Of a stretch of 64,000 nucleotides of DNA, positions 1-64,000 are shown one piece after another. A program made the translations under genes and the position numbers. The stretch is from a virus. The notes under the pieces were generated by a model. The model did no database searches. It was not told the origin of the DNA and saw only the letters and a program-made list of their open reading frames with translations. Where the stretch lies: the IMG/VR virus record IMGVR_UViG_3300021957_004906, positions 62,001-126,000 of that record; one strand, 5' to 3'. Position 1 is the stretch's first letter, and every line of letters starts with the position of its first letter.

Positions 1-47
1 TTGATAGATTGTCATCTTCTGCATCATAGTATTCATTTAATATTTCA

Positions 48-1733
48 TTACTGCGCATTATCATCATCTCCTATAGGCTGGGCTTCTGCTCCACTAATTG
101 GGCTTTCGCCTTCGTTCCCATCATCTGGTATATCGTCAATGTCTATATCTGATTCCATACCAGTATCCATTTGTTCTGGTCTTATTCCTAAATTACCTAA
201 TCCTGGGTTAGAATCTCCATTAGGAACAGTTCCTGATTGATTTTCTTCTTCCCACATACGTTCATTTTTAAGTATCTCGTCTTCAGTTAGTCCTAGATAT
301 TTTTCTAGCATAAATCGTCTACTTAAATATGAAACACCTTCAAGTCCACTGAATACGCTAGCTCTTGCAGCATGTATTTCAATTTCTTTGTATTGACTAA
401 AGCTCTGTGGCTCAACAAATTTTAAATCAAACAAACTACTATCAATAGTAATTCCTTTGTTTTTCATAAACAATTTAAACTCTTTGTCCATGGTAGGGGC
501 TATAATATTTTGCAATCTCTGACAGTATTGATTGAATCTATACTCTTGAATAAATGCTGTACCTACTCTACCATCTACATAGCTAGCTGTTCCATCGTCT
601 GGACCAGTTGGTAAGTAACTACTAGGCACACGTAATGCTCTTAGCATCTTGTTTGTAAAATAACGCAGATCGTCAATCTGCCCTAAGTTATCACCACCAG
701 GCAACACTTCAACTTTACTACCTCTGCCCTCAGCAGTTTGTGCAAAGAAGTAGTCTTCCATAATACTAAGTGGATTGTAACTACTATCCATAATACTTGT
801 GCCACCACCGGTTTTACTAGGGATGCGTTTTTGATGAATTTCATTTTTAACACGCTCTACAAACCCCATGGCTTTGTTAGCTGGCATATTGCCTACATCA
901 ACATAAAATACTCTACGTTCTGGAGCACGTTGTACTCTGTATATAATAATTGAATCTTCAAGCAATTCTTTTTGCTTGTATGTTTTAAAGATAGGATCAA
1001 GTATACTGCTACCAAAAGGCCAACTATTATCCATGCCCTCTGTCATACCCATATGTACAACATGATTAGCGTCTACTGTATACTCTTGTGTATTTCCTAA
1101 ACTACCGCCATATTGACCACCTTGTGCACCATATGCACTTTTATCAACAGCCTGTCCACGTTGTAAACTATTAGATGTTCCATAAGTTTGTGAATGTTGA
1201 ACTGGCTCACTAACTGTTTTAGTCTGCATGTTAAGATCTAAATTTTTCATAACATACTGCTCAGGTTTTTTACCTTTAGCTTCGTTAACAACTGCCTTAG
1301 TAACATCAACTGGATTTACATAATACAGCACCCATGTTTCTGGATCTCTAATAAAAAATTGATCACCATACTTAACAGCATTGCGGAACATTCTGAATAT
1401 ACGCTGATCCCAGTTGTTTAAGTTACACCATTGATGTAATGCTTGCTCAAGTACTTTTACTTCACTCTCAGTTGCTTGTTCTTTATAGTTAACAGAAAAT
1501 GGTAATTCAGTTTGTTCATCTTTTTGCGTACTAAACTCCGCAATAATGTCAAGTGCAGCATTAATTTCACTATCCATATCCATTTGATCATATTGAATAT
1601 ATCGCTCTACACGATTTGGTTGACCACTATATACTTCAGGTAGCCAGCTTTGAAAACGGCTTGAGCCGCTTGTTTTATGTACACTTTGGTCTTGACCTTG
1701 GTATACTTGAAAATGCTTTTTCCAACCTGCCAT
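48..1733 (-). CDS. 20: Portal vertex protein, T4 gp20 family
   Basis: The 561-residue product matches the T4 gp20 portal family across its length; T4 gp20 is 524 residues. The portal is a dodecameric ring at one capsid vertex; it nucleates head assembly, docks the terminase during packaging and joins the neck. Recognisable stretches include the N-terminal RYIQYDQMDMDSEINAALDI segment (about residues 44-63), the aromatic-rich FRNAVKYGDQFFI region and the DDLRYFTNKMLRALRVPSSY region in the second half. The C-terminal 50 residues are acidic and low-complexity (DIDIDDIPDDG). The ATG at 1733 is preceded on the minus strand by a late-promoter-like CATAAATA. It lies downstream of the tape measure gene on the same strand but has its own promoter-like box. 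Family call is confident; the role is from family knowledge. Confidence 0.93.
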   Translation of the reverse strand: MAGWKKHFQVYQGQDQSVHKTSGSSRFQSWLPEVYSGQPNRVERYIQYDQMDMDSEINAALDIIAEFSTQKDEQTELPFSVNYKEQATESEVKVLEQALHQWCNLNNWDQRIFRMFRNAVKYGDQFFIRDPETWVLYYVNPVDVTKAVVNEAKGKKPEQYVMKNLDLNMQTKTVSEPVQHSQTYGTSNSLQRGQAVDKSAYGAQGGQYGGSLGNTQEYTVDANHVVHMGMTEGMDNSWPFGSSILDPIFKTYKQKELLEDSIIIYRVQRAPERRVFYVDVGNMPANKAMGFVERVKNEIHQKRIPSKTGGGTSIMDSSYNPLSIMEDYFFAQTAEGRGSKVEVLPGGDNLGQIDDLRYFTNKMLRALRVPSSYLPTGPDDGTASYVDGRVGTAFIQEYRFNQYCQRLQNIIAPTMDKEFKLFMKNKGITIDSSLFDLKFVEPQSFSQYKEIEIHAARASVFSGLEGVSYLSRRFMLEKYLGLTEDEILKNERMWEEENQSGTVPNGDSNPGLGNLGIRPEQMDTGMESDIDIDDIPDDGNEGESPISGAEAQPIGDDDNAQ

Positions 1734-1766
1734 TTGATAATCGTACCTTTTGTTTGTATTATATTA

Positions 1767-1774
1767 TATTTATG
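1767..1774 (-). promoter_or_regulatory. Late-promoter-like box for the portal gene
   Basis: CATAAATA read on the minus strand, about 35 bases before the portal start codon. T4 late promoters consist only of a TATAAATA box recognised by gp55, and a gp55 gene is present at 10287-11174. One mismatch to consensus. Confidence 0.5.
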
Positions 1775-1817
1775 CACAAGTGTCAAGCACTAGATCACTT
1801 ATTAAGAAGTTACATGG

Positions 1818-3602
1818 TTAATTAGTAGTTGTTCTTAATGCATTAACTAACATACTAATTGCAGAAGCGACATCACCAACAGGATCAAAATTAGTCAGTG
1901 CTGCTACTAACGGCTGTAGTTGTTCGTCAATTCCATCCAATCCCATTCCCTCTCCCAACTTGTCAACTATTCCTGCCATATTTTCAGGTCCTAGTGCCGC
2001 GGCAAAAGCTACCATAGCTGCTCGATCATTTCCAGTTAATTGTCCAAGCAATCCTGTTCCAACAAGAACATCTTGTGTCATATTGTTATTACCACGTAAT
2101 GATTCTAATAATGGAAGTAGACCAGACATAGTACCCATTATTCCACCAACACCTTCCATTAATGCTAGGAATTGCGGAGAGCCAAGACCTTGGTTAAATG
2201 ATCCAGCTAACTCTCTCATTGCGCCGCCCATGTCTCCTAACTCTTGAATACCTGCAGACGCCATTACTGCGGTAACAGCCGCATTTGCCAATAGTCTGCT
2301 TGTTTCTTCTAAATCAGCTTGTATACCAGCAGCACTAAAATTATTTTTTACAGCGTTGTTTAGTTTTTCTAAATTAGTATTGAAATCTGTAACTAGGTCA
2401 GCAGTTTTAATTGTTTGAGTTTCAATTGTTAGTAGTGATTTTGCTGTTTCATTACCAGTTGCCGCCATTATACGTAGTTGTTCTGAAGGTATTGAGCTTG
2501 TTAAATTATTTGCTAGCTCTTGAACACCAGTTCCAAAACTAGTTGAATCCATACCACCTGCTAGATTTCCATTAACAAAATCAATCATTGATTGACCACC
2601 GTCTGATAACATAGCAAACATTTCAGGAGCAAACTGTCTAGGATCAAGACCTGTTGATACACCTGTTAATAATGCTTTAGATATTGCATCACCTCCAGGA
2701 ATACTACTAAGTGATGACGCAAGTTGTTTAAATTTTTCACGAGTTTCGTCTGACTGTCCTCTAAGGAAACTCTGTGCAATTACATCTTTTCTTGCTTCGT
2801 TTTGAGCTTTTAATCTATCTCTAACATCCTGACCAGTTAGTGCGGCCATTGCAGTTTGTACTTTTAAATTATCTGATGTTGCAGCCGCTAATTCAGCTTC
2901 GTTCATTCTTCTAAGCTGATCTTGTCCCATTGTAGCACGTCTAATTTCAAGTTCATCAGCCATTAACTGTGTCATCTCAAAACTATTCATACCAAAATAT
3001 CCAACAGCACGTGAAGCATCTCTAAATTCACGGGTCAAATTAACCAATCTGGCAGCACCATCATCTGTACTATCACCAAACCCTCTAATAGCCGTGCTGT
3101 TCTCGATTGATATTTTGCCAAACTCGCCCATGCTTAACCCAATTGCAGAAACATTAGTTCTTAAATTAGTAAAATCAGTTGTAAATCCAATACCCACTTG
3201 CATTGCTTTACCAATGGCGTCACTGTACTCTTCCATAACGCCGACCATAGCACCAAAGTTTGCAGCTAATGCTCCTAGCCCAATCCGTGATAAACTTTTT
3301 TCTACTATAGTGCTTGCTTCAGGTGTTTTTTGCATTGCACTACTAGATATTACACTATTTTGTATACGTGATGCTACTGTTTGGCGTACACCTGCTTTTT
3401 CTTGTTCTCTTGTATTTGCATTTAAAGCACGTTCAAGATCATTAGAACCGCCACTGCCACTTCCGCCACCACTAACTCCAGCCATTTCAGCAAGCATTCT
3501 TCGTTGAATACCAAGTATATCTTGCATAGTACTTTCCATTGCAAAATCAGGAATACTGATTGTTGCACTTTGTCCGCCTACTGGTATTGTAATGTCTGCC
3601 AA
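1818..3602 (-). CDS. 29: Tail length tape measure protein, gp29-like
   Basis: 594 residues, close to T4 gp29 (590). The tape measure fills the tail tube during assembly, sets its length and leaves on ejection. The sequence is alanine- and methionine-rich and largely helical in character. It has a glycine/serine linker near residues 44-53 (GGGSGSGG) after an N-terminal segment, then long stretches without domain signatures, as is usual for short myovirus tape measures. The call rests on length, composition and position: the gene diverges from the gp26-type chaperone gene at 3662, the protein that in other phages coats the tape measure. Sequence identity to T4 gp29 is weak by eye, so another internal structural protein is possible. 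It has its own late promoter TATAAATA at 3645-3652. Confidence 0.65.
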   Translation of the reverse strand: MADITIPVGGQSATISIPDFAMESTMQDILGIQRRMLAEMAGVSGGGSGSGGSNDLERALNANTREQEKAGVRQTVASRIQNSVISSSAMQKTPEASTIVEKSLSRIGLGALAANFGAMVGVMEEYSDAIGKAMQVGIGFTTDFTNLRTNVSAIGLSMGEFGKISIENSTAIRGFGDSTDDGAARLVNLTREFRDASRAVGYFGMNSFEMTQLMADELEIRRATMGQDQLRRMNEAELAAATSDNLKVQTAMAALTGQDVRDRLKAQNEARKDVIAQSFLRGQSDETREKFKQLASSLSSIPGGDAISKALLTGVSTGLDPRQFAPEMFAMLSDGGQSMIDFVNGNLAGGMDSTSFGTGVQELANNLTSSIPSEQLRIMAATGNETAKSLLTIETQTIKTADLVTDFNTNLEKLNNAVKNNFSAAGIQADLEETSRLLANAAVTAVMASAGIQELGDMGGAMRELAGSFNQGLGSPQFLALMEGVGGIMGTMSGLLPLLESLRGNNNMTQDVLVGTGLLGQLTGNDRAAMVAFAAALGPENMAGIVDKLGEGMGLDGIDEQLQPLVAALTNFDPVGDVASAISMLVNALRTTTN

Positions 3603-3622
3603 TTAACTGCTCGCTTAATGGT

Positions 3623-3630
3623 GATAAATA
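3623..3630 (+). promoter_or_regulatory. Late-promoter-like box for gp26
   Basis: GATAAATA on the plus strand, about 32 bases before the gp26 start. It has one mismatch to the T4 late box TATAAATA. It is one half of a divergent promoter pair in a 59-base gap. Confidence 0.45.
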
Positions 3631-3644
3631 ATATTATACACAGC

Positions 3645-3652
3645 TATTTATA
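3645..3652 (-). promoter_or_regulatory. Late promoter for the tape measure gene
   Basis: Perfect T4 late box TATAAATA read on the minus strand, about 43 bases upstream of the start codon at 3602. It shares the divergent intergenic gap with the plus-strand box at 3623-3630. Confidence 0.7.
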
Positions 3653-3661
3653 GGAAAAAAC

Positions 3662-4498
3662 ATGAGTAATCCATTAGACGGGTTCTACAGAACCAAAGAA
3701 ATTTATGTAAAGTTACCTACACAGGGAAAATGGTATACTGATCCTCCACATTTAACTAATGCCGGAGAGATTGGTGTATATCCAATGACAATGAGAGATG
3801 AAATGTTACTAAGTGTTCCTGATGCTTTGTATAACGGCGAAAGTTTATTTGAGCTTTTTGCTAGTATTTGTCCTGATATTAAAGATCCTTACGAACTTTG
3901 TAGTCCAGATGTTGATGTATTATTACTTGCAGCAAAAGCAGCAACATATGATAACAAACTAGCAGTAACATCTGCTTGTCCAAAATGCAATGAAGAAAAC
4001 ACATACGAAATTGATTTAGCCAGTGTATTAAGTAAAATCAAAGTTATTGAAGAAGGTGCTTCATTAGAAATTAATAAGTTATCTGTTGTATTTAAACCCA
4101 ATACATTAGCAGTTGTTAACGCACAATCCATTAAAAATGCAGAAACTGCAAAAATGATACGTGACTTAGGATCAGCTGATATGGATGATGTTGTACGCAC
4201 TGACCAATTTAGAGAAAGTTTATCTAGAACTACCGCTGCTAACATGGCGATATTAGCTGATAGTATACTTACGGTTACAACACCAGATGGCGTGGTGGTA
4301 GAAAACACAACTCATATTATTGAATGGCTTTCCAATAGTGAAAAGGCAGTAGTAGATAAATTGTTAAAGTTTGCAGGAGAGTTAAACCAAAATGGCATAC
4401 AAAATGAGTTTACATTTCAGTGTGCTAATTTGGAATGTGAAGATACATTCACTGCACCTGTAGAATTTAATCCTAGTTTTTTTTTCAGAAAAGAATAG
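3662..4498 (+). CDS. 26: gp26-type baseplate hub / tail assembly chaperone
   Basis: 278 residues of the T4 gp26 family (T4 baseplate protein family); T4 gp26 is 208 residues. The family acts in hub and tail-tube assembly, probably as the chaperone of the tape measure. The N-terminus has the conserved opening FYRTKEIYVKLPTQGKWY. Four cysteines, C106/C109 (CPKC) and C254/C259, are spaced as a likely zinc-binding set. The start ATG has AGGAAAAAAC upstream, the same leader as the gene at 33875. The reading frame ends shortly after a run of nine T (4477-4485), where the -1 frame is open for another 83 codons (see the frameshift feature). The tape measure gene diverges from it. High confidence for the family, moderate for the chaperone role. 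Confidence 0.82.
   Translation: MSNPLDGFYRTKEIYVKLPTQGKWYTDPPHLTNAGEIGVYPMTMRDEMLLSVPDALYNGESLFELFASICPDIKDPYELCSPDVDVLLLAAKAATYDNKLAVTSACPKCNEENTYEIDLASVLSKIKVIEEGASLEINKLSVVFKPNTLAVVNAQSIKNAETAKMIRDLGSADMDDVVRTDQFRESLSRTTAANMAILADSILTVTTPDGVVVENTTHIIEWLSNSEKAVVDKLLKFAGELNQNGIQNEFTFQCANLECEDTFTAPVEFNPSFFFRKE
4477..4486 (+). promoter_or_regulatory. Candidate -1 ribosomal frameshift site in gp26
   Basis: Nine T followed by C. In the gp26 frame the codons are TTT TTT TTC, so T TTT TTC is a canonical X XXY YYZ slippery heptamer allowing both tRNAs to slip back one base. The -1 frame has stops at 4468 and 4474, just before the run, and is then open through the run to the stop at 4735-4737. The zero frame stops at 4496, three codons after the run. 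This is the arrangement of the lambda G/GT tail-chaperone frameshift. Confidence 0.68.
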
Positions 4499-4737
4499 CA
4501 CTCGCATCTAATACTGAAGTTCGAGAAATTATTGATGAGATGAATGAGCAAAGAAAATCATATAGAACGATGATTAATACAATTGCGTTGTATAGTGATG
4601 GATCTTATGAGGTTAGAGATATGTGGAATATGACATTACCGCATATAGAAGAAATACAAGATGTTATAGTAGATAAAAATAAGAAAGAATCTGACGCAGC
4701 AAAAGCAGCATCTGGCAGAACAACTAAGACATTTTAG
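4486..4737 (+). CDS. C-terminal (T-like) extension of gp26 made by -1 frameshift
   Basis: This -1 frame has no start codon until the ATG at 4540, but it is open from 4477. Slippage at the T run would fuse about 275 residues of gp26 to 83 more, giving a product of about 358 residues. The extension begins QKRIALASNTEVREIIDEMN and is highly charged and helical. It ends in a lysine/alanine-rich tail (KKESDAAKAASGRTTKTF). If read alone it would be a 65-residue protein from ATG 4540, in the place T4 has gene 51. No Shine-Dalgarno-like sequence is obvious before 4540, and the frame stays protein-like upstream of that ATG, both of which favour the fusion. The fusion is inference. Confidence 0.6.
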   Translation, partial: QKRIALASNTEVREIIDEMNEQRKSYRTMINTIALYSDGSYEVRDMWNMTLPHIEEIQDVIVDKNKKESDAAKAASGRTTKTF

Positions 4738-4774
4738 TCATGGGTATAGTTATAATAATATGTATATAGTATCT

Positions 4775-4794
4775 CGATTAGCTAAAGCTAATCG
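4775..4794 (+). terminator. Stem-loop after gp26 operon, possible terminator
   Basis: CGATTAGC - TAAA - GCTAATCG is a perfect 8-base-pair stem with a 4-base loop, 37 bases after the stop of the frameshift extension. It is followed by TCTAATTTC rather than a clean T run, so as an intrinsic terminator it is weak. It could also be an RNA 3'-end stabiliser. Confidence 0.4.
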
Positions 4795-4848
4795 TCTAAT
4801 TTCACTGTCGTTCATTAGAACTTTTAATTCAACTACATTCGAATATAT

Positions 4849-4856
4849 TATAAATG
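4849..4856 (+). promoter_or_regulatory. Late-promoter-like box before the non-coding region
   Basis: TATAAATG on the plus strand, one mismatch to TATAAATA. No plus-strand gene follows for thousands of bases. If it is real, the transcript would be the non-coding segment 4860-5208 and antisense to the GIY-YIG gene. Low confidence because the flank is very AT-rich. Confidence 0.25.
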
Positions 4857-5208
4857 GTTAATAATATAAACATATTATGATTATAATGTTATATGATGGA
4901 TTATTACCTTGTTTTCAGTCGCACTTAGCTCGATAAAGCCAAGTGCAAAAAAAACGAAACGGTCATTACCCCGCTTCCAGTTCGCTCTGTTATAGTGAAA
5001 CCCAATTAGGCAGAGGCGGTCTTGCGCTACCCCTTTACTCACTGCTTAAGACGCAGAAACACCAGATGCTATAACATCAACATTACTGGTTATCCGTGGG
5101 TTACAATGGCACAGTAGAGCCCACTCTTTTGGTTTGATTGCCCTCAGCAAGATCTGTCGGTCCGCAGTAATTACGAACAAACTCAATGCGTTTAATAAGG
5201 AGGGTATA

Positions 5209-5637
5209 TTATGACTGGTGTCTGTTAAGAGATTCGATTAAAGCCTTGGAACCGCCTACTCTAACATTAATGATACCATTGTAGTATTCATCAGTTTCAA
5301 GTACTTTGCGGTCAAATTGTTCTTTTGCCTCAAGATAGCTTAGTTCACTGCGACTTGTGCAGTAATAAAGTATCTCTCTTGTAAATTTTTCTGGGCCTAA
5401 GTTTTTAACATCTGCGTTTAACTTGTCACTAGATCCCCAATAGTCTCTCCAGTCACTTTCTTTAGTCGAACGCCGTTTGTTTTTTCTGCCTTTTAAGGGT
5501 TTTTTGGTTACTTTAAATTGTGCCAGTTTTTTGCCAATGTACTTTTTGCCATTCGTCAGATTTGTAATCAGGTATACGAATCCAATATATCCATCTTCAA
5601 TTTCATTTACGATTTTACCTTCATAAGTCCATTGCAT
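5209..5637 (-). CDS. GIY-YIG nuclease domain protein
   Basis: 142 residues with a degenerate GIY-YIG core: GFVYLITNLTNGKKYIG at residues 19-35, then basic residues (KPLKGRKNKRR), a DWRDYWGSS motif, and YLEAKEQF near residue 105 carrying the likely metal-binding glutamate. Family members are homing endonucleases or small DNA-cleaving enzymes of T4-like phages (Seg type). No separate DNA-binding C-terminal domain is visible, and no intron or interrupted gene flanks it, so a free-standing nuclease is more likely than an intron-encoded one. It is the last gene of the minus-strand early block. A sigma70-like promoter lies only about 9 bases upstream of the ATG, so the transcript could be nearly leaderless. 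No clear ribosome binding site is visible. Confidence 0.7.
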   Translation of the reverse strand: MQWTYEGKIVNEIEDGYIGFVYLITNLTNGKKYIGKKLAQFKVTKKPLKGRKNKRRSTKESDWRDYWGSSDKLNADVKNLGPEKFTREILYYCTSRSELSYLEAKEQFDRKVLETDEYYNGIINVRVGGSKALIESLNRHQS

Positions 5638-5645
5638 GTACTAAT

Positions 5646-5675
5646 ACTATATAGCATAGTTGGGTATGATGTCAA
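5646..5675 (-). promoter_or_regulatory. Sigma70-like early promoter before the GIY-YIG gene
   Basis: Minus strand: TTGACA (5670-5675), then 16 bases to TATATA or 18 to TATAGT (5646-5653). The -35 is embedded in TTGACATCAT, which recurs before gp55. Confidence 0.5.
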
Positions 5676-5678
5676 CAC

Positions 5679-6530
5679 TTATAGGCATATTTTAGCATTT
5701 TTTAAATAAGGTATATATTCTTTAGCAATAGTTTGGTGTATGCTGTATATGTAGTGTTCTTGATCACTTCTATATTTGTCAGTATCAATATCTATATTTT
5801 TATTTTGCAACATCCATTGTCTAAAATCCACCAAATTGTAAGTTTGACAATTTGTGAATTCTCCATAATAATATGGATTAGTTGGAACAAACACTCTATT
5901 ATTCATTGACCATAAGTGCCACTTAATGTTCCGTTGCTCGCATAACCTATCAATAGTAAATAAGTCTTGACAGTAATCTCTATATTGTAAGTGTGTAAAT
6001 AATTCATGCCATAGCTTAGTATAGTAATATTTTTCTTCAACAGGTGAGAAATCAATACCATATGGATCCCATGTTAAAGATTTACGATTAACATAATGTT
6101 CTTTATTTTGGCTTTGGTTTAATTCGCCATAGTCTTCTCCAGGTTTTACTTTTACATCAATCCATCTGTCAACATTTTTCTTAATATTATCGCCTGCTAC
6201 TCCTACATTAGGACCAAGAGAAAAATAGTTAGGTTTGAAATCATTAATAAATTGTTCTTGACTAGTGTTGATTGCTGTAAGATATCGATTCCAATAAGTA
6301 GATTGTAAAAATATTGTATCAATGTCATCGTAATAATCTAATATTGTCTTAACCCAAGTTGGATACTTTCTGTTGCACCCGCCTGGTAGTCCGTACACTA
6401 TAACTTCTGTGTCAAATAACTCTGCATATATTTCAGCATAGTTATTTTGACTCCAATATGTGGGTATACGATTTGTGTCAACTGTATACCCACATGCATG
6501 ACTATCACCTATAAAAACTGTTTTGTTCAT
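5679..6530 (-). CDS. SGNH/GDSL-like hydrolase domain protein
   Basis: From the ATG at 6530 the product has 283 residues and opens MNKTVFIGDSHACG, where GDSH is the block I motif of SGNH hydrolases with the nucleophilic serine. The ATG overlaps the stop of the upstream HAD gene as ATGA, which decides the start against an earlier ATG at 6551. Near the C-terminus SDQEHYIYSIHQTIAKEY could supply the block V Asp/His pair, but this is not certain. Aromatic residues are abundant. SGNH proteins hydrolyse or transfer acyl groups, often on carbohydrates; the substrate here cannot be read from sequence. A second SGNH protein sits at 51033-51914 among the radical SAM genes. Confidence 0.55.
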   Translation of the reverse strand: MNKTVFIGDSHACGYTVDTNRIPTYWSQNNYAEIYAELFDTEVIVYGLPGGCNRKYPTWVKTILDYYDDIDTIFLQSTYWNRYLTAINTSQEQFINDFKPNYFSLGPNVGVAGDNIKKNVDRWIDVKVKPGEDYGELNQSQNKEHYVNRKSLTWDPYGIDFSPVEEKYYYTKLWHELFTHLQYRDYCQDLFTIDRLCEQRNIKWHLWSMNNRVFVPTNPYYYGEFTNCQTYNLVDFRQWMLQNKNIDIDTDKYRSDQEHYIYSIHQTIAKEYIPYLKNAKICL

Positions 6531-7234
6531 ATTTGTCTTAAATGATCCCAAGTTTCTTGCCAGTTTGAAACGTTTATACTTGTTGCATTTTTAAACTTCT
6601 TATTTTTAAATGCTTCAGCTAGTGCCCAATCGTTTCCGCCTTCAAAAATTGCATCTCCAAAAAAATTAATGTAATCATGTTTATCAAAATCTTTTGTAAT
6701 TTGTCCTTTATCCAATCCCTTAGGTGCAATATCAATGCCAGTCTCACCGCCAATTGTTGCTTCTAATTCTGGAAACATTGTATTAAATGCCTTTGCTATT
6801 GTATTACGCTCGTCATTTTGTTTATCAAAGTCTACATACTGTTTGCGTTCATACAAAGATGCATTGCGTCCTACTACACTAAAGTTTACCATACCTGGGC
6901 GTTCTTCAATATGATTGCCTGTACGCAACCCAAACACACTTTCGTACTCACAGTTAACAAGAAATTTTCTTTCTAAGTCAGGTAACTTCCATTTGTTAAA
7001 TCTCATACGAGCTTCTTTGATCCATAACTCATTACCACTACACTGATATACACCTTTACATCTATTATAAATTACTTGTCCAATTTGTTCAATTGTCTTA
7101 GGCCGGTCACTACCAGTAACCAAGTACACTTCTTTTCGTTCACAAAACTTACTAAACCAAATAGAAAACTTTTTATCTATTACTTGTCTACTTGGTGTTA
7201 GTGTACCGTCTACATCAAATATAAATTTATTCAT
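6527..7234 (-). CDS. Phosphomannomutase-like HAD phosphatase
   Basis: 235 residues with HAD motif I FDVDGT (D7, D9), a motif II-type VTGS, and the late motif FFGDAIFEGGND. The segments EERPGMVNFSVVGRNAS and GGETGIDIAPKGLDKGQ closely resemble the cap and core signatures of the eukaryotic-type phosphomannomutase family (HAD subclass IIB) rather than general Cof-type phosphatases. True family members interconvert mannose-6-P and mannose-1-P for GDP-mannose synthesis; whether this one is a mutase or a sugar phosphatase is undecided. It fits the sugar-nucleotide genes elsewhere in the window but sits in the recombination operon. Its ATG directly follows the stop of the 67-residue gene, and its stop overlaps the SGNH start (ATGA), so translation is probably coupled. 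Confidence 0.72.
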   Translation of the reverse strand: MNKFIFDVDGTLTPSRQVIDKKFSIWFSKFCERKEVYLVTGSDRPKTIEQIGQVIYNRCKGVYQCSGNELWIKEARMRFNKWKLPDLERKFLVNCEYESVFGLRTGNHIEERPGMVNFSVVGRNASLYERKQYVDFDKQNDERNTIAKAFNTMFPELEATIGGETGIDIAPKGLDKGQITKDFDKHDYINFFGDAIFEGGNDWALAEAFKNKKFKNATSINVSNWQETWDHLRQI

Positions 7235-7438
7235 CTACTCTTTCACTAACTCTGGGTCTAATTTAGCTAAAATATCAATTGGCAATTTCTTCTTTATATG
7301 ACGTCGGTGTTCCCTCTCATTATATGTAATACCATCAATTGTGAGGCAGTCAGTGTTATCAGTTTGCCATCGACTTCCTAAATCTCTTTCAAAAACTGTT
7401 TTCCCACCATCAGGGCTTTCATATATTTTCTTACCCAT
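7235..7438 (-). CDS. Small conserved-looking protein of unknown function (67 aa)
   Basis: 67 residues, charged, no membrane segment, no cysteine motif. The sequence MGKKIYESPDGGKTVFERDL reads like a small soluble phage protein. It lies between gp46 (14-base gap) and the HAD gene (zero gap), so it is translated in the same operon. Function not recognised. Confidence 0.6.
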   Translation of the reverse strand: MGKKIYESPDGGKTVFERDLGSRWQTDNTDCLTIDGITYNEREHRRHIKKKLPIDILAKLDPELVKE

Positions 7439-7452
7439 AAAATCCTCTAATT

Positions 7453-9222
7453 TTATTCAACTACTTCAATGTCATTATTAAATGTAGTGAATCCGCCTTC
7501 TTTAATAACTTGCAATGTAGTATTAACTCTTCCTACCAATTCGTCTCTGTGTGAAATAAGGAAGATATTTTTATTTCTTTCACGTTCTATTTTTTTAAGA
7601 ATTCCAAGTGCAGCGTCAACACCATTTGTGTCCATTCCACTATCAATTAATTCGTCAACAGCAAGAAAGTTCATTGGTGTGTTCATTGTTTCAAAAACAT
7701 CTCTAAACGCCCAACTGAGACCAAGTATAAGTCTATTACGCTCTCCACGTGATAAATTATCAAAATCTAATTCTCTTCCTAGTTCGGTAATTTCAACTGT
7801 GAGATCACTAATAAATTGCACCTCATGCGGTAACCCCAACTTAGTTAAGTAATACGCCAACCGACTATTTAAGTACTGGAGGTTTTGTTCAATAATACGT
7901 TTTCTGATAAAACTGTCTTTATTTGTAAGCAGTTTATATAAAAAGTCTTGATGCTCTTTCATAACAGTAAGATCGTTCATATTTTCCCAACCAACATCTT
8001 GCATTCCTTGATTAACTAGTGTATCAATTTGTTCTTGGTAAGTGTCATTTTCATTTTGTGTTCTAGTGATTTCTGCTTGTAGGTTACTAACTGTATTTTG
8101 ATGCTCTAATGCTTCTTGTAATGTGTTGTAGTGTGTATTAGGCATTTGCCCAAGATCGCCTAGTTCAGATAGAACTTCCTGCCATTCTTGTTCTTGTGTT
8201 CCATTTGCAAGCATTTGCATTGCGGCATCTTTCTTTTGAGCTTCTTTAGATTTTAAAATTTCCTCTTGTTTTTCGTCATGCAAATCTTGTCCACAACTGT
8301 GACACTTGTGGTCTTCTAATAGCTCAATTTCACTTTCTAGCTTTGATATTAATCTTTGCTGTTTGATGTCGGATTGTGATATACTAGACAACCATTTATC
8401 AGCTTGGTCTTTTAAATTTTTCTTTTCGAGGTAATCACTTAGTAATGCATGATTATTAAGTTCAGATTGAATATCTATCTTTTCTAAAGTTGTTACTTGT
8501 TGTTTAATTTCTTCAATGCTTTGATGTCGTTTTGATCTCCAGGCTTTCTGTCGAAATTCCAAATCACTGATACTCTTTTTAATCCTTTGATTTGCTTCCT
8601 CAATTCCTTTAATTCTATATTCTTCTTCTTTAATAGCATCTTTAGTTAACCTTTGTTTTTCTTTAAGTGCTTCTGCTTTTTCACTCAGTATTGTGATACC
8701 AAGTAACTGTTCAATGATCGCTCTTTGGTCGTTAGCTCTCATACTTAAAAATGGTTCGGTATATGTATTTAATGCTACGATATGTTTAAACATATCATGC
8801 GTCATACCAAATAATTTTTCAACTACAATTTGGGTTTGACGCATCTCTCCTTGTGCTTCATTACTTTCTTCATTTTGTTCTTGATCGTTAACCAAAAATC
8901 GAAATATATTTGGTTTACGACCTCGTTCAATTCTATAATTGACACCATCCTTTACAAAATCAAGTGTAACCATCATACCTTTACTATTGGTTTTATTAAC
9001 CAAGTTATCCTTGCGTATGTTAGTAAGTGCATTGCCGTACATTGCATAGCTAAGTGCGTTAATGATAGTAGTCTTACCAGTACCATTACGACTACCATCT
9101 CCGCCAAGGTCCATGTTATTACCTAGTACCAGCGTCAGTCCATTTTCACTAAATTTTACCGCTTGTGTAACGTTTCCAACTGACATAAAATTTTTAATTG
9201 TAATATCTTTAAGAATAATCAT
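7453..9222 (-). CDS. 46: Recombination endonuclease subunit gp46 (Rad50/SbcC-like ATPase)
   Basis: 589 residues. The N-terminal half-ATPase has the Walker A loop GSRNGTGKTT near residues 44-53. A coiled-coil region follows and is interrupted by a zinc hook CHSCG (C307, C310), then a second coil, the ABC signature LSRGERNRL, a Walker B-like FLAVDELID and a D-loop/H-loop ISHRDE. With gp47 it forms the Mre11/Rad50-type complex that resects DNA ends for T4 recombination-dependent replication and host DNA breakdown. Length is near T4 gp46 (560). Its ATG overlaps the gp47 stop (ATGA), indicating coupled synthesis of the two subunits. Confidence 0.95.
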   Translation of the reverse strand: MIILKDITIKNFMSVGNVTQAVKFSENGLTLVLGNNMDLGGDGSRNGTGKTTIINALSYAMYGNALTNIRKDNLVNKTNSKGMMVTLDFVKDGVNYRIERGRKPNIFRFLVNDQEQNEESNEAQGEMRQTQIVVEKLFGMTHDMFKHIVALNTYTEPFLSMRANDQRAIIEQLLGITILSEKAEALKEKQRLTKDAIKEEEYRIKGIEEANQRIKKSISDLEFRQKAWRSKRHQSIEEIKQQVTTLEKIDIQSELNNHALLSDYLEKKNLKDQADKWLSSISQSDIKQQRLISKLESEIELLEDHKCHSCGQDLHDEKQEEILKSKEAQKKDAAMQMLANGTQEQEWQEVLSELGDLGQMPNTHYNTLQEALEHQNTVSNLQAEITRTQNENDTYQEQIDTLVNQGMQDVGWENMNDLTVMKEHQDFLYKLLTNKDSFIRKRIIEQNLQYLNSRLAYYLTKLGLPHEVQFISDLTVEITELGRELDFDNLSRGERNRLILGLSWAFRDVFETMNTPMNFLAVDELIDSGMDTNGVDAALGILKKIERERNKNIFLISHRDELVGRVNTTLQVIKEGGFTTFNNDIEVVE

Positions 9223-10229
9223 AGGTTATTATATATGTCCACTAAAAGTTTTTTATCTATCATTTCACTGTCTACCGCAGTTAAGCTATTATACACTATC
9301 TGGTCAACATTTTCAACCTCAATATCGTCAACTGTTTTCCAGTCTTGTGCATGTTCCTCTTTTTTACTAGGTATAAGTGAAATTTCTCTTACTTTGTATT
9401 GCTCGCTAAACGTTTCTTTAATAAATGTAGCTTCTTCGTAACTGATGTTTACGTCTAATGTAGCTCTACAATATGTTTTGTTATTTAAAATTGTATCTGC
9501 ATCGTCAATAAGTTTGCTAAGTGGTACAGTACGGTATCGAGGACCAGGATAATTTGTATACACTGGTTCGCCATCCCATTGTAATTTCATCATTCCTCTT
9601 TCATCATCCCATGTGTCCGCATAATTTTGTGGGAATGGACTACCTAGATAATGTACATTTCCTTTGCTTTGACGTTTATGAAAGTGTCCACTGAATACGT
9701 ATTCAGGTCCTGACAATTCGCTAGCTTTAAGTCCACCATGGTCTGGCATTTCTACCATTGCATTCATTTTAAAGAAAGGAAGTTCAAAATGACCAAACAT
9801 ATATCTGCATTTAACGTTACGTACTTGTTTCCATTCATCTTCAACTAGCCATGGAACAAATGCAACACCATCTTGAACTAGTGTTTTTTCATTTATCAGA
9901 TGTACATTGTCAAACAGTTCTGCATATGGTAAACTGCTTAGATCACGTTTTTCTCTATAATAGAGATCATGATTACCAGTAATCATATAAACCTTATCAA
10001 AGTTTTTACTGAGTTTTTTTACGTTTTCAACACTATAATTAAGTGTACTTACATTAATCCCTGCACGATGGTGATGGAAATCTCCTAAAAAGATGCAAGT
10101 TTCGCAATCTTCACTTTGTTGGATAAACCAGTCAATGAACTCGTCACAGTCTTTATTGTGTTGCTTACTGTTATTTTTCATTCCAAAATGAATATCAGTA
10201 AAACACGCCGCTTTATTAAAAAATGCCAT
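9219..10229 (-). CDS. 47: Recombination endonuclease subunit gp47 (Mre11/SbcD-like)
   Basis: 336 residues with the full metallophosphoesterase motif series: TDIHFG (D12, H14), FLGDFHHHR, TGNHD, a GHF segment and SGHFHKR. These coordinate two Mn ions for the nuclease centre. T4 gp47 is 339 residues. It is the nuclease partner of gp46, encoded immediately downstream with a 4-base overlap. The start is supported by GGAG five bases before ATG; that GGAG lies in the loop of a short GGTC-TGGA-GACC hairpin, which could modulate translation. Confidence 0.95.
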   Translation of the reverse strand: MAFFNKAACFTDIHFGMKNNSKQHNKDCDEFIDWFIQQSEDCETCIFLGDFHHHRAGINVSTLNYSVENVKKLSKNFDKVYMITGNHDLYYREKRDLSSLPYAELFDNVHLINEKTLVQDGVAFVPWLVEDEWKQVRNVKCRYMFGHFELPFFKMNAMVEMPDHGGLKASELSGPEYVFSGHFHKRQSKGNVHYLGSPFPQNYADTWDDERGMMKLQWDGEPVYTNYPGPRYRTVPLSKLIDDADTILNNKTYCRATLDVNISYEEATFIKETFSEQYKVREISLIPSKKEEHAQDWKTVDDIEVENVDQIVYNSLTAVDSEMIDKKLLVDIYNNL

Positions 10230-10241
10230 GGGTCTCCAGAC
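10230..10241 (-). promoter_or_regulatory. Hairpin enclosing the gp47 ribosome binding site
   Basis: Minus-strand GGTCTGGAGACC folds as GGTC/GACC with the loop TGGA overlapping the Shine-Dalgarno GGAG, immediately before ATG. The stem is short, so it may have no effect. T4 has translational repressors acting at such sites; none is identified here. Confidence 0.25.
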
Positions 10242-10286
10242 CGTTGCTTACAGTTACGTTAAAGTTACTATGAAATGCAATGAATG

Positions 10287-11174
10287 TCAACCTATATTAA
10301 AGCCTGCATCCTTTCGTGCTTGGTCAGCTTCTGCATCCCATTTAGCACGTTCTGCCATTTCATGATCAAGTTGTCTGCTAAAGCTAGGAGATTGTCCTGC
10401 TTGTTGAAGCAAATCATCCCTAATATTTTGATTACGTTTTTCTAAATTTAGTACTCTAGTGAAGCTATTAGTAACCGCAACTGTATAGTACGCAAATGGA
10501 TTTTGGCTTTTATGTTCGTTAAACTGTAACCCAATTTGTGATAACTGCAAAAGTGCCAAGCTACGCATTTCGTCTACATATGTGTAGCCACGCCAGTTAC
10601 TACGCATACTGTAACGTTCACAAAGTTTAATATACATTTTTGCTAAATTATTTGTAACCTTTCCGTGATCAACACTGAAATGGCCATTATCCTTGCCACC
10701 TATCCAATGACTTCGTACAACCTCATCTAGCTTTCCATTTACATATGCATAATGTTGGAAAGGAGGAAAATTACATTTAGCATGTTTATCACCAATTGTT
10801 TTTGGCTTAGATTTTCTACCTGGCTCTTCTGGAATATGATTAAAAGTCATCAGACGATAAATCAATGTACTTTCGTCAATAGTATTTGGGTCTATTTTAT
10901 AATTAATTTGTTTGGGTTTGTGTGCTTGTTTACCACCAGTTCTAAACCAATAATCATAAGCTTCTTCATATGCAATCTGACTTAACTGGCTTGCTCTACT
11001 TTCCTTAGCAGCTTGTATAACTGCTGGATCTTTTATATCTTTTAAATCATCTACTATTGCATCAAAACGGGTATACTCTTCATCTAATGAATAACAGTAG
11101 CTAATTTTACTTTTATGTATTTCTTTAAGCATGTCTTTGTTGTTTAAATAGTTTTGTTTTTTCATAATATGCAC
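10287..11174 (-). CDS. 55: Late transcription sigma factor gp55
   Basis: 295 residues; T4 gp55 is 185, so this version has a longer N-terminal part. The gp55 core is in the second half: NLAKMYIKLCERYSMRSNWRGYTYVDEM followed by NPFAYYTVAVTNSFTR and the basic segment LEKRNQNIRDDLL. gp55 is a minimal sigma factor that directs host RNA polymerase to TATAAATA late promoters, several of which occur in this window. The first possible start is GTG at 11174, with GGGAG four bases upstream; an in-frame ATG follows at 11165 with a longer spacing (13). A strong early-type promoter lies just upstream. A 57-base gap separates it from gp47. Confidence 0.85.
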   Translation of the reverse strand: MHIMKKQNYLNNKDMLKEIHKSKISYCYSLDEEYTRFDAIVDDLKDIKDPAVIQAAKESRASQLSQIAYEEAYDYWFRTGGKQAHKPKQINYKIDPNTIDESTLIYRLMTFNHIPEEPGRKSKPKTIGDKHAKCNFPPFQHYAYVNGKLDEVVRSHWIGGKDNGHFSVDHGKVTNNLAKMYIKLCERYSMRSNWRGYTYVDEMRSLALLQLSQIGLQFNEHKSQNPFAYYTVAVTNSFTRVLNLEKRNQNIRDDLLQQAGQSPSFSRQLDHEMAERAKWDAEADQARKDAGFNIG

Positions 11175-11195
11175 TTGACTCCCTTGTTAACTTAA

Positions 11196-11223
11196 AGTAT
11201 ACAATAGTCTGACATGATGTCAA
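11196..11223 (-). promoter_or_regulatory. Sigma70-like early promoter before gp55
   Basis: Minus strand TTGACA (11218-11223), 16 bases, TATACT (11196-11201). The -35 context TTGACATCAT matches the one before the GIY-YIG gene. It is expected to drive gp55-gp47-gp46 early by host polymerase. Confidence 0.7.
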
Positions 11224-11252
11224 TCAATTGTTAACTACCCAGTTTTTTCTAC

Positions 11253-11260
11253 CATAAATA
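11253..11260 (+). promoter_or_regulatory. Late-promoter-like box for the plus-strand baseplate operon
   Basis: CATAAATA, one mismatch from TATAAATA, 19 bases before the ATG at 11280. It faces away from the gp55 early promoter in the same gap. Confidence 0.55.
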
Positions 11261-11279
11261 CTATTAACAGGAGACTCTT

Positions 11280-11861
11280 ATGCGATATTCGCAATTAACA
11301 GAAGCAATAGCATCAGACATCGCCGTTTTTTATGGCGGTAGATTTCAACCTATGCATAAAGCTCATCATAAGGTTTACATGAATCTTGTTGAACAGTTTG
11401 GCAGCAATAACGTATTTATTGCAACTATGCTAGCAAAAAACGCAGTACCTGAAGATAATCCATTTAGTTTTGATGAAAAACAAATGATAATGACTGGAAT
11501 GTTTGATATTCCAGAAAGAAATATTGTGCAAACACAGCCATATAGACCTGATGTTAGCTTAGTAGGCAAAGATCCTGCAACTACTGCAACTGTATTAGTT
11601 TTTAGTGATAAAGACAAGAGTAGATTACAACCTGGTGGGTTCCTTAAAAAATATACATCTAGTAATTCATTGGTTCCGTCTACACAGGGTGCATATATTT
11701 TGGAAGTACCAGCAACTAATGATGATATGAGTGCTGGTGTGTTTCGTGATGCAATAAGGAATGATGCAATTAATGAAAAACAAAAACAATCAAAGTTTAT
11801 GGAATTCTTTGGAGCATTTGATGATGACATCTATAATTTTGTAAAGAGTAAGATTAAATGA
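11280..11861 (+). CDS. Cytidylyltransferase/NMN adenylyltransferase-like nucleotidyltransferase
   Basis: 193 residues. The N-terminal FYGGRFQPMHKAHH (residues 17-30) is the nucleotidyltransferase alpha/beta phosphodiesterase motif; the HxGH signature is replaced by H26-K-A-H29. Relatives transfer AMP or CMP to NMN, pantetheine phosphate or alcohol phosphates; T4-like phages of cyanobacteria carry similar genes. The second signature (ISxTxxR type) is not clear; NDDMSAGVFRDAI near residue 155 may be its remnant. A GGAG ribosome site precedes the ATG. It leads the baseplate operon and overlaps the next gene by 4 bases (ATGA), so it is co-expressed late. The substrate is unknown. Confidence 0.7.
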   Translation: MRYSQLTEAIASDIAVFYGGRFQPMHKAHHKVYMNLVEQFGSNNVFIATMLAKNAVPEDNPFSFDEKQMIMTGMFDIPERNIVQTQPYRPDVSLVGKDPATTATVLVFSDKDKSRLQPGGFLKKYTSSNSLVPSTQGAYILEVPATNDDMSAGVFRDAIRNDAINEKQKQSKFMEFFGAFDDDIYNFVKSKIK

Positions 11862-12466
11862 CAGTAGCAGCAAGTAATAGAACCATACTTAGATGTAAAC
11901 CAGGTGCTACACCATTATATACTCGAGGTCCTGCTGCGGTGTTACGCACACATGGCGGTATAATGTTTCCTTATCAGCCAGATATAAGTTATAGTCAACA
12001 AGTAAACTATAATAATTATGACTTAGTACATACTAATTACAGTGTTAATGCATATGCTAATACACCAAGTCCTAGTATTCAGTTAACTGCAAGTTTTGCA
12101 AGTGTAACAGAGGAAGAAGGACTATATACGCTAGGTGTTTTACATTTTTTAAGAAGTGTAACCAAAATGTGGAGTGGATTAGATAATGATGACGGGAGTG
12201 TGCCAATGGCTGGTACACCACCACCTGTTCTTTCCTTTAGTAGTTTTGGTACGCAACTATTTGAAAGAGTACCAGTTGTTATAACAAACTTTTCAACAAC
12301 ATTTGATAGTGGAGTTGATCTAAAATATGTCAATGGTCAACAAATACCAGTAATGCAAACTATTGCATTGGATCTAATGGTACAGCAAAGCCCAGACAGA
12401 CAAAAAATGGTGTTTAATACTAGAAGTTTTGTTAATGGTAACAGTTATACAGATGGGTTTGTTTAA
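11858..12466 (+). CDS. Baseplate tail-tube cap protein, gp48/gp54-like
   Basis: 202 residues with tube-type features: an opening GGIMFPYQPDISYSQQVNY segment, a central region EEEGLYTLGVLHFLRSVTKM, and a C-terminal strand-rich part ending in a PVMQTIALDLMVQQSP segment, as in tail-tube and tube-initiator proteins of marine T4-like phages. T4 gp48 (364) and gp54 (320) are longer, so which one it equals is open. These proteins cap the hub and start tube polymerisation. Its position directly before gp53 supports a baseplate role. It overlaps the gene before it by 4 bases and the gene after it by 1. Confidence 0.6.
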   Translation: MTVAASNRTILRCKPGATPLYTRGPAAVLRTHGGIMFPYQPDISYSQQVNYNNYDLVHTNYSVNAYANTPSPSIQLTASFASVTEEEGLYTLGVLHFLRSVTKMWSGLDNDDGSVPMAGTPPPVLSFSSFGTQLFERVPVVITNFSTTFDSGVDLKYVNGQQIPVMQTIALDLMVQQSPDRQKMVFNTRSFVNGNSYTDGFV

Positions 12467-12771
12467 TGTCAATAGGAACAAAATATAAAGATAGTAGTAA
12501 CTATTCTCAAACTAAAATGAATAGTAAGTATTTGGAATTATATGATCCAAACATTACATTGGACACATTAAGTGATGATACTCGAGAAGTTATTATTAAC
12601 AGTAAATATCATAAACGCCCTGATTTAATGGCACATGATATGTATGGAAATAGTAGAGTTTGGTGGTTATTTGCTCACTATAATAGAAAAGTATTAAAAG
12701 ACCCCTTGCATGATTTTATTGCAGGCACAAAGATTGTTATACCTATTAAGTACAGACCTGGAGGTAGTTAA
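12466..12771 (+). CDS. 53: Baseplate wedge protein gp53
   Basis: 101 residues; resembles the conserved core of T4 gp53 (196 residues), shorter here. Typical segments are YSQTKMNSKYLELYDPN, YHKRPDLMAHDMYGNSRVWW (RPDLxAxDxYG followed by WW) and KDPLHDFIAGTKIVIP, the last like a LysM-type ending. gp53 locks adjacent wedges together around the hub. It overlaps both neighbours by one base (TAATG-type junctions). Confidence 0.82.
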   Translation: MSIGTKYKDSSNYSQTKMNSKYLELYDPNITLDTLSDDTREVIINSKYHKRPDLMAHDMYGNSRVWWLFAHYNRKVLKDPLHDFIAGTKIVIPIKYRPGGS

Positions 12772-15428
12772 TGGGTGGAAATCATAGCCAATATTTAGAA
12801 AATGTCCTTAACCGATATGAAAGCTACACCTATCAGTGGCAGTTAATGATGGTACATCCACGAGAGTCAACTGAGTTTGAGGACTTAATTGATAAAGGGC
12901 GGGTTGTTACACTTGCACATAGTGGTGTTGAGTCTGAAATTAACATACAAAGTGTACAACAAGAAATGACATTAGCGTTTGCTAAACAAAATAGAAATGC
13001 TGTTGGCAATATGTTTACTATACAATTAGTAGAACCATTAGGCACAACAATGTTTAATAGAATAAAATTGGGTGCCGCTCGTTTAGGGATAGAAAATCAT
13101 TTACAAGCATGTTACCTATTAGAACTAAAATTTAATGGGTTTTTGCCAGATGGCAGTAGTACAGATACACCACCAGGTCCTTTTTACTATATGACAACAA
13201 TGGCTAGCTTAGATTTTTCATATAGACAAGGTGCAAGTACATATACTGCGAATCTAATAGAAACACAACAAGAAGCATACTCACGTTTACAGTTAAATTT
13301 ACCTTTTGAAGGAAGTATAAACGCCAACACCTATGGTGGGTTCCTTAAAGCACTGCAAAAAGAAATAAATGATCAAGAAATAGAGCGAACAAAATTAAAT
13401 GAACATCAGCTATTTTCCCACCAATACACAATTGAGTTAGATGCAGAGGCATCTAGATGGAACGATTGGAAATTTTCAGCTGCAATTGAAGCTGACAAAA
13501 ATGCAGCAATATCAATTACTGGTAGTGGAAATTTAATATTTGAATTTAACCCTGGTACAAGTATTGTAGCATTAATGAGTACAGCACTATTCCAAACAGA
13601 GGAATTTCAAAAGTTACCAGTACATACTAATTCTGGATCGCAGCAATTTGCAAAAGACAAACCTACTGCCGCTGAAGCCAAAGCAGAACTATTACAGCAA
13701 TTATTAACTTGGTTTAAATTAGATACATCAGTTGAATATTTGCAATATGATAAGCTATCAAAACATTATCAAAAGAAAATTACGTATACCATTGGACAAT
13801 TTGTAACACCTGAAATTGTACATGATCCAGTTAGTTATTATACATTAATGGCCAATCCGTCAATGCAACGTCAACGACTACAGAACATATTTGATAATGA
13901 CTTATTAAGGAAACGATTTGATTTTACATTCACTGGACTTAATACTGAAGTCATTGACTTAGATATTACAATGAATAATATGTATTATCAAATACAAGCC
14001 CTTAATAATGGGGAAATAAGTGGGCGCACAGTTGCTGGAGAATCTGGTCCTGAGAATGAGCTTAATATATTTCGTGGAGAATTGAGATCACTACAGGCTA
14101 AAATAAGTAAAAAGAAATCAGCAATTACTAAATTACAAAAAGAAAATGAAGGTCAGATTAATAGTGCTGATGATGCAATAGCAAATCAACAACGATCAAC
14201 AGAAATATCTAACCTTGAATCTGAAATTAGACAGTTAGAAGCCCGTGCTAATTTAATTGATGAGCAAATGACTGATCTACAACGGAAAATTGATAGTCAA
14301 CCAATTAATGGTAGAACTCCTAATAGGATATCTGGTACACGGTATATTACACAAAATGAATTATTAAACAACCCTAAAATTGTTCATGAAGTACCATTAA
14401 CTTTTCAGAGTAATAATATTTCTTCGCAATCAACTTCAGGACCTGACCAAGGTAATCAATCTTCAGGATCTCTCATGTTAGGTGCAGTTGAGGTTGGTCT
14501 AAATGCACTTAGTGACTTAATAGAGCAAAATATAACTGTGAGAGGTGACCCGTATTGGCTTGGTAAACAAAAGCGAGCTAACAATAACAATATCGGTGCT
14601 GATTACGAACATGGTGGATTAAACTATTTTTTAAATGTAAAATTTCCAACGTACCCTGATGATAACACTGGGTTGCCATTACAAATGGATAATGACTTTA
14701 GTATCATGGGAATATATAGAGTGTATTCTGTCAGGGCTTCATACGATGCTGGATCATTTACTATGCAGTTGAGCTCATTCCGAGATATGAATGCAAATGT
14801 TGGTACACTTTGGGAAGACTTGGAAAGAGGATTTACCAATGCTCCGGGAAGTGTTAGTCAACAGGAAGCTAGAAAAGAAGACGGGCAAGGTGATGGTGAT
14901 CAAATTAATGACTTACCAAATGATACTAATACTGGGCCTAATAGTTCAGGACCATTAGCAGTAGGATCAGGAACTGGTCAAATTGATGATACAAGTTATC
15001 AAACTGAAGCAGGAAAAGTTAGAAATCAACCATTAACTGCCAAACTAAAAAGTCAGATACAACAGGCGGCACAAGCAAGCGGATTAGATGTAAAAGTATA
15101 TAGCGGTGGACAGGACTCAAGTGGTCCTAATCGAACGGGATCACACAGACATGATAATGGCAATGCGGCTGATATTGCATTATTTGATGGTAATAGACAA
15201 TTATCATTTAATGATCCTAACGACTTGCCACTAATACGTTCATTTATTAAAAATGGCAAAGCTGCTGGGTTAACTGGATTTGGTGCAGGTAATGGATATA
15301 TGGGCAATCAACATATTCACGTTGACGCAGTTAACCCTAATTTGGGCTACTGGGGAGGACAACTGGATGATGGTACCTTTAGAGCAAGAAATGCACCAGC
15401 TTGGTTGAGAACCGCAGTAATAGGATAA
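12771..15428 (+). CDS. Baseplate hub protein with C-terminal M15-type peptidase domain
   Basis: 885 residues. Residues 1 to about 400 look like a hub/tail-adaptor protein (gp27 position and style). About 425-510 is a charged coiled coil (RGELRSLQAKISKKK onward). About 560-690 is strand-rich. From about 750 to 885 there is a peptidase-like domain: SHRHDNGNAADI near 790-800 fits the metal-binding SxHxxGxAxD signature of the M15/VanY family, and HIHVD near 848-852 supplies the last histidine. Such domains cleave peptidoglycan peptides. The adjacent gp5 lacks its usual lysozyme domain, so this protein probably supplies a wall-cutting activity at the tail tip. The hub assignment is by position; the peptidase motif is clear. 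Confidence 0.7.
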   Translation: MGGNHSQYLENVLNRYESYTYQWQLMMVHPRESTEFEDLIDKGRVVTLAHSGVESEINIQSVQQEMTLAFAKQNRNAVGNMFTIQLVEPLGTTMFNRIKLGAARLGIENHLQACYLLELKFNGFLPDGSSTDTPPGPFYYMTTMASLDFSYRQGASTYTANLIETQQEAYSRLQLNLPFEGSINANTYGGFLKALQKEINDQEIERTKLNEHQLFSHQYTIELDAEASRWNDWKFSAAIEADKNAAISITGSGNLIFEFNPGTSIVALMSTALFQTEEFQKLPVHTNSGSQQFAKDKPTAAEAKAELLQQLLTWFKLDTSVEYLQYDKLSKHYQKKITYTIGQFVTPEIVHDPVSYYTLMANPSMQRQRLQNIFDNDLLRKRFDFTFTGLNTEVIDLDITMNNMYYQIQALNNGEISGRTVAGESGPENELNIFRGELRSLQAKISKKKSAITKLQKENEGQINSADDAIANQQRSTEISNLESEIRQLEARANLIDEQMTDLQRKIDSQPINGRTPNRISGTRYITQNELLNNPKIVHEVPLTFQSNNISSQSTSGPDQGNQSSGSLMLGAVEVGLNALSDLIEQNITVRGDPYWLGKQKRANNNNIGADYEHGGLNYFLNVKFPTYPDDNTGLPLQMDNDFSIMGIYRVYSVRASYDAGSFTMQLSSFRDMNANVGTLWEDLERGFTNAPGSVSQQEARKEDGQGDGDQINDLPNDTNTGPNSSGPLAVGSGTGQIDDTSYQTEAGKVRNQPLTAKLKSQIQQAAQASGLDVKVYSGGQDSSGPNRTGSHRHDNGNAADIALFDGNRQLSFNDPNDLPLIRSFIKNGKAAGLTGFGAGNGYMGNQHIHVDAVNPNLGYWGGQLDDGTFRARNAPAWLRTAVIG

Positions 15429-15440
15429 GGACAAAGATCA

Positions 15441-17120
15441 ATGGTAAAAAAACGAGGCGGTGGAGTTAACGACAGTGCAACATACTTATCACAAAATATT
15501 GAAAGTACTGGTGTTCCAACAATCTATAGTAAAGATCATCGTCATGGCATTGCGACCCTACAGGGCGTATATATTGGAAAAGTTAGAGATATTAATGATG
15601 ATACATATTCAGGATACATATATGTATCATTAATAGACGGTCAGTCACTTGTTGATATTAGTACAGCTGAAGGTAGACAACGTACCCATAGAGTTAGACC
15701 GTTAAGTCCATTTGGTGGAGTATTACAGGGTGATGATCATACTAATATATATGGTATGACATCTCCTCCACCTGCTCCTGGTACTGAAGTATTAGTATGT
15801 TTTACTGGATTTCAAAATGAAGGATATTTACTTGGAGTATTAAATGACACTGCACGTAATGCACAAATACCAGGACTGCCAGCAAGACAAGTTGAAGGCG
15901 AAACTGGTGGTGCAATTGGCCCTACGTTTGAGCCCAGTGTAATACAAAACGAACCAGGAAAACAAAACGCAGCCAAAGGTCCGCGGCATCCGATGGCAAA
16001 TAACCTTGCTAAACAAGGTCTTGGATTAGATGCAGTAAGAGGAATCGGCAGTAGTGGTGCAAGGAGAGAATCTCCGTCAAATGTTACAGGATTTTTAACA
16101 CCAGGCGGGCATGGGTTAACACTTGATGATGGAACAACTAGCAGTAATGGTGACAATCATGTACCTGATAAAGACAGAAAATCTGGTGACAGCAAATTAG
16201 TAAGACTTCGTAGTGCAGGCGGCGCTCAGTTACTATTAAATGACACTGATGGGTGTGTTTATATTATTAATCAAGACGGAACCAGTTGGGTACAAATGGA
16301 CAAAACTGGAAAAATTGATGTCTATAGTGAAATGGACATTAGCATGCATGCCGCTAATGACTTTAACTTATACGTTGGTGGGGACTTTAATTTAGATGCA
16401 GATTGTATTAATGTTAAGTCAAGAGGAACTTGTGGTATCAATATGCAAACCGCATTGGGTAAATTTAATGTACACAGTGCTAAAGATATTAGATTGACAA
16501 GTGACATGAATGGACATATTAATTGTGCAAGTGGCAACGTAAGGGTCACTGGCAGACTAATTGACCTCAATGGACCACCTGCAAAACCAGCAAGTAAACC
16601 GGTTACTGCCAATTTAACTAGTAATCAATCTGTAAAAGAAAGTATTGCTGGAAGAGTACCTGAGCATGAGCCTTGGAATGGGCATGAAGAAACTAGTAGT
16701 GCAGTAGCAAGTCAAGCAAACTCTAGCTTAGAAACTAATAACAAAGATTATAATGTAAGCAATCTATCTGCACGTAAAGGACCAAGCAAAAAGTCTAAAC
16801 CAAAAACAAAGTCACAAGCTACGCAATCAGGAATTGGTTCTGAAACAAAAAGCAATATTGATCAAAATGAAATTAATCCTAGAACAGGTCTCCCTTGGAG
16901 TGATGCTGAATTAAATAGGTTACAACAAGATGATGACTTGTTTTATGATGACGCTATACTAAGAGAACAGCGACGAGCAGAGTCAGATTGGAATGCTGAA
17001 AATGGTATAAATCCAGAACCAGAAGTTAACACGTTAATGGGAAGAAGAGAAGACAGCTATGATAATATGGCTAGACCAGTACAAACATACAGACGTGGAT
17101 ATAAAGGGCAACAACAATGA
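15441..17120 (+). CDS. 5: Central spike protein gp5 without lysozyme domain
   Basis: 559 residues. About 35-135 is the gp5/VgrG OB-fold (GVYIGKVRDINDDTYSGYIY, then PPPAPGTEVLVCFTGFQNEG and YLLGVLND). A glycine/proline-rich linker follows. About 275-390 is the triple-stranded beta-helix with short repeating strands (VDVYSEMDISMHAANDF-like, ended by LIDLNGPP). The last 150 residues are polar and low-complexity. T4 gp5 (575) has a lysozyme domain between the OB-fold and the helix; here no lysozyme motif is visible there. gp5 trimers form the membrane-piercing needle. RBS AAGGA precedes ATG. It follows the peptidase hub by 12 bases and overlaps the lysozyme-like gene by 4. Confidence 0.85.
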   Translation: MVKKRGGGVNDSATYLSQNIESTGVPTIYSKDHRHGIATLQGVYIGKVRDINDDTYSGYIYVSLIDGQSLVDISTAEGRQRTHRVRPLSPFGGVLQGDDHTNIYGMTSPPPAPGTEVLVCFTGFQNEGYLLGVLNDTARNAQIPGLPARQVEGETGGAIGPTFEPSVIQNEPGKQNAAKGPRHPMANNLAKQGLGLDAVRGIGSSGARRESPSNVTGFLTPGGHGLTLDDGTTSSNGDNHVPDKDRKSGDSKLVRLRSAGGAQLLLNDTDGCVYIINQDGTSWVQMDKTGKIDVYSEMDISMHAANDFNLYVGGDFNLDADCINVKSRGTCGINMQTALGKFNVHSAKDIRLTSDMNGHINCASGNVRVTGRLIDLNGPPAKPASKPVTANLTSNQSVKESIAGRVPEHEPWNGHEETSSAVASQANSSLETNNKDYNVSNLSARKGPSKKSKPKTKSQATQSGIGSETKSNIDQNEINPRTGLPWSDAELNRLQQDDDLFYDDAILREQRRAESDWNAENGINPEPEVNTLMGRREDSYDNMARPVQTYRRGYKGQQQ

Positions 17121-18052
17121 GCCTAGATACAATAGATGAAATTTACACTACAGTATGGGATGATTTTACTGTAAAAGATAGTATACTTTATGAAACAGAA
17201 ATTGCAATAGAAAACATAGCAGTTAGCGCAGATGCTGAATTAACTGCATTGAATTTTGGTCGTTATAATCCTTATAATTTTATTGGTTATGGAGAAAGTA
17301 GATTTGTTCGTGGAGTAACTGAACAAGAAGCATTTAGCAGTTGGTTAGGCTACTTTAATCGTGCTGAAAATAATTTTAAAAAACAACTTATATCTATTGG
17401 TGTTGAACGAATTCCACAATCTGTATATGACGGTATTTTTATATACTACTGGATAACAATGAATTTTCTTACAATTAATGCAGTTGAAGGAACATACAAT
17501 ACTAGAAATATAATTTTAAGTAAAGATTGGTCTGGTTTGGCAAGTATGATGATGAGAAGTACAACTAACAGAAAAAAATCACGGATTGCTGCTACTATTG
17601 TAAGATTGGCTGATTATGGATTTAATAAAGATAGAAGTTGGATGCGAGCAACTGGTATTTTTAATATGCGTACAGCCAATGAACAAGGAATACTAAGTGA
17701 AGAACAACTTAGAGCTGCTAGATTTGCATACTATGCAGAAACAGCAAAATTTCTACCATTCACACCAGAAGGCATAAAACGTGCAATTGTCAATCGATAT
17801 CAAGATACACTTAGGGAGCAACAGTTTACATATAACGTTACAATAGCTCAAAACAATATAGAGTATTTAGATGGTGTACCAACTATTACATTATCAGTGA
17901 CTCCAAGTATTGAACCTGTAGAAAAATTACTAGTTAAAATAAACGGTGATATCAAACAACACTATTATGACTATACTTTAGATGGTCCTAGACTAACTAT
18001 AATTGCAGAACTAGTAACTGGTGATATTATCCAAACATCAGTTAAAATCTAA
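17117..18052 (+). CDS. Lysozyme-fold-like baseplate protein, probably not catalytic
   Basis: 311 residues. Residues about 45-185 can be laid along T4 lysozyme: FIGYGESRFVRG for the IGxGH strand, VTEQEAFSSWLGYFNRAENN for the helix of the ITKDEAE region, SVYDGIFIYYWITMN for the central helix, and DWSGLASMMMR...NRKKSRIAATIVRLADYG for the C-terminal helices that end in NRAKRVITTFRTG. The catalytic E11/D20/T26 set of T4 lysozyme cannot be placed, so activity is doubtful. The C-terminal 90 residues are strand-rich. Position between gp5 (4-base overlap) and gp25 suggests the lysozyme module of gp5 has become a separate baseplate component. The fold match is by eye and needs a structure-based check. 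Confidence 0.45.
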   Translation: MSLDTIDEIYTTVWDDFTVKDSILYETEIAIENIAVSADAELTALNFGRYNPYNFIGYGESRFVRGVTEQEAFSSWLGYFNRAENNFKKQLISIGVERIPQSVYDGIFIYYWITMNFLTINAVEGTYNTRNIILSKDWSGLASMMMRSTTNRKKSRIAATIVRLADYGFNKDRSWMRATGIFNMRTANEQGILSEEQLRAARFAYYAETAKFLPFTPEGIKRAIVNRYQDTLREQQFTYNVTIAQNNIEYLDGVPTITLSVTPSIEPVEKLLVKINGDIKQHYYDYTLDGPRLTIIAELVTGDIIQTSVKI

Positions 18053-18085
18053 AAATACCCGGTTAATTCTGCACTAAATACTTGC

Positions 18086-18451
18086 ATGGCAACGTATTAC
18101 GGATATAGTACACTCAATAGTACATTCTCAAGTAGAACACTGACAGACTCAGAGCTGGCAAAACGTGATCTTATGAATCATTTTTATACACGAAAAGGCG
18201 AGCGAGTTATGAATCCTGAGTTTGGAAGCATAGTGTGGGATCTAGTTTTTGATCCACTTGATAGTATGACAGAAGAAGCAGTTCATGAAGATGTTGAGAG
18301 AATTGTTAATAGTGATCCACGATGGAAACCGCTAGAAACGTTAGTTACTAAACCTGATGATCATACGTTGAGAATACAGGTTAGATTAGAATACATTTCA
18401 ACAGGTACAGCCGAAGAGCTATACTTAAATTTTGTAGGTGAGATAGAATAA
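18086..18451 (+). CDS. 25: Baseplate wedge protein gp25
   Basis: 121 residues of the GPW/gp25 family; T4 gp25 is 132. Diagnostic segments: DLMNHFYTRKGERVMNPEFGS, IVWDLVFDPLD, and the C-terminal IQVRLEYISTGTAEELYLNF. gp25 sits in the wedge core and helps start the sheath. It overlaps gp6 by one base, and the two are partners in every contractile system. An ACTAAATAC box 12 bases upstream may be a weak late promoter. Confidence 0.92.
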   Translation: MATYYGYSTLNSTFSSRTLTDSELAKRDLMNHFYTRKGERVMNPEFGSIVWDLVFDPLDSMTEEAVHEDVERIVNSDPRWKPLETLVTKPDDHTLRIQVRLEYISTGTAEELYLNFVGEIE

Positions 18452-21400
18452 TGGCACAGGGCGCAAGACAGAGCAGTTTATTTGCTGCGGAAGATTTTAG
18501 TGTAGTATATGAAAGTTTTGCACAAGCAAACTTTCAAGCATACGATTTTGAAACAATTAGAAACGCAATGGTAGAATATATTACTACCAACTATCCAGAA
18601 AATTTTAATGATTGGATTAGTTCAAGTGAATTTGTAAGTTTAATTGAACTTATGGCATTTCTTGGACATAACTTAGCATTTAGAAGTGACTTAGCAAGTA
18701 GAGAGAATTATTTAAGTACAGCAGAACGCAGAGAAAGCGCCTTACGTATTGCTGAATTTTTAGGTTATACTCCTACTAGAAATGTTGTGGCAAGTGGACT
18801 ATTAAAAATAAACAGTATAAGAACATCACAGACAGTATATGATGTAGATGGCGGTAGCCTTGCTAACACAACATTACAATTTGATGATGTTACCGATCCA
18901 GATGCTTATCAAAACTTTTTAACAGTATTAAACTCTATATTACAATCAAGCAATAAGTTTGGATCGCCATTTGCCAGATTTACAAAAAATGGTATCATAA
19001 ACGAAGTATATAGAACAAATAGTGTTAATACAACAGTTAGTAATTTATTTAGAGGAAATATTAACGGAGTTAGTGAAGCATTTGGTATACACAGTATTGC
19101 TTATAATCAAACAGAAAACGTATTGCAAGAAAAATCTCCTGACCCTTATGGTGTTTTTGATATGGTTTATAGAAATGATAACAGTGGATTTAGTAGTCCA
19201 AACACTGGATTTTTTGTAGGATTTAAACAGGGTACGTTAGAGAATAAAGATTTCTCAATACAAAATGGCTTACCTAATATGGTACTTGATATTAATGTAA
19301 ACAATATTGCAAATGGCAATATTTGGGTACAAACAGTTGACGAAGTAGGCCAAGTTCAAGCTAATTGGACACGAATAGATAGACAATTTGGTAGTAGTAG
19401 TATTTTTAATGCGATCAGTAATGGTAACAAAAATATTTACACAGTTACTAGCAGAGAAGATGATCAAGTTAGTATTGTATTTGGTGATGGTGCGTTTGGT
19501 AATATTCCACGTGGCATTGTTAGAGTATGGTATAGAACTGGACTTAATCAAACATATACGTTAAACTCTAATAATTTTAGCGGTACAACATATAAATTTA
19601 GTTATGTTGGCGAAGATGGAAATACATATGAAGCATCATTGGGGTGCAGCTTAAAGTCAAATGTTACTAATGCAAGTGAGCGTGAAAGCCTCAATAGTAT
19701 TAAAGTCAATGCAAGTAGATTTTTTGCTACACAAGATAGAATGGTTACAGCAGACGACTATAGTATTTTTCCATTAACAGTTAGCGAAAACATTCGTAAG
19801 ATCAAAAGCATTAACCGTGTACACAGTGGGCATAGTAGATATCGTGATTTGTATGACCCAACAGCAACTTATACTGATGCCGTGCAGTTCATGGATGATG
19901 GATACTTGTATCAAGAGGATATAACTACTCGAAATATTGTTGCATTGCCTAGTAGATATAACAGTGAACAATTATATCAAAGATTTTTAAAACCTATACT
20001 TGACAATCCAGAAGTAAAGAATTTTTTCTATAATAAACATTATTATAGTGGATTACCAGCAGCAACCGCCGAATTACATTATACAGATACTACGGCTGGC
20101 ATTACAAGTTTTACAATAGACGGATCAATAACAAATACATATCGTTGGAATCAGTCAACAAGCGCAAGCAATACAAGTACTGGATATATTACATTTAATA
20201 CGCCAGTACAAAGAGTTGGCAAGCTAGCAGCTGACCCAATGAAAAAAATACAAAAAAACAGTTTAGTAGAATTTATTACTACTCCATTTAAAAGTGGTTA
20301 TATTAATACAATTAGTGTAACAGCAGGTGGAAGTGGATATACAACCCCTCCTACAGTCGTAATTGGTGGTAGCGGTGCAGATGCATCTGCAATTGCAAAC
20401 ATCAATGCAGGTGTTGTTGTTAGTGTAACAATTAGTAATAGTGGTGTAAATTATACAGATGCTACTAGTATAAGTTTTACTGGCGGTGGTGGTACTGGTG
20501 CTATAGCAAAATGTACAATAGCAAGCGCAGATACTAAATGGGCAAGAGTAACCAATATCTATAAAGATGGACTTGGTATTGACGCATCTGACGGAACACC
20601 AACTGGTGATGATGCATCAGGCAAAGGCGCAATATCATTAGACGCTGTAATACCAACAGGTGCTAGAATTAATCGTATTGTTCCAAGTTGGGTAAATGAC
20701 ACAACTAAAACAGTAAAAAGTAATTTAATTAGTAAATTAGATGCAAACAATAGTTTTGGTTTGAGATATGATGCAACAAACCAAGAATGGGTTATTGTAG
20801 AAAGCGCAAATTTACCAACTAGTAGTACAACTAATAACTTAGCTAGTAATTGGAGCAGATCATACGAAGGTGATAATACTAGCACAGGTGCTGATCAAAG
20901 TTGGATATTACGAGTTAACTATAGTAGTTCACAATGGGAAATACTTACAAGAAAAACTCGATATATTTACGGAAGTGATCAAACTGTTAGATTTAATAAC
21001 CTAAATTTTGAAGAATCATTTAGTAGTGATACCCTAAAGCCACTAAGAGATAGTCTTAGAGTATTAGACATAAATGCAGAGAGTACATCTAGTAGTGTGC
21101 CCTTAGGTAAAAATTATGACTTTAATGTAGTAGGTTACTTTACATATGCTGATGGATACACTGATCCTCATAAAATTAGAGTATCAATTAGTGATCCAAA
21201 TAAAGATGGGTTCCCCAATGATCCAGAATCATTTAACAGAATTATTAATAACGGGACAATCAAACTAAAAACTATACGTGAAAATGGTTACAACTTTACT
21301 GTTTATGATAATGAAAACAGTGCAGGAAATACTGCGGTTATTGGCAGAAGTAATCTTAGATCAAAGTATAGTAGAATAGCTGATGTAAATCAAGTAATTG

Positions 21401-21993
21401 ATCCAAGTACTACAAATATTATAGATACGTATGTACTATTGTCAAGTTACGATAATTTATATAGAGCATGGGCATTATATGATGGATTGCCACAAACAAA
21501 GCCAAATAATCCAACTGTTACTGAACTAGGAGAAATGTTTCAGAGTTTAGAAAACAAAAAAAGTATAAGTGATCAGATTATATATCGGCCAGTAAAATAT
21601 AAAATATTATTTGGTGATTTGGCTAGTAGTGAACTTCAAGCTAAATTTAATGTTAGTCGTACTAGTACCGCCACAATGAGCGATACTGAAGTTAAACAAC
21701 AAGTAATCAAATTAATCACTGAATATTTTGCAATTGACAACTGGGACTTTGGTGAAACATTTTATTTTACAGAACTAGCTGCGTTTATTCATAATAATAT
21801 GATAGGACAAATTAGTCAAGTTACAATTAGTCCAGTTTCAGCACAAGCTGAAACAACAGAACTGTTTGAAATAATATCAGATAGTGACGAGTTATTTTTA
21901 CCAGTGCTAACCACTGGGAATATAACTATTAGTAATAGTGTTAGTAATAATGCTACTACAATTGCTGCAAATACTGGAGTTAGCATCACATGA
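18451..21993 (+). CDS. 6: Baseplate wedge protein gp6, enlarged
   Basis: 1180 residues against 660 in T4. The N-terminal region is typical of gp6/gpJ: the wedge-core opening FETIRNAMVEYITTNYPENF, then LIELMAFLGHNLAFRSDLAS and AERRESALRIAEFLGYTPTR. The C-terminal part DTEVKQQVIKLITEYFAIDN and FGETFYFTELAAFIH is also family-typical. The extra length is in the middle, including a strand-rich insert near 615-690 with GGSGYTTPPTVVIGGSG, a motif repeated in the next protein. gp6 dimers form the inner iris of the baseplate. Overlaps the giant gene downstream by 4 bases. Confidence 0.9.
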   Translation: MAQGARQSSLFAAEDFSVVYESFAQANFQAYDFETIRNAMVEYITTNYPENFNDWISSSEFVSLIELMAFLGHNLAFRSDLASRENYLSTAERRESALRIAEFLGYTPTRNVVASGLLKINSIRTSQTVYDVDGGSLANTTLQFDDVTDPDAYQNFLTVLNSILQSSNKFGSPFARFTKNGIINEVYRTNSVNTTVSNLFRGNINGVSEAFGIHSIAYNQTENVLQEKSPDPYGVFDMVYRNDNSGFSSPNTGFFVGFKQGTLENKDFSIQNGLPNMVLDINVNNIANGNIWVQTVDEVGQVQANWTRIDRQFGSSSIFNAISNGNKNIYTVTSREDDQVSIVFGDGAFGNIPRGIVRVWYRTGLNQTYTLNSNNFSGTTYKFSYVGEDGNTYEASLGCSLKSNVTNASERESLNSIKVNASRFFATQDRMVTADDYSIFPLTVSENIRKIKSINRVHSGHSRYRDLYDPTATYTDAVQFMDDGYLYQEDITTRNIVALPSRYNSEQLYQRFLKPILDNPEVKNFFYNKHYYSGLPAATAELHYTDTTAGITSFTIDGSITNTYRWNQSTSASNTSTGYITFNTPVQRVGKLAADPMKKIQKNSLVEFITTPFKSGYINTISVTAGGSGYTTPPTVVIGGSGADASAIANINAGVVVSVTISNSGVNYTDATSISFTGGGGTGAIAKCTIASADTKWARVTNIYKDGLGIDASDGTPTGDDASGKGAISLDAVIPTGARINRIVPSWVNDTTKTVKSNLISKLDANNSFGLRYDATNQEWVIVESANLPTSSTTNNLASNWSRSYEGDNTSTGADQSWILRVNYSSSQWEILTRKTRYIYGSDQTVRFNNLNFEESFSSDTLKPLRDSLRVLDINAESTSSSVPLGKNYDFNVVGYFTYADGYTDPHKIRVSISDPNKDGFPNDPESFNRIINNGTIKLKTIRENGYNFTVYDNENSAGNTAVIGRSNLRSKYSRIADVNQVIDPSTTNIIDTYVLLSSYDNLYRAWALYDGLPQTKPNNPTVTELGEMFQSLENKKSISDQIIYRPVKYKILFGDLASSELQAKFNVSRTSTATMSDTEVKQQVIKLITEYFAIDNWDFGETFYFTELAAFIHNNMIGQISQVTISPVSAQAETTELFEIISDSDELFLPVLTTGNITISNSVSNNATTIAANTGVSIT

Positions 21994-24900
21994 ATGACCG
22001 CACAACAAACCCGATAATTGCCCCTCTTATCACCCGTCCTGGTGAGAGTGTAGATTATATAGGAACACGTTCTGTAAAAGAGCTACTTCCAAATATCTTT
22101 CAAACAGCAATTAATGGTCGATTCTTAGATAGTACATTAGAACAATTAATGAGTAGTGGTAGTCTACAGGCAATTAATAATGTGGTAGGTGGGACGTATA
22201 ATAAAAAAATTGCAAGTGACAGTTATTTTGAAAGTAACCGACCAGTTGACAGTCATCAATTTGTTCCAGGAATAGTAAACAGAGACAATAATAACAATAT
22301 TACAAGTGCGCTATCATATGCTGATATGATTTCTGCATTAAAGTTTAACGAAGCGGAAACTAATCAACAAAACATAAGTTTAGGTGAAAATGGTTATACC
22401 TTGGACTTGCCTGTTAACTATGATATGTTTATCAATTATCATAGATATTTTTGGTTAGTTGATATACTACCACCATGTGATATTCCTGCAACTTTAGCGA
22501 ACACAATTGATATAGATGATATTGCTAATAATGGTCCATACTATACTACACCAACACTAAATGGTGGAAAGACGTTAGCATTACAAAATGGTATGCGTAT
22601 TCGATTCACACCATCTAGTACTGAAACATTTACACAAAGTGTTGTTGGTAACGTAACATTTAATTCAACATCAAATAATGCTACAGTAGTTAAAGTATAT
22701 AAAAATAACACTCGTGTTCTTCCTGGAAGCTATGTATATGATCCAACTACTGGAATTTTAACTTTTAATACTGCGCCAAACATTAGTGATGAAATTATAA
22801 TAAAAACTTATTATTCACATAGTACAAGTGGTGCATTTAATGTAGATGACATTTATATTGTTGACGGAGTTGGTGATAATATTAAACTAACTAAACAATA
22901 TGCAATAGGGCCAGCTAATAATGTATATGATAAAAGAACTTGGCTTAATAGTACAATATTCGCAACACAATCACAAGAAGGATTTACTGAAACATCAACA
23001 ACTTGGGATTTTGATTCAACACTAGATAGTGAAACTAGGAACTATTCTAGAGATTATATTATTGAGTCTAGAATCAGTCAAGATCAAAGTGCATGGTCAA
23101 GAAGTAACTTATGGATACATGAGAAAGCAGCGCAAGCGGTATTAACTTATCAAGGAAAAACTTATGAAGATTGGATAGTTGATACGTTCAGAGCAGTACG
23201 CCCTATTATTGAATTTAGAAAAAATATTGAAAAATACAATGCTGGGCTATCTAATTATGATGCAACAGATAATTCATCATTATATGTTACCCACTTAATT
23301 GAGGAAAGTGTTGATCCTGCAACTGCAATTATTGGACAGACCTCATGGAATCACTTTGATACCAGTACAGCAACCGCATGGGATGCATACAAAGGTTATA
23401 ATGTTGGTGAAGTAGTAAAAATATCTATCCTTGGTGTTTCAAATTATTATGAATGTGTAAAGGCACATGGCATTGCCAAGGATCCATTGGATCCGAAAAA
23501 TCTAAACAAAGCACAGACCGCATATTGGGATAGAGTTGAAATATCACCATTGGTAGACGGCGACACTGTTCTATTCTTGAATAGTACAAACGCAACATTT
23601 AATAATAAAATTTACACAGTAAGTGGAGTTGGGTCTAGTATAAATTTAGCACTAGTACATACTCCAAGTACTGTTGGTACTAAGATTAGTGTAATACATG
23701 GGTATAATAATGCACAACTACAAACCAATGACATAATAGCGCCAAGAAGTGGGAGTGAATGGCATTGGAATGGAAGTTCATGGATTTACAGTCAGCAGAA
23801 AATGGGGTTAAGTTCTAATATACTGTTTAGTCTTTATGATATTGATCTCACTCCATTGGAAGATGCATCTGTGTATCCTAATAGCACATTTGTTGGTGAT
23901 AAGATTTTTGACTATGGAAGAAACAGTGCAAGTAAACTAGACACAGCATTACAATTTAGCCCAAGATATATAGACTATGGTAACACACCAGGACTGAGTT
24001 TTGATTTTGGATTAGGTTCTATTAGATATAACTACAATAGTATTAATACACCACAAGACCAAACTAATTTACAAGAAATCCCAGGTTACTACTACTATAA
24101 AAATATAGAAAGTAGTGAATATCATAATGGATGGGTGGTTAGTAGAGATAAACAGCCAGTACGTAGACATATACAAAAAATAGTAACAGATAACACCACA
24201 CCAGTAACATTTACATTAGGAACAACTGATGTTGGTATGGACAACACTTTTGACTTTAGTATTGTAAATAACAATTATTATGTAGAAGGTACAAACGGCG
24301 GAAATCCACATTTGTTTATGGATCAAGGTGTAGACTATACTGTACATTGTAAATTTAATCCCAATGCAATTGAGTTTGTTAATTTAGATGGAACGGCATT
24401 TAGTGGAATTACTCGAGGTGCAAACGGCACTAACGATAAATTTACAATAAATGTTGCTGCTGGCGCTGCCAATAAAGTTGCATTCAAATATAGAAATGTA
24501 ACTAACCCTAACATTTATGGTATAGTGTACGTAACAGATAACACAAACAATACTAATATTCAAGTGTTAAAAAATAATGTTGAGTTTACAAATTATACAT
24601 ATGCTAATGGAGTTATTACTATCAATACATCAGCAATTGACGATGTTTTTGATGTAACTTATCATAGTAATAGTCAATTAAGTGCAGATGCTGAAGGTGA
24701 TTTTTTACCAGCTGATTCTCATATACTTAATCCACAAAATGATACTCTTAAAACTAGTAGCTATGCTGATCTTATGACACATATGCAGCACCAATTAGAC
24801 AGCACACCAAAACACCAAACAACTTTATTTGGTGAAAATAATTATCATACTATGACACAACTGCATGAATTTGGTGGAACTATCAGACAACAGCCGTTCA

Positions 24901-27900
24901 GTACAGAAGTTCTGGGACAATTATTGTCAGATCCAGACACTGACCCTTATAGTTCAATAAGATACAGTACACAAAGCTATAGAAGATTTAAAGCACAATT
25001 TTTACAAAAAGTTGTTCAAATATACAATAATAGCCCATTAGAAACTCCAGTACATGAAATTGTAGATGCTGCACTAGCGTCTATTAACTTAGGTAAGAAT
25101 ACAGACAGCGAATTTAATAATAGTAATATGGCTATGTATAAAGATTTTGAAAGCCAGGATTACAGTTGGACAGCATCAATGCCGCAACTATTTGATTTAC
25201 CTAAAGTAGTTAACACCTATGGCGATACAAAAAACCATATACAAGTTTGGATTAACAGTTTAGACGCTAATAATGAACCAATTTGGCGACCATTACAATC
25301 ACATGAATACACACTAACAATTAATACAATTAATATACATCCTGTAGTAACATTTGATTCAAGTGGACTTGCATACGCTCATATAAGATGGTACCCACAA
25401 GATAGTGTTAGCTATATTCCCCCTAGTGCAGTAAAATTAGGATTGGTAAAGCCATATGCTCCAGAGATAGCAAATAATTATGCATTTACTAGTACAGGTA
25501 CAGCAACAGATGCAGTTATTACTGGACACGATGGTAGTGTACACTATCGTAAAGGTACCGAGATGTTTAATAAGTCCATTGCTGGATTTAGTATAGAGGA
25601 TGCAGCATTATGGGATTTGGAAAATAGAATTAGTAATAACTTAAACGCCTCATTGAATACAGTTACATCATATACTGAAATTATGCCTACATCTCATAAA
25701 ACACTTGCATATACATGGAATGATTTGAATAATAGTCTAGCAAGTGAATTTAATAGTTGGAAACTTCGCAACAATGTTACAACACTAAATCGTGTTCTGT
25801 ATTATGACGGTACTGATAAATTTACATGGAATTACAGTAGTGTAGGACCAGGAATTGGCGGCTGGAGAGGGTTATATACATATTATTTTAATACAGATAG
25901 ACCACATACGCATCCTTGGGAAATGTTAGGACATAACATAAAACCAACTTGGTGGGATACATATTATAGTTGGACTGATGCATTCAAACGTATAGCATTA
26001 AATACTGCATTAAGATGGGGCAAAGTGTCTGATCCGTCACTAACACCAGTATATGATGATAATTATACATATAGTGAATACCAGTGGATGGTTGATACTT
26101 TAGTAACAACAGGTGGAGTATTAAATGATCCAGTTACTGCAGGAATAGTAACAGCGCCTACACCAGTAAATGCAAGTAAAGATTTTGTATTTGGTGATTG
26201 GGGACCAGTAGAAGCTGATTGGCGTGCAAGTAGTGAATATAAATTTTCACTGATATTTGGTCTTATGAAACTAAGACCAAATTGGATCTTAAATACATAC
26301 TTCAATAGTTTAACTAGAAAGAAAACTACAGGATACCAATACTATTCGTCAATTTATTATAATGATAATAAAAAACAGCTTGGTAATAACAGGCAGATAG
26401 AACTTAGTAACACAATATATCCAGGTAGTATAATTGAAAGTGTAACCGTAACTGATGGTGGAACTGGATACTCTACAGTACCTACACTTACAGTATATGA
26501 TAATTTTGGTTTTGGTGGACAACTTTTAGGATCAGTTGGTTCCGGATCTGTTACTGGAGTATCAGTATTAACCCCTGGAGAAAATTATTATAGTAAACCA
26601 ACAGTAACCATCTCTAGTGGAAATGCAACTCTTGAAGTAAATTTATCCAAAGATGCTAGAAAATATGTATCAGGGTTGAGTAACAGTATTGTTGATTATG
26701 TAACAAACAATAAATCCAATGCTACTGAATTAACAACCAGATTTAAAAACTTACAATACAATCCAATTGTTAGAGCAGGAGGATTTGTTAACACAAATAA
26801 TCAAAACTTTATCTTGGAAAGTAGCCAAGATAAAGGAAAAGTTGCATTACCAGAAGAAAATTATAACACTATTTTTTATACTACTAAGCCCAATAAAGAA
26901 CTTTTTATTGGTGGCGTTAAAGTTAAAAAAGTAAGTACTGGTTATAGTATATCTGGATTTGACAATAGTGACGGATCATTCAAGTATTACGCTACAAATG
27001 AAGGCGGTACAAGTACTACAGTAGTAAGTGATAAGTTCAGTGTTACAAAATATTTAAACTTTGGGCAAACTTTACACTCACTATCTTATAACACTGTTCT
27101 TTTAAGTGAGCAAGCGGTTTATGACGTAATACGTGGTTATGGCGAATATGCAAGGCAACAGGGGTGGCAGGAAACTTGGGATGCAATGGCAAGCAACTTC
27201 CTACAATGGGCTGATACTGCAATATTAAATGAATCAAGTGTGTTAATGCCTAGTACTAGCACAATCAGCATTGCTGATGGTCCAGTTGGATATTATGATA
27301 ATATTGATCGCAAATATGATGGGGTTTATAATTTAATAGATCCATATGGTAAACAAATCAGCAGTAGTGAAATTTATATAGTTCGTGAATTTGATAAAGG
27401 TGAAGATGCAATAACAACAATATCAGTTAAAGATCCTGATAAAACATTTATTGCGGGTATTAGACTTTACAAAGTTGAACTTGAACATGCGATTGTATTT
27501 GATAATAGTACAAATTTTGATGATGTTATCTATAATCCAGCACTTGGGCAAAGACATACAAGAATTAAATGGCGTGGTAGTAAAACTAAGAACTGGAATG
27601 GTAAGCTATATGCACCAGGCTATATTATAACTGATAATACTATTGTGGATAACTTAGATACTAGTGCAAGAGAAATGGACCAGTATTATGGAAGAGGGAA
27701 CACCATCAATAATCAACAAATTGTTGATGTTGCAAGATTTAATGTTGGATATAACAAACCAGAATGGAGTTCTAAACTTGACATAGATGATGACACATTG
27801 TATGAATTCATAAAAGGTACTCGAAAATATAGAGGTACACGACTTGCATTAGATGCGTTTATGAAAAATAAATCATTATTTGATGGTGATGCAACGGCAA

Positions 27901-30900
27901 ATATACATGAAGAGTGGGCAATCAGAACAGCTGATTATGGTGATACACGTAGTAGAGATACTATAGAATTTCAAATAACACCAGACTTATTAACTACTAG
28001 CCCACAGGCAGTTAGATTTAGCGCAGAAGAAGTTAATGATGTTTTAACTGATGTTGTTATTGATGTTGATCATAATAGTCCGTTACTTGTTACTGGTACT
28101 CCAGGAGACAACTTTACAACTAGACTTCCAAGAATTTTAGAATCTGGTGATACTATTAGTTATGAAGAAACTTATGCTAATGACTTTATAACTGCAGGAT
28201 TACCGCTAACAAGTGAAGTAGATTACAGAGTAATAAACAGAGATGATCTTGCAACGTTTCCTTTGGAAACAAAAACTGATTATAATTTTTCAGGAGAATG
28301 GCAAGACATTTATGCTTGGAATAATAGAACAAGCTACAAATTTAATGACAAAATTTTACACCAAGGCAAAACGTGGCAAATGGTGGACATTGATGGCAGT
28401 AGTGGCTTAACTACACCAAATGATCCAATTGAAGTAATCGGAAGTATTACATTACCAAATGTAGCTAGTAATTTATCAAACACACTGATATTAGATAATA
28501 TATCAATTCCACTGACACGTACTGCAACATCAACAGTACAAGGCGTAATACAAAAAATCGGTGGAAATGATTTAGTTAGCTCAAACGTAGTTACTCATGG
28601 TAGTAGTTTAATTTTAGGCACGACATCTGCAACGGCGCAAACAATTGTATTTTCTAACGTGGTGAATACAACAACGTTTAATGATATTGTAATAAACGGA
28701 ACCACAACTAACCCAACTATTAATGGTAGTGCAGCTAAAACATTAATTATTGATGGTAACACAATACCATTCAATGAAACACAAAATAATACAGCAAACA
28801 TTACTGCCAGTGTTGCATATAGTAATGCATTTAGTACTGCTGGTATTTCACATAGTAGTACCAATAGAATTGCTGCACTTGAAGCATTAAGAAGTGCATA
28901 TGTAGCAGTTAATGGCGCCGCGGCTTGGGCTAGCTTTATGTCCACATACTGTACAAGTGCTGGACAATTAAATATTAGTCAACTTCTTGTAGAATACAAT
29001 GCTGCACCAGCTTATCAAAGTCAACTTGCTGCATTAATAACAGATGACGTTGCTATCATAAACTTATTAAATGGTAGTCCATATACTGCATCAGCAGTAT
29101 TAGCTGGAACACAAATTATTACACCAGCACATATATCTGGATCACAGGCTGCGATTGCAAATGGTCAATACATGCTTGGGTTTAAAACATACTTAACAAA
29201 CTCAGCTAATGCTAGCAGTGTTATCACGCCAAGCACAATTGTAACTACAGAAACAACAAGTGGATTTAAAGTATACACACTGAGTGATATTATTAATAGA
29301 ATTACATCAATTGGTATAGCAAATATTACAGTACAAAATAGCAGTAATAGATTGCGTATAACTAAGACAACATCTACTCCTGGTGTTGCGTTTGATTTAA
29401 TTATTGGTTCAGGAACAGCAAATGGTGATGTGGGTATACCAGCTGATACAACATCAGCAACTAGTAGTGTTGCATCAAGTACTCCAAATTTAACAATTGC
29501 ACAAGTTGTTGATCAAATTAATGCAGCTAGCATTACAAGTATAACTGCTCAGATTAATAGTTCAAACACAAACTTATTACAAATAAACTGTAATGCCGCT
29601 ACCTTGTTTATTGGTGGTGGTACATCAAATAGTGTAATAGGGTTGACAACTGGTGTTATCCTTGCTGGTACAACAACAACTGAAACTGACGTTAATCTAG
29701 ACATTACTTCAATAATTGGAAAAATTAACAGTAAAGGAATTACTGGTGTTACAGCAAGTAATAGTAATAACAGACTAAAAATAACCAGTACAAACCCTAT
29801 CCTTATTATTGGTGCAGGTACTAGTAACAGTTCAGTTGGACTTACTGCACTAACATATAGTGCAACCCAAAGTACAGTATCAAATGTATTTGAAGCTATA
29901 GTAAATAATAATGTAGTATTTCAACAAATGACTTATGATCCAAACTTGTTTAGTATATGGGTTGCTGATAATAGTTTCCAAGGAAACTTTAATAGGGGCT
30001 ATGCCGTTTACCAAACAATGGACTTTGGAATGTATGCACATAGAATTTGTGCTGGAATCACTGAAGCAGACGATGCAGAAATTATTTTGGCAAATTCACA
30101 AGCACACAATGTATTAGTTGGTGATTATGTATTAATACGTGGTAGTAATAGTAAACCAAATATTGATGGAATACATAAAGTAACCAAAGTTGATACGTCA
30201 TCATCAAATAAATTTTATATAGATGAATATATTGAAACGGAAGCTACAGAAGGAAATGTATATCCACTAAAAAATGTTACATTTAAAGACAAAGCAACAT
30301 TAGACACTGAGTATAATACTAAGGTACTAAAAGGTACACCAAATTCAGGTGGTGCGTATAAATTTAACTTTAGTGGCTATAGACAAAATAATCAACAAAC
30401 TCCCATTTATGCATATGTTAATGATGACAACACAGGCACACCAACTGTATATAAGTGGACTGGCACGTTTAGTAATACAGTTGGACATACAAATGGTGAA
30501 TGGTTAGCAATTAGATCTATGCCAAATCAGGCTAGAAATGATCTAATAGAAAATGTTAAAATCTATGATGCTAAATCGCAAACTACGATTACTACTATAG
30601 AAACATTTGATCCAGCAAAAGGTATTATTCCTGGGTTTATTAAAAACGAAATTGATTTCATAGTAAGTAGTGATATTGCAACATATAATCATACTACTAT
30701 TGACGGTCAATTAGATGAAGCTAGATGTTGGGGAGCAACCAATGTTGGACAGCGTTGGTGGGATATTAACAGTGCAATTTATTTAAACTATGAACAAGGT
30801 AGTATTGATTATCAACAAAGTAATTGGGGTAGATTGTTTGATGGTGCAAGTATTGACATTTATGAATGGACACGCAGTCCAGTTTTACCTGAACAGTGGG

Positions 30901-33227
30901 AACAATTTGTTAGTTTTGGAAACTTAGTTGATGGTAAACCAGCAAGCGGAGAAGCATATTCAGTAATGCTAGATGGCGAACAGTTGTATTATTGGGCAGA
31001 ACAAACCTATTATAATAATAAATCCAACGAGAGTGAAACGTTTTATTACTTTTGGGTTAAGAACAAAACTAGCTATAGTGGACAAAGAAACTACAACACT
31101 TATCAATTAGCAAGATTGATGGAGAACCCTAGTGGATTTGATCTAAGTTGGTGTGCAGCGAGTAGCAGTAATTTATTGTTTATAAACAATGTAGACAATT
31201 ATGTTAATAAAAACTCAGTAATACAAGTTAACCAAATATATGATAGTAATGCACTTCCGTTAAACGAATGGACATTATTAAGTGATGGTGATATTGACAG
31301 TGTTATTCCTGAACAGCTTCATATAAAAATGCGTGACAGTTTGTCAGGGTTTAATAACTATCAAGAGCGAGTGGTTTACACAGCGTGGAATGCAAGTACA
31401 ACATATAGAATAAATGATGTTGTAACTGACGGTGGTAAATATTATGTAAGTACTTTCCCTGCCAGGATGTTTGGACAGGCAGTTATACCTGATAACATAA
31501 ATCAACAACCAAGTCTAGATTCAGCAATGACATACTGGGCAGAAATTCAAGAGTATACGTTACCAGCCGAAACTGAGACAGACGATATCAATGTGTGGCG
31601 TGGACAAATGGTTCCAGATCTTAATTTACATGAGTTCAACAGATATGGGCAAAGTATTCGACCTGTACAATCTTTGTATAGGAACCTAGTTGATGCAAGA
31701 CACAATTTTGTATATAGCTTAAACAAGTTACTTGCAGAAACACCAATTGTTTCTGATACAAGTAATTGGCAAAATACATTTGATCACACATTCACTAATG
31801 CAAACGTAACATATAGTGTAAACAAATATTGGAATTGGGTTGATTGGTCAAGAACGGATTATGATAGTAATGGAAACATAACATACCAATTTAATAAAAA
31901 TACTACACCAACTTATACATATAATTCAATACAAGATTATTATGATAGTGTTGGTGTTGTAACACCATTAAATGGACAGTACATGCTAATTAAAAACGTA
32001 CCTGGTCCTGATAGTAAAAATAGAAATGAAATGTATGTTTACAATAATGGCTGGACAATGTGTTGGAAAAAGTTAGGTACTATAGAGGTGAGCGAGGAAT
32101 TATGGAACCAAAGTAAATTTGGTCATGGTTTTGACGCTGCTGGCTTTGATATTGTACCGTTTGATAGCGATAGTAGTGTTGTTATTAGTGAGCTGTTTGA
32201 TTTAATAAGAACAAGATTGTTTATAGGAAAACATCAAGTAAAATATAATAAACTTTGGTTTGATATGTTAAACGAAGCAATCACACAAAATACAACAGAT
32301 GACTTTGCCTTTAAAACAACATACGTTAAATTACAAGTCAACCGTCCGTTAAGTTTAACACAAACAAACTATGCAAATTATGATGTTAGCGTTGTGGAAG
32401 ACTTTATAAATGATATTAAACCTTTCCATACTAAACTAAGAACTGGTATGGAGTCAACAACCCATGCTGAAGCAGTAGGAATACAAACAACAGAACAATC
32501 TAGAAATAGTGTTATTACAATGAAGTACGAAGACCATAGTGGAAGATCATGGGAAGGTGACACAACACTAAGTGGCGGAACGTTTACTAATTTGCTTGAT
32601 AATGTTGACGCTATAACATTTACAACACTTGACGGAGATATAGAATATGTGTATAATGGAAATAACTTTGACCAAGCAGCATACGAAGGCTGGGGCGAAG
32701 AATTATATCCAACAGATTTCACAGAGAATATCTCAATAACAGTACAAACAAATAGTAGTGGTAGTACATATGATGGAAACAGTAGAGCATTTAGAATGAG
32801 CATATATCAACCTAACGATGTACAGATTAGCAATGTTATTGATGATGCGCAGAAAACATCATTAAGTAGCAGCGTAACAGCAACAGACACCACAATACCA
32901 GCGACAAGTCTAGCATTATTTGATAATCCAACTACAGATCCTGGAGTTGTATATATAAATGGCGAAAGAATTGAATATAGTGCAATAGACAATAATAATT
33001 TACTATATTGCATAAGAGGTACGTTGGGAACAAGTGCAAAAGCACACACTAACGGTTCAACTATAATACACAGTGGACCGTCGACACGTATTCCAACACT
33101 AGAAAAATTCTCACATTATGGTGATAATTTACGTATGGCATACAACGACAGCGGTACAAGCCTAAGTGCCACAGGAATTTCGCCAGAACATGCCTTCATT
33201 AGGAGTGCAGGGCCGGGATCAATATGA
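21990..33227 (+). CDS. Giant baseplate/tail protein (3745 aa), gp7 position
   Basis: By far the largest gene of the window. It follows gp6 with a 4-base overlap, the place of T4 gene 7 (1032 residues), and its N-terminal 400 residues (NPIIAPLITRPGESVDYIG, QAINGRF-type segments) suggest a wedge-bound structural protein. Further features: a GGTGYSTVPTLTVYD segment near 1485 shared with gp6; a run of three related 60-70 residue repeats between about 2427 and 2625; and a C-terminal VYINGERIEYSAIDNNN segment near 3650, followed by CIRGTLGTSAKAHTNGS, seen in many phage tail proteins. Tyr/Trp/Asn-rich, no cysteine clusters, no catalytic motif recognised. Probably a multi-domain baseplate arm or adhesion scaffold. 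The homology to gp7 is positional inference. Confidence 0.6.
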   Translation: MNDRTTNPIIAPLITRPGESVDYIGTRSVKELLPNIFQTAINGRFLDSTLEQLMSSGSLQAINNVVGGTYNKKIASDSYFESNRPVDSHQFVPGIVNRDNNNNITSALSYADMISALKFNEAETNQQNISLGENGYTLDLPVNYDMFINYHRYFWLVDILPPCDIPATLANTIDIDDIANNGPYYTTPTLNGGKTLALQNGMRIRFTPSSTETFTQSVVGNVTFNSTSNNATVVKVYKNNTRVLPGSYVYDPTTGILTFNTAPNISDEIIIKTYYSHSTSGAFNVDDIYIVDGVGDNIKLTKQYAIGPANNVYDKRTWLNSTIFATQSQEGFTETSTTWDFDSTLDSETRNYSRDYIIESRISQDQSAWSRSNLWIHEKAAQAVLTYQGKTYEDWIVDTFRAVRPIIEFRKNIEKYNAGLSNYDATDNSSLYVTHLIEESVDPATAIIGQTSWNHFDTSTATAWDAYKGYNVGEVVKISILGVSNYYECVKAHGIAKDPLDPKNLNKAQTAYWDRVEISPLVDGDTVLFLNSTNATFNNKIYTVSGVGSSINLALVHTPSTVGTKISVIHGYNNAQLQTNDIIAPRSGSEWHWNGSSWIYSQQKMGLSSNILFSLYDIDLTPLEDASVYPNSTFVGDKIFDYGRNSASKLDTALQFSPRYIDYGNTPGLSFDFGLGSIRYNYNSINTPQDQTNLQEIPGYYYYKNIESSEYHNGWVVSRDKQPVRRHIQKIVTDNTTPVTFTLGTTDVGMDNTFDFSIVNNNYYVEGTNGGNPHLFMDQGVDYTVHCKFNPNAIEFVNLDGTAFSGITRGANGTNDKFTINVAAGAANKVAFKYRNVTNPNIYGIVYVTDNTNNTNIQVLKNNVEFTNYTYANGVITINTSAIDDVFDVTYHSNSQLSADAEGDFLPADSHILNPQNDTLKTSSYADLMTHMQHQLDSTPKHQTTLFGENNYHTMTQLHEFGGTIRQQPFSTEVLGQLLSDPDTDPYSSIRYSTQSYRRFKAQFLQKVVQIYNNSPLETPVHEIVDAALASINLGKNTDSEFNNSNMAMYKDFESQDYSWTASMPQLFDLPKVVNTYGDTKNHIQVWINSLDANNEPIWRPLQSHEYTLTINTINIHPVVTFDSSGLAYAHIRWYPQDSVSYIPPSAVKLGLVKPYAPEIANNYAFTSTGTATDAVITGHDGSVHYRKGTEMFNKSIAGFSIEDAALWDLENRISNNLNASLNTVTSYTEIMPTSHKTLAYTWNDLNNSLASEFNSWKLRNNVTTLNRVLYYDGTDKFTWNYSSVGPGIGGWRGLYTYYFNTDRPHTHPWEMLGHNIKPTWWDTYYSWTDAFKRIALNTALRWGKVSDPSLTPVYDDNYTYSEYQWMVDTLVTTGGVLNDPVTAGIVTAPTPVNASKDFVFGDWGPVEADWRASSEYKFSLIFGLMKLRPNWILNTYFNSLTRKKTTGYQYYSSIYYNDNKKQLGNNRQIELSNTIYPGSIIESVTVTDGGTGYSTVPTLTVYDNFGFGGQLLGSVGSGSVTGVSVLTPGENYYSKPTVTISSGNATLEVNLSKDARKYVSGLSNSIVDYVTNNKSNATELTTRFKNLQYNPIVRAGGFVNTNNQNFILESSQDKGKVALPEENYNTIFYTTKPNKELFIGGVKVKKVSTGYSISGFDNSDGSFKYYATNEGGTSTTVVSDKFSVTKYLNFGQTLHSLSYNTVLLSEQAVYDVIRGYGEYARQQGWQETWDAMASNFLQWADTAILNESSVLMPSTSTISIADGPVGYYDNIDRKYDGVYNLIDPYGKQISSSEIYIVREFDKGEDAITTISVKDPDKTFIAGIRLYKVELEHAIVFDNSTNFDDVIYNPALGQRHTRIKWRGSKTKNWNGKLYAPGYIITDNTIVDNLDTSAREMDQYYGRGNTINNQQIVDVARFNVGYNKPEWSSKLDIDDDTLYEFIKGTRKYRGTRLALDAFMKNKSLFDGDATANIHEEWAIRTADYGDTRSRDTIEFQITPDLLTTSPQAVRFSAEEVNDVLTDVVIDVDHNSPLLVTGTPGDNFTTRLPRILESGDTISYEETYANDFITAGLPLTSEVDYRVINRDDLATFPLETKTDYNFSGEWQDIYAWNNRTSYKFNDKILHQGKTWQMVDIDGSSGLTTPNDPIEVIGSITLPNVASNLSNTLILDNISIPLTRTATSTVQGVIQKIGGNDLVSSNVVTHGSSLILGTTSATAQTIVFSNVVNTTTFNDIVINGTTTNPTINGSAAKTLIIDGNTIPFNETQNNTANITASVAYSNAFSTAGISHSSTNRIAALEALRSAYVAVNGAAAWASFMSTYCTSAGQLNISQLLVEYNAAPAYQSQLAALITDDVAIINLLNGSPYTASAVLAGTQIITPAHISGSQAAIANGQYMLGFKTYLTNSANASSVITPSTIVTTETTSGFKVYTLSDIINRITSIGIANITVQNSSNRLRITKTTSTPGVAFDLIIGSGTANGDVGIPADTTSATSSVASSTPNLTIAQVVDQINAASITSITAQINSSNTNLLQINCNAATLFIGGGTSNSVIGLTTGVILAGTTTTETDVNLDITSIIGKINSKGITGVTASNSNNRLKITSTNPILIIGAGTSNSSVGLTALTYSATQSTVSNVFEAIVNNNVVFQQMTYDPNLFSIWVADNSFQGNFNRGYAVYQTMDFGMYAHRICAGITEADDAEIILANSQAHNVLVGDYVLIRGSNSKPNIDGIHKVTKVDTSSSNKFYIDEYIETEATEGNVYPLKNVTFKDKATLDTEYNTKVLKGTPNSGGAYKFNFSGYRQNNQQTPIYAYVNDDNTGTPTVYKWTGTFSNTVGHTNGEWLAIRSMPNQARNDLIENVKIYDAKSQTTITTIETFDPAKGIIPGFIKNEIDFIVSSDIATYNHTTIDGQLDEARCWGATNVGQRWWDINSAIYLNYEQGSIDYQQSNWGRLFDGASIDIYEWTRSPVLPEQWEQFVSFGNLVDGKPASGEAYSVMLDGEQLYYWAEQTYYNNKSNESETFYYFWVKNKTSYSGQRNYNTYQLARLMENPSGFDLSWCAASSSNLLFINNVDNYVNKNSVIQVNQIYDSNALPLNEWTLLSDGDIDSVIPEQLHIKMRDSLSGFNNYQERVVYTAWNASTTYRINDVVTDGGKYYVSTFPARMFGQAVIPDNINQQPSLDSAMTYWAEIQEYTLPAETETDDINVWRGQMVPDLNLHEFNRYGQSIRPVQSLYRNLVDARHNFVYSLNKLLAETPIVSDTSNWQNTFDHTFTNANVTYSVNKYWNWVDWSRTDYDSNGNITYQFNKNTTPTYTYNSIQDYYDSVGVVTPLNGQYMLIKNVPGPDSKNRNEMYVYNNGWTMCWKKLGTIEVSEELWNQSKFGHGFDAAGFDIVPFDSDSSVVISELFDLIRTRLFIGKHQVKYNKLWFDMLNEAITQNTTDDFAFKTTYVKLQVNRPLSLTQTNYANYDVSVVEDFINDIKPFHTKLRTGMESTTHAEAVGIQTTEQSRNSVITMKYEDHSGRSWEGDTTLSGGTFTNLLDNVDAITFTTLDGDIEYVYNGNNFDQAAYEGWGEELYPTDFTENISITVQTNSSGSTYDGNSRAFRMSIYQPNDVQISNVIDDAQKTSLSSSVTATDTTIPATSLALFDNPTTDPGVVYINGERIEYSAIDNNNLLYCIRGTLGTSAKAHTNGSTIIHSGPSTRIPTLEKFSHYGDNLRMAYNDSGTSLSATGISPEHAFIRSAGPGSI
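29270..29870 (+). repeat. Three imperfect protein repeats in the giant tail protein
   Basis: Three units at about residues 2427-2485, 2500-2560 and 2567-2625 of the giant protein share the pattern D-I-I-x-x-I-N-S-x-G-I-x-x-I-T-A, then N-x-N-x-L-x-I, then I-I-G-x-G-T-S-N-x-x-V-G-L. Examples are LIIGSGTANGDVGI, LFIGGGTSNSVIGL and LIIGAGTSNSSVGL. These look like stacked beta domains of a fibre or arm. Confidence 0.65.
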
Positions 33228-33243
33228 TCATGGTATTTTAAAG

Positions 33244-33251
33244 TATAAATA
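33244..33251 (+). promoter_or_regulatory. Late promoter for the tail fibre genes
   Basis: Perfect TATAAATA, 22 bases before the ATG at 33273 and 17 bases after the end of the giant gene. It separates the fibre genes into their own late unit. Confidence 0.72.
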
Positions 33252-33272
33252 CTATAAATTGGAAGAAGAGAT

Positions 33273-33863
33273 ATGAGTTTATCACAGAGAGAAGACACAA
33301 TGATTGGGATTGAAGGACATATTAAAATATGGGATCCTGTATCAGGTGAAGTATTAGTACGCAGACGCAATGCTGTTAATTTTGAAAATATGAGTATTGC
33401 TATAGCAAACTTGTTATCTAACAAAGCAGGATCTACAAGCACACATCAAATTGGGACTATGCGATTTGGTAATGGCGGTACAACTATAGATGGGCTTGGT
33501 ACAGTAACATATAAAGTGCCAAATACTAGTTCATCATCAGGAACGTTATACAATTCTACACATACTGCTAATGTAGATGCAGCAGATGCATATAATAAAA
33601 GTGCAGTATCTCATACTGCCAATAATACATATAGTGACGTAGAAGTAACGTGTACATTAGACTATAATGTACCAGCAGGACAAGATGCCACTGATACAGC
33701 CACATCACAGACAGGAACATATATTTTCGATGAGCTAGGAATTTATAGTGCAAACGGTGACTTACTAACACATGTTGTTTTTCATCCAGTACAAAAGAGT
33801 GCTAATAGAAAAATTCAAGTAGTATACACTCTAAGAATAAGAACTAGTTTCCAGGATATATAA
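33273..33863 (+). CDS. Tail/fibre structural protein
   Basis: 196 residues. The N-terminus MIGIEGHIKIWDPVSGEVLV then RRNAVNFENMSIAIANLL and the MRFGNGGTTIDG segment resemble a protein common in marine T4-like phages, next to tail fibre genes. The middle is Ser/Thr/Asn-rich and the end strand-rich (IFDELGIYSANGDLLTHVVF). A role as baseplate-proximal fibre connector or short fibre is inferred from position and style. The start is supported by GGAAGAAGAG upstream and a perfect late promoter. Confidence 0.5.
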   Translation: MSLSQREDTMIGIEGHIKIWDPVSGEVLVRRRNAVNFENMSIAIANLLSNKAGSTSTHQIGTMRFGNGGTTIDGLGTVTYKVPNTSSSSGTLYNSTHTANVDAADAYNKSAVSHTANNTYSDVEVTCTLDYNVPAGQDATDTATSQTGTYIFDELGIYSANGDLLTHVVFHPVQKSANRKIQVVYTLRIRTSFQDI

Positions 33864-33874
33864 TAGGAAAAAAC

Positions 33875-34792
33875 ATGCCATATACATTAGACTTTTCAGA
33901 TAGTACAAAGACGCAAATAGTAGTAAACGATGGGACAGTTAACACTAGTACCAGTTTAAAACTTATTGGTAAAAATTATACAGCGTTTGGCGAAGCATTA
34001 AACGAAGATTTACTACATTTATTAGAAAATTTTGCTAATGGATCCGCACCCAGTAATCCTACTGAAGGACAACTTTGGTATGATACAGCAAACAACACAC
34101 TAATGATATACGAAAGTGGCAAATGGTATTCAATTGGTGCTCCGGCTGGAGATACACGGATTGAATATAGAAATAGACAAGATACCTTATTAAATTATCA
34201 TAAGACAATTGAGACTGTTGTTGATGGACAAATTGTTAGTATTATAACTGATGACACAACAGCATGGACACCGCATGCAACTGAATATTTGGAAGATAAT
34301 GTAACAGCACTTACCACACAGTATCCAGTAATACAAGCTGGTATACAACTTAATAATACAGTTAATTATAAATTTAGAGGCATTGCCACAAGTGCAGAAT
34401 ATGCTGACCTTGCAGAGCGTTATGCAGCAGATGCAGAATATGATGCTGGTACTATTGTAAGATTAGGCGGGGATGCAGAAGTAACCCAAACTATTTTTGA
34501 TTTAGATAATGAAGTGTTTGGAATAGTAAGTACAGCACCAGGATTTGAAATGAATAGTTCAGCAGGAACAGATACAACACATCCATTTATTGCATTAGCT
34601 GGCAGAGTACCATGTAAGGTAGTTGGGAAGATTAAAAAAGGTCAGAGATTAGTTAGCAGTGATATAACGGGGCATGCAAGAGGTGCAAGTCAATTAGAAT
34701 TAGATGACTATAGAAGGATAATTGGTAGAGCTCTTGAAAGTAAAGATACTGACGAGGCAGGTACAATTGAAGTAGTAGTCGGAGTAAAGTAA
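33875..34792 (+). CDS. Tail fibre protein with C-terminal processing/chaperone-like domain
   Basis: 305 residues. The N-terminal half has GKNYTAFGEALNEDLLHLLE and the motif PSNPTEGQLWYDTANNTLMI, found at the base of many phage fibres. From about 170 the segment ATSAEYADLAERYAADAEYD, continuing AGTIVRLGGDAEVT, resembles the C-terminal domain found in fibres and neck appendages of other phages, in several of which that domain self-cleaves or chaperones trimerisation. The closing VSSDITGHARGAS and IIGRALESKDTDEAGTIEVVVG fit that domain. RBS TAGGAAAAAAC precedes ATG, like gp26. Confidence 0.6.
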   Translation: MPYTLDFSDSTKTQIVVNDGTVNTSTSLKLIGKNYTAFGEALNEDLLHLLENFANGSAPSNPTEGQLWYDTANNTLMIYESGKWYSIGAPAGDTRIEYRNRQDTLLNYHKTIETVVDGQIVSIITDDTTAWTPHATEYLEDNVTALTTQYPVIQAGIQLNNTVNYKFRGIATSAEYADLAERYAADAEYDAGTIVRLGGDAEVTQTIFDLDNEVFGIVSTAPGFEMNSSAGTDTTHPFIALAGRVPCKVVGKIKKGQRLVSSDITGHARGASQLELDDYRRIIGRALESKDTDEAGTIEVVVGVK

Positions 34793-34793
34793 T

Positions 34794-35945
34794 ATGGTGG
34801 CTAGCCCCAATACCGTTGTATTAGCATCGGAATACAACAGCGTTGCAGAAGTTGTTAACAAGATATTTGGTGACAAATATAGTACTGCATCTGTCACAGA
34901 TGCTAATCGTGCATTAACACATAAGTTCGGTTGGGGTGCTGTAAATATAGAAGATGCATTAACTATTGGTACTGATATTACTGCTGAAAGATTGCAAGAT
35001 TTAGTTGAACGCACAAATGTCAGTACAGATAGAACCATTTTACCTGATACTATATTAATTTTTAATGTACCTACAGGACGTACTGATGTTGTTAAGTATA
35101 GCTTAATACGTGCTGAAGATTTAAATTTAGTTGAATCAAAGTTTAATACCTTATTAATAAACAATAACCATTTAACAGTAGATGCAGCGAATGCTAGTAG
35201 TCTTATTATAACACCAACAGGTCCAGCATATAATAGGACCAGTGTTTGGCAACACCAATTAAATGGCGAGCATAAGTGGACATTCAATAGTTATAATCAT
35301 GCTAGATATTTTTTCAACGGCGGCGGGCAACTTCGTGTTAGTATGAATATCACCGGTGGGTCAACTGCTGGTTATTATAACTGGAGTGATATTTTAAATG
35401 AAATGGGTCAGTTAAACTTTACATATGATAATGTTTTCGAAAGTGCTGCATTTACTGGTGGTACTAGTGAAGGCAAGGGGTTTTATGACCTAACCGAAAA
35501 TTATGGTGATGGATCAGATGCTGGGTATCATAATGAAGGTCTACTTTATACTAGCAGCGGAGTAACAATAAGTGGTTATGGCTATGGTTATGGTTATGGG
35601 GGAGCTAGTGGCGATTACATATATGTAGACGGAGGCGGGTCTGCATACTCTGGTATTGGAATTAGTCCAACAGGATATAGTGGATATAGTGGATACGGTG
35701 GCGCATACCAAAGTATGAAATTTAAACTTTACGGAAAGTGGGCCAATGGTGGTAAGGAAGTTCACTTTAAACTAGTTCTTGATGATACTAGTTTAGCACA
35801 ATATGTTGACGGTGTTACAACTGCCAATCTTAGTTTATTAATGCCAGATATTGTTACATATAAAGATGCAGAATTTGATGTTAATCCAGTACCCACATGT
35901 CAAGTTACAAATAGTTTTAACACAAGTGATGATAATACTCCATAA
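34794..35945 (+). CDS. Glycine/tyrosine-rich tail fibre or adhesin
   Basis: 383 residues starting 1 base after the previous stop. The middle contains RYFFNGGGQLRVSMNITGGS and DILNEMGQLNFTYD, a pattern seen in fibre-tip proteins of marine myoviruses. Around residues 255-310 there is a Gly/Tyr-rich region (GYGYGYGYGG, then YSGYSGYGG), like the glycine-rich receptor loops of T-even adhesins (gp38 type). It is therefore a candidate for the receptor-binding protein. Strand-rich C-terminus. No enzymatic motif. The adhesin call is inference. Confidence 0.5.
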   Translation: MVASPNTVVLASEYNSVAEVVNKIFGDKYSTASVTDANRALTHKFGWGAVNIEDALTIGTDITAERLQDLVERTNVSTDRTILPDTILIFNVPTGRTDVVKYSLIRAEDLNLVESKFNTLLINNNHLTVDAANASSLIITPTGPAYNRTSVWQHQLNGEHKWTFNSYNHARYFFNGGGQLRVSMNITGGSTAGYYNWSDILNEMGQLNFTYDNVFESAAFTGGTSEGKGFYDLTENYGDGSDAGYHNEGLLYTSSGVTISGYGYGYGYGGASGDYIYVDGGGSAYSGIGISPTGYSGYSGYGGAYQSMKFKLYGKWANGGKEVHFKLVLDDTSLAQYVDGVTTANLSLLMPDIVTYKDAEFDVNPVPTCQVTNSFNTSDDNTP

Positions 35946-35952
35946 AGTTCCG

Positions 35953-35981
35953 TTGACATTTACTACTAAATAAGTTATAGT
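35953..35981 (+). promoter_or_regulatory. Near-consensus sigma70 promoter at the head of the accessory island
   Basis: TTGACA (35953-35958), exactly 17 bases, TATAGT (35976-35981), 28 bases before the ATG at 36010, with AACAGGAG as ribosome site. It is of the host-polymerase early type, unlike the TATAAATA boxes of the tail genes just upstream. A CTAAATAA stretch inside the spacer could also serve as a weak late box. Confidence 0.72.
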
Positions 35982-36009
35982 AGTAGTTAATTAACAGGAG
36001 AATATCCGT

Positions 36010-36357
36010 ATGGACGAACGTTTAGAGAAAGCGTTAGAATTTGCTAATTATAGAACAACCTTAGGCAACCAAAAAAGACAAATTAGAAGTAGAATGAATG
36101 TCATACAAACTGTGCATTATGAAAAGGGCACGTTTATGGCTGATTCACATACTATTGGATTTGTTAACGCATTAATACAACATGGAAAAAAATCAAGTGT
36201 TATACTAGATATCAAAGATAATCCAATTTTGATTGAGGACTTGGAAGATTTTTGTCGTGAATTGCTTGAAGCATATCAGGCAGCAACAAATGAATATAAA
36301 ACACAAATAGAAAAAATTAACAGAGCTCGAAGTGTTAAAAAGTTAATGGATTGGTAG
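36010..36357 (+). CDS. Conserved-looking small protein of unknown function (115 aa)
   Basis: 115 residues, helical and charged: MDERLEKALEFANYRTTLGN, then QKRQIRSRMN, and a long C-terminal helix (DLEDFCRELLEAYQAATNEY). No membrane segment or enzyme motif. It is the first gene after the sigma70-like promoter, with AACAGGAG nine bases before ATG, and is followed after 3 bases by the first glycosyltransferase-like gene. I do not recognise its function. Confidence 0.6.
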   Translation: MDERLEKALEFANYRTTLGNQKRQIRSRMNVIQTVHYEKGTFMADSHTIGFVNALIQHGKKSSVILDIKDNPILIEDLEDFCRELLEAYQAATNEYKTQIEKINRARSVKKLMDW

Positions 36358-36360
36358 AAA

Positions 36361-37287
36361 ATGAGTAGCAAGCAAGGTGTTGCAATAATTGCCTACAACA
36401 ATAGTCAGCTTGATTATCTACAATTTGCATCTATTGCAGCTGGATATGCTAAACTCAATATGAAAAATATTGAAGTCGCATTAATTACTGATACTGGCAC
36501 GGTGTCCTGGATGGAACAGAGCATGACTGAGGATATGCAATCTCTGTTTTTTGATTATGTAATCGCACATGAAATTGACCATGATCCCAATCCACGTAAA
36601 CATTATGACAGTCCTTGGACTGAATTTGCTGCACAGTTTAGTAATAAAAATAAAAATGACATCTTTAATCTTACTCCTTTTGATAAAACACTATTAATTG
36701 ATAGTGATTATATAATACAAAATAATTTTTACAATTATTTGTTTGAAAGTGACGTATCATTGGGTATGCATCGTACTGCAAGGTATTTGGATTTTACACC
36801 TCCATATCTAAATGAGCAACAACTAAATGAAGCTGGCATTCATCACTGGTGGAGTACCGCTGTTTACTTTGATAAATCTGATGAGAGTAAAATATTCTTT
36901 GATATGTGGGCTCATGTTAAAGAAAATTGGGAGTATTATCATTTGCTCTATCAGTTTCCTCCTAGTTTATTTAGAACAGATTTTTGTGTAAGTATTGCTG
37001 CCCATATGCTAAATGGGTTTAATAGTAATAACCTGGTACATGATTTTAAAAATATTCCGCTTGTAAATATGGATCAGAAAGATGATTTAATCAGAGTTAA
37101 AAATATAAACGATTGGACTTTCTTGGCACATAATCGACAAGAACAATGGAAAAATTTATTAGTCAGAACTGAAAATGAAAATCTGCATATTATGAATAAA
37201 CGTGCATTGGCTCGACATGCACCAGGTATTCTTAAAGAGTTAGCACACTCATTAAAAGTATTAAATGGAGATGAAGAGTATGAGTAG
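36361..37287 (+). CDS. Glycosyltransferase-like protein, GT-A type
   Basis: 308 residues. The N-terminal Rossmann-like part (GVAIIAYNNSQLDYLQFAS, IEVALITDTG) leads to FDKTLLIDSDYII with a DxD motif at D114-S-D116, the metal/nucleotide-sugar site of GT-A enzymes such as family GT8. The following FFDMWAHVKENWEYY and RTDFCVSIAAHML segments fit the acceptor half of that fold. It would transfer a sugar from a nucleotide donor to an unknown acceptor in the cytoplasm. Its stop overlaps the start of a second GT-A-like gene (ATGAGTAG), so the two are probably made together. Confidence 0.6.
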   Translation: MSSKQGVAIIAYNNSQLDYLQFASIAAGYAKLNMKNIEVALITDTGTVSWMEQSMTEDMQSLFFDYVIAHEIDHDPNPRKHYDSPWTEFAAQFSNKNKNDIFNLTPFDKTLLIDSDYIIQNNFYNYLFESDVSLGMHRTARYLDFTPPYLNEQQLNEAGIHHWWSTAVYFDKSDESKIFFDMWAHVKENWEYYHLLYQFPPSLFRTDFCVSIAAHMLNGFNSNNLVHDFKNIPLVNMDQKDDLIRVKNINDWTFLAHNRQEQWKNLLVRTENENLHIMNKRALARHAPGILKELAHSLKVLNGDEEYE

Positions 37288-38134
37288 AGGATTCATAACA
37301 CTGGGAATTAATACTGAAACTGACCAAATTCAATATAATTATGCATTAGCATGTAGTATTAAAAAGTGTGACCCTAATTCTGAAATATGCTTAGTGGTCG
37401 ATCAGGGAAAACTTGACGATGTACCGGACGTATACCATGATGTTTTTGATTATATAACTGAATTAAAATTTGGTAATTCAGCATATAAAGATGGATTTCA
37501 TGGCACGAATTTATGGCAAATGTATCATTGTTCTCCTTTCAATGAAACAGTGTATATTGATAATGATATGTTATTTTTAAATGTTGATATAGACCTTTTT
37601 TGGCAACAATTTAAAAACAAAAGTATAGCTATGCCTATTGTTGCTAGAAATTTTAGAAATGGAATTGCACAGAAAACCAGTAAATTTGAATTTGAAAGTC
37701 ATTACAAACTATCACAACATTATAGTCATTTGATATACTTTGATAAATCAACTGATGAGGCTATTGAATGGTTTAAAATGGCAGATCCAGTTTTTCAAAA
37801 CTGGCGAGATATGTATGCAAAAATATTCAATGAGAAAAGACCAGAAACTTTTAATAAGAATGTTTTAACAAATATTGTAACATACTTACTAAACCAAGAA
37901 GATAACATTGGTATTTGGATGGATGATTTTTATGATCTTGATAATCGTAGTCAAGGATTATGGCACTCTGATATTCCAAAAAACTGGACAGAAATGCTTA
38001 ACAGTTGGTACACTGATGATGGTGATATAATTATAGAAAATCATAAATTGTCTTCTGGAATTATTCATTACGGTGACGAGCAATTTATAACGAAAGAAAT
38101 AATAGATGACCTCAAACTTTCTGTCACTAAGTGA
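37280..38134 (+). CDS. Glycosyltransferase-like protein, GT-A type (second copy)
   Basis: From the ATG at 37280 the product has 284 residues; an earlier ATG at 37265 is less likely because 37280 overlaps the preceding stop as ATGAGTAG. It has the same plan as its neighbour: RGFITLGINTETDQIQYNYA, then FNETVYIDNDMLFLNVDID with DxD at D94-N-D96, and LSQHYSHLIYFDKSTDEAIE, the last echoing VYFDKSDESKIF of the upstream protein. The two are therefore divergent duplicates. The C-terminus KLSSGIIHYGDEQ holds a histidine that may bind the donor. Substrates unknown. Confidence 0.6.
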   Translation: MSRGFITLGINTETDQIQYNYALACSIKKCDPNSEICLVVDQGKLDDVPDVYHDVFDYITELKFGNSAYKDGFHGTNLWQMYHCSPFNETVYIDNDMLFLNVDIDLFWQQFKNKSIAMPIVARNFRNGIAQKTSKFEFESHYKLSQHYSHLIYFDKSTDEAIEWFKMADPVFQNWRDMYAKIFNEKRPETFNKNVLTNIVTYLLNQEDNIGIWMDDFYDLDNRSQGLWHSDIPKNWTEMLNSWYTDDGDIIIENHKLSSGIIHYGDEQFITKEIIDDLKLSVTK

Positions 38135-39092
38135 ATATATAGTGGATAAACCTCCAGCTGATTACTTTGTATACTATGAAGAATGGGATGGTCAGGTTGT
38201 TGAAATTTCAAATAAACCAAAACCTAGCAAGCATTCTTATCTTAAGACTAATGACGACAATGCTAGAAAAATAATGCTTGGGGAATTAGACCCACGCCGT
38301 TTTGTTGTGTCTGAGAGTAAAGATGGATTCGTCTTGATGGCGAAAAGTAAAAAACTTACCATTAAAAAGGAAGAAGACCAACTTAGTATGATACCTGAGT
38401 ATCATAACAAAAATTGTGACGTTAACATTATCTTGTATACAAATGATTGGAAAATGGAAGTAAATTTTAATCAAGACACAGTATATAGAATGACTGGTGC
38501 TCGACACGTTAAAAAACAAAGTTCGCAAAGTCAGTATAGTAAAATTAAATTTTATCTGATTAGTAAAAAGAACCCAAGCTATCTGATGTCTACATATGAA
38601 ATTGATCCTATTGATCTTATGAATGATGGATTTCGTATTTTTGATATGAGTCATCTGAGAACGATATGTAGTTTAGATGATATACAAATTTTAACAAGAA
38701 GAATTTTTAAAAGTTATTCTATTAGAACTAAGGAATATTTTGTTGGTGCTGAGTATACAAGTAATAAAAGTCATAAACGATATCATGCTAAAATTTATGA
38801 ACCTGGACAAATTCAAGTACCGACATTTGTAATAAGTAATACAACTAATGGATGGGTTATGCGTAGTAATTTTAGTGATCCACAGGAACATAAAATTTTT
38901 GGAGACTTGACTTTTTATATTACTAAAAAAGATCCAAATAGCTTATTATCAACAATAAAAATACCATTTGAAAAAATAGGTTGGAAACAAGAAATAAATT
39001 TAAACTTGACTGACAATGTAGATCAATGTAAAATATTAGTATCAGACAATATACGCAATATTACGTTTGCACAAGAGGAGATTACAATATGA
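38106..39092 (+). CDS. Unknown protein with an internal repeat (328 aa)
   Basis: 328 residues, not recognised. There is an internal duplication: FYLISKKNPSYLMSTYEIDP around residue 150 and FYITKKDPNSLLSTIKIPFE around residue 280 are the same unit, each in a strand-rich domain. No cysteine cluster, signal peptide or membrane segment. It overlaps the GT gene before it by 29 bases and the one after it by 4. It sits between glycosyltransferase-like genes, so a carbohydrate-related or scaffolding role is possible but not shown. Confidence 0.5.
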   Translation: MTSNFLSLSEYIVDKPPADYFVYYEEWDGQVVEISNKPKPSKHSYLKTNDDNARKIMLGELDPRRFVVSESKDGFVLMAKSKKLTIKKEEDQLSMIPEYHNKNCDVNIILYTNDWKMEVNFNQDTVYRMTGARHVKKQSSQSQYSKIKFYLISKKNPSYLMSTYEIDPIDLMNDGFRIFDMSHLRTICSLDDIQILTRRIFKSYSIRTKEYFVGAEYTSNKSHKRYHAKIYEPGQIQVPTFVISNTTNGWVMRSNFSDPQEHKIFGDLTFYITKKDPNSLLSTIKIPFEKIGWKQEINLNLTDNVDQCKILVSDNIRNITFAQEEITI

Positions 39093-40069
39093 CAAATTTA
39101 GTACCAATTACTGAATTTGATATAATTTTTATTAGCTATGACGAGCCTAATGCTGATGAAAATTATTCAGACTTACTTGAAAAGGCGCCTTGGGCTAAAC
39201 GAAGTCATGGAGTATGGGGAAGTGACGCCGCACATAAAGCCGCCGCTGCTATGAGTGACACTGAACGATTTATTACTATTGATGCTGATAATGTAGTAAA
39301 AGAAGATTTTTTCAATGTAGAAGTTGATATGGACCGAATCAAAAGCAATGACGTCATTAGTTGGGCAGGTAAAAATACAGTAAATGGTTTGGTATATGGT
39401 AACGGCGGTATTAAATGTTGGCCCGTTGATGTTGTTAACCGTATGCGTACACATGAAGCCGCCCCTGCAAGTGATAAAAGAGCACAGGTTGACTTTTGTT
39501 GGAATATTAACTATGTACAAATGAATAATATTTACTGTGATGTAATGAACAATGGTAGCCCACTACAGGCTTGGCGTGCAGGGTTTCGTGAAGGTGTTAA
39601 GATGGGACTAGAAGATGGCAATGTAGTTGATCCTGCAAAACTTAAACACATATATCGTGAAAATTATAAGAGACTGATGGTATGGATGAGTGTTGGCGAA
39701 GACGTTACTAATGGAATTTGGGCAATGTATGGTGCACGACTTGGATGCCAAATGACTAATATACAACGTAATGCATGGGATTGGAAAAATGTGCGTGACT
39801 TTGATTGGCTTAGTAATTACTTTACAACTGAGTTATTCCCAGAGTTTGAGGGCGGAAATGAATTGTGTGTAAACACTGGTGTATCATGGGATATTGACAA
39901 GGTAACAGCAAAAACTATAGAGATAGGCGAAAACCTTCGTTCAGTATTAGACTTAGAAATTGCAGATATGGGAAGGGTTGGCAGTAGATTCTTTAAGACC
40001 GTATACAAGAATCCACATAGATTGGGTGCAATGGTACGTGAAGAACAAGTCAACGACAGTATTGAATAG
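39089..40069 (+). CDS. Glycosyltransferase-like protein with DAD motif
   Basis: 326 residues. TEFDIIFISYDEPNADENY at the start and FITIDADNVV with D65-A-D67 are the nucleotide-binding and DxD parts of a GT-A fold. GNGGIKCWPVDVVNRMRTHE around residue 106 resembles the acceptor-side motif of a family seen in T4-like marine phages. The second half is rich in tryptophan and arginine (KMGLEDGNVVDPAKLKHIYR) and has no recognised motif. It is the last GT before the radical SAM array, separated from it by 5 bases. Enzyme class moderately sure, substrate unknown. Confidence 0.55.
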   Translation: MTNLVPITEFDIIFISYDEPNADENYSDLLEKAPWAKRSHGVWGSDAAHKAAAAMSDTERFITIDADNVVKEDFFNVEVDMDRIKSNDVISWAGKNTVNGLVYGNGGIKCWPVDVVNRMRTHEAAPASDKRAQVDFCWNINYVQMNNIYCDVMNNGSPLQAWRAGFREGVKMGLEDGNVVDPAKLKHIYRENYKRLMVWMSVGEDVTNGIWAMYGARLGCQMTNIQRNAWDWKNVRDFDWLSNYFTTELFPEFEGGNELCVNTGVSWDIDKVTAKTIEIGENLRSVLDLEIADMGRVGSRFFKTVYKNPHRLGAMVREEQVNDSIE

Positions 40070-40074
40070 ACATT

Positions 40075-41817
40075 ATGGCTAAATTTTCAATTTCACGTAA
40101 TCTTGACGGCGAAGATGAAATCAAACAACAATTGTCCTCTGTTAGTACCAGTTTTTGTTTAGCTAAGTGGCTACAAGTTAGTATACATTTACCCGCTGGA
40201 CTTACACAAAGTTGTTATCATCCTCCTGTACACAATATCCCATTATCTGAGCTTGAAAATAATCCACGAGCACTTCACAATACTGTACATAAAGTTCTTG
40301 AAAGAAAAAAAATGTGGGAGGGAAAACGACCCACGGGATGCAGTTATTGCTGGAAGATTGAAGATCAAGGACATTTGAGTGATAGGCATTATCGAAGTGG
40401 AGAAGGCTGGGCGCAATCTGGATTTGATAAAGTTTTAGAAGGCAGTTGGGATGAAAACATTAATCCTCATTATGTGGAAGTAAACTTTAACCAAAGTTGT
40501 AATTTTAAATGTACCTACTGTAGTCCTCATCTAAGTACTGAATGGGAAAAAGAGATTGACAAATTCGGCCCAGTTAATATAGGCTATAATAAACATAATG
40601 ATATTGATTCACTTGTTGATAAAGGACTAATGCCCATTAAAAGCACTGCAAAAGAAAACCCATATGTGGAAGCATTTTGGAAGTGGTGGCCTGACCTATA
40701 TAGTGATCTTAAAGTATTTCGCATGACAGGCGGTGAGCCCCTTATGGACAAAAATACATTCAAAGTATTAGATTATGTAAACAAGAATCCTAATCAATTA
40801 CTTGAGCTTAGTATTACTAGTAACATGTGTCCTCCTCAACCTAAACTTTTTGATCAGTTTATAACTAATATTAAAAATATCGAAAATGATATTACACAAG
40901 AAGTTTATAATGACTGGATTGATCGTGGAATTTTAAAAGAAGTTACTTATTTTGCTGAATCTGATCCAGATATTAATTGGCAGAATTGGCAAAGGGCTAT
41001 TGTATTAGATGACTCTACTGTAGACGATCCTACTATTGATCCAAAAAAACAGCGTTTAACACTAGAAGATATTGGATTAGAATTTGACAGTAGAAACAGA
41101 ACCGAACATGGAGATTTTTTGTATACACTTATTTGGTTTAAACCAGATGAAAATCTAGAATGGAAGTGCTTAGGTGCACCACCAAGCGATGAAGAAGGCA
41201 ATCAGGGAGTCATGTTAAACGTTCCCAGAATCAAAAACTTTATGCTTTTTGCAAGTATAGATAGTGTGGGAAAACAAGCGGAATATATACGTAATGGATT
41301 AGATTGGCAAGTGTTTCAAGATAACGTACATAAGTTTTTACGTAATACAAAAAACAGTGAGATAACTTTTATTAACACTTTCAATTTTTTAAGTATCACT
41401 GGATTCAAACATTTTTTAGAGTATATACTAGAACTTAAAATGAAATTTAGTGAAAGTAAAGATCGATGTCGAATTTGGTTTGATATTCCACTACTCAGAG
41501 AACCAATTTGGATGAATGCAGACTTTGCTGTATTTTATCCAGATATGCTAGATATTCTAGACGATTGTGTTAAGTTTATGCAGCAAAACCAAGAGACGGA
41601 GCAAGGATTAGGGTTTACACAGTTTGAAATAGCTAAAGTAAAAAGAAACATTTCAATTATTAAAAATTCTAAGATTAAATTAGGCGATGCAAAAAATAGA
41701 AAGTTTCAATTTTATAATTACTTTAAACAACTAGATTCCAGACGTAACACAAGTTTTGTTAAAACTTTCCCTGAACTAAGTGCAGTATGGAAAGACTGCC
41801 AAAAAATAAAATATTAA
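40075..41817 (+). CDS. N-twitch radical SAM protein 1 (longest of the array)
   Basis: 580 residues. An N-terminal cysteine domain comes first (C28, C47, C89, C92; TSFCLAKW, QSCYHPP, CSYCW), a twitch-type auxiliary iron-sulfur site placed before the core. The radical SAM motif is C142-x3-C146-x2-C149 (SCNFKCTYC), and the SAM-binding strand MTGGEPLMDKN lies near 217-227. The protein ends with LDSRRNTSFVKTFPELSAVW, a tail motif shared by several paralogues. Compared with the next gene it has about 70-90 extra residues in the middle (roughly 268-385), just before the FASIDS strand. The class performs radical chemistry on peptides, sugars or small molecules; no precursor peptide is visible nearby. 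It is the first of eight tandem paralogues. Confidence 0.88.
   Translation: MAKFSISRNLDGEDEIKQQLSSVSTSFCLAKWLQVSIHLPAGLTQSCYHPPVHNIPLSELENNPRALHNTVHKVLERKKMWEGKRPTGCSYCWKIEDQGHLSDRHYRSGEGWAQSGFDKVLEGSWDENINPHYVEVNFNQSCNFKCTYCSPHLSTEWEKEIDKFGPVNIGYNKHNDIDSLVDKGLMPIKSTAKENPYVEAFWKWWPDLYSDLKVFRMTGGEPLMDKNTFKVLDYVNKNPNQLLELSITSNMCPPQPKLFDQFITNIKNIENDITQEVYNDWIDRGILKEVTYFAESDPDINWQNWQRAIVLDDSTVDDPTIDPKKQRLTLEDIGLEFDSRNRTEHGDFLYTLIWFKPDENLEWKCLGAPPSDEEGNQGVMLNVPRIKNFMLFASIDSVGKQAEYIRNGLDWQVFQDNVHKFLRNTKNSEITFINTFNFLSITGFKHFLEYILELKMKFSESKDRCRIWFDIPLLREPIWMNADFAVFYPDMLDILDDCVKFMQQNQETEQGLGFTQFEIAKVKRNISIIKNSKIKLGDAKNRKFQFYNYFKQLDSRRNTSFVKTFPELSAVWKDCQKIKY
40646..40700 (+). repeat. 55-base stretch identical to 42387-42441 in the next paralogue
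   Basis: The segment beginning CTGCAAAAGAAAACC and ending GGCCTGACCTATA is identical in radical SAM genes 1 and 2, ending at a T/C difference on its 3' side. Synonymous sites are unchanged across 18 codons, which indicates recent duplication or gene conversion. Confidence 0.85.
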
Positions 41818-41827
41818 AGGACATTAA

Positions 41828-43366
41828 ATGAAAGATTATCTTTCTAATGCACAACGTACTAAAGAAAAGCTAAATGATATTAGTCCCAGCATGTGTATGG
41901 CTAAGTGGCTACAAGTTAGTCTGCACTTACCGCAAGGACTGACTCAGAGCTGTTATCATCCACCTACGCATAAAATACCGCTTAGTGAGTTAAAAAATAA
42001 TCCTAAGGCATTACACAATACTCAAGAAAAAGCATTACAGCGTAAAGAAATGCTTGAAGGTAAAAGGCCAGCAGGATGTAGTTACTGTTGGAAATTAGAA
42101 GATCAAGGGGATCTGAGTGATAGACATTATCGAAGTGGGGAAGAATGGGTAGGAACTGACGGCTGGAATGAGGTATTGGAAGGCAGTTGGGATGAAAACA
42201 TTAATCCACGTTACGTAGAGGTAAATTTTAATCAAGCATGTAACTTCAAGTGTACATATTGTAGTCCGCATTTGAGTACTGAATGGGAAAAAGAGATTGA
42301 CGATCATGGAGCATTCCACTTAACAGACTTTGTGCATAATGATAAAGAACATTTAGACAAAATAGGACTGATGCCGATTAAAGGCGCTGCAAAAGAAAAC
42401 CCATATGTGGAAGCATTTTGGAAGTGGTGGCCTGACCTATACAAAGATTTGAAGATATTTCGTATGACAGGTGGCGAACCTCTCATGGATAAAAATACAT
42501 TCAAAGTATTAAAATATGTAAACGACAATCCTAATCAAGATATTGAAATTAGTATTACTAGTAATATGTGTCCTCCTCAACCTAAACTTTTTGATAAATT
42601 TGTTGAACATCTTCAAGAGATAGAAACAACAAGGATCTGGGAAGATAAAAATAAAATTAATCCTTATACTGATAATAACTTTTTTGTTGCACCTGCTATC
42701 AAACATTTTAATTTGTTTGTTAGTTTTGATAGTGTAGGAGAACAAGCTGAATATATTCGTACTGGTATGGATTATGATGTCGTGTTAAATAATACAAAGC
42801 GCATATTATCTGAGACTACAGGAACTAGTGTCACTTTTATTAACACATTTAACTTACTAAGTATTCCGAGAATACAACAATACTTACAAATGATATTAGA
42901 TCTTCGAGTAGAGTTTGGATTTGATAATCAAAATATTGTAAATGATTCTCCTATTGATGAAACAGGAAAACACCGAGGTCCATTTGTGAGATATCAGAGA
43001 CAACGTATATATTTTGATATACCTTATCTTAGGCAGCCTACATGGATGTCTGCACAGAACATACATTATATACCTGAGGTAATGAAGTATATGGAAGATG
43101 CTGTAGAATTTATGGAAAGTAATCGAGCTAAAGAAGATTATGATACAACTTTTCATGGATTTTTAGATCATGAAATTGAAAAAGTTAAAAGGGACATTGC
43201 ATGGATTAAGTCGGGAGCAGAATCGATTAGTGAAGATGAATTGCAACTTCGGCAGAAACAGTTTTGGGAATATTTTAATCAAATTGATGATAGAAGAAAT
43301 ACAAACTTTATTGAAGTATTTCCAGAGCTTAGTGGTTGGTGGAATGATTGTTATACATCATCTTAG
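41828..43366 (+). CDS. N-twitch radical SAM protein 2
   Basis: 512 residues and the closest paralogue of the preceding protein: MAKWLQVSLHLPQGLTQSCY against LAKWLQVSIHLPAGLTQSCY. Twitch cysteines C23, C42, C84, C87; core C138-x3-C142-x2-C145 (ACNFKCTYC); MTGGEPLMDKN; and tail IDDRRNTNFIEVFPELSGWW. It lacks the central insertion of protein 1 but carries its own short insertion near 350-385 (DNQNIVNDSPIDETGKHRG). The two therefore differ mainly in loops likely to contact substrate. RBS AAAGGA eight bases before ATG, 10 bases after the previous stop. Confidence 0.88.
   Translation: MKDYLSNAQRTKEKLNDISPSMCMAKWLQVSLHLPQGLTQSCYHPPTHKIPLSELKNNPKALHNTQEKALQRKEMLEGKRPAGCSYCWKLEDQGDLSDRHYRSGEEWVGTDGWNEVLEGSWDENINPRYVEVNFNQACNFKCTYCSPHLSTEWEKEIDDHGAFHLTDFVHNDKEHLDKIGLMPIKGAAKENPYVEAFWKWWPDLYKDLKIFRMTGGEPLMDKNTFKVLKYVNDNPNQDIEISITSNMCPPQPKLFDKFVEHLQEIETTRIWEDKNKINPYTDNNFFVAPAIKHFNLFVSFDSVGEQAEYIRTGMDYDVVLNNTKRILSETTGTSVTFINTFNLLSIPRIQQYLQMILDLRVEFGFDNQNIVNDSPIDETGKHRGPFVRYQRQRIYFDIPYLRQPTWMSAQNIHYIPEVMKYMEDAVEFMESNRAKEDYDTTFHGFLDHEIEKVKRDIAWIKSGAESISEDELQLRQKQFWEYFNQIDDRRNTNFIEVFPELSGWWNDCYTSS
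42387..42441 (+). repeat. 55-base stretch identical to 40646-40700
   Basis: Second copy of the identical segment in radical SAM gene 2; see the first copy. Flanking DNA is clearly diverged. Confidence 0.85.
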
Positions 43367-43408
43367 AAATTAAATAGAAGTATTATAGAATGAAGGACAA
43401 GTAAACAT

Positions 43409-44941
43409 ATGCGTAAACACAGCGAATCATTACAGGCATATAAAGAACGTATGATTGATAGTATTAGTACTAGTTATTGTGCGGCTAAGTGGTATAATGC
43501 TACTATATGGTTAGGTCATGGACAAACTACTAGTTGCCATCACCCACCAGGACATTGGATCCCATTGGATGAACTTGAAAAAGATCATACTGCTATTCAT
43601 AATACATCTCATAAGAAAAAAATGCGAAAAATGATGCTCAAAGGCGAACGACCTGCTGAGTGTGAATACTGTTGGAAAGTTGAAGACATGGGTAAGGATC
43701 ACATCAGTGATCGTGTGTTTAAAACTGAAATTTTCAAAGACGAAGATATAACCAAAAGTACAGAGATGCCGTGGGACGACAATGTTATGTTGCGTACACT
43801 TGAAATTTCTTTTGATCGTGCTTGTAACTTAAAATGTTCATACTGTAATCCAGCATTTAGTACAGCTTGGGTTAAAGATATCAACGACTATGGTGCTTAT
43901 CAAAATATTCAAAGTGACGGTCGTGGTCATTTCTCAGATACTGCTCCTTGGGCAGAACCAGCAACAAAGAAACAAGAAGACAACCCATACATACAAGCAT
44001 TTCATAAATGGTGGGAGAACGGATTAGCAGACAACCTTGAAGAAATTCGTATTACCGGCGGCGAGCCTATTATGCATAAAGGCACGTGGAAATTGTTCGA
44101 TTGGTTCGAGCAGAATCCTTATAGAGGCAGACAAATGAGATTTGCTATTAATAGTAACTTGTCGCCACAAACACCTAAGGTACTAGACAAGTTAATTGAA
44201 AAGTCTTGGCATGTTCCTAACTTTGAAATCTACACATCTATGGAAGCGACAAAGCCACAAGCAGAATATATACGTGATGGACTAGATTATGATTTATGGA
44301 TGAGTAGTATTCATCGTGTTCTTAAAGAATCAAATGTATCTAAATTACATATGATGATGACAATCAATTCATTGTGCTTAACTACTATTACAGAGTTTAT
44401 GGACGAAATGTTAGACTTGCGTGAAACTTATGGTCGTCGTGCGCCTACTATGACATTAAACATTTTACGTTTTCCTAGTTTTCAAAGTTGTGCAATTATT
44501 CCAGTAGAAATTAAGCGTCACTATAAAGATAAGCTACAGTTATGGTTTAACAGTGAACGCCCTCAACAAATGTTAAATGATGGAGAACGTGCTAGTGTAC
44601 AGCGACTTATAGACTATTTGGACATTGTAAAAACTCCTCACAAAAACACAGCAGATATGCCTAAACTATACAACGATTTTAAAGCATTCTTTGCCCAATA
44701 TGATGTGCGTAGAAATAAAAACTTTGTAGAAACTTTTCCAGGTCCATTTGCTGAATGGTTTGAAAGTATTGATGCAATTGTGCCAACTCGTAAACAAATC
44801 GAAAATAAAGAAACTATCTTTGTAAATGATAGAGCTGGTGATCCAGCCACTACTGAAGAATATACAGGTGGTGATGACGAACACGAAGCAATAGGCGGAT
44901 GGGATACAAAAACGGATGCGTTAGGTGGAGTTGAAGTTTGA
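43409..44941 (+). CDS. N-twitch radical SAM protein 3
   Basis: 510 residues, same plan as proteins 1 and 2 but more diverged: twitch C24, C43, C85, C88 (TSYCAAKW, TSCHHPP, CEYCWK), core C139-x3-C143-x2-C146 (ACNLKCSYC), RITGGEPIMHKGT, and YDVRRNKNFVETFPGPFAEW near 435-455. About 50 residues follow this tail motif, an acidic extension (TEEYTGGDDEHEAIGGWDTK) not seen in the others. It starts after a 42-base gap with GAAGGACA upstream, the largest gap in the array. The stop TGA overlaps the TTG start of gene 4. Confidence 0.87.
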   Translation: MRKHSESLQAYKERMIDSISTSYCAAKWYNATIWLGHGQTTSCHHPPGHWIPLDELEKDHTAIHNTSHKKKMRKMMLKGERPAECEYCWKVEDMGKDHISDRVFKTEIFKDEDITKSTEMPWDDNVMLRTLEISFDRACNLKCSYCNPAFSTAWVKDINDYGAYQNIQSDGRGHFSDTAPWAEPATKKQEDNPYIQAFHKWWENGLADNLEEIRITGGEPIMHKGTWKLFDWFEQNPYRGRQMRFAINSNLSPQTPKVLDKLIEKSWHVPNFEIYTSMEATKPQAEYIRDGLDYDLWMSSIHRVLKESNVSKLHMMMTINSLCLTTITEFMDEMLDLRETYGRRAPTMTLNILRFPSFQSCAIIPVEIKRHYKDKLQLWFNSERPQQMLNDGERASVQRLIDYLDIVKTPHKNTADMPKLYNDFKAFFAQYDVRRNKNFVETFPGPFAEWFESIDAIVPTRKQIENKETIFVNDRAGDPATTEEYTGGDDEHEAIGGWDTKTDALGGVEV

Positions 44942-46155
44942 AAGAAGATAATGGAGTAATTTGCGCTGCGCCTTGGGTACACTTATACATACACCCAGAC
45001 GGTCAAGTAAATCCTTGTTGTACTGCACAAAGTATTAACTATGGAAATACAAATGAAATGTCTGTGCAAGATGCTTGGCGAAGTGATACTGCGAGTAATT
45101 TTAGACAAGATCTTCTCGATGGTAAATTACAAGATGCTTGTAAGTTTTGTTATAATCAAGAAAAATTTGGAAATGGGAACAGTCTAAGAACACGGTTGAA
45201 TAATGATTACGGCGAGTTAATAACCGAAAATACAACACCTGACTTTGCATTAAGATATTTAGATATTCGAAGTAGTAATATGTGTAATATGGCTTGTGTA
45301 ATGTGTGGGCATGCTCTTAGTAGTAGTTGGTATGAAGACGGATCTGCACTAAAATATCAAGTAAAAGAGGGTGCCAGTAAGTTTATTACACTATCCAATA
45401 ATACAGAGCAAGACATTTTAACAATTGTTGATAACAAACTAGAAGTAATTTACTTTGCAGGCGGTGAGCCTTTGATGACACCATATCATTACACATTATT
45501 AAATGAAGTAGTGCGCCGAGGATTGGCGTCTAATATAAAACTTGAGTATAACACTAACTTGTCAACACTAAAATACAAAAAAATAGATATACTAGACCTA
45601 TGGAAACAATTTAAATGGGTTAGTATAAGAGCAAGTATCGATGCAGTCGACGACATTGGTGAGTATCAACGCTACGGAAGTAATTGGGAGAAGATTGTAA
45701 AAAACTGGCACACAATAAAAAACGAAATGCCAGAAGTACATGTACTTCCACAAATTACAATAACAAATTTAAGCATAAGGAATATACCAAAATTCTTAGA
45801 TTATCTTGTTGATCAGATGCATGTGGACCCATTTCATTGGCGTGCGCCTAAGGGAAGTCAGCAGTTTACATATAATATGGCAGTAGAGCCTAAACGATTT
45901 TCATCTGTTAATTTACCCAAACCTATCAAAGATATGTATACTACAGAACTTTCAGAGTACAGAGATAATTTAGATATAGCTGATGAAAGAAGAAAAGTAG
46001 TAGATGCTTGCTTAGAACATATGAATAGTGCAGAGCCAGAGTTATGGCATTTTAGAAACGGGTTAAAATTTCTATCTAAATTAGATATAAGAAGAAATAA
46101 CAGTTGGAAAAAACTATGGCCTGAGTTTATGGAATATGATATTGACAAAAATTAA
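44938..46155 (+). CDS. N-twitch radical SAM protein 4, TTG start
   Basis: 405 residues. The N-terminal domain has the compact twitch/SPASM-like pattern C9-AAPW, HPDGQVNPCC (C27, C28) and C68-x2-C71. The core is C116-x3-C120-x2-C123 (MCNMACVMC). FAGGEPLMTPYHY is the SAM-binding strand. The tail is LDIRRNNSWKKLWPEFMEYD. The only sensible start is TTG at 44938, overlapping the previous stop (TTGA), with GGTGGAG eight bases upstream; the next ATG would remove the first cysteines. Reading is coupled to gene 3. Confidence 0.86.
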   Translation: MKEDNGVICAAPWVHLYIHPDGQVNPCCTAQSINYGNTNEMSVQDAWRSDTASNFRQDLLDGKLQDACKFCYNQEKFGNGNSLRTRLNNDYGELITENTTPDFALRYLDIRSSNMCNMACVMCGHALSSSWYEDGSALKYQVKEGASKFITLSNNTEQDILTIVDNKLEVIYFAGGEPLMTPYHYTLLNEVVRRGLASNIKLEYNTNLSTLKYKKIDILDLWKQFKWVSIRASIDAVDDIGEYQRYGSNWEKIVKNWHTIKNEMPEVHVLPQITITNLSIRNIPKFLDYLVDQMHVDPFHWRAPKGSQQFTYNMAVEPKRFSSVNLPKPIKDMYTTELSEYRDNLDIADERRKVVDACLEHMNSAEPELWHFRNGLKFLSKLDIRRNNSWKKLWPEFMEYDIDKN

Positions 46156-47530
46156 ACCAAAATGGAATAACGATGGAAGCTGTGCGGCAGATAGTGAAAA
46201 CAAAACGTTTTGTATGGCACCGTGGACACACACCTATATTAGTCCACAAGGAGAGCGCAGATTATGTTGTGCCAGTAGAGAAGAACACACCTTTCAAAAA
46301 CAATATATAGATGCAACCAATGACGAAAAGTATGGCGAAATACGTGAAAGTGAGACAGACGCTGATAAGTTTAATCCACTTACACTAGAAGAACATTGGA
46401 ACAGTGAATACATGCGTGACATACGAAAAAAACTAATGGCAGGAGAGCGTATTAGTCAATGTGATGTATGCAATGATGATACATTGTCGTTAAGTTCATA
46501 TCGTAAATGGTTCACTGGTGTCTTATTCAAAGACAAAATACAAGAAGCATTTGATAATACAGATGATGATGGCTATACAACTATGCCTACTATATCATTT
46601 GACTATCGTTATAGTAATTTGTGTAACTTTAAATGTCGAATGTGCGGCGAGCAATTGAGCAGTGCATGGGAAGCTGAAAAAAAGAAACATGATTTATGGA
46701 GCCCTGAACACCAACCATTTATGATTCCTGAAGTTAAAAAGAAAATGAATAACTTCCAAAAGCATGTAGCTGAGCCTGAATTTAAACAAGCTATCAGTGA
46801 TGGTATTGTAGAAGAAATATATTGGGTAGGCGGCGAGCCACTAATGTATGATATGCATTGGTGGGCACTAGAAGAAATGACCCGTAACGGCAGTGCGAAA
46901 AATTGTTACTTGCGTTATAATAGTAATTTATCAAGGATTGACTTCAAGGGAAAAAACTTGTATGATTACTTACCACAGTTTAAAGATTGGCTAATGTGTG
47001 CAAGCATTGATGGTACAGGAGATATTGTAGAGTTTATTCGCAAAGGCATTGTATGGGAAGAATGGCTTGATAACTTTAAGCAAGGATTAGCACTACCTGG
47101 CGGCAAAGAAAAAATGCGTTTTGATTTAACTATTACTGGTCCAGGTATGTTTAGTTTACGTGACTTATTTGATTTAAGTTTAGAATTAGATGTAAGTATG
47201 GAAACTAAAATTATGTTTGCATTTCATCCTGACATTGTAATGAGTCCGTTTGCATGGCCAAGGCATATATTAGATCGTAAAATTGATCAATTACTTGCGT
47301 ATATGGAACCACGTGCTACACATCGACAAATGACTCTTGTAAATACACTTAGTGAAATGAAAAATCGTCCGACATTTGCTGAACAATTTCCAGACACACA
47401 TGAGCAAAAATTTAAGAACGGTAAAGGTTATCAAGATAGGTTAGATCAAATTAGACAAGAACAGTTTAGATTAAAAGACATTTATCGTGCTGACCCTGAG
47501 TTGTATGACTGGTGGTGTAGATATGAATAA
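46136..47530 (+). CDS. N-twitch radical SAM protein 5
   Basis: 464 residues. Twitch pattern C26-MAPW, then SPQGERRLCC (C44, C45) and C109-x2-C112; an additional C16 precedes it. Core C163-x3-C167-x2-C170 (LCNFKCRMC), with WVGGEPLMYDMHW as the SAM-binding strand. The linker between the two cysteine domains is longer than in protein 4 (about 50 residues). The end (RLDQIRQEQFRLKDIYRADP, then ELYDWW) retains only a weak version of the shared tail motif. The ATG at 46136 overlaps the preceding gene by 20 bases. A later TTG at 46142 is possible. Confidence 0.86.
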   Translation: MILTKIKPKWNNDGSCAADSENKTFCMAPWTHTYISPQGERRLCCASREEHTFQKQYIDATNDEKYGEIRESETDADKFNPLTLEEHWNSEYMRDIRKKLMAGERISQCDVCNDDTLSLSSYRKWFTGVLFKDKIQEAFDNTDDDGYTTMPTISFDYRYSNLCNFKCRMCGEQLSSAWEAEKKKHDLWSPEHQPFMIPEVKKKMNNFQKHVAEPEFKQAISDGIVEEIYWVGGEPLMYDMHWWALEEMTRNGSAKNCYLRYNSNLSRIDFKGKNLYDYLPQFKDWLMCASIDGTGDIVEFIRKGIVWEEWLDNFKQGLALPGGKEKMRFDLTITGPGMFSLRDLFDLSLELDVSMETKIMFAFHPDIVMSPFAWPRHILDRKIDQLLAYMEPRATHRQMTLVNTLSEMKNRPTFAEQFPDTHEQKFKNGKGYQDRLDQIRQEQFRLKDIYRADPELYDWWCRYE

Positions 47531-48695
47531 GAATCTATGTGCTTTAGCATGGGGGCATACTAGTAGTGAGCCTAGTGGGTTTGTTAGAAGTTGTTGTATT
47601 GCTAAAGATCTTATTGTACAAGACCAACGTAAAATGAATGTTGCTGATGATAGCATACACGACATTATAAATTCAGAGTTTATGATTCAACTTAGAAAAG
47701 ATATGTTAGAGGAAAAATATCCTAGTAACTGTAATACTTGTTGGAATGATGAACGTAATGGTAAACAAAGTAAGCGTTTAATATACAATGATATCTTTAA
47801 GACGTTTAATATAAATGTAGATTATAATAATTTACAAGTTATACCCAAAGACCTACAAATAAACATTGGTAATGTTTGTAATCTAAAGTGTAGAACTTGT
47901 GGCCCGACACACAGTACCAAATGGAATACTGAGTGGAATGATCGTGTTCACAAATTTGATCATCGAGAGATGTCTGTAGACTTTAACAATAAAATTACAA
48001 GTAAGATGTGGACTGAGTTGGATGACTGGAGTAAAACAGTACAACGATTAGAAATAATGGGTGGTGAGCCGTTGTACAGTAAAGACTTTAGAAAACTCGT
48101 AAACATGCTAATTGATAATGGAAATAGTAAACATATTAGTCTTAATTTTAGTTCAAACGCTACAGTGTTTGATGAAGATTTTGTAAACAAAATGCTGGAT
48201 AATTTCGAGACAGTTGGACTTAACATTAGTATAGACGGTATAGGAGATCATTTTAATTATATACGCCATGGAAAAAGTTGGAATCTAGCAGACGATAATA
48301 TTAGAAAGTTTAGTGAACTTCAACAAAGTCAGGGAGTACGACTAGGTATTAGTTTTACTGTGACTATTAGTACACTAAACATATACTATCTGCCTAGGAT
48401 TCACAAATACTTAAACCAATTCCCTGACACATATATCTTTAATAACATAGTTTATTATCCACAACACTACGATATTAGGCACATACCACAAGAGTATAAA
48501 TCAAAAATTTCAAATGAATTAACAGACGAGTCACTTGTACCTATTGTTAATCATTTACAACAACCAGGTGACCATCAACAATTTACTAACTTTGTACAAG
48601 AAACTAGAGGAGCAGACCAATACCGTAAAGAATCTTTCATACAAACATTTCCAGAGCTTTATAGCATTATAAAAGAGAGTTATGATGAAAGATAA
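47523..48695 (+). CDS. N-twitch radical SAM protein 6
   Basis: 390 residues from the ATG at 47523, which overlaps the previous stop (ATGAATAA) and places the first cysteine motif at the N-terminus; an upstream ATG at 47487 is rejected. Twitch C6-ALAW, SCC (C24, C25), C70-x2-C73; core C119-x3-C123-x2-C126 (VCNLKCRTC); EIMGGEPLYSKDF; tail ADQYRKESFIQTFPELYSII. The segment NISIDGIGDHFNYIRHGKSW, just after the barrel centre, is a version of a motif found in all eight (S-x-D-x-x-G-x-x-x-x-Y-I-R-x-G). It is probably part of the conserved substrate or SAM pocket. Confidence 0.87.
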   Translation: MNKNLCALAWGHTSSEPSGFVRSCCIAKDLIVQDQRKMNVADDSIHDIINSEFMIQLRKDMLEEKYPSNCNTCWNDERNGKQSKRLIYNDIFKTFNINVDYNNLQVIPKDLQINIGNVCNLKCRTCGPTHSTKWNTEWNDRVHKFDHREMSVDFNNKITSKMWTELDDWSKTVQRLEIMGGEPLYSKDFRKLVNMLIDNGNSKHISLNFSSNATVFDEDFVNKMLDNFETVGLNISIDGIGDHFNYIRHGKSWNLADDNIRKFSELQQSQGVRLGISFTVTISTLNIYYLPRIHKYLNQFPDTYIFNNIVYYPQHYDIRHIPQEYKSKISNELTDESLVPIVNHLQQPGDHQQFTNFVQETRGADQYRKESFIQTFPELYSIIKESYDER

Positions 48696-49866
48696 CATGT
48701 GTATACTCCCATGGATTCACTTACATGCTTTTGCTAATGGCAAAGTTTATCCCTGTTGTTTAGCATCTTATGATTATAGTGTTGGTAATTCACGTGAGTC
48801 TAGCTTTACAGAAATTTGGAACAGTGAGCGTATGAAAGAATTACGTTTAACAATGTTGGCAAATAAAAAACATGCTGCATGTAATAAATGTTTTGAAACA
48901 GAACGTTTTGGTAGTACTAGTATGCGCCAACATATGAACAAATCATTTAGCCATAAATTTTTAAATATCGATTCAACATTGCCTGATGGCACCGTTGAAC
49001 AAGTGGATATGTCGTATATGGATATAAGATTTAGTAACATATGCAATTTTAAGTGTAGAAGCTGTGGACCAGACTTTAGTAGTATGTGGAAGGACGAATG
49101 GGAACAAATGAACGAGGGCTCTTGGCCACGTATTACGAGAGTAAAAAATACGATTGAAGAAATTTGGGATGATATCGAAACTTGGATTGATACTGTTGAA
49201 AAAATTTACTTTGCAGGTGGTGAGCCATTAATAATGGATGAGCACTATAGAATCTTAGAATATCTTATTGAAAATAACAAAACAGATATTGAACTAAGTT
49301 ATAACAGTAATTTGAGCAAGCTCGTATATAAACAACATAATGTGATTGATCTATGGAAGCATTTTAAAAGTGTTAGAGTAGAAGCAAGTTTAGATGGTTA
49401 CGGAAAGCATGCTGAATATATTCGTCGTGGCACAGTGTGGAAAGATATTGAGAATAACATAGAGCATCTTAGAGCAACTAGTCCAGAAGTTGATTTTAAA
49501 ATAAACTGTACTGTTAGTGCTTATAATGCATTACACTGCATTGATTTTTTTCAGTATTGTATTGATAAAAAATGGGTAACAAAAAATGATTTTTTTATTA
49601 ACATTGTACAATTTCCTGAACATCTAAGGGCACAAGTATTGCCTGATTCTGTATTACAAATAGCACTACAAAAGGTAGATAAGTATATACGAGATTATAA
49701 TATTACAGACACTCATTTTATCCAGTTAGAAGCATACAAGAAATTTTTGCTAGATAAAAAAGTAGATAAGTTTAATTACTTTGTAAGTTGGTCTCGAAAA
49801 CTGGATGAAATACGATCTGAATCGTTAAATGATATTTTGCCAGAGCTTGAGGAATTTTATGAGTAA
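48682..49866 (+). CDS. N-twitch radical SAM protein 7
   Basis: 394 residues (the second ATG at 48685 is an equally good start). Twitch C7-ILPWIH, FANGKVYPCC (C25, C26), C67-x2-C70; core C121-x3-C125-x2-C128 (ICNFKCRSC); FAGGEPLIMDEHY; EASLDGYGKHAEYIRRGTVW; tail SRKLDEIRSESLNDILPELE. It is most like protein 4 in the N-terminal domain, suggesting two subfamilies in the array: a long-linker type (1-3) and a short CxxPW type (4, 5, 7, with 6 and 8 related). It overlaps genes 6 and 8 by 14 and 8 bases. Confidence 0.87.
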   Translation: MMKDNMCILPWIHLHAFANGKVYPCCLASYDYSVGNSRESSFTEIWNSERMKELRLTMLANKKHAACNKCFETERFGSTSMRQHMNKSFSHKFLNIDSTLPDGTVEQVDMSYMDIRFSNICNFKCRSCGPDFSSMWKDEWEQMNEGSWPRITRVKNTIEEIWDDIETWIDTVEKIYFAGGEPLIMDEHYRILEYLIENNKTDIELSYNSNLSKLVYKQHNVIDLWKHFKSVRVEASLDGYGKHAEYIRRGTVWKDIENNIEHLRATSPEVDFKINCTVSAYNALHCIDFFQYCIDKKWVTKNDFFINIVQFPEHLRAQVLPDSVLQIALQKVDKYIRDYNITDTHFIQLEAYKKFLLDKKVDKFNYFVSWSRKLDEIRSESLNDILPELEEFYE

Positions 49867-51043
49867 TACATTTTGCCCCCTGTTATTTCAACACTTAGCA
49901 ACACACCCGCACGGCGGCGTTACTCATTGTTGTATTGCTGATCACAGACAGGCACTCAGCAGTAGTAGAACAGACAACAAGTATTTTAATCTAAATGTTG
50001 ATACTGTACATGATACTATGAATAGTGATACATTTAAACAAGCAAGATTGCAGGTATTGGAAGGTAAAAAGCCTAAAGCATGTATGCGTTGTTTTAGCGA
50101 AGAAGCAAAAGGTATGACTAGTAAACGTCTAGAGGAAATAAAAAATTATCCCGAATATACACAAGATGTAGCTCAATTAGCAACTGATGCGCAAGGCTAC
50201 ATACAAGATGTACAACTAGAATTTGTAGAGCTACGTCTGGGTAATACTTGTAATGTTGCTTGTAGAACATGCAATCCGGCAAGTAGTAGTAAGTGGCGTA
50301 ATGATTATGACAAATTACAAAATAGTTTATCATTCAAACTAACTGATTATAATACAATGCAAGGCTTTCGTTGGCCGGAACGTGAAGAGTTTTGGGAAGA
50401 TTTACTCAAACATTGTGATAATGTAAAAACGTTTTATATTAATGGTGGTGAGCCTATGTTAATCAAACAGCACTTTAAGTTCTTAGAACGACTTGTTGAA
50501 TTAGGCAAAACTGATATTAAGCTATGGTACAATATTAACATGACATTAATGAATGAGAAAGTTATTGAGTTATGGAGAAAATTTGATCATGTAAAGGTTA
50601 GTTGTAGTATAGATGACTTGGGTAAGAGAAATGAATATATTAGATATCCTACCAAATGGGACGATGTAATGAAAAATTTCCTGCGTCTTAAACAAGAGGA
50701 TTTTGAACTAGACGTAACACAAACCGTGAGCTTTATGAACTATAGTACTTTAGGAGACTTTTATGACTTCTTTCATAGAGAACATGGAGTATGGGTACAC
50801 CATAACTATGTATACGATCCAGCTATTCTAAGTCCAGCAGTACTTCCCAAGGAAATTCGAGATCTTGTACATACAAAATTACATAACTCTTTTCCAGAGT
50901 ACAAAGTAAATGAGTTAACAAATATGTTTGGCGGTCCAGACAGACCAGAAAAATGGAAACATGCGTTAGAATATACACTGCGGCTTGATAAAATTCGTGG
51001 ACACAACATACAAGATTTTTTGGAAGAATTCAATGAAAAGTAA
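49859..51043 (+). CDS. N-twitch radical SAM protein 8
   Basis: 394 residues from ATG 49859, which overlaps the previous stop (ATGAGTAA); the upstream ATG at 49829 would add a piece read within gene 7 and is rejected. Twitch C6-PLLFQH, HGGVTHCC (C24, C25), C75-x2-C78; core C131-x3-C135-x2-C138 (TCNVACRTC); YINGGEPMLIKQH; SCSIDDLGKRNEYIRYPTKW; tail RLDKIRGHNIQDFLEEFNEK. The usual SxDGxG is SIDDLG here. It is the last N-twitch member; the following SGNH gene overlaps it by 11 bases. Confidence 0.86.
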   Translation: MSNTFCPLLFQHLATHPHGGVTHCCIADHRQALSSSRTDNKYFNLNVDTVHDTMNSDTFKQARLQVLEGKKPKACMRCFSEEAKGMTSKRLEEIKNYPEYTQDVAQLATDAQGYIQDVQLEFVELRLGNTCNVACRTCNPASSSKWRNDYDKLQNSLSFKLTDYNTMQGFRWPEREEFWEDLLKHCDNVKTFYINGGEPMLIKQHFKFLERLVELGKTDIKLWYNINMTLMNEKVIELWRKFDHVKVSCSIDDLGKRNEYIRYPTKWDDVMKNFLRLKQEDFELDVTQTVSFMNYSTLGDFYDFFHREHGVWVHHNYVYDPAILSPAVLPKEIRDLVHTKLHNSFPEYKVNELTNMFGGPDRPEKWKHALEYTLRLDKIRGHNIQDFLEEFNEK

Positions 51044-51914
51044 TAAGCTATCTATATTTTCAGATATTAAATGGAACGGGCAAGCGAAGGGATTACCAAT
51101 CGGTCCTCAATGCCCAGAAGAGAATTGGCAATATGATATGCCTACTAGGTCTGACATAACAAAATATGTGAATAATGAAGGATTGGTTATTCCTTTATTT
51201 GGAGATAGCTTTATATTTGGACAAGGCTTACCTCATAATGAAACTATCGACGCTAATTTATCTAAATTAGACCCTAAGAACTGTTATCTTAATTTTGCTA
51301 ATCCTGGATCTAGTAATGTCGATATTTTAATGAGATTAGAACAATGGATAAACACACATCAAGATAGTCCTGTGATTTTTGTTGGACTAACTGATGGATT
51401 AAGAGATACCATATACTATAATACCGAGTATACACAGATTGGTGATACGCCAGATATTAGTATATTTGATAATAACAATCAATGGGTTGAAAAATTAGTA
51501 CCTAATCATCGTATTTCTAAAGAACGTATTCGGGCTTCCAGCGTTCCAGAAGTGTTTAAGTATGCGAAACAACAATGGGATCATTATTATCAATACCAAG
51601 TGACACCAGTAACAAATTTAATAAATTTACAATTAGCAGTTAAAAGATTATACTGGATATCACGTGCGACAAATATACCTATCTATTATTGGTTACCTGA
51701 TAGATGTTTACACTGGCTTAATAACCAAGATACCTCCATATTTCGTGAGCAACTTAGTAAATTAGAACAATCTAGCAACCTAAGAAAAATAAAATACATT
51801 TTACCCAATGTTAGAAACTATTGGCTTTCAGATACTGATGCACATTGGAACACTGAAGGTACTTCAATTGCTAGTGATAATATTTGGAAAAAAATAAATG
51901 TACACATTCAATGA
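51033..51914 (+). CDS. SGNH hydrolase / AlgX-like O-acyltransferase domain protein
   Basis: 293 residues from ATG 51033 (an ATG at 50985 would give a longer overlap with gene 8). FGDSFIFGQGLPHNET near residue 53 is block I with the GDS nucleophile. Near the C-terminus SDTDAHWNTEGTSIASDNI gives the D-x-H-W-N-x-x-G motif characteristic of AlgX/AlgJ-type SGNH proteins, which move acetyl groups on polysaccharides. No signal peptide is visible, so action in the cytoplasm is implied. It is translationally coupled between radical SAM gene 8 and the SPASM radical SAM gene (17-base overlap), so it probably belongs to the same pathway. Confidence 0.68.
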   Translation: MKSNKLSIFSDIKWNGQAKGLPIGPQCPEENWQYDMPTRSDITKYVNNEGLVIPLFGDSFIFGQGLPHNETIDANLSKLDPKNCYLNFANPGSSNVDILMRLEQWINTHQDSPVIFVGLTDGLRDTIYYNTEYTQIGDTPDISIFDNNNQWVEKLVPNHRISKERIRASSVPEVFKYAKQQWDHYYQYQVTPVTNLINLQLAVKRLYWISRATNIPIYYWLPDRCLHWLNNQDTSIFREQLSKLEQSSNLRKIKYILPNVRNYWLSDTDAHWNTEGTSIASDNIWKKINVHIQ

Positions 51915-53049
51915 ACTCCAATATTTAGATTTAGAAGCGAGCAGCTTGTGTAATGCTTTATGTGCTATATGCAACAGAAGATATTCTGGCGGACAAAAAG
52001 TTGAAAATATGGTAGAAACATACATTACATTTAATCAGTTCAAAGATTGGTTTAACCTAGACTTTCTAAAAAATCTTAGAGGTATTAGTTTGTGTGGAAA
52101 CTATGGTGATCCAATGACAAATCCTGAGTTGTTGGATATACTAAGGTACACAAAGGACATTAATCCAAAAATAGAAATTACTATGAATACTAACGCCAGC
52201 GGAAGAACTCCTGAGTTTTGGGCTGAGCTAAGTGAGATAATTAATACCAATGGACATCTGACATTTAGTGTCGACGGTTTAGAAAATACAAACTGGATCT
52301 ACAGAAGAGGCACTAAATGGGATAAAATTATTACAGCAATGGAAAGCTATGCTAGCGGTCCGGGTCATAGCAAATGGGAGTTTTTAGTTTTTAAACACAA
52401 CCAACATCAAGTTGAAGAAGCTAGACAACTAGCAGAGAAGATAGGAATCACTGAATTTTATGCAAAGGAAGCATTTGGATTCGAAGACACAATGATTAAC
52501 AATAATAAAAAGTCTAGTTTTGGTGTATACAATGAACAAAACAATTTCCTATATAGTATTCATGCACCTGATGGAAAGTCTAATAATACAGAAATAATTC
52601 AAGATATTGTTGACGGTAATCAAAATCCAGATACAAAAAACAAACATGTTAAATTTAAATACAATGCATCAACTCCATTGAATGAGTGGGAAGTTAAGTT
52701 GGGTAATACTTGTATTGATTGCCAAGTACTTAATAAGCGAAGTATTTTTATAACATCAGAAGGCTTGGTATTTCCTTGCTGTATGACAGCAGGAAAATTA
52801 TATGCACCTGGTACGCCAGAAGCTGTACAACTTAGAGAATTTGTAAACAGTGGAGGCCGTGATAAGATTAGTTTGAATAACAACACATTAGAGTCTATTG
52901 TTAATAGTAAAATATTCCAAACTGATTGGCCAGACAATTGGCGAGATAATGACATCACAAACAAAAGATTGAGAGTATGTAGTATGTTTTGTGGTACTGA
53001 AACAAATCAAACATGGAAAAAAGTCAGCGAAAGTGTTAAAAATAAATAG
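51898..53049 (+). CDS. Radical SAM protein with C-terminal SPASM-type domain
   Basis: 383 residues with the core at the extreme N-terminus: C18-x3-C22-x2-C25 (LCNALCAIC). The SAM-binding strand is replaced by CGNYGDPMTNPELLD (GGEP becomes NYGDP). A C-terminal auxiliary cluster region has CIDCQVLNKRSIFITSEGLV, FPCCMTAG and VCSMFCG. This is the ordinary order (core then SPASM), opposite to the eight preceding genes. SPASM proteins modify peptides, proteins or sugars. It is the last gene of the plus-strand island and converges with the minus-strand block across a 20-base gap with no evident terminator. Confidence 0.82.
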   Translation: MYTFNELQYLDLEASSLCNALCAICNRRYSGGQKVENMVETYITFNQFKDWFNLDFLKNLRGISLCGNYGDPMTNPELLDILRYTKDINPKIEITMNTNASGRTPEFWAELSEIINTNGHLTFSVDGLENTNWIYRRGTKWDKIITAMESYASGPGHSKWEFLVFKHNQHQVEEARQLAEKIGITEFYAKEAFGFEDTMINNNKKSSFGVYNEQNNFLYSIHAPDGKSNNTEIIQDIVDGNQNPDTKNKHVKFKYNASTPLNEWEVKLGNTCIDCQVLNKRSIFITSEGLVFPCCMTAGKLYAPGTPEAVQLREFVNSGGRDKISLNNNTLESIVNSKIFQTDWPDNWRDNDITNKRLRVCSMFCGTETNQTWKKVSESVKNK

Positions 53050-53069
53050 AGTTTACTTTTGTTAACTAC

Positions 53070-54374
53070 TTACCATCCATTATTACTAGTAGTTACTATA
53101 GGATTGCAATTAATAAAATGATCATAGTTGTATCTTAACTGAGGTACAATATCACGTAGATGCTTTAACCAAACATCTTCTGGTATTTGTGATAATCTTT
53201 TCATTTCCTTAGCTATCATGTTTGCTCTAGTGGTTGGACATAATTCATTATCATAACTATGATTTATAAATCCATCAAATGTTTTATATCCTTTTTCTTT
53301 GATCGCTGCAACTGTTCCTGCACAACCGTGTACTAAAAACATTTGACCTGCGGCAAACGGTTTATAAATTTTTTCAGATAAGAATGGCCTAAGCGTAGAA
53401 GTATTATGTACTAGATTTCCCGGTATAGTTTCATTGACAAGCATAAATTTAGTATCAAATATATGCTCCCATGTTAAAAACCCAAGTGCTAAATTAGTAT
53501 CTAATGTATTGTCATCACATGTTATATTTTTATCAATCGAATAAGCCCAATCTATTGTATCTTTGTTCAATAGTCCTGGATGTGATTTTTCTACAATACT
53601 AACTATATAATCTAATTGCTTTAATACACTTTTTAACTTTCTATTACCATCTACTAGAGTTCCCAGTGACCAATACATATCTTTCAATAAATCGTTCTCT
53701 TTTAATAACATAGCCATAGTCATACGGGCATGTCTACGTCTACGCATATACGAAGTACATAACTTCTGTCTTGGTTTTAAATCCAATGAGTGTTGTATTT
53801 GCTGTTCAAACATACGCTCATTATTTTTATCACGGGCTATGTGAGTGTGTAAATTGTGTTCCCAAAAATTATAGTATAAAGATTTCACTTCAGTGAATGG
53901 AGGCTTGTTACGGAGTCTATATATAGATGTAATCCAAACAAGTCTTTCTTTCGGTATATTAAAAATCTCACACACACGATCAAATAGTATATTATCCCAA
54001 CCTTCAATTGAATGATCAACATATACTAATGTATTTTCGTTTTTAATTGCTTCTCTAACTTCTATCGGTAGAGAATTAAAAGTACGCTTATCTTTTTCTA
54101 TTCGTTGTGTTCTTAGTTCTTCATGATTTTTTGGTATACTAAATGTAAGAGTTTTTGGATCTCCTAAGAATTGTTCATCCTCTAAGAAATCAAAAAGCCT
54201 TTTTGCAGACTCAAAATATATGATTCTATTAGGTACTATTTTAGTATGAGAATGCTCTTTATACGTATGAATTGCTTCAAATACATTCTTTTGATATTCT
54301 TGAAACAATACTATTCGACTAGAATTTAAATCGTGACCATTTGCAGTAAATGGACCCCATAGCATATTATTCAT
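53070..54374 (-). CDS. Glycosyltransferase-like protein (pair A)
   Basis: 434 residues. The C-terminal part FLSEKIYKPFAAGQMFLVHG, followed by LxEKGYKTFDGFINHSYDNE, is the donor-binding motif seen in fucosyltransferase-like GT-B folds and shared with the protein at 55326-56414 (FVTEKTLKNLLFPQPFVLCG, then IGFNFYDNIVDHSYDAQ). The N-terminal part has YVDHSIEGWDNILFD, a counterpart of IIDDSIEGFETEWV in the paralogue. Cytoplasmic, no membrane segment. Its ATG overlaps the stop of the unknown partner gene upstream (ATGA). Donor and acceptor unknown. Confidence 0.55.
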   Translation of the reverse strand: MNNMLWGPFTANGHDLNSSRIVLFQEYQKNVFEAIHTYKEHSHTKIVPNRIIYFESAKRLFDFLEDEQFLGDPKTLTFSIPKNHEELRTQRIEKDKRTFNSLPIEVREAIKNENTLVYVDHSIEGWDNILFDRVCEIFNIPKERLVWITSIYRLRNKPPFTEVKSLYYNFWEHNLHTHIARDKNNERMFEQQIQHSLDLKPRQKLCTSYMRRRRHARMTMAMLLKENDLLKDMYWSLGTLVDGNRKLKSVLKQLDYIVSIVEKSHPGLLNKDTIDWAYSIDKNITCDDNTLDTNLALGFLTWEHIFDTKFMLVNETIPGNLVHNTSTLRPFLSEKIYKPFAAGQMFLVHGCAGTVAAIKEKGYKTFDGFINHSYDNELCPTTRANMIAKEMKRLSQIPEDVWLKHLRDIVPQLRYNYDHFINCNPIVTTSNNGW

Positions 54375-55351
54375 TCGATATATGCCCCATACAAATACGG
54401 ATGGGTAGAATTTATATCTGTTAATTGATCTATAGTTATTTCATTAACAGGTTCTCCCAATCGTATACGACCGTACGTATGCTTGGGATCATTAACATCA
54501 ATATATTCAGACAAATTATTTTTGTTGACCCAGTACTCTGCATGCCTTTTCATTGCTCTACTACGAGCTTTGTAGAATTTTTCATTTTGTCGTCCCCGAT
54601 GTTCTACTGTAAAAATCATACTAGGTAAAATAAACTCTTGTGGACTTACTTTTTTTAATTTAACTAATTCAATGTCATTGGTGACACGACATGTATGAAA
54701 ATCTTTCCCTACAGTAGCATAGTCAATGTATAGTATTCCACTTTGAATAGCTTCAAAATTTGCATAGTCTTCTGTCGTTAAACGATAATGTTCCTCAATT
54801 CTACTATCTGCTCTAATAACTGTATGTCGTAACGGTGACGTACTAGCGCCACTTTCCATTTTATGAACTAGGTAATTTATTCTTTCTAATAGATTATAAA
54901 GTTCGATATTTTTTTCACTGCTATTGTTAGCATGACTTGTGTCTTCAAAATATTCATGCAATGCATTTAATTTGGCCAATTGTTGATCATCTTCGTTAAT
55001 TACGATTACAATATCATCTGGAATTGGATATTCAGGCCAGTTTTTTGTGATAGTTTCAATTGTTGCCAACATTTCTTTTTGGTTAACAACTAATTGTTCT
55101 TTACTGATTTCCTCATATACATTGTATATAATTGATCTTGTATTGTCAACGGTTTTTGTACGTTCCCATTGGTCTAAAAATATACGTGAATATTCAGTAT
55201 CTACTACATTGAATTTAATAGTTTTTAGAGAATGTAATTGATTATCGAGTATTTCGTCAGCACTAGTTGTAAGTTGGCTAGAGCCATTGGGATCAGTATT
55301 ATCAAACTCTGGTCTTGGCAATTCACTAAATGCTAAGGTTATCTGTGTCAT
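54371..55351 (-). CDS. Unknown partner protein, family shared with 56996-57958 (pair A)
   Basis: 326 residues of unknown function, recognisably paralogous to the plus-strand protein at 56996-57958. Shared points: a helical centre with ELYNLLERINYLVHKMESG against IELNHQIHTLEAAMSSG; ILYIDYATVGKDFHTC against LFLSYASLGKDLEMI; and a VNDPKHTYGRIRLG against VNHWIHRPGRHIMG segment near the end. The conserved His/Glu in N-x-x-[IV]-H-x-x-E and the YA-x-[VL]-GKD motif could be functional. It is coupled to the GT-like gene at 53070 by ATGA and overlaps the GT-like gene upstream by 26 bases, so it probably acts with them. Confidence 0.55.
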   Translation of the reverse strand: MTQITLAFSELPRPEFDNTDPNGSSQLTTSADEILDNQLHSLKTIKFNVVDTEYSRIFLDQWERTKTVDNTRSIIYNVYEEISKEQLVVNQKEMLATIETITKNWPEYPIPDDIVIVINEDDQQLAKLNALHEYFEDTSHANNSSEKNIELYNLLERINYLVHKMESGASTSPLRHTVIRADSRIEEHYRLTTEDYANFEAIQSGILYIDYATVGKDFHTCRVTNDIELVKLKKVSPQEFILPSMIFTVEHRGRQNEKFYKARSRAMKRHAEYWVNKNNLSEYIDVNDPKHTYGRIRLGEPVNEITIDQLTDINSTHPYLYGAYIE

Positions 55352-56414
55352 AGTATATCATTTCTAATGCTGTTTTGTAAGGCTTATATAAATTTGCAAC
55401 TTGTTTGTTATGATTAACCACTTCAAGACATTCATCTAACAATACTTGTTTGTTAATTAACCTATCTAATTCTTTTATCATTGAATCCATACGTGTGGTA
55501 TCATCTTGTGCGTCATAACTGTGATCTACGATATTATCGTAGAAATTAAATCCAATATTACGAAGTTCCTGAATCTGATGCTGATGCCCGCATAGTACAA
55601 AAGGTTGAGGGAATAGCAAATTTTTTAAAGTTTTTTCAGTAACAAACTTCTTATCTAATCCTTGATAACTGCACTCGCTTACCACTGCAACCTTACTACG
55701 TGCAAAGTTATTAGGTTCTATTTCCCACCATTCATAAACACTTTGTAACTTTGAATCCAGCGGATTACTTTCTATCCAATCGCTATCGTATATGTATTCG
55801 CCAGGGGTTCCTGTTTTCATAGTACAAACACTTGTTTGTGTTGTATACAAATTTCTTAGTTTGTTTCTAAGTGTTACTCTAAAATCACGAGGACGTTGTT
55901 GTAAACAGATAAATTCAAAAAGCCAATCCTGTGATGCTCGTTGCTGTGATATCTGACTCACAGTATCTGTGTGCATTTTATCCCAATTTTGATTCGCGAC
56001 TTCAACTACAAAATGATCTTTTATTACATTGTATTCAGTAACTGAATTAAATCCTGTATTACCTGTAACATAATAAACTTGTTCTCCGGATATTTGGTTT
56101 CTATTTAAAAAATTACAAATACCAGGATGTACCCATTCTGTTTCAAAACCTTCTATAGAATCATCTATTATTATACTACACTTTTTATTATGTACACTTT
56201 GTATTATTTCCAAGGGCAATATAATATCATCTAACCAATTAAATAATCCTTTATTAGAATTTACGTATCTACCTGGTGGAGCATCCCGATCAGTGGTAGC
56301 AATAAAAAATACAAATTTTTCATCTTGGGCTGTGCGTTGACGTACATACTGACGATATAGATATCTTTGACTATAAGCGTCTAATTTTGTTTTATAAAAT
56401 TCAGCTGGTATCAT
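55326..56414 (-). CDS. Glycosyltransferase-like protein (pair B)
   Basis: 362 residues, same family as the protein at 53070-54374. The C-terminal donor motif is KKFVTEKTLKNLLFPQPFVL, with a following GF-x-F-x-x-x-[IV]-[DN]-HSYD segment; the middle RVTLRNKLRNLYTTQTSVCT resembles KLCTSYMRRRRHARMTMAML of pair A in position. Start ATG overlaps the stop of the isochorismatase-like gene (ATGA). Enzyme class is inferred from the EK-x(n)-P-F motif, which is found in several GT-B-like families. Substrate unknown. Confidence 0.5.
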   Translation of the reverse strand: MIPAEFYKTKLDAYSQRYLYRQYVRQRTAQDEKFVFFIATTDRDAPPGRYVNSNKGLFNWLDDIILPLEIIQSVHNKKCSIIIDDSIEGFETEWVHPGICNFLNRNQISGEQVYYVTGNTGFNSVTEYNVIKDHFVVEVANQNWDKMHTDTVSQISQQRASQDWLFEFICLQQRPRDFRVTLRNKLRNLYTTQTSVCTMKTGTPGEYIYDSDWIESNPLDSKLQSVYEWWEIEPNNFARSKVAVVSECSYQGLDKKFVTEKTLKNLLFPQPFVLCGHQHQIQELRNIGFNFYDNIVDHSYDAQDDTTRMDSMIKELDRLINKQVLLDECLEVVNHNKQVANLYKPYKTALEMIYYDTDNLSI

Positions 56415-56926
56415 ATGTTATTACTCGTGTACAAATTGTAGTTGTTATTGAGGGCAAATCTATAAGCGTCATGGATTATTTCTTGTTCATTATAACCTGT
56501 ACTGGTTAAGTTTATAGCACAATCTATTAGTACACTACAATTAAAATGTTGTTGCATTGATTTTATTCCAAGCGGTCTATCTAATATACATCCAGGCAAA
56601 CTAGCACCTGCATACACAAGTTCTGTTGTGTTGTGTTTTACTAAAAATTCAAACACACTATCCTTATCCCAATCAATAATACTGTTGGAATGATCATTTG
56701 TTGTTATTTCAAGCAACAAGTTAGGACTAGTCCACGGCAAATTAGTAGTCTGCCATTGATTTGTAACTAGATCTTTGTGTGTATTATAGCAAGCTAGTAC
56801 AACAGGCCCTTGCCATCTTTTTATTACATTACTTAATCTATTAACAGTTTGTTCTAGTATGTTTTGAAATCTTGTATGCCCAGGATGATATCTATCCCAC
56901 ATATCAATAATTATCAGTGCTTTCAT
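56411..56926 (-). CDS. Isochorismatase-like cysteine hydrolase
   Basis: From the ATG at 56926 the protein has 171 residues: MKALIIIDMWDRYHPGHTRF carries the first catalytic Asp, and ELVYAGASLPGCILDRPLG places the nucleophile C113 as in isochorismatase/nicotinamidase proteins. An earlier ATG at 56974 is rejected because it would include the TATTTATATAAATA promoter palindrome. Family members hydrolyse isochorismate, nicotinamide or related amides; the lysine of the triad is not evident to me. It is the promoter-proximal gene of the minus unit 56926 to 53070. Confidence 0.68.
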   Translation of the reverse strand: MKALIIIDMWDRYHPGHTRFQNILEQTVNRLSNVIKRWQGPVVLACYNTHKDLVTNQWQTTNLPWTSPNLLLEITTNDHSNSIIDWDKDSVFEFLVKHNTTELVYAGASLPGCILDRPLGIKSMQQHFNCSVLIDCAINLTSTGYNEQEIIHDAYRFALNNNYNLYTSNNI

Positions 56927-56949
56927 TGGGTATCCATTAACTACATACT

Positions 56950-56963
56950 TATTTATATAAATA
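56950..56963. promoter_or_regulatory. Palindromic back-to-back late promoter
   Basis: TATTTATATAAATA is a perfect 14-base palindrome containing TATAAATA on the plus strand (56956-56963) and TATAAATA on the minus strand (56950-56957), overlapping by two bases. It lies 23 bases from the minus start at 56926 and 32 bases from the plus start at 56996, so one site can serve both directions. Confidence 0.72.
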
Positions 56964-56995
56964 GTATTTAACATATATAGAGGATCTTTATAATT

Positions 56996-57958
56996 ATGAA
57001 TATGGTAACACTAATATATTCTTGTGGTGATGAAAGTATTTCGCTAGACTATACTTTACAAACAGATCACACTGTAGTAGAAAAATGGTTAAAACTTTGG
57101 AAATTTTATAGAGATACGGGCCATGTAGATTTTGAAATGAATAGTGAGTCACCAACAACTATTAATTCTCTCGACTACTACCATAATGAAGTTTTTGTTA
57201 GATGTCAAAGTTTAGTCAATCAGTACGGTGTCGATATTGTAGAAGGATGGGACAAGCCGCCGTATACTCAGGAAATGCTAAATGTGATTCACGACGATTT
57301 TGCTGAAAATGTAAATATTGTTAATAGTAATGATGACCCTGAATTTAAAAAGATCTTAATTGAATTAAATCATCAGATACACACACTAGAAGCTGCAATG
57401 TCTTCTGGTAATGGACTACAAAGTTATTTAAGAAGTGTATTAAAACAATGGCATGCAGCGGATGATCCGCAAGATTTAAAATACCTAACACAAGATGATC
57501 AAAAATCAAAAAATACTGACTTTACAAAAAAACATTGTTTATTTTTAAGTTATGCCAGTCTGGGTAAAGATTTAGAAATGATATTAAATGATAAACATTT
57601 TCATTTACTTGAAAGACAGGAAATGGTTCCTAAGGAAACTGTAAGCCCGTGGTTTGCTATCTGTGTACCACAATCTGATAATATTATCACTAATACAGAA
57701 CAAACAGATAAAGAAAGAATTGAATGGATGAATAAACTTGCAAAAGAGCATAACATTGCACAATACGGTGTAGACGTTAATCATTGGATACACCGTCCTG
57801 GACGTCATATTATGGGAATAAATCATAATGGATCTCAGAAGGACAGGCAATGGTTTTTGAAGTATGGGCAACAGTGTACACTTGACAAAATAATTTTTGA
57901 CACTGATATTGTTAAAACATCAGTTACATTATCAAATAATACTTATTCTTTCAAATAA
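56996..57958 (+). CDS. Unknown partner protein, family shared with 54371-55351 (pair B)
   Basis: 320 residues, not recognised beyond its paralogue at 54371-55351. The conserved landmarks are LIELNHQIHTLEAAMSSGNG, LFLSYASLGKDLEMILN and VNHWIHRPGRHIMGINHNG. No cysteine cluster, membrane segment or nucleotide-binding loop. AGAGGA lies 13 bases before the ATG; a second ATG at 57002 is possible. It is transcribed alone from the palindromic late promoter and converges on the B12 radical SAM gene with 11 bases between stops. Confidence 0.55.
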   Translation: MNMVTLIYSCGDESISLDYTLQTDHTVVEKWLKLWKFYRDTGHVDFEMNSESPTTINSLDYYHNEVFVRCQSLVNQYGVDIVEGWDKPPYTQEMLNVIHDDFAENVNIVNSNDDPEFKKILIELNHQIHTLEAAMSSGNGLQSYLRSVLKQWHAADDPQDLKYLTQDDQKSKNTDFTKKHCLFLSYASLGKDLEMILNDKHFHLLERQEMVPKETVSPWFAICVPQSDNIITNTEQTDKERIEWMNKLAKEHNIAQYGVDVNHWIHRPGRHIMGINHNGSQKDRQWFLKYGQQCTLDKIIFDTDIVKTSVTLSNNTYSFK

Positions 57959-57969
57959 TAATATACTCT

Positions 57970-59847
57970 CTATACTGACATTTGGGCTGTTTCCAACTCA
58001 TTGGTCCATCCCTTATTTTTGCGAGCAAAGTTCAGAAAAGCTATCCAGTCGCCTTCGAATCGCTCTTGTATATTTTTATTTGTAATCACGTAGTTCGTTT
58101 CTTCTAATTCTAATTTTTTATTTTCTACAATATACTCATATAGGTTAGCATCACATCTGATTACATGTTTGTGTTCGCCTTTTTGTCTCTGAATTTTTTC
58201 CTGAAGATCGATAACTTGACTTAGCATAGGGTCAAATTTATCCAACAAGCTATTTGCAACTTCATAAACTTCTTTAAAGAATTTTGCTCTACGGTATTGT
58301 CCAATATCTACTAATACTTCTCCGTATATAAATCCTGCTATAAAGTATTGGAATTGTAAATCTGCAGCATGTTTCCCCCATTTTTGTAGGTGCGGGTAAT
58401 AGACACTGTCTTCGTTATTCAAGAATGTTTCTAGTAAAGCCTCATAGAAATCTTTTTGTTCAATGTTATGATACTTTTCTAAGTAACGACTAAGAAGATG
58501 CGTAAATCCGTTTGCTTCGAGTTTGTTTGTTAACCAGGTCCACAACCACACACGACTCATCATGTTTTCTGGCATAGTACGTGTGCCTACAACCATATCT
58601 TGCCATTCGTCTACATAGTTACTAAAATAACTTTTTACTTTCTTTGTGATAATTCCATATTTCTCTTTATATACAGGATCATTCATTTCACTATTTTGCA
58701 ACAATGCAAGTGGATAACTTTCCACAATGAAATCATCTTTTAGTAGTTGGCAAATACCTTCCTTCCAACTTTCGTATGTTTCTTCCGGCAATCCAACAAT
58801 CATCTCAGTACTAACACTAATACCAATCTTACGTGCATCATCTACAATATTATCCAGTTGCTCACCATTTAGGTTTGTGCGTTTAATAGCTTTAAGTACA
58901 TCAGGGTTCATACTTTGTAAGCTAGCAGTAAATCTACGCATCATACCAGCATTTAACAATTTGCTTGCCATCTCTACTGTTGCCTGATTGTTATTTTTAT
59001 TCCAGTTTGTATCAAATATTTCTGGGAAACCATATTTTTCTTTTGTAGCAATAAGCATATCAGTAATAGCCATATCACGTTCTTTAAATATGCCAAAGTT
59101 AGCATCAGTGTTGTTGATGTATTCAATTTTGTTTTCAGCAAACCATTTAACTTCTGCTTCAATTCTTGTTATATCGAACTTCTTAACTTTACTAAATGTA
59201 GTACCTCCCCAATCACAGAACGTACACATGAATGGACACCCTCTGTTAGTTTCAATAATACCGTTTAATATCATATCATCACGATTGCTGTACTTGGCTA
59301 TAATGTCATCGAATAATCCAGTTAAGTATGGACTGGGTACATTAGTTAAGTCATTGACTCTGACACTTTTACCTGTTGTAATTCTTTCACCATTGCGGTT
59401 AATACTAATACCAGGTACTTTCTCTTCATCTTGTTCGCCTATAAAACTTTTAAGAAGCCCGAGAAAACTAATTTCTCCCTCTTGGTGTATAAGATAATCA
59501 ATATATGGTTTGTTTTTAAAATATTCTATATCACTGTCCGGTGCATTTGCGCCACCGACAATAATCTTACATTCTGGCCAACGTGCTTTAACTTTCTTAG
59601 CAAACTCTTCATTATAATTAGTATTCCATATATAACTACTAAGTCCTAGAACAGCAGGATCTTCCATATTATTGACTATAGTATCAAGATCATCTTTTAA
59701 AAAATAAAGTTCTTTCAATTGATAATTTTCTTTAACTACTGGATCATTTGATGCGTAACACCATACTACACCAACACTGTAGGGAAAGTAATAATATTTA
59801 GAACCAGGTAGTTCTAAACTCATCTGACTGAGATAAACGTTTTTCAT
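57970..59847 (-). CDS. B12-binding-type radical SAM protein
   Basis: 625 residues. About 1-160 is a Rossmann-like B12-binding-type domain (IIVGGANAPDSDIEYFKNKP, DYLIHQEGE), followed by the core C204-x3-C208-x2-C211 (RGCPFMCTFC) and typical TIM-barrel segments FTASLQSMNPDVLKAIKRTN and EMIVGLPEETYESWKEG. The order and the final DUF-like helical region (440-600) match the large class that includes anaerobic cyclase and methyltransferases. The base-off DxHxxG motif is absent in the N-terminal domain, so cobalamin binding, if any, is base-on or lost. Its ATG lies one base after the UDP-sugar dehydrogenase stop. Confidence 0.85.
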   Translation of the reverse strand: MKNVYLSQMSLELPGSKYYYFPYSVGVVWCYASNDPVVKENYQLKELYFLKDDLDTIVNNMEDPAVLGLSSYIWNTNYNEEFAKKVKARWPECKIIVGGANAPDSDIEYFKNKPYIDYLIHQEGEISFLGLLKSFIGEQDEEKVPGISINRNGERITTGKSVRVNDLTNVPSPYLTGLFDDIIAKYSNRDDMILNGIIETNRGCPFMCTFCDWGGTTFSKVKKFDITRIEAEVKWFAENKIEYINNTDANFGIFKERDMAITDMLIATKEKYGFPEIFDTNWNKNNNQATVEMASKLLNAGMMRRFTASLQSMNPDVLKAIKRTNLNGEQLDNIVDDARKIGISVSTEMIVGLPEETYESWKEGICQLLKDDFIVESYPLALLQNSEMNDPVYKEKYGIITKKVKSYFSNYVDEWQDMVVGTRTMPENMMSRVWLWTWLTNKLEANGFTHLLSRYLEKYHNIEQKDFYEALLETFLNNEDSVYYPHLQKWGKHAADLQFQYFIAGFIYGEVLVDIGQYRRAKFFKEVYEVANSLLDKFDPMLSQVIDLQEKIQRQKGEHKHVIRCDANLYEYIVENKKLELEETNYVITNKNIQERFEGDWIAFLNFARKNKGWTNELETAQMSV

Positions 59848-59848
59848 A

Positions 59849-61084
59849 CTAGTTATTTATTTCCCTGGAATTTCCATAATGTATAACTGTACAAGTATCG
59901 CTTTGGAACTTACGCCATGGGTCAACTACAATACTACCGTCTGGAATATCACAATATAATTTATCTTCTTGTAATTTACCAGTATATTCGTATGTGATAC
60001 TAGCACTATGTGCAAGCAAAAACACGCAAGGACCAGTGGGTTTATAATAGTCGTCTGTTTGCGGATCAACATAATTTATATCACTGATACCTGCTTGTGC
60101 TACATAATGTCCTACTAGTTTGCTATAGCTGCCTTCTTGATATGGTACATTTGGTTTGTATGCTTTTCCGTGTATAACCACTGGCATGCGATGCAATTTT
60201 GCTAGATGTGCAACAGATTTAGCCATATTTTGTGCTTGAATTTCTCTAGCATTCATAATGCTATCAAATAAGTCGTAACCTAAATCTAATTTTTCTGCCA
60301 TATAACGTAGTGCGATATTATCTCTTGGATGACATGCACCACCGTCGCCCATTCCTGCTGTCATAAATTGTTTACCCATAATTCTCATATCACTTTCAGC
60401 AAGTGCTTTTGTGACAACGTCTACATTAATATTTCCTTGCTTTTCTGCAACATCTTGTATCATATTAACTAGCCCTAACTTAGCACTAATAAATGTGTTA
60501 TAAAATACTTTGATACATTCACACTCGTCCCATGTACCTATTACGTAGCGTGGATTGTTTTCCATTATAGTCTTGTAGAAGTCTACTAATTTTTTTGCAT
60601 CGCCTGTTTCACTTCCGTCTTCTGTGCCAATCATAACCATTTCGGGATTTACCATATCCCATGCTACACTGCCCATTGCAATTAAATATGGATTGTATAT
60701 AAATCTTGTATTTGGAACGAGATCGATAAATTCTCTTCTTGTTGTTCCAGGCAATACTGTACTAATTAGGATTAATAATTGATCTTTGTTCATGTATTTG
60801 TTAGCTTCTGCTAAACACTGTTTAACAATATCGTAACTAAAATCTTTTGGATCCAAGTGTGCAGTAGGTGCATCTCCATCATACTTAGGATCATGTGGTG
60901 TTGGAACAGCAACAAATACAATATCTTTACCTTGTGTAACTTCTTTAATAGTTTCCACAGTTTTAATAATATCACTATGTCTAGATGATATATCGTAACC
61001 AACCACATAATGACCTTTTTTAGCTATTGCTTCTGCACAAGGCATACCTAGTTTACCAACCCCTATAAACCCAACATTTGACAT
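59849..61084 (-). CDS. UDP-glucose/GDP-mannose 6-dehydrogenase family protein
   Basis: 411 residues. GFIGVGKLGMPCAEAIAKKG is the N-terminal NAD loop; FVAVPTPHD and STVLPGTTR follow; NPYLIAMGSVAWDMVNPEMV is the substrate lip; GMGDGGACHPRDN contains the catalytic cysteine C251; VIHGKAYKPNVPYQEGS is the UDP-binding domain. Family members oxidise the sugar C6 alcohol to a carboxylate, giving UDP-glucuronate or GDP-mannuronate. It therefore supplies an acidic sugar nucleotide, matching the GT genes and the phosphomannomutase-like HAD protein. First gene of the minus unit, with a late-type box upstream. Confidence 0.88.
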   Translation of the reverse strand: MSNVGFIGVGKLGMPCAEAIAKKGHYVVGYDISSRHSDIIKTVETIKEVTQGKDIVFVAVPTPHDPKYDGDAPTAHLDPKDFSYDIVKQCLAEANKYMNKDQLLILISTVLPGTTRREFIDLVPNTRFIYNPYLIAMGSVAWDMVNPEMVMIGTEDGSETGDAKKLVDFYKTIMENNPRYVIGTWDECECIKVFYNTFISAKLGLVNMIQDVAEKQGNINVDVVTKALAESDMRIMGKQFMTAGMGDGGACHPRDNIALRYMAEKLDLGYDLFDSIMNAREIQAQNMAKSVAHLAKLHRMPVVIHGKAYKPNVPYQEGSYSKLVGHYVAQAGISDINYVDPQTDDYYKPTGPCVFLLAHSASITYEYTGKLQEDKLYCDIPDGSIVVDPWRKFQSDTCTVIHYGNSREINN

Positions 61085-61119
61085 TTTGTAAAAAATCCTT
61101 TATTATATACGTACATAAG

Positions 61120-61127
61120 TATTTATG
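61120..61127 (-). promoter_or_regulatory. Late-promoter-like box for the dehydrogenase gene
   Basis: CATAAATA on the minus strand, 35 bases before the start at 61084. The plus strand has CATAAGTA at 61114-61121, so CATAAGTATTTATG is an imperfect palindrome resembling the back-to-back promoter at 56950-56963. Confidence 0.5.
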
Positions 61128-61146
61128 TAACCTTAAGAGAGAAATA

Positions 61147-61800
61147 ATGAATTCCAAATCACCGTTACTTCCTATTGAGCTATACGGAATGCCAATGAAA
61201 ATTAACATACAAGATGTATTATTTTGGATGGATGCGATTCGCGATAGTGATGACCGATATCGCACACTTGAAAGTTTTTGGAAGGGCCAAGTTAATAGTA
61301 AAATATGGTTAGCTGAGAACCTAGTAGGGTTTGTGCCTGTCAGACCGTTAGATATTGTTATATACGGTGGGTGGAATGGAGTACTTGCAAGTATATTATT
61401 TAACTCTAATATTAATATAAACACAATTAAAAGTGTAGATATAGATCCTGTGTGTGAAGAAATTGCAAACACAGTAAATACACTTTATTTGGATCAAGGA
61501 AAATTTAGTGCAATAACCGCAGATATGACAACATTTGTAGATAAGACTGCTGATGTTGTTGTAAATACTAGCTGCGAACATATTACACAAGAACAATACG
61601 ATCAATGGTTAAGTAATCAACCAGATCATGCTACTATTGTATTGCAAAGTAATAATTATATTGACTTGGATGAGCATATTAGATGCTGTACAGATTTAAA
61701 GGAATTTATGCACATAAGTAATATTAATACTTATTTGTGTAAAACATTACCCACATTAAAGTATGATCGTTATATGTTAATAGGAAAAAAGAAAGTGTAG
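61147..61800 (+). CDS. Class I SAM-dependent methyltransferase
   Basis: 217 residues from ATG 61147, chosen over 61078 because AAGAGAG lies just upstream and the earlier ATG would read across the divergent promoter. DIVIYGGWNGVLASILFN is motif I, IKSVDIDPVCEEIANTVN is motif II, and VVVNTSCEHI is the motif IV strand. Short Rossmann methyltransferases like this act on small molecules or sugars. The downstream gene follows by 7 bases, so it belongs with the sugar genes that follow. The substrate cannot be told. Confidence 0.72.
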   Translation: MNSKSPLLPIELYGMPMKINIQDVLFWMDAIRDSDDRYRTLESFWKGQVNSKIWLAENLVGFVPVRPLDIVIYGGWNGVLASILFNSNININTIKSVDIDPVCEEIANTVNTLYLDQGKFSAITADMTTFVDKTADVVVNTSCEHITQEQYDQWLSNQPDHATIVLQSNNYIDLDEHIRCCTDLKEFMHISNINTYLCKTLPTLKYDRYMLIGKKKV

Positions 61801-61807
61801 GCAAAAT

Positions 61808-62437
61808 ATGCAATTAAGTTTAAGTTATATATGTGATAGCTGGATTAATATTAGAAACACCCATAACGATCTGTCTAGAAGTTTTGCAAAAGGATCAGTA
61901 GGATTACACATGGACTTTATGGATGGCAGTTTTGTTCCTAGATTAGGATGTCACCCTGAAGCTATAGATGAAGCTAGAAAACATTTTGCAGAACACATAG
62001 ATGTGCATGCCATGATAACATGTAATAATCCTGCATGGGATGCAATACTGAATAGCAGCGCAGATGTTATATTTGCACACTATGAAAGTTTTCACAGTGA
62101 ACAACATTGTGTTGACTTCTTAAGTCAAGACCCAAGACTTAAATTAGCATTTAAGCCATACCACACAGTACAAAAAATGGATAATATATGTGATAGATTG
62201 GATGTAGACTCTTTTTTGCTTATGGCGTATAACCCAGGAATTAAAGTACAAAATAGCTTCTTTGACTTGGATAAATTGACAGATACGCAAAGACATGTTA
62301 CAATAGACGGTGGTGTAACATATGAAACATATGAGCGTTTTAAAAATCAAGACAACATTCGGTTAATAGCAGGAAGTAAAATAATATTCAATGAAGACTA
62401 TACACAAAACATGCAAAAACTTACTTATTCCATGTAG
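61808..62437 (+). CDS. Ribulose-phosphate 3-epimerase-like protein
   Basis: 209 residues with the RPE barrel landmarks: the phosphate-site strand LHMDFMDGSFVPRLG (metal-binding H, D and the catalytic D), IDVHAMITCNNP, MAYNPGIKVQNSF and TIDGGVTYETYERF, then RLIAGSKIIF. Classical RPE interconverts ribulose-5-P and xylulose-5-P; related proteins in capsule clusters act on other ketose phosphates. The 46-base overlap with the next gene implies coupling to the nucleotidyltransferase-kinase, so a sugar-phosphate precursor role is likely. Confidence 0.82.
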   Translation: MQLSLSYICDSWINIRNTHNDLSRSFAKGSVGLHMDFMDGSFVPRLGCHPEAIDEARKHFAEHIDVHAMITCNNPAWDAILNSSADVIFAHYESFHSEQHCVDFLSQDPRLKLAFKPYHTVQKMDNICDRLDVDSFLLMAYNPGIKVQNSFFDLDKLTDTQRHVTIDGGVTYETYERFKNQDNIRLIAGSKIIFNEDYTQNMQKLTYSM

Positions 62438-63791
62438 TGGGCCTGGTACTAGGAGTGCTGGCTATACCAAATTTCATAAAACATTAAATCGTGTTGGACC
62501 ATATGCTGTAATAGATCATATTATTGCTAGCTATACTGACATAGATACAATATATATTACTCTTGGGTATGAAGGTGATCGAGTACGTGAATACTTGACA
62601 CATGCTGGATATAAAAATATAGAATTTATCGAAATAGCAAACTGGAACAGTGGCCAAATTGCTAGCTTTAAACAAATACCTGAGTATGTATTTGATAAGC
62701 CATTTTACTATAACGCATGTGACAATTGGAGTACATTGGTTCCTCTGGTTGATGAAAATACTTGGTTCGTATGTTATCCAGAAAATAGTGAATATTATGA
62801 TTCAGATAACTGCTCAGTGTATAGCGGCATAAGTTTTATAAAAGACAGTAAAGATTATTATCGCATACTCCAAGACAGCAATCATAGTCGTAATGATTTA
62901 TTGATATTAAAAGAGCTCAACAACTTAAATGAGCATGCATTAGATACTTGGTATGATGTAGGAAACAGAGAAAGCAGTAGCGGAGCGTTTACTCATTTTG
63001 AGGATGAATTTTTAGTTCTTGATAAGTCACATCAAGAAGTATATAAAGTAAATGACAGAATAATTAAACTGTTTAGTACGGAAACTAATATTAATGTAAC
63101 AAATACTACATTTCCACATCCATCACCAGTAATATGTACACCAACGTCATTAAGTTATGAATTTGTTAATGGAGATGTTAATCCGTATAATGGAAATTAT
63201 GATAGAATCTACAACAACTTAGAAAATTTATGGACATATTGTTTAAACAACAATGTAGTTGTTAATAATAAAGAATTGTGGCAAGATAAGACTTGGCAAC
63301 GTTTTGAAATGATGTGCGATCAAGACGAGAAGTATGGCGGCGTATTAGACATTAATGGTGTTAATGTCGATTGTACTCGTCTAGTTGAATCAATTAATTG
63401 GGATATACTTAATAATGGGATACTAGGACCATGTCATGGGGATCTTGTATTAGACAATATCGTTGTAACACCAGATAGTATAAATTATATAGACCATCGT
63501 GCTGGCGTAGTCAATGACATATTTTATGATATCTGTAAATTTTATCATAGCTTATGGCTGCACAATATTAACTTAAATCATATGGTAACTGATGGAGTTA
63601 CTGTTACTGAAAAAGACTTAATACGTTTAAATAAATTCAGAGATTCAGATATTTACAAAAATAACTGGCAAAAAATTGAACTGGGTGTAGGTGCCATATG
63701 GTTGTCAATGGCACCATTAAATGTTGATGCTCAGTTAAATCATCAATTATTTTTGTGGTCAATGCAGCATTTGCACAAATATAGTACGTAA
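62391..63791 (+). CDS. Bifunctional nucleotidyltransferase-kinase (NTP transferase plus APH-like)
   Basis: 466 residues in two parts. Residues about 10-220 are a sugar-1-phosphate nucleotidyltransferase (GT-A fold): LLIPCSGPGTRSAGYTKFHK holds the NTP loop and basic residue, and VIDHIIASYTDIDTIYITLG fits the following helix and strand. About 220-466 is an aminoglycoside/choline-kinase-like domain with the Brenner-type loop HGDLVLDN (H349-D351-N356) and IDHRAG in the metal-binding position. Fusions of this type phosphorylate a sugar or alcohol and then activate it with a nucleotide. It is read from ATG 62391, overlapping the epimerase gene by 47 bases; no other start precedes the NTP loop. Confidence 0.72.
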   Translation: MKTIHKTCKNLLIPCSGPGTRSAGYTKFHKTLNRVGPYAVIDHIIASYTDIDTIYITLGYEGDRVREYLTHAGYKNIEFIEIANWNSGQIASFKQIPEYVFDKPFYYNACDNWSTLVPLVDENTWFVCYPENSEYYDSDNCSVYSGISFIKDSKDYYRILQDSNHSRNDLLILKELNNLNEHALDTWYDVGNRESSSGAFTHFEDEFLVLDKSHQEVYKVNDRIIKLFSTETNINVTNTTFPHPSPVICTPTSLSYEFVNGDVNPYNGNYDRIYNNLENLWTYCLNNNVVVNNKELWQDKTWQRFEMMCDQDEKYGGVLDINGVNVDCTRLVESINWDILNNGILGPCHGDLVLDNIVVTPDSINYIDHRAGVVNDIFYDICKFYHSLWLHNINLNHMVTDGVTVTEKDLIRLNKFRDSDIYKNNWQKIELGVGAIWLSMAPLNVDAQLNHQLFLWSMQHLHKYST

Positions 63792-63816
63792 TCTTGCCTT
63801 TTTATATTGACTCATG

Positions 63817-63825
63817 TGTTATAAT
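63817..63825 (+). promoter_or_regulatory. Extended -10 sigma70-like promoter
   Basis: TGTTATAAT is an extended -10 (TG-n-TATAAT) about 65 bases before the ATG at 63891. A good -35 at the right spacing is not obvious. It lies in the 99-base gap after the nucleotidyltransferase-kinase gene. Confidence 0.5.
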
Positions 63826-63890
63826 ACTGTACAACGAAGACATCTAAACTTTAAACAACAATTTTTTAATTGGAGCAGAAGAGAATATAA

Positions 63891-64000
63891 ATGATGACAC
63901 TAATGACAACCAATAAAGCTAATACTATTAAAACAAGTCCATATGCAGACATTATTAATAGTTCATATCATACAGATGAAGATCATTTTGTAACTATTGG
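63891..64000 (+). CDS. Start of an unknown gene, cut by the window edge
   Basis: The frame is open from ATG 63891 to the window end (36 codons; MMTLMTTNKANTIKTSPYAD). GGAGCAGAAGAG lies upstream, so the first, second or fourth methionine-type start is possible. Hydrophilic, not recognised. It probably begins an early-expressed unit given the extended -10 promoter before it. Confidence 0.5.
   Translation, partial: MMTLMTTNKANTIKTSPYADIINSSYHTDEDHFVTI

Follow-up and report, generated by a model that had tools for sequence, protein, structure and literature searches.

A conserved nine-T site predicted to link two overlapping frames of a gp26-like tail assembly chaperone in a relative of jumbo myoviruses

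A T4 gp26-like gene in a 64-kb stretch of DNA from an uncultivated virus (the window, part of a 197,947-base IMG/VR record) is overlapped at its 3′ end by a conserved -1 frame that opens where nine Ts follow one another. As the likeliest reading, the two frames encode the short and the long form of a tail assembly chaperone. Judging from sequence comparison, the run and the conserved -1 frame together very probably constitute a genuine recoding site, whichever mechanism operates on it. We favor a ribosomal -1 slip as the main cause of the predicted long form in the window and put the probability of this reading at about 0.65.

The gene occupies positions 3662–4498 of the plus strand and encodes 278 residues, the putative short form (TAC-N). 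A Shine-Dalgarno-like AGGA (3652–3655, plus strand) lies 7 bases 5′ of its ATG. Both the slippery site and the offset of the frames can be read directly from the letters: T is repeated nine times at 4477–4485 and is followed by C at 4486 (T9C, plus strand), the gp26 frame across the run being AGT TTT TTT TTC AGA AAA GAA TAG, with the stop at 4496–4498, three codons past the run. Two overlapping heptamers are in frame, T_TTT_TTT (4477–4483) and T_TTT_TTC (4480–4486). The -1 frame has stops at 4468 and 4474 and is thereafter open until the TAG at 4735–4737. Its 83 post-slip residues (4486–4737, plus strand; QKRIALAS...TKTF) are predicted to be the C-terminal domain of the long form (TAC-NC), and the fusion made by a ribosomal slip is computed to be 358 residues. 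The earlier note had described the same arrangement, including a -1 frame open from the run through 4734 and a fusion of about 358 residues; its account of the run is correct base for base, and the rest is confirmed.

No other T run in the window is as long, and none but this one reaches 8 Ts. Among the 53 ORFs of at least 120 residues, a scan found 8 in-frame TTTTTT(T/C) heptamers, and only the two overlapping ones of gp26 lead into a -1 frame that stays open beyond 8 codons. Base composition predicts 1.5 nine-T runs per shuffled window, and hence the run is not rare in itself. What places the site above chance is its conservation.

Reportedly, Vladimirov, Gautam and Davidson in 2022 identified T4 gp26 and gp51 as the tail assembly chaperones of T4-like phages. 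The window gp26 protein matches PF12322, the T4 gp26/gp51 family, at 7.7e-13, and PHROG 150 (baseplate hub) at 2.2e-15. The role of that family in chaperoning is described in PMC3004832, and we infer the same role for the window protein. The -1 frame gave no convincing match in the Pfam and PHROG searches that placed gp26. A single PF12322 copy is present in the record, which may be incomplete. The nearest annotated relatives are the jumbo myoviruses PA5oct, 121Q, RaK2, GAP32, Atu_ph07, Phosso, and SCTP-2, at 23–36% identity; blastn against phage records returned zero matches, and a scan of genome contigs returned zero relatives. The predicted structure of gp26 has a pLDDT of 84, and that of the -1 domain is a helical hairpin with a mean pLDDT of 83. 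Foldseek found no relative of either among solved structures, and for the -1 domain, it gave weak viral matches that include small uncharacterised phage proteins and a tape measure chaperone of phage Moogle. The adjoining gene lies in divergent orientation and encodes 594 residues. Its homologues are annotated as virion structural proteins; PHROG and Pfam gave no match for it, and these searches did not establish it as the tape measure protein.

The arrangement is retained over a wide range of phages. An in-frame T_TTT_TTC/T is found at the same place in 241 loci, from jumbo phages to cyanophages and KVP40, and in these loci, the -1 frame overlaps the gp26 frame and is homologous. Some contigs are present repeatedly in the locus sets, and removing the repeats leaves 208 distinct sequences, in which the run is six Ts in 169, nine in 36, seven in 2, and eight in 1. 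All of the first 27 loci had the in-frame heptamer and an overlapping -1 frame of shared pattern, and the site is present in 122 of 123, 80 of 80, and 47 of 47 loci of larger sets. Conservation extends to the bases themselves. In all 25 lineages less than 60% identical, TTT is the first Phe codon, and the codon that precedes the run has a constant final T although the amino acid it specifies varies. The chance of a constant xxT.TTT over the 25 lineages, given the codon usage of each gene, is ~10^-9.6, a rough figure that treats the lineages as independent. The -1 frame, for its part, shows the marks of a coding sequence: in most close pairs, change is mainly third-position or synonymous, the L258/L283 pair being an exception. 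The earlier note had proposed a G/GT-type -1 pair and looked to relatives for conservation of the slippery run and the offset. Both are kept in these loci, and the proposal is supported by the PF12322 match, by the conserved site and offset, and by the conserved -1 domain.

Relatives in which the frames are fused or separate, which the same note regarded as contrary cases, do exist, in T4 (see below) and in the cyanophage-like locus L110, but they are isolated exceptions. L110, the sole failure in the set of 123, has a 2-base deletion that converts TTTTTTCGG to a TTTTTGG type (L110:2192-2215), and its frames are fused in frame exactly at the slippery site. This fusion may be real, or it may be an assembly error.

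In the phylogenetic tree, which is unrooted, the 22 representatives with nine Ts form one clade with support of 100/100. As all other groups have T6C, T9 is most simply explained by one gain. Exactly T9C is found in 47 of 47 loci of this window clade, for which codon usage gives a chance of ~10^-8 to 10^-9.6; one of the two scan patterns required three Phe codons (TTC allowed), which favored long-run members, and the second did not. The window clade also lacks a downstream stem. At 4487–4570 (plus strand), the region that carries a stimulatory stem in other clades, none was detected in the window (z = +1.1, or -0.1 with synonymous shuffling), nor in the 34–35 distinct sequences of its clade (mean z -0.14 and +0.02).

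The largest sister clade, in contrast, has T6C and a stem. In this clade (around L006, L009, and L159-L238), the 5′ arm of the stem starts ~6 nt past the heptamer, its sequences being GGCTTTTGACT, GGATCTTA, GGATCCTAACT, GGCTCCTTAGCC, and GGCTTTCGACG, and the distance to the complementary arm varies. Folding is strong, with a mean z of -3.5 for dinucleotide shuffles (n = 65) and -3.25 for synonymous shuffles. In a long-range version of the stem, 98.5% of cells pair, and two-sided changes occur at 4 of 9 pairs. This covariation was reached in 0 of 500 shuffles, and slid controls are also far below it, although kinship can lift sequences above shuffles in such a test. RNAalifold gave no consensus for the entire stem clade, since the 3′ arm lies at differing distances; subgroups fold well. 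Cyanophages and KVP40 are intermediate (mean z -1.9 to -2.0) and have GGAG/GAGG-like bases 8–14 nt upstream. The 15 distinct sequences of the RaK2-like clade have no nested stem (mean z ~0), yet T6C is kept; loci of this type are L011, L014-L018, L020, L023, L025, and L026. What appears to be new here, going by these comparisons, is the existence of a stem-free clade with invariant T9C whose largest sister clade pairs T6C with a strongly selected stem.

The proposed scheme is as follows. Expression of 3662–4498 would yield the short chaperone, and in a minority of expression events, a -1 shift on T9C, with reading continued to 4737, would yield the 358-residue long form with its extra helical domain. 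Should the pair behave as lambda gpG/gpGT does, abundant short copies and a few long ones would cover the tape measure protein and bring in subunits of the tail tube. The shift itself would consist of the ribosome backing up one base on U_UUU_UUC, or on the overlapping U_UUU_UUU. We infer that the fusion is produced and that the ribosome is the slipping machine. For the family, ribosomal -1 shifting is argued from the conserved heptamers, the short runs, and the stems of relatives. That is, most relatives have only six Ts, too short for typical polymerase slippage, and T6C with a stem some six bases downstream, as in the largest clade, is the layout of ribosomal -1 sites.

In the window clade itself, T9 without a stem fits polymerase slippage equally. 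RNA polymerase might add one U, or drop two, on T9, and the fused mRNA would then be read normally. Nine Ts without a stem, invariant in the clade whose largest sister has T6C and a stem, make this a live alternative, though one to which we give clearly less credence than to the ribosome. The fusion sequence offers no discrimination: it is computed to be unchanged whether the ribosome slips -1 or the polymerase adds one U. Many bacterial genomes avoid slippage-prone runs once these reach nine A/T, and transcriptional slippage is employed by Thermus dnaX, with nine As, and by Shigella mxiE, with a U run (PMC1088944); the feature of nine or more A/T at a frame junction is present here as well. 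Against the polymerase is the retention of the ribosomal heptamers in frame, as in all relatives. Moreover, the RaK2-like T6C phages lack a nested stem despite having six Ts, and so the absence of a stem is, alone, no pointer to the polymerase. It is conceivable, if somewhat doubtful, that the window clade swapped ribosomal frameshifting at T6C plus stem for polymerase slippage at T9, with the same two proteins kept. Such a takeover would be a dnaX-like switch of mechanism within one phage tail chaperone family.

Accounts that dispense with slippage fare far worse. The -1 frame could be a separate gene, translated from an internal start or by reinitiation past the gp26 stop, and records of 121Q, GAP32, BF, Vibrio 2.275, and others do annotate a small protein there; in many cyanophages, an ATG stands 3 codons into the -1 frame. 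Nevertheless, we consider this very improbable: no usable start precedes the point at which homology and the open frame set in, namely the slippery run, and the slippery bases are preserved at synonymous positions. In the window clade, ATG, GTG, and TTG are all absent from the first 30 codons of the -1 frame in 18 of 35 sequences, and a Shine-Dalgarno-like start occurs in that interval in 0 of 35. An independent gene was rejected on these grounds. More improbable still is a homopolymer assembly error that hides one uninterrupted frame. A nine-base run is error-prone, and L110 is fused, but T9 recurs in all of the window-clade loci, which come from many assemblies, and the other relatives show the same offset with mostly six Ts, a less error-prone length. 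It was rejected because the offset is the same across many records. A chance overlap of the frames was likewise rejected, the site and the -1 frame being kept throughout the 241 loci.

T4 is organized differently from the window. PF12322 is found twice in T4 and once each in S-PM2, P-SSM4, HTVC008M, and KVP40; it is found once in 16 of 17 jumbo records, SCTP-2 being missed by the profile. The T4-type gp26 ends TTC TTT GAG, without a heptamer. In hhalign comparisons with the C-terminus of T4-type gp51, the cyanophage -1 domain scored 93% (E 3.5e-7), and the jumbo -1 domain gave a weaker match of 51% (E 1.5e-4). T4 gp51 thus resembles a long form in a permanently fused state, and T4 gp26 resembles the short form. 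A passage in the PRFect paper (PMC10274946) summarises Vladimirov 2022 in the same terms. The earlier note had taken the separate T4 genes 26 and 51 as the equivalents of the two frames. The first half of that equation stands, gp26 being the apparent short form, but gp51 would be a fused long paralogue and not the downstream frame alone. The window gp26 protein and both T4 proteins belong to PF12322, and gp51 appears to correspond to the predicted long form; T4 differs in having two PF12322 genes and a gp26 without a slippery site, in place of the single gene with a shift site seen in the window. Frameshifting of tail chaperones is widespread, and PMC5009743 names T4 as an exception. As the shift site is almost universal in the wider T4-like family, whose members range from cyanophages to jumbo phages, the two-gene state of T4 looks derived.

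Frameshifting in tail chaperones, poly-T sites in T4-like phages included, has already been reported, and its principle is known. Like lambda gpG/gpGT, the window pair consists of a short protein and a -1 long form that diverge near the gene end, with a small C-terminal domain that has no start of its own. The lambda slippery site differs from T9C; in addition, the window gp26 is a member of the T4 family, its gene is oriented divergently to the adjoining one, and no tape measure gene was identified adjacent to it. The Vandenendeviridae/Andersonviridae chaperone (PMC12846349) also has a poly-T -1 site that ends the short form, and a downstream frame misannotated as separate. Its conserved GTTTTT is a shorter poly-T than T9, and the likeness drawn here is one of site. 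Part of the same paper cites poly-T shift sites in T4-like phage chaperones as known. The dnaX gene offers a third parallel, as one gene with two solutions: ribosomal frameshifting in E. coli, with a short run, and transcriptional slippage on nine As in Thermus (PMC1088944). The window differs in having its run of T rather than A, in a gene that belongs to a phage, and with a polymerase step that is hypothetical. Between them, the T6C-plus-stem and stemless T9 clades provide a natural contrast of two routes to one and the same protein ratio.

In most of the annotated records inspected (L010-L026, L033, L034, and L037), a hypothetical protein of its own is entered for the -1 domain. That protein probably represents the C-terminal part of the long chaperone, and many more records may be affected. 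The long form lies hidden in this way in many public genomes.

A neighboring stretch of the window, 4882–5208 on the minus strand, has no gene call and lies between the -1 frame and the next minus-strand ORF. Neither Rfam nor tRNA searches matched it. Its DNA is 82–88% identical in L248, L005, L253, L268, and others (69–75% in the most distant), and the gp26 proteins of the same relatives are just ~45–55% identical. The minus strand folds better than the plus strand (-90 vs. -77), with two-sided changes at 17 of 72 pairs, and the sequence suggests a candidate structured RNA. A similarly placed intergenic stretch of ~500 bases, likewise with no Rfam or tRNA match, is found in 121Q, Munch, GAP32, CBB, BF, and Hallingskeid (L011:3724-4200, with counterparts in L016, L018, L020, L021, and L025), where its DNA is 69–76% identical.
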